28,863 bases of DNA. It comes from a virus. The translations under genes and the position numbers were made by a program. This document shows positions 1 through 28,863 of the stretch, piece after piece. The stretch covers positions 1 through 28,863 of IMG/VR virus record IMGVR_UViG_3300006076_000019. The stretch is one strand, 5' to 3'. Every line of letters starts with the position of its first letter. The first letter of the stretch is position 1. The notes under the pieces were generated by a model. That model had not been told where the DNA came from. It did not search any database and saw nothing but the letters and a program-made list of their open reading frames with translations.

Positions 1-8
1 GGTGCAGC

Positions 9-542
9 ATGAGCGACCTATGGGCTACGCCACCAGAAGTTTTTGAAGCGTTGGATAAAGAGTTTTGCTTCGGGTTCGATGTATGTGCCGAGTATGAAAC
101 AGCTAAGTGTCCAGACTATTGGACTATCGAAGATGATGCGCTTTCCAAAGACTGGGCAGAAGATGCAAAGAGCCGCATACCTGGTGCCGGCTTAATTGAA
201 ATGGGCGCTCTATGGGCAAATCCACCATACAGCAATATAAGACCATTCGTCGAAAAAGCCATTGAAGCACAGCTAAAAGGGCGAATGACAGTAATGCTTG
301 TTATGTGCGACCCATCAGTTAAATGGTTCAGCCTTGCCCAGCAATATGCCAGTGAAACCCGTTTTGTTACCGATGGCCGCTTAGCGTTCCTAAAGAACGG
401 CGTACCGCAAAAGGGCAATAACAAAGGCTCAGTGATATTCGTATTTGACCCGCACCGCATAAGCGCTGGGCATGTGTCATTTGTTACGCGTGAAGCGCTA
501 ATGACTAAAGGACAGGTTAATAAGTTAGAGGTGGCAGCATGA
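9..542 (+). CDS. phage DNA N-6-adenine methyltransferase (Dam-like)
   Basis: This 177-residue protein matches the phage Dam-type adenine methyltransferase family (Phage_Dam). It opens with a D-x-W-x-TPPEVF segment (residues 3-12), which is typical of the family. The catalytic NPPY tetrad at residues 71-74 is the DPPY-type motif of adenine-N6 methyltransferases. A second conserved stretch, around RLAFLKNG and GSVIFVFDP, lies in the C-terminal half. It would transfer a methyl group from S-adenosylmethionine to adenine in DNA, most plausibly to protect phage DNA from host restriction. It is full length for the family. It ends in an ATGA overlap with the next gene, so it is part of the early operon. 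No partner endonuclease is visible, so it appears to be an orphan enzyme; its target sequence cannot be read from the protein. Confidence 0.9.
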   Translation: MSDLWATPPEVFEALDKEFCFGFDVCAEYETAKCPDYWTIEDDALSKDWAEDAKSRIPGAGLIEMGALWANPPYSNIRPFVEKAIEAQLKGRMTVMLVMCDPSVKWFSLAQQYASETRFVTDGRLAFLKNGVPQKGNNKGSVIFVFDPHRISAGHVSFVTREALMTKGQVNKLEVAA

Positions 543-715
543 ACCAACACCAATTAGAAAACCGCTCACTACGCATTAAGCGTGAAACAAAAAGCCCCAC
601 TTTGCAAAAACGTGCTAAGTCTCGCCGTATCAATGAAGAATATCGCGATGCCAGTGCAATAGCGTTGAGTGATCAAGAGCACTTCAATGCGTTATGGAAG
701 GAACTTGAAGCGTGA
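539..715 (+). CDS. small basic hypothetical protein, 58 aa
   Basis: This short reading frame fills the gap between the methyltransferase and the next gene exactly. Its ATG overlaps the methyltransferase stop (ATGA, 539-542), and its TGA (713-715) overlaps the GTG start of the next gene. The product begins MNQHQLENRSLRIKRETK and is rich in Lys and Arg in its first half, with a more acidic, helical-looking end (SDQEHFNALWKELEA). I recognise no domain. The double overlap is strong evidence that it is translated by coupling. The basic N-terminal half could bind nucleic acid, which is only inference. Confidence 0.7.
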   Translation: MNQHQLENRSLRIKRETKSPTLQKRAKSRRINEEYRDASAIALSDQEHFNALWKELEA

Positions 716-1179
716 GCTGGCAAAGCGTAACCGTTGCAAACCTTCAGCAACTTGAATCAGTGAATCAGGCCGCATGCGAATGGTTTCGTGAAGGTAAAAT
801 GGTTGATGTGAAGGTGCGTGAAAGCGCCCCTTCACGCCTCGATGCTATGAAGGCATTGCAGCACCATTGGTACAACGAACTGAGCTCCCAAACAGGCAAA
901 AGCGCCAAGTATATGAACGCTTATTGTAAGTTGGTGTTTGGCGTTCCCATTGCGCGTGAGAATGAAGAATTTAAAACGATTTATGATCAGGTGATAAAAC
1001 ACTTACCACAAAGTAAGAAAATTTACCTTCTGGGCCCACCTGTATCTATCACGGTAACCGGCAACTTCAACACTCAGCAAATGCACCGTTATTTGAACGC
1101 TATCAAAGAATGGGCAGACCGCAAGCGTTACAGGTTAACCACTAATCACGATCTTTATTTAAAGGCTATGGGGGCTTGA
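712..1179 (+). CDS. conserved phage protein, NinB-like pattern
   Basis: The product is 155 residues with a GTG start that overlaps the preceding stop. The central pattern (SRLDAMKALQHHWYNEL, then YCKLVFGVPI, then a C-terminal YLNAIKEWADRKRYRLT) resembles a widespread phage family that sits in early operons and has the general layout of NinB/recombination-helper proteins: Arg/Gln-rich helix with HxW, then a helical C-terminus. NinB proteins act in single-strand DNA recombination with Orf-like function. The match here is by pattern memory and is loose, so I give no symbol. Neighbouring nuclease genes support a DNA-metabolism role. It could equally be an uncharacterised early protein. Confidence 0.5.
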   Translation: MSWQSVTVANLQQLESVNQAACEWFREGKMVDVKVRESAPSRLDAMKALQHHWYNELSSQTGKSAKYMNAYCKLVFGVPIARENEEFKTIYDQVIKHLPQSKKIYLLGPPVSITVTGNFNTQQMHRYLNAIKEWADRKRYRLTTNHDLYLKAMGA

Positions 1180-1682
1180 TGAGAGTTAACACATTAAATT
1201 TAGTATCACGAGAAAAGCGCAAAGCTGTCTTATCAGACCTTAATCAAGCAAGTAAAGAACGTAAGCAAAAGTTAATTGCTCGCCAATTGAAAGGGTTTCA
1301 AGAGGAAGGTGCCGCCCCAAAAAACGAAGTAGTTATTGCTGCAGGTAAAAGCCTTCTAGGTACTAGTTTTCTTGATATAGAAGATATTGTTGAAACCGCT
1401 TCAAAGTACAAGCCAGTTATCGGTATTTACTTTCTTATCCTTGATAAAGAAGTTGTTTATATCGGCCAATCAATAAATATCACCTCGCGTATCGGTCATC
1501 ATTTTGGGGTTTACCAATTTGACTCTTATTCATTTATTGAGTGCTGCGCAGAAGAATTAGACTTATTGGAGTCTATTTATATACAAGCTTACTTACCCCC
1601 TCTGAATGGGCGAACACCTACTGGGAAAGTAACATCACCTTTATCGGCAAAGAGCATTATCGATATGGCAGGTAAAGAATGA
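1179..1682 (+). CDS. GIY-YIG nuclease family protein
   Basis: The protein (167 residues from the ATG at 1179; a TTG three bases earlier is also possible) carries a GIY-YIG domain in its C-terminal half. GIY lies at about residues 82-84 and YIG at 94-96. The catalytic Arg follows in ITSRIGHH (about 104), and a Glu in LDLLESIYIQAYLPPLN (about 131). These are the metal-dependent single-strand-nicking residues of the fold. The first 80 residues are helical and basic and may bind DNA. The start overlaps the upstream stop (TGATG) and its own stop overlaps the integrase start (ATGA). It could be a phage recombination/repair nuclease or a free-standing homing-type nuclease. The tight operon fit favours a resident phage function. 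Confidence 0.85.
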   Translation: MRVNTLNLVSREKRKAVLSDLNQASKERKQKLIARQLKGFQEEGAAPKNEVVIAAGKSLLGTSFLDIEDIVETASKYKPVIGIYFLILDKEVVYIGQSINITSRIGHHFGVYQFDSYSFIECCAEELDLLESIYIQAYLPPLNGRTPTGKVTSPLSAKSIIDMAGKE

Positions 1683-2902
1683 AGTACGTTAAAGATAATA
1701 TAAATGATGCTGTAGTTAAAAAGCACGCTAAAAACCCAGAAGTACATGCCATTTCAGACCCGCGCTATCAAATCGAGCTCAGATTTCACAAATCAAGAAC
1801 GAAAGCTACATGGAACCTTCGCCTATATGAGCAGGGGAAAATATATAGGCACAGAATTGGTTACTGGCCAGTTCTCAGTGCTAAAAACGCAATAGCCATG
1901 GTTCCCGATGTTTTAAGACGCCTCGGTGCGGGCGAAGAATTACAGGTTAGCGAGTTTAGTACGGTGAATGATTTGCTGAACTGGTATTTAGAGCGGGTGG
2001 AAAAAGAAGCAGCGAAAAGTGCAGACAGGAAAAAGAACGTAAAAAGCGCAATCAGGACTCACTTACTACCAAGACTTGATGGGCTATTGCTGGCTAACGT
2101 AAAGAAAGTGGTTATTGATCAGATGCTATTGCTGCCACTGCAGGGGGAAGGCTTAAAACCTTCTACCATTCGTCAATACTTTGCAATTTTGAAGCGTGTG
2201 TTTGCCAGTGCTTCTGAGTTAGGGCTTATCACCGTAAACCCGATGGCCAGCCTGAAGTTCAGTGATCACATCCAAAAACGAATACTACCCAAGTTTGGAA
2301 AGCTTCAAGTGCAAGATGCTCAGCGCATCAAGGACATGATTATGGAGCAGCCAACAAAGCCCAGAATGTTAATGCTCATCATGCTGATGTTCGCAACCCG
2401 TATTGGTGAAACCCGCCAGTTGATGTGGAAACACGTAGATTTAGAGGGTGGCAGAATAATCATCCCTGACTCGATAACTAAAACTGGTGTTACACACGTT
2501 CTTCCTCTTACTGATAAGTCATTACAACTGCTTCGTGAGTTTAGAGGGAAATCTCACGGCTCTTATCTGTTTGGAAGAAATAGTCCTATGTCGGCCAGTA
2601 CAGCAGATCAAATGATACGCACCGCTTCTAAGGGGCAGTTTAGTGCTCACGACCTCAGAAAAATGGCTCGCAGTATTTGGGCTGAGATAGGCGTTGATTA
2701 CTGGGTGGCAGAACAATTACTCAATCATAAGCCTAAGGGACTTGATTTAGTTTACATACAAGCTGACTCATCAAAGGTAAAAAAGGCCGCGTTAGAGAAG
2801 TATCACGACTGGCTATTTAAGGCAGAAAATACACCTTCTGAGGTGGTAACGACCCAGAATGAAAATGCAGTAATTCTGCAATTTAACAATTGGTTAGCGT
2901 GA
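1679..2902 (+). CDS. int: tyrosine-type site-specific integrase
   Basis: This 407-residue protein is a phage tyrosine recombinase. The N-terminal third is an AP2-like/arm-binding region of integrases (WNLRLYEQGKIYRHRIGYWP). A SAM-like core-binding domain follows (about 93-190), then the catalytic domain. The full active-site set is present: Arg241 in ATRIGETR, Lys268 in SITKTGVTH, His324 and Arg327 in HDLRKMA, His350 in LLNHK, and the nucleophile Tyr359, nine residues after His350. It should catalyse integration and excision between attP and attB, the latter most likely the tRNA-Leu gene whose fragment lies at 28714-28771. The ATG overlaps the stop of the GIY-YIG gene, so it is coupled to the early operon. 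No excisionase is visible nearby, and attR is about 26 kb away. Confidence 0.95.
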   Translation: MKYVKDNINDAVVKKHAKNPEVHAISDPRYQIELRFHKSRTKATWNLRLYEQGKIYRHRIGYWPVLSAKNAIAMVPDVLRRLGAGEELQVSEFSTVNDLLNWYLERVEKEAAKSADRKKNVKSAIRTHLLPRLDGLLLANVKKVVIDQMLLLPLQGEGLKPSTIRQYFAILKRVFASASELGLITVNPMASLKFSDHIQKRILPKFGKLQVQDAQRIKDMIMEQPTKPRMLMLIMLMFATRIGETRQLMWKHVDLEGGRIIIPDSITKTGVTHVLPLTDKSLQLLREFRGKSHGSYLFGRNSPMSASTADQMIRTASKGQFSAHDLRKMARSIWAEIGVDYWVAEQLLNHKPKGLDLVYIQADSSKVKKAALEKYHDWLFKAENTPSEVVTTQNENAVILQFNNWLA

Positions 2903-2955
2903 TTATTGGCTTTTTCCACATGGAATACACAAAACAGTAAAAAGGGCGTAGGTGA

Positions 2956-3348
2956 ATGGCTAAGCATATAGAAGATGACCACCAAAAAAGCTTGGTGCAA
3001 TGGGCTAAATTAAGACGCTTGCCTGAGGGTGAAAATATTGAAAGCGGTGCCAAGGTAATTGATTACTTGTATGCCATACCCAATGGCGGTACCAGAAATA
3101 AGAGAGAGGCAGGCCGCTTAAAAATGCAAGGTGTTAAAGCTGGCGTTAGTGATTTGCACTTAGCTCTACCAATTAACGGGAAATCTGGTTTGTGGATTGA
3201 AATGAAACAACCAGACAGGAAGAAAGCGAGCGTTACTGCTCTACAAAAAGCTTGGATTGCACGAATGAAACTTGCTGGTTATGACGCTCACGTTTGCTAT
3301 GGGTATCAAGAAGCGAAGCAGGTAATTGAAAACTACATAGCGGCATAA
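2956..3348 (+). CDS. VRR-NUC domain nuclease
   Basis: This 130-residue protein is a compact, stand-alone VRR-NUC nuclease of the PD-(D/E)xK superfamily, common in phage early regions. The family signature IPNGGTRNKREAGRLKMQG is followed by the active-site residues Asp66 in GVSD and Glu82-x-Lys84 in WIEMK, with the supporting Gln97 in a TALQKAW helix. Such domains cut DNA, often junction-like structures, and probably serve replication or recombination. The start follows an AGGTGA ribosome site at 2950-2955. It lies 53 bases after the integrase, which is the first real gap in the early operon, and 75 bases precede the next gene. Confidence 0.92.
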   Translation: MAKHIEDDHQKSLVQWAKLRRLPEGENIESGAKVIDYLYAIPNGGTRNKREAGRLKMQGVKAGVSDLHLALPINGKSGLWIEMKQPDRKKASVTALQKAWIARMKLAGYDAHVCYGYQEAKQVIENYIAA

Positions 3349-3423
3349 GCCGTGCGCTAAGGTTAAATAGAGGATAGGTTATTCACCAAAACGCATTGAA
3401 GGAAAGGTAAGGGCTAACGACTA

Positions 3424-3693
3424 ATGGCACATTATGATGAATTAATAGTAAAAGACCTTGATGCAAAAAGGCTAGGGATTAACTCGGCAGGGGATGAAGT
3501 AAACAGCCCAAAGCATTACACGAATCACCCAAGCGGCATCGAGTGCATTCAGATAACTGAGCACATGGGCTTTAATCTTGGCAATGCGCTGAAATACATA
3601 TGGCGTTGCGACCTTAAAAAGAACGCAATTCAAGACCTAGAAAAAGCAAAGTGGTATATAGAGCGAGAAATCGCAAAGCGTAAAGGGGTTTAA
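3424..3693 (+). CDS. DUF3310 family phage protein
   Basis: The 89-residue product carries the DUF3310 signature, with SPKHYTNHPSGIECIQITEH near residues 28-47 and NALKYIWRCDLKKNAIQDLEKAKWYIE near the end. The family is frequent in phage early and nucleotide-metabolism regions and is sometimes annotated as a nucleotide-kinase-like protein; its biochemical role is not established. A purine-rich leader (GAAGGAAAGGTAAGGG) lies upstream of the ATG, with the usable part about 10-20 bases away. The next gene starts one base after its stop, so they are co-translated. Confidence 0.9.
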   Translation: MAHYDELIVKDLDAKRLGINSAGDEVNSPKHYTNHPSGIECIQITEHMGFNLGNALKYIWRCDLKKNAIQDLEKAKWYIEREIAKRKGV

Positions 3694-3694
3694 C

Positions 3695-4213
3695 ATGGCA
3701 CACCCAATCAGAGAACTAGCAAGAATGACTACAAAGTCAAAACAGATTGACGGAATGGGCTTCGGTGGTACCGCGCCTGATGTAAATGAAGTAGCTGGCG
3801 CACTGGCAATGCGACACCCTGAAACACAACTAAAGCTAGATACACATGCTTACTACTTGGCTAGATTGCTCTATGCCGATGACAGCAGCGCAAGAGCGCG
3901 TGTTAAAGCTGGCTTGTTGAACGTTATGCTAAAAGCTGAGCTAGAGGTTAGTAACACTTGCTTGTTACGCATGATTAATTGCGCCATCATCGAAATAAAA
4001 TCACCCATCATGCGACTAAACCGCAAGACCGGCGAACAAGAGATTAAACCAACGAGCAAAGTTCAGCTTTGTAAGCGGTTAGGCATCAAGGGTAATAAGC
4101 TTCCTGTAAAAATATCTGAAGCCTACAGCCAAGTGCTAGAGCAGCTTTATCAATGGAACGCTGAAGCGATAAGTCACGTTAGAGCAACTATGCGAGAGGA
4201 CGAGGCGGCATGA
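3695..4213 (+). CDS. unknown early protein, possible late antiterminator
   Basis: This 172-residue protein shows no domain I can name with confidence. It is largely helical. Its C-terminal part, SKVQLCKRLGIKGNKLPVKI followed by SEAYSQVLEQLYQWNAEAI, looks like a helix-turn-helix plus an amphipathic helix. Its size, and its place between DUF3310 and a promoter-terminator pair typical of late control, suggest a Q-type or DUF1133-type antiterminator; this rests on position, not on sequence match. The start follows the upstream stop by one base, and the stop overlaps the next start (ATGA). The genes at 4511 and 4732 are alternative candidates for the same role. Confidence 0.6.
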   Translation: MAHPIRELARMTTKSKQIDGMGFGGTAPDVNEVAGALAMRHPETQLKLDTHAYYLARLLYADDSSARARVKAGLLNVMLKAELEVSNTCLLRMINCAIIEIKSPIMRLNRKTGEQEIKPTSKVQLCKRLGIKGNKLPVKISEAYSQVLEQLYQWNAEAISHVRATMREDEAA

Positions 4214-4503
4214 GTGAGCAGAAACTAAAACCTTGCCCGTTCTGCGGCAGTGAAGCGGGAATGGAAACGGGTATTGTTCAAGGTATGTTAAGAGGCATGA
4301 TTGGCTGTACTGGATGCCCCGTATTAATGTCACCGCATAGAGATAAAGAGCAGCTTGTTAAAGCTTGGAATGCGAGAGCGGGTGAGCAGGAACTTGAAGA
4401 GTTTGTAAGGGAGTCTCGCAAAACTGGGCGACTTCTTAATCTGGCAATTGTAATAAGCATTGCTTCGCTAGGACTTTCAATTTTTACATTGATTTGGAGT
4501 TAA
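4210..4503 (+). CDS. Lar-like zinc ribbon protein with C-terminal membrane helix
   Basis: Residues 6-57 match the Lar (restriction alleviation) family: LKPCPFCGSEA with Cys9 and Cys12, a second pair CTGC (Cys33 and Cys36), and the closing KEQLVKAWNAR helix. Lar of the Rac prophage reduces type I restriction of incoming DNA, but many phage homologues are untested. The unusual part is the C-terminus: an acidic/basic linker (about 58-72), then a hydrophobic segment LLNLAIVISIASLGLSIFTL at about residues 75-94 that looks like a transmembrane helix. Typical family members are about 60 residues and soluble. It overlaps the upstream gene by ATGA. The anchor would place the zinc ribbon in the cytoplasm next to the inner membrane; that topology is inference. 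Confidence 0.8.
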   Translation: MSEQKLKPCPFCGSEAGMETGIVQGMLRGMIGCTGCPVLMSPHRDKEQLVKAWNARAGEQELEEFVRESRKTGRLLNLAIVISIASLGLSIFTLIWS

Positions 4504-4510
4504 ATTGTTT

Positions 4511-4735
4511 ATGAATAGCGAACTAGCAAGTAACGACATTCGCCAGGCTATTGATGAAGCAGTTAGGCGTTATCACACGCCACACCCAAAAGGCGCAACG
4601 CATATTGATAGGTTTGGTAACTACTGGAAATATGATGAGCGGTGGTACGCATTGTCGCCGTTTGACTTTGCGTGGCGTGCCGGTGTAGTGATAGATAACG
4701 AAGTAATTGATGTATTGGGGTTGAGAGAGTTATGA
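4511..4735 (+). CDS. hypothetical phage protein, 74 aa
   Basis: This is a small, aromatic-rich protein of unknown function. Its C-terminal half (IDRFGNYWKYDERWYALSPFDFAWRAG) suggests a compact beta-rich domain, and its N-terminus is helical (DIRQAIDEAVRRY). The start is uncertain. A GGAG at 4496-4499 is 11 bases from the ATG at 4511 and 5 bases from a TTG at 4505, so the product could be two residues longer. Its stop overlaps the start of the next gene (ATGA, 4732-4735), which supports translation in the same operon. Confidence 0.7.
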   Translation: MNSELASNDIRQAIDEAVRRYHTPHPKGATHIDRFGNYWKYDERWYALSPFDFAWRAGVVIDNEVIDVLGLREL

Positions 4736-5073
4736 GTAAACGCAAGGTTATCACCCAAGGTAGAACAATAAGGCAGAATAGAGCGTTAGGTGAGTTAGTA
4801 TCAAAGCTCCCTGAATACTTGTTTGAAGCGTACCGAAATGACGCGATATTCTACAGCCTAGTTAGGCGCTCAGCAGAGTCGTGCGACAATTACACGCAGT
4901 TTCTTGAAAAAGCAGTAGAGTATTACGTAAGACTAAAGCAAGCGGAAACTGAAAAGGCGATAGATAAAGCAATGAATGCGCCTGCGCCACGGATGCTTCT
5001 TATGAGTCAAGAGGAATTTAATAACTGTATTCTTTCGAGAATAACTAGAAATCAAGAACTACAGAAGGCTTGA
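4732..5073 (+). CDS. hypothetical protein, last gene of the early operon, 113 aa
   Basis: The product starts with a basic segment (MSKRKVITQGRTIRQNRALG), followed by helical segments with many Arg, Glu and Tyr residues. I recognise no family. It is the last early gene before the late promoter at 5118, the place held by the Q antiterminator in lambda and many relatives, so a late-activator role is a fair guess and no more. The basic N-terminus would suit nucleic-acid contact. Coupling to the upstream gene by ATGA supports the start. Confidence 0.65.
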   Translation: MSKRKVITQGRTIRQNRALGELVSKLPEYLFEAYRNDAIFYSLVRRSAESCDNYTQFLEKAVEYYVRLKQAETEKAIDKAMNAPAPRMLLMSQEEFNNCILSRITRNQELQKA

Positions 5074-5117
5074 TAATTGTCTCGGTAGTAGGGTTTCTAT
5101 ATGACTTCAAACAGTAG

Positions 5118-5146
5118 TTGACTCACTGACGAGCTTTGCTTAATAT
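5118..5146 (+). promoter_or_regulatory. probable late promoter (pR'-like)
   Basis: The -35 element TTGACT (5118-5123) and the -10 element TAATAT (5141-5146) are separated by exactly 17 bases, close to the sigma70 consensus. The expected start is around 5152-5154. It lies directly after the last early gene and upstream of the lysis genes, and the short transcript would meet the terminator at 5175. This is the layout of lambda-type late promoters that need an antiterminator. A CATACT at 5152-5157 could act as a -10-like pause element, but this is weak. Confidence 0.75.
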
Positions 5147-5174
5147 ATCCCCATACTAGCACTATTTCACTTGA

Positions 5175-5205
5175 AGCCCTGACCTAACCAGTCGGGGCTT
5201 TTTTT
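5175..5205 (+). terminator. intrinsic terminator before the lysis genes (tR'-like)
   Basis: AGCCCTGAC (5175-5183) and GTCGGGGCT (5191-5199) form a 9-bp stem with one T-G wobble around a 7-base loop, followed by a run of seven T (5199-5205). It starts only about 20 bases after the predicted late transcription start, so transcripts from 5118 would end as roughly 50-base leaders unless antiterminated. It also closes the early operon. Confidence 0.85.
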
Positions 5206-5218
5206 ATGGCTGAAATTT

Positions 5219-5647
5219 ATGTTCCCCTACGGCAAAACTTCACAAGCGCGTCTTGATACGTGCCATGTTGATATTCAAACGATATTCGATGAGGTGAAGA
5301 AGTATATTAATGCGTCTATCTTTTGCGGCCACCGTGGTAAAGAAGATCAGAACAAAGCATTTGCCGATGGTCTCAGCCAATTAAAGTGGCCTCACTCCAA
5401 ACACAACAAAATCCCTTCACTCGCCGTTGACGCTGGCCCTTACTTCGTAGAATTAAGTAACACAGACTGGAAAGACGAACTGGCTTTTGCTGTATTCGCA
5501 GGTCATGTCATGTGTATTGCTCGCCAGTTATACAAAGAGGGCAAGATCACACACCTGCTTCGATGGGGTGGTGATTGGGATATGGACGGTAGAAGCCGTG
5601 ACGAGCGTTTCCGCGACCTGCCACACTTTGAATTGTACAAGCCATAG
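5219..5647 (+). CDS. M15-family L-Ala-D-Glu-type peptidase (endolysin)
   Basis: The 142-residue protein is a single-domain peptidase of the M15C type, used by many phages as endolysin. The zinc ligands are visible: SKH (His62) followed by LAVD (Asp71) in the SxH...D motif, and His136 in DLPHFEL. WGGDWD before the last ligand is also typical. It should cut the peptide cross-bridges of peptidoglycan at lysis. No signal peptide or SAR segment is seen, so it needs a holin to reach the wall, and two holin genes follow. The ATG sits 13 bases after the terminator T-run with no clear ribosome site. A nearer ATG at 5206 gives only a short frame. Confidence 0.92.
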   Translation: MFPYGKTSQARLDTCHVDIQTIFDEVKKYINASIFCGHRGKEDQNKAFADGLSQLKWPHSKHNKIPSLAVDAGPYFVELSNTDWKDELAFAVFAGHVMCIARQLYKEGKITHLLRWGGDWDMDGRSRDERFRDLPHFELYKP

Positions 5648-5656
5648 GGTGAGATA

Positions 5657-6172
5657 ATGAATTGGTCAGACGTAGGAAGCTTTCTAAAGCAAAATCAAAA
5701 AGGCGTAGCCGGTTTAGTTGGCTCGTTATTAACGGGCAATGTAGTGGGCGCGGTCAGTGCTGGCGCTTCGATGGTTGCACAGGCAACGGGAACGACAGAC
5801 CCCGACCAAGCGTTAGCGACACTGCAAAGCGACCCTAATGCTTTGGTTAGACTTGAAGAAATCGCCGCAGCGCGTGAAGCTGAAGTAAATCGGCACCTTG
5901 AATCTGTAATGGCGCTAGAACTTCAAGATAAACAGCGTAGCCATTCAGAGACACAGCAAACCATTCGCAATGGCGATAATGCAGAAGGTGGCGTTAAGTA
6001 CGTAAGACCTTCACACGCTACACTGTCTTTATTTGCTGGTATCTATTACGGGTTATTCACTGATACGCCCGACCTTATGATATTGGGCGCATTCCTTACT
6101 CTGCCTTTCACTTACGCAGGGTTAAGAGAAATCGGTAAACGCAACCTATTGGCGTTTAAGAGCAAAAAGTAA
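5657..6172 (+). CDS. 3-TM holin (gene-transfer-release type)
   Basis: This 171-residue protein resembles the 3TM holins of the gene-transfer-agent release family. A glycine-rich hydrophobic segment lies near the N-terminus (about residues 16-42). An acidic helical middle follows (DPDQALATLQSDPNALVRLEEIAAAREAEV), with two C-terminal hydrophobic stretches (LSLFAGIYYGLF and LMILGAFLTLPFTYAGL) that precede a Lys-rich tail. It would form inner-membrane holes that let the endopeptidase out. It follows the endolysin by 9 bases, with GGTGAG upstream of the ATG. The presence of a second, unrelated holin downstream suggests one of them modulates timing or acts as antiholin. Confidence 0.85.
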   Translation: MNWSDVGSFLKQNQKGVAGLVGSLLTGNVVGAVSAGASMVAQATGTTDPDQALATLQSDPNALVRLEEIAAAREAEVNRHLESVMALELQDKQRSHSETQQTIRNGDNAEGGVKYVRPSHATLSLFAGIYYGLFTDTPDLMILGAFLTLPFTYAGLREIGKRNLLAFKSKK

Positions 6173-6211
6173 CCCTTTGTCTAATTCCCAATGGAACAAA
6201 ATTTGAATAAC

Positions 6212-6246
6212 CATGCTGTTGAAACCACGAAAAGGACAACAGCATG
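6212..6246 (+). promoter_or_regulatory. start-codon hairpin of the HP1-type holin gene
   Basis: CATGCTGTTG (6212-6221) pairs perfectly with CAACAGCATG (6237-6246), a 10-bp stem. The 15-base loop carries the ribosome site AAAAGGA (6230-6236). The start codon (6244-6246) is fully paired at the base of the stem. In RNA this would expose the SD and hide the AUG, a likely translational timing device for a holin, reminiscent of the structure at the lambda S start. The same dyad could also be a protein-binding site in DNA. Confidence 0.75.
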
Positions 6247-6513
6247 AACACTCACTACCAACAAGAATACAATCAAGAAATGGCCGATAAATCATCAATA
6301 GCTACCTATATTGGAGGCGGTATCTCAGCGTTTTGGGGAATACTCACTTCACAAGAGTTCGGTATCTTAATCGGCATGTTGGTAGGTATAGCCGGTCTAT
6401 GTCTGAACTACTACTTCAAGAAACGTGACGACAAATACAAACTGGCAGACGAGCGAAGAAAGCAAGAGCTTCACGATGCAACCTTGAGAGCGATGGCGAA
6501 CAGTGATGAATAA
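6244..6513 (+). CDS. HP1-family (class II-like) holin
   Basis: The 89-residue protein matches the small HP1-type holin pattern. After a polar N-terminus come two hydrophobic segments, SIATYIGGGISAFWGIL (about residues 17-33) and FGILIGMLVGIAGLCLNYYF (about 38-57). A strongly charged tail KKRDDKYKLADERRKQELH follows. It would sit in the inner membrane and form or regulate the lethal lesion. A second possible start, Met13 (MADKSS, 6280), could give a shorter form, as in dual-start holins, though the ribosome site there is poor. The first start has a good AAGGA inside the hairpin loop at 6212-6246. Confidence 0.85.
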   Translation: MNTHYQQEYNQEMADKSSIATYIGGGISAFWGILTSQEFGILIGMLVGIAGLCLNYYFKKRDDKYKLADERRKQELHDATLRAMANSDE

Positions 6514-6625
6514 CTCTAATGGCCTACTTAACCATCAAATCAATAGATGGGTAAGTAGTAGAGTCAGAACTGACTGGCGCGACCCTGAAGATGGTTTGAG
6601 AACCATTAACACTAAGGTTGCATAA
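6506..6625 (+). CDS. tiny ORF, 39 aa, coupled to the holin
   Basis: The ATG overlaps the end of the holin gene, and the frame stays open to TAA at 6623-6625. The product starts MNNSNGLLNHQINRW and continues VSSRVRTDWRDPEDGL before ending in TINTKVA. The overlap with the holin, and a composition unlike random frame, favour a real gene. It has no membrane segment, so it is not an obvious Rz/Rz1 spanin. Its stop lies inside the promoter of the next gene. I recognise no family. Confidence 0.45.
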   Translation: MNNSNGLLNHQINRWVSSRVRTDWRDPEDGLRTINTKVA

Positions 6626-6647
6626 AATACGATTTGCTAGCTATTAT
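6618..6647 (+). promoter_or_regulatory. promoter of the lipoprotein moron
   Basis: TTGCAT (6618-6623) and TATTAT (6642-6647) are 18 bases apart, a reasonable sigma70 promoter just upstream of a gene followed by its own terminator. The expected start is near 6653-6657. Expression in the lysogen, independent of late control, is inferred. Confidence 0.5.
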
Positions 6648-6650
6648 TAA

Positions 6651-6667
6651 ACTCCTAACAAAGGAGT
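6651..6667 (+). promoter_or_regulatory. inverted repeat covering the lipoprotein ribosome site
   Basis: ACTCCT (6651-6656) and AGGAGT (6662-6667) are perfectly complementary around the loop AACAA. The right arm is the Shine-Dalgarno sequence of the gene starting at 6673. In a long read-through transcript the site would be paired. A transcript starting at the predicted promoter would lack part or all of the left arm. Confidence 0.55.
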
Positions 6668-6672
6668 GCATA

Positions 6673-7236
6673 ATGCGAAGCTTAATTATATTTATAGCCC
6701 TATTGGGAACGGGCTGCATGTCAACTATGGATAAAATGGCAGGCATCGGCCAAATTGAAGTGGGTCGGTCTAGCTTCGATAAAGGCAGGGTTGTTACTCT
6801 GTCAAAGTCAAATAATTATACAGGGAATGATTGGCAGTTCGCATCAACTAGATTCGGTGCTAAGTGGCAAGAGAGTAGCCCTGAAAGCGTTATAATTTTT
6901 TTGATCAATGAATCAAGAACTGATAATTCAAATTTTTATACCAGCTACGAAGGTATAAGTGTAAACATTGATGGCGATATCAGGGAGTTTGAAGCGTCAG
7001 GAAGCACGATCTTTGATTCATCTGACTACAACACTGTAACTAACACAATATACACAAGCAGCACAGGCGTGGTCATTGTTCCACTGGATTACCTCAAGCG
7101 CATGGTTTTGGCTGATGATGTAAGGATTAGGGTTAGCATGAGTGATTCATACGAAGATATCATTTTCAGTATTGATAAAAAGGGAACAGCATCATATTCC
7201 CGCCTCAAGTTTAAAGAGTTCCTAGCAGCCATTTAA
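6673..7236 (+). CDS. putative lipoprotein, probable moron
   Basis: The ATG at 6673 follows a strong AAAGGAG site; 13 upstream codons in frame are disregarded for that reason. The 187-residue product begins MRSLIIFIALLGTGC, a short lipoprotein-type signal with Cys15 as the likely lipidated residue, although the residue at -3 is Gly, which is not the usual Leu. The rest is Ser/Thr/Asn-rich and beta-like, with a ...DYNTVTNTIYTSSTGVVIVPLDYL core. I recognise no family. The gene has its own promoter and terminator, sits between holin and HNH genes, and seems more AT-rich than its neighbours. That fits a lysogenic-conversion gene; a superinfection-exclusion lipoprotein is a possible role but unproven. 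A spanin role is less likely given its size. Confidence 0.75.
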   Translation: MRSLIIFIALLGTGCMSTMDKMAGIGQIEVGRSSFDKGRVVTLSKSNNYTGNDWQFASTRFGAKWQESSPESVIIFLINESRTDNSNFYTSYEGISVNIDGDIREFEASGSTIFDSSDYNTVTNTIYTSSTGVVIVPLDYLKRMVLADDVRIRVSMSDSYEDIIFSIDKKGTASYSRLKFKEFLAAI

Positions 7237-7241
7237 CAGAT

Positions 7242-7264
7242 ACCCGCCATTGAGCGGGTTTTTT
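7242..7264 (+). terminator. intrinsic terminator after the lipoprotein gene
   Basis: ACCCGC (7242-7247) pairs with GCGGGT (7254-7259) around a 6-base loop, followed by six T (7259-7264). It ends the moron unit and lies only a few bases before the HNH start codon. Confidence 0.85.
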
Positions 7265-7267
7265 ATT

Positions 7268-7657
7268 ATGCCTACACGACCAGCCAAAGCATGCAGGGTA
7301 AGCAACTGCCCTAATCCAGTGACAGACAGAAAGTACCAAGGTTACTGTGAGCCGCATAAAGATAAAGCCGGTTGGTTTGCAAATGAGAAGGCCAGAGGCA
7401 ACAGGCATCAACGTGGTTACGGTAGAGACTGGCAAGCGATAAGATTGCAAGCGCTTAAGCGTGATGCTTATCTATGTCAGTTATGTAAATCCAATGGCAA
7501 GTACATTAAAGCTACCACAGTGGATCATATCAAAGCTAAAGAGCATGGCGGCACCGATGCAATGCGTAACCTTCAATCGTTGTGTGAGCCTTGCCACAGA
7601 GCCAAGACAGCGAATGAGCGGCTACGGGGAGGGGTAGGTCAAAAGTCTGATAGCTGA
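7268..7657 (+). CDS. HNH endonuclease (packaging-associated)
   Basis: From the ATG at 7268 the protein has 129 residues. An N-terminal Cys/His cluster (CRVSNCPN...YCEPH) may bind one zinc. The HNH domain follows: Cys70 and Cys73, DHI with Asp86-His87, Asn101 in RNLQSL, and CEPCH with His110. Small HNH proteins next to the terminase are a hallmark of HK97-like cos phages, where they stimulate terminase cleavage at cos. The C-terminus RLRGGVGQK overlaps the GGGGAGGGG DNA of the probable cos region. There is no evident ribosome site; the start lies 3 bases after the T-run of a terminator. An upstream TTG (7250) lies in the hairpin and is less likely. Confidence 0.9.
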   Translation: MPTRPAKACRVSNCPNPVTDRKYQGYCEPHKDKAGWFANEKARGNRHQRGYGRDWQAIRLQALKRDAYLCQLCKSNGKYIKATTVDHIKAKEHGGTDAMRNLQSLCEPCHRAKTANERLRGGVGQKSDS

Positions 7658-7716
7658 ACCTACAGTACCGCCGCCCAAGCTTTTTTTTTACGTCCGCAAC
7701 TTCAAAACTTTTTTTT
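7627..7716 (+). other. probable cos / terminase recognition region
   Basis: The segment between HNH and TerS holds GGGGAGGGGTAGGTCAAAAG (7627-7646), a GC-rich ACCGCCGCCC (7668-7677), and two T-tracts (7681-7689 and 7709-7716) about 28 bases apart. A G-rich stretch running into GGTCAAA at the end of HNH, followed by a GC-rich core, recurs in HK97-like phages with 3' cohesive ends. The exact nick positions cannot be read from sequence alone. Confidence 0.4.
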
Positions 7717-7729
7717 CGAGATTTAGATC

Positions 7730-8200
7730 ATGGCTTCACCGAAACCCACACCTACAGCATTGAGGTTGATTAAGGGTAACCCGGGCAAGCGAAAAATAAA
7801 TAAGCAAGAGCCCAAGCCGAAGCAAGGTGTACCAAAATGTCCAGCTCATTTAGACCCAAAAGCCAAGACTGCTTGGAAGAAGTTATGCGCTCATCTCGAA
7901 CAGATGGGAGTGCTCACCCTGGCGGACGCTTTGGCGCTTGAGACTCTTGTTTCGGTTTACGCCCGAATTCGTGATTTGCAAAAGTCTATTAAGGATCATG
8001 GCGCCACAACGTATGAGTCTGTGCGTGAAGACGGAGCTGTTTTTCACAAAGCCCTGCCTCAGGTGGCTCAGCTAGAAAAAGCAGAAAGCACGTTTCGTTC
8101 TTATTTGACTGAGTTCGGCCTTACTCCGAGTGCAAGAGCTAAGCTTAAAACCGAAGAACCTGATGATAAGGACGACCCGCTCAGTAAGTATGTTGTCTAA
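7730..8200 (+). CDS. terS: terminase small subunit, P27 family
   Basis: This 156-residue protein has the P27-type small terminase layout: a basic start with PTALRLIKGNPGKRKINKQEP, the PxCPAHLDPKAKTAWKKL segment, a DALALETLVSVYARI helix and a C-terminal SARAKLKTEEP region. It recognises the packaging site and delivers DNA to the large subunit. The HNH gene and probable cos lie just upstream, and the large subunit starts directly after its stop codon, as usual for this module. Confidence 0.93.
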   Translation: MASPKPTPTALRLIKGNPGKRKINKQEPKPKQGVPKCPAHLDPKAKTAWKKLCAHLEQMGVLTLADALALETLVSVYARIRDLQKSIKDHGATTYESVREDGAVFHKALPQVAQLEKAESTFRSYLTEFGLTPSARAKLKTEEPDDKDDPLSKYVV

Positions 8201-9832
8201 ATGGCCACCCTCGAAAGTGCGTGCCAGTACGCTGACGATGTTGTCAGTGGTGAAGTAGTAGCTGGCAAGTGGGTTATTCAGGCTTGCAAAAGGTTTTTAA
8301 AGGATCTTGAAACTCATACTTTTGATGTTGAAAAAGCGCAGCGTATACTCGATTTCTTCCCTGACTTTATTCGGCATGTTAAGGGTAAGCTCGCTGGCCA
8401 GCCATACGAATTGTCAGACTGGGAAGCGTTCATACTCATAAACCTGTTCGGGTTTGTTGATGAGAACGGAAAGCGCAGATTCAGAACGGCCTACGTTGAA
8501 GTGGCCCGTAAAAACTCCAAGTCAACGTTCTGCTCTGGCATTGCACTTTTTATGACTGCTTTCGATATGGAAGGCGGGGCAGAAGTATATAGCGCAGCTA
8601 CCACTAGAGACCAGGCGCGAATAGTTTTTGGTGACGCACAAAACATGGTGCGTAAATCAGCACCGCTTAAAAAAGTGTTTGGGGTCCATAAGCTAAACAT
8701 TCACCACATGAAAAGCGCGTCTAAGTTTGAGCCGCTTTCATCAGATGCACAAACCCTTGATGGTTTGAATATCCATTGCGGCATTATGGACGAAGTTCAT
8801 GCCCATAAAACCCGAGAAGTGTGGGATGTTGTGGAAACTGCAACAGGTGCGCGAGAACAACCCTTAATCTTAGCTATTACGACGGCTGGATTTAACAAGC
8901 AGGGTATCGGCTATGAACAGCGCGAGTACGTTTCAAAAGTGCTTGATGGCGTGGTTGATGATGACACTTATTTTGGCATTATCTTTACAATTGATGAAGA
9001 TGATGATCCTTTTGATGAAAGCGTGTGGGTTAAAGCTAACCCAAACCTTGGCCGAAGCAAAAAGCTCGACGATATGCAGCGCTTGGCTAAGAAAGCGCAA
9101 GAAATGCCTGCGGCAAGGAACAACTTCTTAACCAAGCACCTTAATGTTTGGGTTAACGCTGAAACCGCTTGGCTAGACATGGTTAGGTGGGAAAAGCTAC
9201 CAGAGCGTGGAAGTATTGAACACCTTAAATCCTTGCCTTGCTACATTGGCATGGACTTAGCCAACAAGCTAGACGTTGCTGCAGTAGTTGCCGCTTTTCC
9301 TGATAGCAACAAGATACACTTTCTTTGTAAGTTCTACTTACCTGAAAACACCATATTTGCGAAGTCTCGCACCATTGGGAAAATGTATGACACATGGGCC
9401 AAGCAAGGTTATTTAACATTAACCGATGGTGACATTATTGATCATGATTATATCGAGCAAGATATCCGAGAGATGCTTAATCATTTCGATGTTCAAGCAG
9501 TAGGTTTCGATCCTTGGGGCTCAACTCAAATGTCAATCAGGCTTGCCGAAGAAGGTGCGCCAATGGTGGAAATTCCCCAAACGGTTAAGAACCTTTCAGA
9601 GTCAATGAAAGAAGTGGAAGCCAAAGTAATAAGCGGTGAACTCCACAAAGACAAAAATCCAATGATGGACTGGATGGCTTCAAACATCGTGGTGAAGTTA
9701 GACAGAAACGAAAACTATTTCCCAAACAAAGAACACCCCGATAACAAAATAGATGGAATGGTGGCTTTGTTCATGGCTGTAAATCGCATTATTGCCAACG
9801 CTGATGATGTGCCAGAACCAAATATAAGGTAA
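8201..9832 (+). CDS. terL: terminase large subunit, HK97 type
   Basis: The 543-residue protein has both terminase domains. The N-terminal ATPase carries a deviant Walker A ARKNSKST (about residues 102-109), typical of HK97-like TerL, and Walker B GIMDE with Glu198, followed by an Ala-Ile-Thr-Thr coupling motif (about 225-228). The C-terminal RNase H-like nuclease shows acidic residues at Asp352 (YIGMDLA), Asp437 (VGFDPWG) and Asp518 (KIDGMVAL). It drives ATP-dependent packaging into the prohead and cuts concatemers at cos. It starts on the base after the TerS stop. Confidence 0.96.
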   Translation: MATLESACQYADDVVSGEVVAGKWVIQACKRFLKDLETHTFDVEKAQRILDFFPDFIRHVKGKLAGQPYELSDWEAFILINLFGFVDENGKRRFRTAYVEVARKNSKSTFCSGIALFMTAFDMEGGAEVYSAATTRDQARIVFGDAQNMVRKSAPLKKVFGVHKLNIHHMKSASKFEPLSSDAQTLDGLNIHCGIMDEVHAHKTREVWDVVETATGAREQPLILAITTAGFNKQGIGYEQREYVSKVLDGVVDDDTYFGIIFTIDEDDDPFDESVWVKANPNLGRSKKLDDMQRLAKKAQEMPAARNNFLTKHLNVWVNAETAWLDMVRWEKLPERGSIEHLKSLPCYIGMDLANKLDVAAVVAAFPDSNKIHFLCKFYLPENTIFAKSRTIGKMYDTWAKQGYLTLTDGDIIDHDYIEQDIREMLNHFDVQAVGFDPWGSTQMSIRLAEEGAPMVEIPQTVKNLSESMKEVEAKVISGELHKDKNPMMDWMASNIVVKLDRNENYFPNKEHPDNKIDGMVALFMAVNRIIANADDVPEPNIR

Positions 9833-9841
9833 GACTTCTTA

Positions 9842-11056
9842 ATGGGTATTTTTAACAGGTTTTTTGGTAACAAAAGCTCAGAAATTGTTACATCCAAAGA
9901 TCTAGCAAACTTATTTGGCTCTTGGTATGACTCTGATAGTGGGGTTCAAATAACCCCGTCAAATGCTATGCAAATAACGACTGTTTACCAGTGCGTCAAG
10001 GTGCTTGCTGAATCGATTGGCATGCTTCCACTATCAGTTTTTATTGAAGATGGTAACAGTAAGAACAAAGATACAAAGCACTCATTGCACAAATTGTTCA
10101 AGGTTGGCCCAAACGACTACATGACCTCGCAAGAGTGGAAAGAGCTTGTTGTTGCCCATTTATGCTTGCGCGGAAACCATTACAGCTATGTAAACCGCGT
10201 CATGGGCAAAGTTGTTGAAATATTACCGCTATCGCCAGATGCGGTATCCCCTAAATTGAACGACGACTACACGGTAACCTACAACGTTACATTTAAAAAT
10301 GGTGTAACTAAAACCGCTTTAGCAGAAGAAATACTACACATCAAAACGGTTTCAGTTGATGGACTGAAAGGCCTAAGTCCAATTGGGCAAAATGTAAACG
10401 CATTAGGGCTGGCTAAGGCAACAGAAAAACACGGTTCAAGTCTATTTAAGAATGGAGCTAAGCCATTCGGTGGACTCAAAACCAATCAAAATCTAAAAGA
10501 TGATCAATACAACCGATTAATGAAGCGCCTTGAAAACTATCAGGGTGCCGATAGCGGATTCAAACCGCTAATACTCGAGGGTGGGCTTGAGTGGGTGCAA
10601 GTCGCAATAACACCCGAAGACGCACAGTATTTGGAAACTAGAAAGTTCCAGCGCAGCGAAATATGCGGCATTTATCGTGTTCCACCTCACATGGTTGGGG
10701 ATTTAGAGCGCGCGACATTCTCAAACATTGAGAATCAGGGGTTAGAGTTTGTTACTCACACCCTTATGCCTTACCTGACCCGCATAGAAAATCGTGTTTT
10801 ATTCTCACTATTCGACGGAAATGAACAGCAGAATAGATATGTAAAATTCAATGTTAACGCATTGCTTCGCGGAGACATGAAAGCTCGCGCTGAGTTTTAC
10901 ACGAAAATGGTGCAGAACGGTGCTATGTCACCCAATGAAATACGAGAAAAAGAGGATATGAACCCGCGTGAAGGCGGTGATGTGTTCCTTACTCCGCTGA
11001 ATATGGCGGTAAACGGTAAACCAGTAGAGGAAAATGAAGATGCTAACAAAGCATAA
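9842..11056 (+). CDS. portal protein, HK97 family
   Basis: This 404-residue protein matches the HK97-type portal: an N-terminal SGVQITPSNAMQITTVYQCVKVLAESIG stretch, followed by YVNRVMGKVVEILPL, EILHIKTVSVDGLKGLSP and the late FSNIENQGLEFVTHTLMPYL helix before the crown/stem region. Twelve copies would form the head vertex channel through which DNA passes. AAGGTAAG about 11 bases upstream is a good ribosome site, overlapping the TerL end. The last 23 bases overlap the protease start. Confidence 0.95.
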   Translation: MGIFNRFFGNKSSEIVTSKDLANLFGSWYDSDSGVQITPSNAMQITTVYQCVKVLAESIGMLPLSVFIEDGNSKNKDTKHSLHKLFKVGPNDYMTSQEWKELVVAHLCLRGNHYSYVNRVMGKVVEILPLSPDAVSPKLNDDYTVTYNVTFKNGVTKTALAEEILHIKTVSVDGLKGLSPIGQNVNALGLAKATEKHGSSLFKNGAKPFGGLKTNQNLKDDQYNRLMKRLENYQGADSGFKPLILEGGLEWVQVAITPEDAQYLETRKFQRSEICGIYRVPPHMVGDLERATFSNIENQGLEFVTHTLMPYLTRIENRVLFSLFDGNEQQNRYVKFNVNALLRGDMKARAEFYTKMVQNGAMSPNEIREKEDMNPREGGDVFLTPLNMAVNGKPVEENEDANKA

Positions 11057-11687
11057 ACTACATGCCGGACTTAAAATTAAATCCGTATCTGATACTGGTG
11101 AATTTGAAGGTTACGGCTCTGTGTTTGGAGTAAAAGACTCATACAGCGATATTGTTGTTCGCGGTGCCTTTCAAAAGTCATTAGATACCCATGCAGAAAA
11201 GGGAAGTTTACCAGCCCTGCTCTGGCAACATCGCATGGATGAGCCGATTGGCGTTTATACGGAAATGAAAGAGGATGAAAACGGCCTCTTCGTCAAAGGT
11301 CGCCTACTTATAAATGACGATCCCCTAGCAAAACGGGCACACGCTCACCTCAAAGCCGGTTCAATCTCCGGCTTATCGATAGGTTATAGCCTGAACGATT
11401 ATGAATACGACAACGAAAAAGACGCATTCATATTAAAAGACGTTGATTTGTGGGAAGTGTCGCTAGTGACTTTCCCAGCAAACGACGAAGCACGAATTTC
11501 TGATGTGAAAGCAGCCCTGAAAACGGGTGAGATTCCTCAACCTGCCTTAGTTGAGAAATGCCTGCGCGATGTAGGTTTTTCACGATCACAAGCTAAAGCA
11601 ATTATGGCTGATGGTTTTAAGGCTCTGCGAGACGCAGATAATGACGCAACCGCTGCCCTCGCAGCACTAAAATCAATAAATTTCTAA
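11034..11687 (+). CDS. prohead protease, HK97 gp4-like
   Basis: The 217-residue protein is an HK97-type prohead protease (serine, herpesvirus-assemblin-like fold). His66 lies in LLWQHRMDEPIG, the nucleophile Ser115 in ISGLSIGYS, and Glu141 in LWEVSLVTFPAN completes the likely triad. It cleaves the delta domain of the major capsid protein and itself during maturation. The start is at 11034, or at 11040 which has better spacing from GAGG (11027-11030). The overlap with the portal suggests translational coupling. The C-terminal helical part (KCLRDVGFSRSQAKAIMADG) is common in phage versions. Confidence 0.95.
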   Translation: MKMLTKHKLHAGLKIKSVSDTGEFEGYGSVFGVKDSYSDIVVRGAFQKSLDTHAEKGSLPALLWQHRMDEPIGVYTEMKEDENGLFVKGRLLINDDPLAKRAHAHLKAGSISGLSIGYSLNDYEYDNEKDAFILKDVDLWEVSLVTFPANDEARISDVKAALKTGEIPQPALVEKCLRDVGFSRSQAKAIMADGFKALRDADNDATAALAALKSINF

Positions 11688-11697
11688 GGTAAAGACA

Positions 11698-12885
11698 ATG
11701 GAAATGAATAAAGAGTTTAAAGAGGTAGCTGAAGGCATCCAGCGCAAGTTTGATGAATTCAAAGATGCCAACGACAAGCGCATTGAAGCTATCACAGCAG
11801 AAAAGTCATCGCTTTCAGGTAAAGTCGATAAGCTAAACGAGCAAATCAGCGAGTTTGAAAACTACAAAAAGCAAATGGAAACTGAGCTAAAACAGCGAAA
11901 TCGTCCAGGCATTAGTGACGCTGAAGCGACTGAATACAAGCAAGGTTTTGCAGCCTTCATGCGTAAAGGCGATGCTTCTAAAATTGAGACTAAAGCGGTA
12001 AATACTGGCACTGATGCAGACGGTGGTTTCGCGGTGCCAGAAGAACTAGACCGTTCCATTCTGGAATTAGAGCGCGATATGTCGCCTATGCGTCAAGTTT
12101 GTAGCGTAATGAGCGTGTCAACGCCGGATTACAAAAAGCTTGTAAATACTGGTGGTGCTGGCTCTGGCTGGGTAGGTGAAGAAGATGCTCGTCCGGAGAC
12201 TTCTGGCCCAAGCTTGAAGCAAATCGTTGCGCACATGGGAGAAATCTATGCGAACCCAGCCGCAACACAGACATCGCTGGATGATATGTTCTTTGATGCT
12301 GAAGCATGGATTTCAAGTGAGGTGGCTAAAGAGTTTTCTGATCAAGAGAGTTTGGCTTTCCTAACCGGTAACGGTACAAACAAGCCTAAAGGCATTCTTT
12401 CTTATACGCTATCAGCGCAAAACGACTCAGCACGCGCATTTGGTCAGCTTCAAAAGCTGACTGCCTCTGGTACTATTGCAATATCAGCAGACGATCTTAT
12501 TGATATTATCCACGCAACCAAGGCAGGGTATCGCCGCAACTCACGCTTTATGATGAACAACATGAGTGTTGCTTCAATTCGCAAGCTAAAAGATAGCGAT
12601 GGTAACTATTTGTGGCGACCTGGTTTAGAAGCTGGTGCTGCTTCTTCATTGCTAGGGTATGGAATTGTAGAGAATGAAGACCTACCAGATATGGCTGCAA
12701 ATGCTAACTCTATCTTGTTTGGTGATTTCTCTCGTGGCTACACCATTGTTGATCGTATCGGTACACGCATTTTACGAGACCCATACACCAACAAGCCTTT
12801 CGTTCACTTCTACACCACTCGCAGAACTGGCGGCATGTTGACCGACAGTAATGCAATTAAAGTGTTGTCAATGGCGGCATCTTAA
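11698..12885 (+). CDS. major capsid protein, HK97 fold
   Basis: Residues 1-99 form a charged coiled-coil delta domain that acts as internal scaffold. The body starts around TKAVNTGTDADGGFAVPEEL, the usual place for the prohead protease cut, here most likely after Lys99. The remaining 296 residues carry the expected HK97 motifs: the E-loop region GGAGSGWVGEEDARPET, the SLAFLTGNGTNKPKGIL segment and the C-terminal GYTIVDRIGTRILRDPYTNKPFVHFY. A good AAGGT ribosome site lies upstream. A terminator directly follows the gene. Whether cross-linking residues are present cannot be judged without an alignment. Confidence 0.96.
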   Translation: MEMNKEFKEVAEGIQRKFDEFKDANDKRIEAITAEKSSLSGKVDKLNEQISEFENYKKQMETELKQRNRPGISDAEATEYKQGFAAFMRKGDASKIETKAVNTGTDADGGFAVPEELDRSILELERDMSPMRQVCSVMSVSTPDYKKLVNTGGAGSGWVGEEDARPETSGPSLKQIVAHMGEIYANPAATQTSLDDMFFDAEAWISSEVAKEFSDQESLAFLTGNGTNKPKGILSYTLSAQNDSARAFGQLQKLTASGTIAISADDLIDIIHATKAGYRRNSRFMMNNMSVASIRKLKDSDGNYLWRPGLEAGAASSLLGYGIVENEDLPDMAANANSILFGDFSRGYTIVDRIGTRILRDPYTNKPFVHFYTTRRTGGMLTDSNAIKVLSMAAS

Positions 12886-12912
12886 TCCGTATTTGTTTAA
12901 AAAATAGCTAGG

Positions 12913-12939
12913 AAGGGTGCAGCAATGCACCCTTTTTTT
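12913..12939 (+). terminator. intrinsic terminator after the capsid gene
   Basis: GGGTGCA (12915-12921) and TGCACCC (12926-12932) form a perfect 7-bp stem around GCAA, extended by A-T pairs at 12913-12914 with the first T bases, and followed by seven T (12933-12939). It would end or thin transcription after the capsid gene, raising capsid mRNA relative to connector and tail mRNA. Confidence 0.85.
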
Positions 12940-12943
12940 ATTT

Positions 12944-13141
12944 ATGAAAGCATTGAAAGATTTTCAGTACAGTCTTGATGGTAACACGGTAACAACGTTT
13001 AAAGAGGGCGAGGAAGTGCCTGAAATTGCACAGCCTTATGCAAAGAAAAATGGGTTCGTTCAAGATGACGTGCAACAGCAGAAGAAAGCACAAGCTCCAG
13101 CTAATAAAGCTAAACGAGTTCCAGCAAATAAGGCTAAATAA
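12944..13141 (+). CDS. small head-tail region protein, Mu-like N-domain type
   Basis: The ATG at 12944 is used because an in-frame GTG at 12917 lies inside the terminator stem. The 65-residue product (MKALKDFQYSLDGNTVTTF, KEGEEVPEIAQPYAKKNGFV) resembles the small 'K-A-L-x-x-F ... F-K-x-G-E ... Y-x-x-x-N-G-F-V' proteins found next to capsid genes in many phages. They are probably head-associated, with no defined role. The C-terminus is Lys/Ala-rich and ends in a duplicated PANKAK. There is no evident ribosome site. The stop overlaps the next start by one base. Confidence 0.75.
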   Translation: MKALKDFQYSLDGNTVTTFKEGEEVPEIAQPYAKKNGFVQDDVQQQKKAQAPANKAKRVPANKAK

Positions 13142-13461
13142 TGTCGTTACCCTCACTTTACGAACTCAAGTACCATCTTAATTTAACTGAAGATGAAAGC
13201 GAGTTCGACAGAGAGTTACCTCGTCACCTATCGGCTGCGACTGAAAAGGTAATGGCTTATATTAACCGTCCAGTTTACTTAACCGATGCAGATGTTCCAG
13301 CAGACCCCGAGGCTGGATATATTGTCGTGAATGAAAGCATCAGCCGTGCGGTTTTAGAAATTGCAGGCTACTACTTTGATGCAAAGGGCTCGGTAAACAC
13401 CGATATGTTAGATAATATGCTTGAAGCCTTTGTTGGCCATCTTCGTTTGAGCGCTTTCTAA
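13141..13461 (+). CDS. head-tail connector, HK97 gp6-like
   Basis: The 106-residue helical protein fits the gp6-like head-tail connector (DNA packaging adaptor) family: SLYELKYHLNLTEDESEFD at the start, LPRHLSAATEKVMAYINRPVY, and a C-terminal helix pair ending in NMLEAFVGHLR. Such adaptors form a ring below the portal after packaging. It overlaps the neighbours by one base on each side, in the canonical order capsid, gp6-like, head closure, gp10-like. Confidence 0.88.
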   Translation: MSLPSLYELKYHLNLTEDESEFDRELPRHLSAATEKVMAYINRPVYLTDADVPADPEAGYIVVNESISRAVLEIAGYYFDAKGSVNTDMLDNMLEAFVGHLRLSAF

Positions 13462-13781
13462 TGATTGCAACTCGATTCATGCGCCACCGCATAACCATCA
13501 ATGAGTTATCAATCTCAGAAAATGACTACGGCGAAAAAATAGAAACAGAAGTTCCGCTTTTTACCATTTCTGCCGAAATAATTGATTCAGAAAAAAGCGT
13601 GAGCATTAACGCTGATGGCGATGATGTAGCAGATACTAAATCATTTCGCGTTAGATACAACAAAAACATTACACCCCGCCAGACCCTTACATACAAGGGC
13701 GTTAAGTACGAAATCGCCAGCGCTGAAAACGTAAAAGGACTAAACAAGGAAATCATTATAAATGCAATCAGTTACCTATAA
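13461..13781 (+). CDS. head closure / head-tail joining protein
   Basis: The 106-residue beta-rich protein matches the phage head-tail joining family (SPP1 gp16-like). RFMRHRITINEL opens the barrel, DYGEKIETEVPLFTISAEI follows, and TPRQTLTYKGVKYEIASAENV closes it. It caps the adaptor ring and offers the docking surface for the tail. It starts on the last base of the previous stop and overlaps the next gene by 20 bases. Confidence 0.9.
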   Translation: MIATRFMRHRITINELSISENDYGEKIETEVPLFTISAEIIDSEKSVSINADGDDVADTKSFRVRYNKNITPRQTLTYKGVKYEIASAENVKGLNKEIIINAISYL

Positions 13782-14292
13782 AACTGAGGGCACTAAAAAC
13801 CTTGAAAAAGCACTTGTTCAACTTGGTAGATCGGCAGGGTTTAAAGCGCTCACTGGTGCTATGAGAGACGCAGCTAAGCCTATCATTGTAGATGCAAGAA
13901 ACAACGCGCCATCAAAGACTGGAACGTTAAAGAAAAACATCATCAGCCAAGTTTTCAGAGGTAAAGGTTATTCCGATAGCGTTGCGACCCTTCACATAGG
14001 GTTCAGAAAGAAAAAGGCTTGGTACGGGCAAATACTTGAAAGAGGAGCCAAGCGTCACCGCATACCCGGCAAGACAGTGGGCCGAGGAAGAAACAAAACA
14101 AAAAATAATGCAAAAGTTAGTTGGGAGAAAGGCAAGGTTTACAGCAATGTTAATCACCCTGGAACAAGGCCTTACCCAATGCTGAAGCGTGCATTCGATA
14201 GAAAACACGGCGCATCCGTCAAGATTCTGAGAGAGAGACTCAGGCAGCGCATAATTTTAGAGAGCATAAAGAAGTATGGAAAAACAGCTTAA
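13762..14292 (+). CDS. HK97 gp10-like tail/neck protein
   Basis: The 176-residue protein shows the gp10 family start (TEGTKNLEKALVQLGRSAGFKALTGAMRDAAKPI) and the RNNAPSKTGTLKKNI motif. A basic, glycine-rich middle and a TRPYPMLKRAFD segment near the end complete the pattern. It acts in tail completion or head-tail joining. At 176 residues it is somewhat longer than many homologues because of a Lys/Arg-rich insert (about residues 94-126). It overlaps both neighbours by 17-20 bases. Confidence 0.88.
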   Translation: MQSVTYKTEGTKNLEKALVQLGRSAGFKALTGAMRDAAKPIIVDARNNAPSKTGTLKKNIISQVFRGKGYSDSVATLHIGFRKKKAWYGQILERGAKRHRIPGKTVGRGRNKTKNNAKVSWEKGKVYSNVNHPGTRPYPMLKRAFDRKHGASVKILRERLRQRIILESIKKYGKTA

Positions 14293-14671
14293 AGCCATCT
14301 TATCCAGTGACACCGAGCTCTCATTGATTGTTGGAAATAAAATATCACCCATTCAGCGAGATAGCTTTCCTTCAATCTCATACGAAAAGGCCAGTTATTC
14401 AGAAGATACCGATATACACGGTGTCACTATGGGCGTTTGTCGCTCTCGGTTTCTCATAACTGCCAGATCTACGTCTTACGAAGAAGCCAAGAAAATGGCA
14501 ACGCTAATACATAGAACACTCTCTGGTAAGTCGGGTTTGTTTGATGGCGTTCAAATATTTCTGACCGAATTCATTGACGAAAACCAGAATCAAATATTAG
14601 AGCCAGACATTGTTGAAATAAGTCTGGAATATCAATTTCACCATACCAGCGCGAACAAATCGCCGAAATAA
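14276..14671 (+). CDS. tail completion protein (DUF3168-like)
   Basis: The 131-residue product has the gp17/DUF3168-type pattern: a short helix (MEKQLKAILSSDTELSLIV), then PIQRDSFPSISYEKAS, an RFLITARSTSYEEAKKMATLIH strand-helix and a C-terminal VEISLEYQFHH strand. These proteins terminate the tail tube at the head side. Its place between the gp10-like and tail tube genes agrees. Confidence 0.85.
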   Translation: MEKQLKAILSSDTELSLIVGNKISPIQRDSFPSISYEKASYSEDTDIHGVTMGVCRSRFLITARSTSYEEAKKMATLIHRTLSGKSGLFDGVQIFLTEFIDENQNQILEPDIVEISLEYQFHHTSANKSPK

Positions 14672-14683
14672 AGAGGCTTATAT

Positions 14684-15100
14684 ATGACTACGTCAATCAT
14701 TGCTGGCTCAAAGTTTGAGTTTTCAACAGACGATACTACTTTCACTGAAGTAAAAGGTATTCAAACGCTGCCTGATTTCCGTGAAGAGAGCGGGGAACGA
14801 GAAGTTACATCGGTGTCTGATACTGTTCGCCAGTATGATAACGAAATGGATTCTCCGACAGAACAAGAGCTTACTGCTTTTTACATTAAAAGTGACGCTG
14901 ACCAGCTAGCATTCAGAACGCTAGCGAGACAAAAGGGCGCTTGCACTATCAAGGTTACCTACTCGGACGGCGAAACTGTCACGTTTGAAGCAAAACTCAA
15001 AAACTACGGCATCATGGGCGGCGATGCGCCAAGCACGAAAATGTGGGCTTGCGTTATCCGCAGAACTACACCGATTGAATTTGACGAGGCTTCATCATAA
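14684..15100 (+). CDS. major tail tube protein
   Basis: The 138-residue protein fits the small siphophage tail tube family: SIIAGSKFEFSTDDTTFTEV, then GIQTLPDFREESGEREVTSV, a TVRQYDNEMDSPTEQELTAFY loop and a closing strand. Stacked hexamers form the tube around the tape measure. AAGAGG upstream of the ATG is a fair ribosome site. The TAA overlaps the start of the chaperone gene by one base. Confidence 0.9.
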   Translation: MTTSIIAGSKFEFSTDDTTFTEVKGIQTLPDFREESGEREVTSVSDTVRQYDNEMDSPTEQELTAFYIKSDADQLAFRTLARQKGACTIKVTYSDGETVTFEAKLKNYGIMGGDAPSTKMWACVIRRTTPIEFDEASS

Positions 15101-15456
15101 TGGGTTCTCTTTCTCTAGCCATGGAGTTCGCAAAGAACTCTAAAAAAGCAACGGTGGAAACAAAAACTATCGGGAAAGTTGACCTTCTTCCAATGAAGTT
15201 AACCAGCAGGCTACATGTTCAGTCAGCCGCAGCCGTTGAAGGCTCCTTTGAACATGTCCTTCTGGTTATCGCTTATTCATGGGCTGAAAAAGGTGTAAGA
15301 CTGAGCGATTCAATGGACGTTAATGAGTTGGTAAGCATCCTTGATGACCTTGGCATGACTGAGCAGGGCATGGAAGATTTGAATTTGCTTTTCTCCGAGG
15401 CCAACAAGCTTTCCAAATCAAGCACCAGCGATGTAGAGGAAGCGGTAAAAAACTAG
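15100..15456 (+). CDS. tail assembly chaperone, G-like (0-frame product)
   Basis: This 118-residue protein lies between the tail tube and tape measure genes, the invariable place of the gpG-type chaperone. It is mainly helical (SLSLAMEFAKNSKKATV, then LVIAYSWAEKGVRLSD). It ends at TAG 15454-15456, directly after the slippery sequence AAAAAAC. Chaperones of this type coat the tape measure protein during tail assembly. Most ribosomes should make this short form; a minority should shift to make the G-T fusion listed separately. Confidence 0.85.
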   Translation: MGSLSLAMEFAKNSKKATVETKTIGKVDLLPMKLTSRLHVQSAAAVEGSFEHVLLVIAYSWAEKGVRLSDSMDVNELVSILDDLGMTEQGMEDLNLLFSEANKLSKSSTSDVEEAVKN

Positions 15457-15626
15457 TCAGCGCCGAGGGTAACATGTTTGCATTTCGCTTGGCGCAAGAC
15501 CTCAAAATGACCGTTCAGCAGCTATGTGAATCAATGACTAGTGAAGAATTCACATACTGGATGGCCTACTACCACCACAGAAACCTTGAAGTAGAACGAC
15601 AGGTTAACGAAACCAAGAAGCGATAA
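15100..15626 (+). CDS. tail assembly chaperone G-T fusion by -1 frameshift
   Basis: After codon 118 (AAC, 15451-15453) a -1 shift on A-AAA-AAC brings ribosomes into the frame that starts CTA at 15453. This frame is open for 57 further residues to TAA at 15624-15626, giving a 175-residue fusion. The added T part reads LVSAEGN, then MFAFRLAQDLKMTVQQL and EFTYWMAYYHHRNLEVE, which resembles the Trp/Tyr-rich T domains of other phages. It is thought to recruit the tail tube protein to the tape measure. The tape measure start follows 6 bases after this stop. An internal ATG at 15474 with GAGGG ahead could also give the T part alone. Confidence 0.88.
15435..15495 (+). promoter_or_regulatory. programmed -1 frameshift signal
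   Basis: All three elements known from E. coli dnaX-type sites are visible. An internal SD-like AGAGGA lies at 15435-15440. The slippery heptamer AAAAAAC is at 15447-15453, in the correct phase. After a 6-base spacer a stem forms, GCGCCGAG (15460-15467) with CTTGGCGC (15488-15495): 8 bp with one G-T wobble and a 20-base loop. The 0-frame stop directly follows the heptamer. Confidence 0.85.
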
Positions 15627-15632
15627 TTCTGA

Positions 15633-17696
15633 ATGGCAAAAACGATACTAGCCGATCTGGTAACCAGAATGACGGTGGAGAGCGCGCAATTTAAGCGCGA
15701 GCTCGAAAAAACCACTGCAAAAACGGTCGCATGGTCAAAGGTTCAACAAAATGCTGCCAATCAAGCGCAATACACAAACAATAAAATGGCTAAGTCGTTC
15801 GATAATGCATCGAAATCAGCTAAAAAGCTTGGTGGCGGCGCAATAACACAGGTTGGTTATCAGGTTCAGGATTTCGCGGTACAGGTCGGCGGTGGAACCA
15901 ACGCCTTAATCGCCTTTGGTCAACAGGGTTCGCAACTTGCTGGAATATTCGGACCTACCGGTGCAGTGGTTGGTGCATTTATCGCGATTGGTTCCGTTTT
16001 AGGTTTAACGCTTTTACCTGAAGTATTTAAATCAAAAGACGCGATGAACGAACTTTCGCAATCGATGGAACGTTTGCGAGAAGTTGCGGAAAAGAGCAAG
16101 ACTGGCGTTTATGGCTTTACTGATACCATTCGTGAACTATCGAAGGTTGGCTCCACGGTTGTTGCGGCTGAGTTAGAAGCGTCATTAATCCGCGCAGAAA
16201 AAGCAGCTTCGGCGGCTGCATCAAGCATCGTAGAAAAACTTTCAGGTTTAGACGTTGGTTATGGCTTTTCTGATGTTGCGGATTATGTCGAAGCCTTAAA
16301 CGCAGATCTCGGTTTTGCTGTAAGCCACACGGAAGGATTTAGAGACACAGCAAAAGAATTAGGTGAAGAATTTGGTAGGACGGGAAAAGCGGCGGCCGAA
16401 GTAGGCACCGCAATAATTAAGCAGCTGGCAGAACTGCAAAAATCGCCAGATGCGACCAGATTTGAAACGCTTCAAAAGTACCTTTCTGACTTGTCGCTCT
16501 CAGGCGATAAGGTGTCAGAATCTGCAAAGTTAATGGTTTCGGATTTGCGTCTATTCTTTGCTGAAGCAAAGAGCTCTGCCGAGATTGCTGAGTTCCTCAG
16601 CGAAAAGCTAAAGGAAATAAAAAGTGGCGATGATAGCTCAGTAGCCCCGCCAGACTTAAGTTTGGACAAAAGCGCTGAACTCATAAAGCAACTGCAACAA
16701 GAACTAGACATAACCAAGCTGAAAATAAACGGTAATGAGCTAGAGGCAATCAAACTAGCCAACGCTTTTTCGCTTGGCAAAAACTCCATTTCTGAGTTAC
16801 CTAATGAAGCGCAGAAACTTCTTGAAACGCTCTATAAAATCAATCAGCAACAGGAAGAAAACCAGAAACAGTCGGCAATAGAGACACGCTCACTGTCACA
16901 GGTAGAGTCTATTGAGAAACAATTCGCTGCTGAAAATGACGCTATACTGGCCGCAAATGATGAACGCATTAGCATCATAGAGTCTCTACAACTTGATGAA
17001 GAAGCTATCAAGGCAAGGGGATTTTCTAATCTCATTGAGTTGCAAGCGTTTTACATTGCAGAATCAAATGAGCTATACAACAAGCAGCGAGAAGAAGCTC
17101 TGGCTCGTGATGAAGCAGAGATCAAGCGTGAGCAAGAAAAGCAGCAACGCATAGAAGAATTTAAGAAACTATCAGAACAACGACAGCGCCAAGGTGCTAC
17201 ACAAAACTTCCTCTCTGATTTGCAGCAAGCAACCGCCAACAGTAAAAAACTGGCAGGCATACATAAAGCTGCAGCAATTTCACAAGCAATCATCAACACT
17301 TATCAGGCAGCTAACCAAGCGCTAGCGGCACCTTTTCCTCCACCTATACCGCAGATATTTGCAGCTACAGCCGTAGCAGCGGGTATGGCAAACGTTGCAG
17401 CGATTAAGTCAACACCAATAGCAGGGGCTCGGGCGATGGGTGGCGAGGTTGGTGGTGGTAAAACGTACCTCGTTGGTGAGAAGGGGCCAGAACTATTTAC
17501 GCCTGGCGCGTCAGGACAGATAACCAGCAACGACAACCTTAGAAAGGCAATGGATGCGCAAAGCAAAAGCCCTTCCATTTCTCTTAGCATGAATACCGTG
17601 ATTAATGGTTCTGACGATGATGTGGTTGCTGCACTAGAACGACAGCCCCGCAGAGCCAAACGCGTATTACAGCAGTTACTTGCGAGACCTATTTAA
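15633..17696 (+). CDS. tape measure protein
   Basis: The 687-residue protein starts with the common ILADLVTRMTVESAQFKREL motif, followed by a long Lys/Ala-rich helix and a hydrophobic segment (about residues 104-128). The middle is long and helical, with coiled-coil character up to about 540. The C-terminal part shows the widespread tape measure ending: AIINTYQAANQAL with PPPIPQI, then MGGEVGGGKTYLVGEKGPELF. The length would set a tail of roughly 100 nm by the usual rule of thumb. There is no clear ribosome site; the start lies 6 bases after the frameshift-product stop, so its translation may depend on that termination. Confidence 0.93.
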   Translation: MAKTILADLVTRMTVESAQFKRELEKTTAKTVAWSKVQQNAANQAQYTNNKMAKSFDNASKSAKKLGGGAITQVGYQVQDFAVQVGGGTNALIAFGQQGSQLAGIFGPTGAVVGAFIAIGSVLGLTLLPEVFKSKDAMNELSQSMERLREVAEKSKTGVYGFTDTIRELSKVGSTVVAAELEASLIRAEKAASAAASSIVEKLSGLDVGYGFSDVADYVEALNADLGFAVSHTEGFRDTAKELGEEFGRTGKAAAEVGTAIIKQLAELQKSPDATRFETLQKYLSDLSLSGDKVSESAKLMVSDLRLFFAEAKSSAEIAEFLSEKLKEIKSGDDSSVAPPDLSLDKSAELIKQLQQELDITKLKINGNELEAIKLANAFSLGKNSISELPNEAQKLLETLYKINQQQEENQKQSAIETRSLSQVESIEKQFAAENDAILAANDERISIIESLQLDEEAIKARGFSNLIELQAFYIAESNELYNKQREEALARDEAEIKREQEKQQRIEEFKKLSEQRQRQGATQNFLSDLQQATANSKKLAGIHKAAAISQAIINTYQAANQALAAPFPPPIPQIFAATAVAAGMANVAAIKSTPIAGARAMGGEVGGGKTYLVGEKGPELFTPGASGQITSNDNLRKAMDAQSKSPSISLSMNTVINGSDDDVVAALERQPRRAKRVLQQLLARPI

Positions 17697-18283
17697 TGTT
17701 TCCCATAAACAAATTTTCCAGCGTTAATACTGAGCTCGTTTCTGATAGTCGCGCGCCCAAAGAAAGGCTCAAGCGTTACAAGAGCGAGGGCCCCAAAACT
17801 CCATATTACCGATTCACACTGACTACCCCTCCACTACCTCTGAGGGAGGGCATGGCAGTAGCCGCAGTTTTGGACTCATACCATGGAAACATTAATAACT
17901 TCGATCTTTCCAACCCGATACCACAACAAAAAGCCCAAACAGGGCTTTATTTGTATCAGGCAGCTAATAAAGGAGTTAGTGAAATTGTTTTGGCAGGTGC
18001 GCAGCCCAATGAAACTGATGCCGTTATTGCTGGAGACTTTATTCAAATAAATGGCAGTAGGAAAGCTTACCGTATTTTGGCCGATGCTAATGCTAACTCT
18101 TCTGGTCACGTCGAAGTAAAGCTCACCCAAGCTGTAATTCAAAATTACCTTGCCCCCTCAGTTGTCAAGTACGGCGCAAACGTTGTTTTCCAAGTATGCA
18201 TGGAAGACAGAGATAGCGCAGACATAACAGCTAAAGATAGCAAGTTTATATCCCACGATGTGGAACTAATCGAACAAACATGA
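17696..18283 (+). CDS. minor tail protein, probable distal tail component
   Basis: The 195-residue protein follows the tape measure with a one-base overlap and precedes another tip protein with a 4-base overlap. It is beta-rich, with a TPYYRFTLTTPPLPLREGMA segment, a central DFIQINGSRKAYRILADANA strand pair and a C-terminal VVFQVCMEDRDSADI region. The 'I-x-G-D-F-I-Q-I-N-G ... Y-R-I' stretch looks like a small beta barrel, as in tail-tip proteins. I cannot assign it to a named family; position supports a distal-tail or tip-collar role. Confidence 0.65.
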   Translation: MFPINKFSSVNTELVSDSRAPKERLKRYKSEGPKTPYYRFTLTTPPLPLREGMAVAAVLDSYHGNINNFDLSNPIPQQKAQTGLYLYQAANKGVSEIVLAGAQPNETDAVIAGDFIQINGSRKAYRILADANANSSGHVEVKLTQAVIQNYLAPSVVKYGANVVFQVCMEDRDSADITAKDSKFISHDVELIEQT

Positions 18284-18906
18284 AGCAACTGGATTCAATA
18301 ACCCTGCAACGGTTGAAAGACAACTACCGCGCGGGGCGAACAGCTATTTATCTGGTGAAAATGAAAATCAATGGTGAGTGGGTGTATATCACCGACGCAG
18401 ATACAGAAGTTGATTTTGCAGGCGCCACTTATTACCCGGGCTACATCGATGATGAAAGTATTGATGATATTGAATCAACATCTGAGCCAAAGACTAACGA
18501 TATCGGTGTTGAAATAGATGCGAACGAAAATAGCTTTGTGCCACTGTTCCTAAATGAAGGATGGATGAATGGCCTAGTAACTATCTACGAACAACACTAT
18601 GACCACTTAGGCCTTATTTTAACGAACAACATCTTCGAAGGTTTACTGGATTCAAGAGAGCTTGACCCCGAAAAAAGAAAGATACTGGCAAATATTACTT
18701 CGGTTTGGGCTGATTTCGATAAGGAAGCTGGCACAAGAACGAACACCAAAAGCCAGCAGCGGAACTACCCGACTGACACTGCTTTCGACCATGTAGCAAA
18801 AGCTAAGCGCAAAATTTACTGGGGCCGAAAAGCACCCTCATCTGCTTCATACGGTTACGACACAACAAGAACGTATTCCAAGTTTCCTGAACCGGAGGAG
18901 CCTTAA
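18280..18906 (+). CDS. minor tail protein, DUF2163/gpL-like tip component
   Basis: The 208-residue protein begins RLKDNYRAGRTAIYLVKMKI and has the features of tip-attachment proteins that sit before the hub: the strand YITDADTEVDFAGATYYPGY, a SEPKTNDIGVEIDANENSF segment, and a late Asp/Arg-rich part with PTDTAFDHVAKAKRKIYWG. The pattern 'Y-x-P-G ... I-x-x-x-S-x-P ... I-x-I' recalls the DUF2163/gp13 proteins of gene transfer agents and related siphophages, but the resemblance is moderate. It contains no Cys pair for an iron-sulphur cluster, so it is not a plain lambda gpL. A GGAGGAG stretch in its last codons is the ribosome site of the next gene. Confidence 0.65.
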   Translation: MKQLDSITLQRLKDNYRAGRTAIYLVKMKINGEWVYITDADTEVDFAGATYYPGYIDDESIDDIESTSEPKTNDIGVEIDANENSFVPLFLNEGWMNGLVTIYEQHYDHLGLILTNNIFEGLLDSRELDPEKRKILANITSVWADFDKEAGTRTNTKSQQRNYPTDTAFDHVAKAKRKIYWGRKAPSSASYGYDTTRTYSKFPEPEEP

Positions 18907-21900
18907 TGGGTTTTTTAGACGACGTAGTTGATTTTGCGTTCGGTTGGCTTATGCCAGACCCGCCAAAGCAATTAGCCCCCGGCGCTGAATTAACCAGTGC
19001 TGAAACTGATGCAAGTATCGCGAAAATATACGGGAAAGTACAAAAGAAAACCGGGCATATCGTATTTAAAGAAACAAATGATAACGACGATGATGATTAC
19101 CCAAATGACCTGCTTCATATCATCGTTGTGTGGGGTGAAGCAGTTGATAGCATCGATGAAGTTTACATTGATGATATACCCAACTCTTCAAATGATGATG
19201 CGTTCTATTCTGGTGACAAACGTGCTGTTTTCGTAAGAAACTTTCCAAATGGAATGGGTAATTATTCAGACCCAATACTTACCCGTGCAGGTTGGCGGGC
19301 GTCTGATAAACTCGAAGGTAAAGCATGCTCTTACATCCGTTTAGAGTATCACGACGATGAAACCGCCATCACATCAGAGCCAAATCTTACTGCAGACTTA
19401 ACTGGCACCACATTCACGAACCCAGCTACCGCGCTATTAGATTATCTAACCAACCCTATTTATGGAAAAGGCCTGCCATCCTCCTACATTAACTACAATT
19501 CGTTCGTTTATGGCGAGGCGCTTTGTAATTCAGATGTAGAAGAGCAGCGCGGTAACGGTCAGTACCGTGATTTGTTCAGTTGCAATGTTGCGCTAGATAC
19601 AGGGTCGACCGTACTTGAAAACGTTAACACTCTGCTTAAGCCAATGCGCGGATGGTTACCTATCATCAACGGCCAGCTTACGCTTCTAATTGAAGAAGAT
19701 AGCACCCCGGTAGATTTGCCCATCTTGGAAGAAGATATTCTTCAAATAGGAAAGATCACAGAAGGGAACAAGAACAACCGTTTTAACAGGGTAAGTGTTA
19801 CTTACTATGACCCGTCCGCAGATGGCAGCAAACAAGAAGCGGTTTACCCTGAACCCGATAGTGAGATATTTGATCAGTTACTCGCAGAAGATAATGGCTT
19901 CATACGTGAAGAAAGCGTTGATTTGAAAACGTGTCGTAACTATTACGAGGCGTTAGAATTTGCCAAGACTTATCTTGAAATATCACGCCAACAACTTAGA
20001 ACTAAAATCACACTACCCAAGTGGGCCACTGTATATGATGTAGGCGACATAGTACCGGTAACCTACATGAGCGGCTTGCCTTTTTGGGATGGCAAATTAT
20101 TCAGAATAGAGTCGAAGGAAGAAAACCGCGAAGAAGTAACGCTTAGCGTTCGTGAGCATCAGCCGTATATTTACGATTTCTTTGGCGAAGGCAATAAGCC
20201 AGAATTGCCAGACACCGCGTACACTAACAAAGAGCCAGATGCCCCAACTGATTTAGATATCGAACATATTTACAGTAACTTTGTTCAAGTGCGTGTTAGT
20301 TGGGTATCTGAAGCACAGCGCTTCGATTATCGCGTGCTTAAAGGCGATGTGATTGCTCAAACAGAGCGAGTTGCTACGCATGAAGTTGAGCTTACTGGAT
20401 TTGATTTAGGCGATTATCGCTTTCAGGTTCGCGCGTTAAGCGGATTAGGTAAGCGTTCTGGTTGGGCTGAAATACCTCTTGTGATGCAGGTTCCTTCGCC
20501 GCCAACGAGTATTAATCTCAATATTTCTAACTTTGATATCGAGGTCATTCCGTGGCTAGAAAATGCGGGAAGTTCAGTTTCATTCGACTATACAATTACC
20601 GATGAAAATGCAACAGAGCCCGGTGAGTTAATTAGGGGGCCAGCAGCTTCTTACACGTTTTCTGGCTTGTCACCCATCACCAACTATAAGATTTGGGTAC
20701 GTTCGCACAATCCTCTGGGCGTTTCTGATTGGGTATCGGTTGAGGCTACCACGCACAATGATGCGCAGCCTATCACTGAAATCATTGAACCTATCCTTGC
20801 GCCGATCACAGTCGATATCGACGCCTTAAAGTCAAGCATCGACGACATTGATTTAAGTATCGAAGATATTGATAACCGCTTTGTTGATTTTGAAGCGCAA
20901 ACGCTAAGTATTTTTCAGCAAGAGCGTATCAGCACAGAAGCGGCGCAGGCGCTCTTGCTGCAAAGCATCAGTGAAAATGGAGCCTATCAAATCGAACTGG
21001 CGCGTCGGATAGAGCAGGGCGAAGAACTTACCAACGCGGTAGTTTATCGTGACCCGTCTAACGGCCTTATTGTTAATCGCGCTTATAACTATGCAGACGA
21101 CAAATTCACTGAAGCCTCGTTAAAGATTGATGGGGTGTCTGGCGAAGTCGAGCTTGCTTCTAAGCGCATCGGTGAGACTGAAGATGCAATAACAAGTTTA
21201 TCTTCAGAGCTTTCGTTAGTGCCTGGCATTATCACCGCAAAAGCCACCGCTATTGTGAGCGAGTCAATTTCAGCGTTAGAGCCTGCCTATGCGTTCAACT
21301 TTTTCGATAGCGCTCAGGGCTGGCAAGCAGTTAACGGAACGCTAACCGCTGGCCTTAACGAAATTACGGTTACGCACGGCGATATTGAGAATGATACGCT
21401 TAACTATCTAGCAAGCGAAAACAAGCTAATTCGTGTATCGCTACAGCGCCTAGCTGGTTCGGGTTGGTCTGGTACTGTTATTATCGAACGTGATGATAGT
21501 TCAGTTGAGACTTATGCTAACTACGTAGAAGAAGCGTCGATACTGCTAATTGATTTCTCTGCGATGGCGAGCTACACAGGTACAGTTACCCGTGTTCGGC
21601 TGGTGTTGGGTGCCTCTGTCAGTGATGAATTTAAAATATCATCGATTAGCATTGGTAAAGCAGACGCCACCACACAAGACCTAGCTAACATAACGTCAAG
21701 GGTTAATACTGCCGAGCTAGCAATTAATGCCAATGAAGCAGAAATAGCCCAGCGTGTATCAACGTCTTATTTCAACGAGAACGCAATAACGGTTAGCAAC
21801 GTTGAACAAAAAGTTAATGCACTAGACACTATCATTGCGCTAGAAGCCAAACGCCAAGAACTTATTGACAACAATGTCATTCAGAAGGCTGTATCTGCGG

Positions 21901-24008
21901 CCACGTTCCTAAACGGCCAAACCGGTACTATTCAAGATATTGTTCAAAGCTTTAAGCAAGACATTGAAGGTGTTGAAACCACAATCATCGATGTTCAGCA
22001 GCAAATTGATGGGTTTGGCATAGCAGAGCAGGTTGCCGGATTAGCGTCACAGCAAATCCAAACCTACGATGTGCAAGCGGCGCTGCTGCAGCAAGCGGTT
22101 AACGATTTGGCTAACTATATGAGCGAGGCTGAATCGAACGAGTCATTCGCCCTGGCTATTAATCAGCTAAAAATAGATGTATCGCCCGAGGGCGCATTAG
22201 CCAAAGACATTAGCGAGCTAACCGCTGTTACGCTGTCAAACGGCAGCGCAATTACGGCAACCAATAAACGCCTTTCGCAAGTTGAAACTGATGCAAAAGG
22301 CAACGCCAGCGCGATAGAGCAGGTTAACCTGAGCGTGTCGGGTGTAAGTGGTGAGGTTGACGGCCTCGGCCAAGCGCTGGGCGCCGCTGTAGATAGACTA
22401 GATGCCGTTGAAATTAGCGCCAACAATAACTCGGTGGCGATAAGCGCCGTTGCCGGCAGAGCCAGTACACTAGAAGATACCGTTGTTGCGAACTTTGAGT
22501 TAGCGCAAGAAGCGAAAACTTCAGCTGAAAACGCAGGGGTTAAAGCGGCACAAAATGCATCATCAATTACGCGTATCGAAAATGATGTTAGCGTGCTCAA
22601 TAACAACATCAATGCAACGAACACGATAGCGCAACAGGCGAAAACTACCGCTGAAACCGCAGACGGCAAAGCAAATACAAATGCTGACGCTATTCAGGTT
22701 GTTTCGAACAAGGTAGACGACAGTGTTAATGGCCTGAGCGCAACCAACACGATAGCGCAGCAAGCAAAAACCTCTGCGGCATCGGCCAACAACAAAGCCG
22801 ACACCAACACAAACACAATTCAAACCATTTCGAACAAGGTTAACGATAGTGTAAACGGCCTAAGTGCGACTAATACCATCGCGCAGCAAGCTAAAACCAC
22901 GGCCGAGTCGGCTGACGGGAAAGCAAACACTAATGCAAGTGCCGTTCAAGTAATATCAAACAAAGTTAATCACTCATCTACAGGGCTAAACGCAACCAAC
23001 ACAATTGCGCAACGAGCTGAAAGCAAAGCGGATGGCGCACAATCTTCTATAACGGCCATCGAATCCCGTTTATCGGGCGCTGAAAGTGATGCTTCAGCAA
23101 GTTTATCGCTCGCTACTGATAATAAAGGCGATATAGAGGGTATACGCGCATCTATACTGCTACGAACTGATGCAAATGGCGTAGTTTCCGCTATTAGCCT
23201 TGATAGTCAAAATGGCGTTTCACAGATAGCTTGGCAAGCACAGCAGGTTGTAACCCTTGATGATGAAGGTAATCCCGTAGTCTTTTGGGATACCGATAAC
23301 GGTCGCTATGTCTTTATAGGTCACATCGACGCCACCACGGGAAGTTTTGGCGGGCAATTAAATGGCGCTACTGGCACATTCAGTGGCTCGCTTAGCGCTG
23401 CATCAGGAACGTTTACAGGAACAGTTCAGGGCGGGGCGTTAATATCATCCTCTGGAACTGGATTTCGTTCAATATGGCGCGATGATGGCACCTATCTTGG
23501 GTGGGTGGGTCAAGGCTCTCAAAACGACACAAATGCTGTTTTTGCAATTAAAAAGGCGAAGAACGGTAATCCAGCAAAAGTGTTAATCAACGCGCAATTC
23601 ATTGAAGGTCTATCTTCAATAAAGGGCTATAACGAAGATAATGATTTCGATGTAACCGTTTCGCACAATGGTAGTGTTGGTAATGCAGTAGACATAACAG
23701 TTACAGCTTACGTGAGGAATTTCTTTACAACGGAGTCACAGGTTAGCAATGGAACGAGAACTCTTAATTGGCGGCTAATTAGAAACTCCACAACCATAAA
23801 GAGTGGCGAAATTAAAGCTACTCGCGTAGCTGAGTATGAAGCGGGTTCATACTCTGTAACTGAAAGCGCAGATGCAACTATCATAGCTCGGGATACCTCT
23901 CCTCAACCTGGCAATAACACCTACAAATTTGAATTTACTGGTACGGCTGCAGCGCTCGATACCTACGACTTAGCAATTCGAACCGAAGAAAATAGAATGG
24001 CGGATTAA
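18906..24008 (+). CDS. tail hub / central fibre protein (J-like), 1700 aa
   Basis: The largest protein here. The N-terminal about 420 residues form the hub domain of J-like host-specificity proteins, with the Phage-tail_3 stretch GWLPIINGQLTLLIEEDSTP and VSVTYYDPSADGS. Two fibronectin III-like domains follow (about 445-530 and 530-620). A helical region, then a jelly-roll-like domain (about 790-920, YAFNFFDSAQGW), could bind sugar. A long helical stalk carries three 42-residue repeats (1237-1362). The end has beta repeats GATGTFSGSL (1475-1507) and a distal beta domain. It probably closes the tail tip and contacts the receptor. No NlpC/P60 tail peptidase gene lies before it, unlike lambda. 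A strong GGAGG site precedes the ATG. Confidence 0.88.
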   Translation: MGFLDDVVDFAFGWLMPDPPKQLAPGAELTSAETDASIAKIYGKVQKKTGHIVFKETNDNDDDDYPNDLLHIIVVWGEAVDSIDEVYIDDIPNSSNDDAFYSGDKRAVFVRNFPNGMGNYSDPILTRAGWRASDKLEGKACSYIRLEYHDDETAITSEPNLTADLTGTTFTNPATALLDYLTNPIYGKGLPSSYINYNSFVYGEALCNSDVEEQRGNGQYRDLFSCNVALDTGSTVLENVNTLLKPMRGWLPIINGQLTLLIEEDSTPVDLPILEEDILQIGKITEGNKNNRFNRVSVTYYDPSADGSKQEAVYPEPDSEIFDQLLAEDNGFIREESVDLKTCRNYYEALEFAKTYLEISRQQLRTKITLPKWATVYDVGDIVPVTYMSGLPFWDGKLFRIESKEENREEVTLSVREHQPYIYDFFGEGNKPELPDTAYTNKEPDAPTDLDIEHIYSNFVQVRVSWVSEAQRFDYRVLKGDVIAQTERVATHEVELTGFDLGDYRFQVRALSGLGKRSGWAEIPLVMQVPSPPTSINLNISNFDIEVIPWLENAGSSVSFDYTITDENATEPGELIRGPAASYTFSGLSPITNYKIWVRSHNPLGVSDWVSVEATTHNDAQPITEIIEPILAPITVDIDALKSSIDDIDLSIEDIDNRFVDFEAQTLSIFQQERISTEAAQALLLQSISENGAYQIELARRIEQGEELTNAVVYRDPSNGLIVNRAYNYADDKFTEASLKIDGVSGEVELASKRIGETEDAITSLSSELSLVPGIITAKATAIVSESISALEPAYAFNFFDSAQGWQAVNGTLTAGLNEITVTHGDIENDTLNYLASENKLIRVSLQRLAGSGWSGTVIIERDDSSVETYANYVEEASILLIDFSAMASYTGTVTRVRLVLGASVSDEFKISSISIGKADATTQDLANITSRVNTAELAINANEAEIAQRVSTSYFNENAITVSNVEQKVNALDTIIALEAKRQELIDNNVIQKAVSAATFLNGQTGTIQDIVQSFKQDIEGVETTIIDVQQQIDGFGIAEQVAGLASQQIQTYDVQAALLQQAVNDLANYMSEAESNESFALAINQLKIDVSPEGALAKDISELTAVTLSNGSAITATNKRLSQVETDAKGNASAIEQVNLSVSGVSGEVDGLGQALGAAVDRLDAVEISANNNSVAISAVAGRASTLEDTVVANFELAQEAKTSAENAGVKAAQNASSITRIENDVSVLNNNINATNTIAQQAKTTAETADGKANTNADAIQVVSNKVDDSVNGLSATNTIAQQAKTSAASANNKADTNTNTIQTISNKVNDSVNGLSATNTIAQQAKTTAESADGKANTNASAVQVISNKVNHSSTGLNATNTIAQRAESKADGAQSSITAIESRLSGAESDASASLSLATDNKGDIEGIRASILLRTDANGVVSAISLDSQNGVSQIAWQAQQVVTLDDEGNPVVFWDTDNGRYVFIGHIDATTGSFGGQLNGATGTFSGSLSAASGTFTGTVQGGALISSSGTGFRSIWRDDGTYLGWVGQGSQNDTNAVFAIKKAKNGNPAKVLINAQFIEGLSSIKGYNEDNDFDVTVSHNGSVGNAVDITVTAYVRNFFTTESQVSNGTRTLNWRLIRNSTTIKSGEIKATRVAEYEAGSYSVTESADATIIARDTSPQPGNNTYKFEFTGTAAALDTYDLAIRTEENRMAD
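22614..22991 (+). repeat. three 42-codon tandem repeats in the fibre stalk
   Basis: Units lie at 22614-22739, 22740-22865 and 22866-22991, with a partial fourth from 22992 (ATNTIAQRAE). Each codes for ATNTIAQQAKT, then a variable part ending in SNKV, for exactly 42 residues. That equals six heptads, consistent with a trimeric coiled coil. The copies differ at many synonymous positions, so the duplication is not recent. Confidence 0.92.
23328..23426 (+). repeat. three 11-codon beta repeats
   Basis: Residues 1475-1507 read DATTGSFGGQL, NGATGTFSGSL and SAASGTFTGTV, three 33-base units. The Gly-Thr-Phe pattern suggests a short triple-stranded beta helix that joins the coiled-coil stalk to the distal head of the fibre. 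Confidence 0.8.
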
Positions 24009-24010
24009 TT

Positions 24011-25117
24011 ATGACAGCAACATTTTGGACAGGCTCTAGCTTGTCTTTTACTAATGGCAGCAAGACAGTAACGGTTAATACGGGCCCAAGCTTGGATAGT
24101 GTAAAAGCCAATTCATCATTAACCGCCGGCAACTACAATGAACCGGTAGAAGTTAAGTCGGTAAGTGGTAACACCATTACACTTTACAACAATTGGCCTG
24201 GTAGCACCGGAACTACATCAGCCACAATCAAACCCAGTGCAGCCGCAGCTGCATCAGCTGGCGTAGCAGCGCAACAGTTAATCACAGATATTCAATCTTT
24301 AGTCGGTAGCGCCAGCGCTACAGCTACGGCTAATAGCTTCGTAAAGCGCGACTCTAACGGCAGGATTAAAGCTTCTTCACCGAGCACTAATGATGATGTT
24401 GTTAACAAGGGGTATTTTCAGAGTGATGCAGCATTAAATAACGCTGGAATATTCCACGATGGTAACTCTGTTAATCCTTTGGATTATGGGATGGGTACAC
24501 ACTATTCAGGTAATGGTACTCCAAGCGATTTAAAAAATGTTAGCTTGGATGCGCTTAAAGGGGGTTTATACACAGGATATGAAGGGAATAATCACAGTGC
24601 ATCATTAGGTGGAAACCCTTACCCTAATGGTGGGGCAGCTTTTGGTATGCTTAATATAACAGGGGTAGACAATGACCCTGCTAAATATTTAGTACAAATT
24701 GCCGCTAAGTATAGTTCATCAGCTGATATAAAATTCAGAACAAAAGCAATCGCTGATTTTTCTGAATGGCGCACTTTTTACCACAGCGGCAACACTAACT
24801 TTAATGAGTTTGGCGGTATTAGTAGTAATTGTCTTATAGCTTATGGTTATGCGGCAAGCAGTACAATTGCAGTTTTATATTTACCCATATCGTCAAAAGG
24901 TAAACCAAGTAGCATCTCTATTACAAGCACTTTTAGACTTGTGAGTTTTACGGGAACTGTTGCGACAGGTTTATCATCATCAATACAAATACAGGCAGTT
25001 AAATCCACTAATAAATGGTTAGTGTGTGATATTTCTGGTCTTTCAGGATTAACGACAGAGGCTCCTTTGGAGTTAAGGTCAGAATCAGCTTCATCTAAAA
25101 TTACAGTAAACTTTTAA
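24011..25117 (+). CDS. tail fibre / receptor-binding protein with knob motif
   Basis: The 368-residue protein starts two bases after the hub stop. The N-terminus is beta-rich (FWTGSSLSFTNGSKTVTV), like attachment domains of side fibres. An Ala-rich helix follows (SAAAAASAGVAAQQLITDI), then a short linker. The segment FRTKAIADFSEWRTFYHSG (about residues 243-261) is the pyocin-knob-like motif of fibre shafts. The final about 100 residues are Ser/Thr/Ile-rich beta structure, likely the receptor-binding tip. It probably assembles as a trimer on the tip. Confidence 0.82.
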   Translation: MTATFWTGSSLSFTNGSKTVTVNTGPSLDSVKANSSLTAGNYNEPVEVKSVSGNTITLYNNWPGSTGTTSATIKPSAAAAASAGVAAQQLITDIQSLVGSASATATANSFVKRDSNGRIKASSPSTNDDVVNKGYFQSDAALNNAGIFHDGNSVNPLDYGMGTHYSGNGTPSDLKNVSLDALKGGLYTGYEGNNHSASLGGNPYPNGGAAFGMLNITGVDNDPAKYLVQIAAKYSSSADIKFRTKAIADFSEWRTFYHSGNTNFNEFGGISSNCLIAYGYAASSTIAVLYLPISSKGKPSSISITSTFRLVSFTGTVATGLSSSIQIQAVKSTNKWLVCDISGLSGLTTEAPLELRSESASSKITVNF

Positions 25118-25129
25118 GGAATCATAACA

Positions 25130-25657
25130 ATGCTGCAATTTATAAACGAAGATGACTTCTTAAAAGTCGATACATTTACAGAAAACCAAGACGGCTCTGT
25201 GTCATGGGTATGGAATGAAGGAGACGGTAAACCAATTCATTCAGGCTTTATCCGTGAAGGCTTTATTCGCCTAGACTCCGATGGAAATAAAATAGACGTA
25301 TGGCAAACTCTATTAGTCAAAGAGCAGTCTGGCGAAATCTTCATTCAGCGCCTAACCCAAGAGGACAAGGATAGCATTGCCCAGCAAGAGCAAGTTGACC
25401 AATTCAAGGTATCCCGTCAACAGCTTCTTGATAGCGCAGTAGTTACCACATCAAGCAGCAATAAATATGACGCCGATGAACAAAGCATATCGCGCATGGC
25501 AAATGCCATTCTGGCCGCTCAGCGCAAAGATTTAACCAATATCCAATGGTCGCTTGCCGATACGCCCACAGGTGTAATGACTGATGTGACTCTCGCAGAT
25601 TTAGAAGAGGCGCACGAACTGGCTGTTGAGAACATGGCGAGTATTTGGAGCATTTAA
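25130..25657 (+). CDS. DUF4376-containing tail fibre-associated protein
   Basis: The 175-residue protein has a small N-terminal beta part (FINEDDFLKVDTFTENQDGS) and a C-terminal DUF4376-like domain from about residue 95: SRQQLLDSAVVTTSSSNKYD, then a QSISRMANAI helix and IQWSLADTPTGVMTDVTLADL. Proteins of this kind follow fibre genes and are thought to aid fibre folding or to sit on the fibre. AAGGA upstream is a good ribosome site. Confidence 0.82.
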   Translation: MLQFINEDDFLKVDTFTENQDGSVSWVWNEGDGKPIHSGFIREGFIRLDSDGNKIDVWQTLLVKEQSGEIFIQRLTQEDKDSIAQQEQVDQFKVSRQQLLDSAVVTTSSSNKYDADEQSISRMANAILAAQRKDLTNIQWSLADTPTGVMTDVTLADLEEAHELAVENMASIWSI

Positions 25658-25734
25658 CTTTGCTCGCAAGTAAATTACAGCACTTTATAAAGCAGGATTG
25701 CGCTTGTCTGTTAATCTTTTTAAGAGGGTAGGTC

Positions 25735-28332
25735 ATGGCGAACGTATTCGTTTCCAACGGTAGCAACTACTTAGAATTTCCGACTCTTGGGGTTCTAACG
25801 GGGAAGAAAGTAGAGATAAGGTTAAAAAACACCTCATGGTCTGGCGGCTACTTGTGGTCACAAGCAAGCTCTGGCAGTTCAACGCGAGAACTTGGGTCTT
25901 ACTACATGGGCACCTCTGTTAATATCGTTAGTGGAGGCTACACCAACGATATAGGGCAGATAAACACAGTTTTTGGTAAAGATTCTCTAGCTGAAGATGA
26001 AGTCTATTTCTCCATAGGTACAGGCGGCGCGGTTGCAGTAGAAACAAATGGCATAGAAACTAGAAATACCAGCATAACAAGAGGCACAAACCGAGTAGAT
26101 GGTGAGCCTTTCCGCATATTTGCTAGAGGTGGCGGTTACAATGCCGCTGCTGGTGATGAAGTGGGAGACTTTGAAGTTTGGATTGATGGTGTAAAAGTCC
26201 GTGATGTCGTTATGCCATCCGATAACACAGGCGATATAGTAGATCTGCTAGACAGTGCTAACAACGGTACGCTAGTTGGTGGTGATGGTGATGATTTCAG
26301 AGTAGTAAGCGCGGAGCCTCCTGCAGTGGCCCCAACAGACCCAGCAGTTTTACCAACAGAAACGCCAACAAAGCTTGTTCTATTAGGTGCAAGTATTCAA
26401 GAGTGGTCAACCAACTATAACGTTGGTGATTTCACGGATTACATTCAAAAAGTGTACGGCGCTAACGTGCAGGTTATCGAAAGAGCGACAGGCGGTGATA
26501 AGGTTGCTCAGGTGTTAGAGGATTTGCCAGCCATATTGGATGAGTTTGACGGCGATACAGGTGTTCGTTATGGCTTGCATGTTTTGGGTAATGACATAGA
26601 AAGGCCGTCTAACACCTACTCATTGCCGTTTTCAAGTTTAGACCCAGCAGTCCAAGCGCAAAAAACAGCTGATTTAGAGTCTATCTATGACCTTATTCAT
26701 GCAAGAGGTCAGCACGTATTCCAATCATCCATATCGCACAGAAACTACAACAACGAAAGATTTGACCCTAGCAGCGAGATAACTTCAGAGGTTAACGGAA
26801 GTTACAGCTATAACACTGATTGCGCTATCCCAGTGATGGCAAATAAAGCGCCGTACTCAGTTTATGATAGGGATGGTCAAGCGTGGCCTTATATTGACGG
26901 TTATAACATGAGCCGTAACTTTATAGGCGCATGGGCTGATGCTTCTAGCGATGTTGTGCATCCTAGCAGGGTTGCCAGATGGGTTTGGTTAACCCTTATG
27001 ATAGACGGGCTGATGAAACTTGGCAGCGGAACAACTTTAGCACCAGTACCACGGAGAGACTTTACCGCCCCAGTCGAGAAAGGCTCTAATATTGATGTTG
27101 TTATCGACTTCAAACCTGATGCAAATGCAGCAAACCAGACAAACCCTAATATCAACGTAGTGACGCCAACGAATAACTACGTGCAAAACTTAACGCAGTC
27201 AGATGGTAGCGCTTCAACTTTAAGTGTATATGTTACCGCGCTATCAGGAGAAACGCTTGGCTCTGGTGTAGGTTCGACAGATGCAGAGATAGGTAATGCT
27301 GAAATCCACAGGGATGGTGTTATTCATGTTGAGTCCAACAGATTTGTAACTGCAATTGTAAGCGGATTAGAAGCGTTTAAAGAGTATGAAGTTACAACCG
27401 TGGCAGATACTAGCGCGGATCACCCGCAAAAAGTATACATTCACGATGTAGACGACTATTCAACGGTTGCGATAGATGCGGTAACAGAAACTACCAAGAC
27501 TCAGAATGTTGTTTCTGACTCATTGGGGCGAATATTTGTAACTCATGCAGAATCAGCCAGTGGTAACAAATCAGTTTTAAACGGAATGCAGATAAAGTCT
27601 CAATCGACGGCTGCTAACCAACCACCAATCGCCAACGCTGGCCCCGACCAATCAGTAGCAGCTGGTGTTCGGGTTCAACTTAATGCATCAATGAGTACTG
27701 ACCCCGAAGACGGCTCAATTTCTCAATTTGGTTGGGAGCAAGTGGATAACGGAGCAGATTCAGTAGTTCTTGAGTTTGCTAACACAGCTACCCCAGAGTT
27801 CACTGCGCCTAGTTCATTAACCGAGCAAACATTAGAGTTTCGAGTGCAGGCACAAGATAGCGAAGGCGCAACATCTACAGATACAGTCACCGTAACCGTT
27901 GCAGCATTAGAGGAAAATGCAATATTGAGTATAATGGAAACGTTAGATTTTGAGTTGGTAACTCAAGGAAACCTGATTGCTTTTAAGGGTCGTTCAAATC
28001 GTGAAGTTATGCGCCTCAAGCCAAGCTCTGATGTAGGAATAGTAACTGAAGATGGTTATTTGGATTTGAGTAAAAATGGTATCGCAAAGATCGAGATCAT
28101 AGCTAATGGCAAAAAAATCAGTAATAGCAATAGCGACTCAATAAAAATTGATGGTAACAGGATACTCGCGAGGTTAGGTGATTTAGATTTACCGACAGGC
28201 GGTAGAGATACCATCAATCCAACATTTATGATTGTTCTATATGTTGGTGATGATACGCGTGGGCTGGTGGTAGCTTCAAATGCAACTGCGGGATACAAAC
28301 CCCTAAGTTATAGGGTTGAGGACGCCGCGTAA
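25735..28332 (+). CDS. SGNH-hydrolase tail protein with PKD domain, 865 aa
   Basis: Domains in order: a lectin-like beta region (1-195), a Pro/Thr linker, an SGNH/GDSL hydrolase (about 213-435), a beta domain (about 440-620), a PKD/REJ-type domain (about 628-722, PPIANAGPDQSVAAGVRVQL) and a C-terminal domain (735-865) of unknown type. The catalytic set is present: Ser220 in LLGASIQ, a Gly in ATGGDKV, Asn286 in LGNDI, and Asp406 and His409 in DVVHPS. It most likely removes O-acetyl groups from a host surface polysaccharide during adsorption. The N-terminus carries no signal peptide, so it is a virion protein and not a secreted enzyme. A 77-base gap and an AAGAGGGTAGG site precede it. Confidence 0.85.
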   Translation: MANVFVSNGSNYLEFPTLGVLTGKKVEIRLKNTSWSGGYLWSQASSGSSTRELGSYYMGTSVNIVSGGYTNDIGQINTVFGKDSLAEDEVYFSIGTGGAVAVETNGIETRNTSITRGTNRVDGEPFRIFARGGGYNAAAGDEVGDFEVWIDGVKVRDVVMPSDNTGDIVDLLDSANNGTLVGGDGDDFRVVSAEPPAVAPTDPAVLPTETPTKLVLLGASIQEWSTNYNVGDFTDYIQKVYGANVQVIERATGGDKVAQVLEDLPAILDEFDGDTGVRYGLHVLGNDIERPSNTYSLPFSSLDPAVQAQKTADLESIYDLIHARGQHVFQSSISHRNYNNERFDPSSEITSEVNGSYSYNTDCAIPVMANKAPYSVYDRDGQAWPYIDGYNMSRNFIGAWADASSDVVHPSRVARWVWLTLMIDGLMKLGSGTTLAPVPRRDFTAPVEKGSNIDVVIDFKPDANAANQTNPNINVVTPTNNYVQNLTQSDGSASTLSVYVTALSGETLGSGVGSTDAEIGNAEIHRDGVIHVESNRFVTAIVSGLEAFKEYEVTTVADTSADHPQKVYIHDVDDYSTVAIDAVTETTKTQNVVSDSLGRIFVTHAESASGNKSVLNGMQIKSQSTAANQPPIANAGPDQSVAAGVRVQLNASMSTDPEDGSISQFGWEQVDNGADSVVLEFANTATPEFTAPSSLTEQTLEFRVQAQDSEGATSTDTVTVTVAALEENAILSIMETLDFELVTQGNLIAFKGRSNREVMRLKPSSDVGIVTEDGYLDLSKNGIAKIEIIANGKKISNSNSDSIKIDGNRILARLGDLDLPTGGRDTINPTFMIVLYVGDDTRGLVVASNATAGYKPLSYRVEDAA

Positions 28333-28364
28333 CGTGAAAGGGGCAAGGAAGCCCGAACCTCAGT

Positions 28365-28559
28365 CTAGTTCCACTCCCAAGTAAACCCACCTTTAATTAA
28401 GCATTCTTTTTGATAGTTGAGCGGTTCGTGTAATGCGAATGGAATATACTTGTCGCGAAAGAAGTGAGTAGCCGACCAAAAACCATTGGCTTTTACGTAG
28501 GTCACGGTTTGAATGTGAACCCCATCTTTATATATGAATAGCTTTCTTATTTTGCTCAT
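28365..28559 (-). CDS. small leftward protein under SOS-type control, 64 aa
   Basis: This is the only leftward gene. The product MSKIRKLFIYKDGVHIQTV is followed by an aromatic-rich part (NGFWSATHFFRDKYIPFAL) and ends KGGFTWEWN. I recognise no family, and it does not look like DinI. The region directly upstream of the ATG holds a LexA-type box with a -10 element inside, which is the main reason to call the gene real. There is no ribosome site, and the predicted leader is only about 9 bases, so the message would be nearly leaderless. Position next to attR is typical for conversion or induction genes (antirepressor, SOS-linked functions). The true start could differ. Confidence 0.55.
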   Translation of the reverse strand: MSKIRKLFIYKDGVHIQTVTYVKANGFWSATHFFRDKYIPFALHEPLNYQKECLIKGGFTWEWN

Positions 28560-28602
28560 GCTGTAAGGATATACAGTATAGAGAATTAAGCAATACGCCC
28601 AA
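28559..28602 (-). promoter_or_regulatory. LexA-type SOS box overlapping a leftward promoter
   Basis: On the plus strand CTGTAAGGATATACAG (28561-28576) fits the gammaproteobacterial LexA pattern CTGT-N8-ACAG, with TA following the second half. Read leftward, TACTGTATAT opens the box and matches the consensus arm fully; 16 of 20 positions of the extended consensus agree. The leftward -10 TATACT (28575-28580) overlaps the box, and a weak -35 TTGGGC lies at 28597-28602 (16-base spacer). LexA bound here would block RNA polymerase. Confidence 0.65.
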
Positions 28603-28651
28603 TATTATTTCCTAATAAGAATAGCCTCAAATACGGGGAATCAAGCACTTA

Positions 28652-28667
28652 AACAAACATATTTGTT
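28652..28667. repeat. palindrome near the attachment junction
   Basis: AACAAA (28652-28657) and TTTGTT (28662-28667) are perfect inverted repeats around CATA. It lies about 47 bases inside attR and could be an arm or excisionase site. No second copy was noticed. Confidence 0.35.
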
Positions 28668-28713
28668 AGGAACAATGCTGGTCTAGCCTATATGTTCACT
28701 GCCCTGTTCATAC

Positions 28714-28771
28714 GGATTTAAAATCCCTCGCTGGTAACAGCGTGCCGGTTCAAGTCCGGCCCCGGGCACCA
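28714..28771 (+). other. attR: 3' fragment of tRNA-Leu(UAA)
   Basis: The 58 bases begin in the anticodon stem (GGA), then run through the loop TTTAAAA with anticodon TAA and the stem TCCCT. The long variable arm CGCTGGTAACAGCG, the T arm GCCGG-TTCAAGT-CCGGC and the acceptor strand CCCGGGCACCA follow. The upstream bases do not form the 5' half: no D arm or GCCCGGG acceptor strand is present. This is the displaced 3' part left by integration at a tRNA gene; the phage should carry a copy that restores the gene at attL, outside the window. The fragment itself cannot give a tRNA. Confidence 0.88.
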
Positions 28772-28863
28772 TTTTTCTACTCCCAAACATTCCAAATTTT
28801 AATCAAAAAAATTGATAAGATAATTGCGCTCTTTTATCACAAATTACTATGGTAAAATCCATA
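28772..28863. other. flanking DNA, presumed host
   Basis: These 92 AT-rich bases after the tRNA fragment hold no coding frame I can support. A T-rich stretch directly after the CCA end could help to terminate the tRNA transcript. A late TAAAAT (28853-28858) may be part of a promoter of the next host gene, but I see no matching -35 at a usual distance. Confidence 0.4.

Follow-up and report, generated by a model that had tools for sequence, protein, structure and literature searches.

The window analysed here, the 28,863 bases of an IMG/VR virus record, comes from a marine, Alteromonas-type prophage and carries at one end, beside attR, a small leftward gene for a 64-aa protein. On balance, genome comparison leads us to read this gene, at the attR end of the prophage, as an accessory gene (moron) repressed by LexA. 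Because the gene travels among phages that differ in repressor and integrase, its protein probably targets the host cell and does not serve as the phage's own trigger of induction. The sequence-only reading had proposed LexA control together with a Tum-like antirepressor function or coupling of DNA damage to induction, or a host-takeover factor. LexA control of a real, probably near-leaderless gene beside attR is well supported by the comparison of relatives, in which the box is conserved. The antirepressor and induction-coupling part is not supported, as carriers occur both with and without an S24 repressor and the relatives G030 and G024 lack the gene; a host-takeover or host-directed accessory factor fits better.

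The 64-aa gene and its surroundings

The ORF starts with an ATG at 28559 and runs leftward; no alternative ATG, GTG or TTG start was found upstream. It is the lone exception to the gene orientation of the window, as had been stated: every plausible other gene runs rightward, and the remaining leftward ORFs overlap longer rightward ones. The features of this region are the following.

25735-28332, plus strand: last late gene, 865 aa, PKD/Ig-like, bordering the cassette on its left
28333-28604, minus strand: insertion-like SOS cassette (gene and promoter), absent from the relative G030
28365-28559, minus strand: gene of the 64-aa protein (MSKIRKLFIYKDGVHIQTVTYVKANGFWSATHFFRDKYIPFALHEPLNYQKECLIKGGFTWEWN), from the ORF listing, five homologues and dN/dS
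28559-28578, minus strand: predicted LexA/SOS box TACTGTATATCCTTACAGCA, 20-bp frame, with the CTGT-N8-ACAG core at 28561-28576
28566-28578, minus strand: candidate -10 hexamers (sequence inspection), both overlapping the box
28609-28672, no strand assigned: probable integrase arm-type sites TTCCTAATAA (28609-28618) and TTGTTAGGAA (28663-28672), conserved in four relatives
28714-28771, plus strand: attR core, formed by the 3' half of a tRNA-Leu gene, with TAA in the anticodon loop and CACCA at its end

Searches against Pfam, PHROGs, NCBIfam, PADLOC and PDB sequences returned no match to the 64-aa protein, in agreement with the earlier statement that it belongs to no recognised family. DinI (PF06183) is thus absent from its Pfam matches, and a scan of the window with the DinI model also found nothing. 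AlphaFold models of two family members (pLDDT 73 and 80) both consist of three strands, a helix and a last strand. Fold searches with the family gave no confident structural match (best E-value 0.09); recurrent matches to vasohibin were partial, with E-values of 0.24 and above, and were rejected as not significant. The charge of the protein varies among homologues, being basic in four (pI 9.4-9.9) and -1.1 in G003 and G004.

Homologues and selection

The sequence-only reading had suggested looking for relatives of the protein beside integrases or attR sites. The search gave five homologues, three with 92-97% identity and two with 63%, with the reading frame kept in related prophages.

L002 in G001, IMG/VR contig: 97% identity
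Alteromonas phage P24: 95% identity, feature missing from the deposited annotation
L003 in G002, IMG/VR contig, prophage: 92% identity
L008 in G003 and L009 in G004, IMG/VR contigs: 63% identity to the window protein

The G003 and G004 proteins form a 98% identical pair. Two scans of genome contigs, a plasmid search and broader patterns run across viral contigs yielded no further relative. The sample is small: six genes including that of the window, four of them close relatives. Among the close four, codon changes fall mainly at third positions. Pairs with dS above 0.3 show dN of 0.023-0.040 against dS of 0.34-0.65, and the closest pair dN of 0.013 against dS of 0.117 (dN/dS about 0.04-0.12 among close homologues). 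This comparison, through the conserved protein, box and spacing and the low dN/dS, establishes the ORF as a real gene under purifying selection.

In the P24 record (MK241539.2), no CDS is annotated across the segment 9940-11034 (about 1.1 kb), which contains attP and the 64-aa gene, and the series of P24 protein accessions jumps over AZU97336. A GntR-type HTH gene directly follows the SOS gene in P24 (11035-11259; L004 6392-6616) and is absent from the window.

A LexA-type box abutting the start codon

The LexA box claimed from the letters alone, CTGTAAGGATATACAG at 28561-28576, is present and conserved in relatives. In its 20-bp frame (28578-28559, read leftward), TACTGTATATCCTTACAGCA agrees at 16 of 20 positions with TACTGTATATATATACAGTA, the E. 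coli consensus, from which we infer the motif of the host LexA. The CTGTN8ACAG pattern is the published gammaproteobacterial SOS box, applied to Shewanella piezotolerans, likewise a member of the Alteromonadales (PMC4471891). A search for UmuD on plasmids, meant to calibrate the Alteromonas LexA motif, gave no Alteromonas among the organisms or matches listed.

The box is the top-scoring site of the window; the runner-up (15/20) has three mismatches in its CTGT/ACAG arms, and a score of 16 was reached in none of 60 first-order simulated windows. The bare CTGTN8ACAG pattern, expected about 0.43 times per simulated window, is weak evidence when taken alone, and allowing one mismatch yields fewer such sites in the window than expected. 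Since the bare core is expected about 0.4 times per window, it is position and conservation, more than the match itself, that carry weight. The box ends one base before the ATG, and the CTGT-N8-ACAG-N-ATG spacing is identical in all six homologues. Each of the six genomes (268 kb in total) has just one intact CTGTN8ACAG site, and all six sites lie at the 64-aa gene. Chance alone would give about four in 268 kb (extrapolated from the simulation), so the count is unremarkable and the placement remarkable, though shared descent within the two clusters could partly account for the conservation. G002 (around 31963) and G004 (around 21520) have lower-scoring LexA-like sites (15/20, one arm mismatch) 85-95 bp upstream of putative non-S24 repressor genes.

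Inspection of the sequence bears out the leftward -10 element said to overlap the box: TATACT at 28578-28573, which would give a short leader. In an alternative register, TATCCT, ending at about 28566, would place +1 on the A of the ATG. The diverged homologues in G003 and G004 have a perfect TATAAT in this second register, inside the box, with +1 again on the A of the ATG. A consensus promoter scanner called no leftward promoter at the box. A Shine-Dalgarno-like tetramer is found in none of the six homologues, against 138 of 268 longer ORFs. Given these -10 registers at the ATG and the lack of such a tetramer in six homologues, the mRNA is likely to be leaderless or nearly so.

The att site and the insertion of the cassette

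The position beside attR is confirmed: 28714-28771 corresponds to the 3' half of a tRNA-Leu, as identified by tRNA-Leu matches in phage records, and the same stretch occurs at both ends of the prophage G002. Between att and the cassette, repeats of the TTGTTAGGAA type are probable integrase arm sites; such repeats (TTGTTAGGAAA) occur on both attP arms in G030. Other recombination genes were noted in these genomes. The window has a second tyrosine-recombinase gene (PF00589; 1679-2902) in its early/middle region, apart from the att-side integrases of the relatives and 91% conserved between P24 and G001. The DNA beyond attR in G001 (L002 1-2100) contains a fragmented transposase-like gene together with integrase/excisionase-like fragments, which suggests a decayed second element.

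Window positions 28333-28604 (272 bp) are replaced by 21 bp in G030, the flanks of which match the window at 86% (28605-28771) and 77% (28260-28332). Around this empty site G030 has the same att and a last late gene that is 88% identical to that of the window and directly beside attP; its integrase shares 98% identity with the one in G002. G003 and G004, mosaic elsewhere, have in common only the gene and about 60 bp of upstream DNA; to both sides of this their sequences are unrelated. Only G030 and G024 were used as clear empty sites; the gene is also absent from the contigs of G009, G005, G012, G015 and G016, where a contig end near att may explain the absence.

G001 and G003 encode a cleavable (S24) repressor, and no S24 domain was detected in P24, G002 and G004. 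Within each cluster the 64-aa protein is 92-98% identical across this divide. The relatives lacking the gene differ too: an S24 repressor is found in G030 and a 146-aa non-S24 repressor-like gene in G024, so all four combinations of presence and absence of the gene and of S24 are observed. The integrases beside the gene differ as well, with Arm_1 in P24, Arm_2 in G003 and Arm_3 in G004. In this small sample, the genome comparison shows no link between the presence of the gene and repressor or integrase type. The cassette has the attributes of a moron: it is an insertion with respect to relatives, it is dispensable, and it has a predicted promoter of its own.

Similar promoter-start arrangements in other phages

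A scan of IMG/VR for CTGTATAT-N4-ACAG-N-ATGA returned 72 stretches, many of which look like noise (very short ORFs, repeats). They include unrelated small-protein families with the same box-start design, at least one of them divergent from an SRAP gene, and unrelated proteins in other phages may use the same arrangement. In the SRAP-linked small genes (L016, L018, L032 and others), CTGTATAT-N4-ACAG-N-ATG abuts a short ORF as it does here; they differ in encoding unrelated 72-74-aa Cys-containing proteins. Members of this family (L016, L018, L032, L046, L054, L057, L060, L061 and L074; IMG/VR) start one base after a LexA-type box, and most end in ...YEREPGVD. The SRAP gene divergent from the small gene in L016 belongs to PF02586; L032 has a similar upstream ORF and an integrase-like ORF downstream. 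One representative of the family was searched against PHROGs, with no match. Two further small-protein groups (L020, L027 and L076; L038 and L040; IMG/VR) lie directly behind a LexA-type box.

Alternative readings

A LexA-controlled antirepressor of the GfoA, GftA, Tum or AntC type, inactivating the prophage repressor after DNA damage, is an unlikely but serious alternative. The GfoA, GfhA and GftA proteins of the Salmonella Gifsy prophages (Lemire et al. 2011, PMC3121763) share its logic and size class, being small, under direct LexA control (predicted here) and encoded outside the immunity region. P24, G002 and G004 lack an S24 repressor, the candidate repressors of G002 and G004 (155 and 158 aa) are in the range given by Lemire et al. 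for non-cleavable repressors (PMC3121763), and foreign repressors can be targets, as with FsoA and P22 Ant. Against this, G001 has the 97% identical protein together with an S24 repressor, the 98% identical pair is split between G003 (S24) and G004 (none), the candidate repressors of P24 and G002 have no detectable similarity, and G024 has its 146-aa repressor-like gene and no SOS gene. Known antirepressor families in Pfam, PHROGs and NCBIfam do not match the protein; this comparison was by family searches, and for GfoA, GftA and Tum by their published descriptions. The Gifsy antirepressors belong to a dinI-antirepressor-irsA operon downstream of the replication genes, with non-AUG starts and non-cleavable repressor partners (PMC3121763), whereas the 64-aa gene is a single gene at attP with an AUG start abutting the box, found with and without S24 repressors. 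In the account of PMC3121763, Tum of phage 186 and AntC of N15 are likewise LexA-controlled phage proteins, a control predicted for ours, but Tum has 146 aa with a DinI-like half, while the 64-aa protein has neither a DinI match nor linkage to a repressor. The Tum-like role put forward earlier, and more generally a dedicated, cognate antirepressor, was rejected since all four repressor/gene combinations exist, one of them in the empty site of G030. The protein could still be a broad-range antirepressor that acts on other prophages.

An excisionase or recombination directionality factor linking SOS to excision would suit a small gene that adjoins attP on the arm opposite int and is basic in four homologues, but we consider it highly improbable. 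The adjoining integrases differ in their arm-binding domains, G030 lacks the gene although its integrase and the G002 one are 98% identical, and the basic charge is lost in G003 and G004; on these three grounds the function was rejected. Other small genes also adjoin int (DUF4224 in G002, a weak sub-threshold match to DUF1233 in G001), and the predicted fold is not a winged helix. Just as improbable is a palindrome that serves a phage regulator as operator, or matches by chance, with the ORF expressed otherwise. The box is near-palindromic and close to attP, and LexA binding is a prediction; yet the same box stands beside different repressors, it matches the gammaproteobacterial LexA consensus, and the boxes at the gene are the only intact sites in six genomes, by which a chance palindrome was rejected. 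A defence, exclusion or toxin-like gene turned on in the damaged lysogen would agree with the moron position at the prophage end, the predicted promoter and the accessory, mobile nature of the gene. With no PADLOC match and no partner antitoxin gene in the cassette, we rate it as rather unlikely, a little below the antirepressor.

Proposed mechanism and significance

For the LexA-repressed accessory gene that we favour, the following course of events can be proposed. In the lysogen, host LexA would cover both the promoter and the start codon. DNA damage would take LexA off, and transcription of a leaderless or near-leaderless mRNA would start immediately without depending on the phage repressor, allowing expression even before, or without, full induction. 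That one protein persists next to differing repressors and integrases might mean that it acts on a conserved host target, most likely among the proteins of cell division, the SOS response or replication. The identity of this target is a guess, no fold match being better than an E-value of 0.09. With morons and lysogenic conversion genes at other prophage ends, the gene shares the form of an optional, autonomous cassette with its own promoter, here a predicted one, between the late genes and att. It differs from them in its apparent control by host LexA, through a box touching the start codon, and in belonging to no known protein family. Tentatively, and with considerable doubt, it might represent a new class of prophage-end cassette, combining LexA on a leaderless start codon, a damage response independent of immunity and a host-takeover protein of a new family, in a design that is maybe reused by unrelated proteins.

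A test is practical, since the gene for this tiny, highly conserved protein without known family is carried by a named phage in culture, Alteromonas phage P24. Here a predicted damage-inducible phage gene tracks neither repressor nor integrase. If our reading is true, a temperate phage could answer the DNA damage of its host without its own lytic switch.
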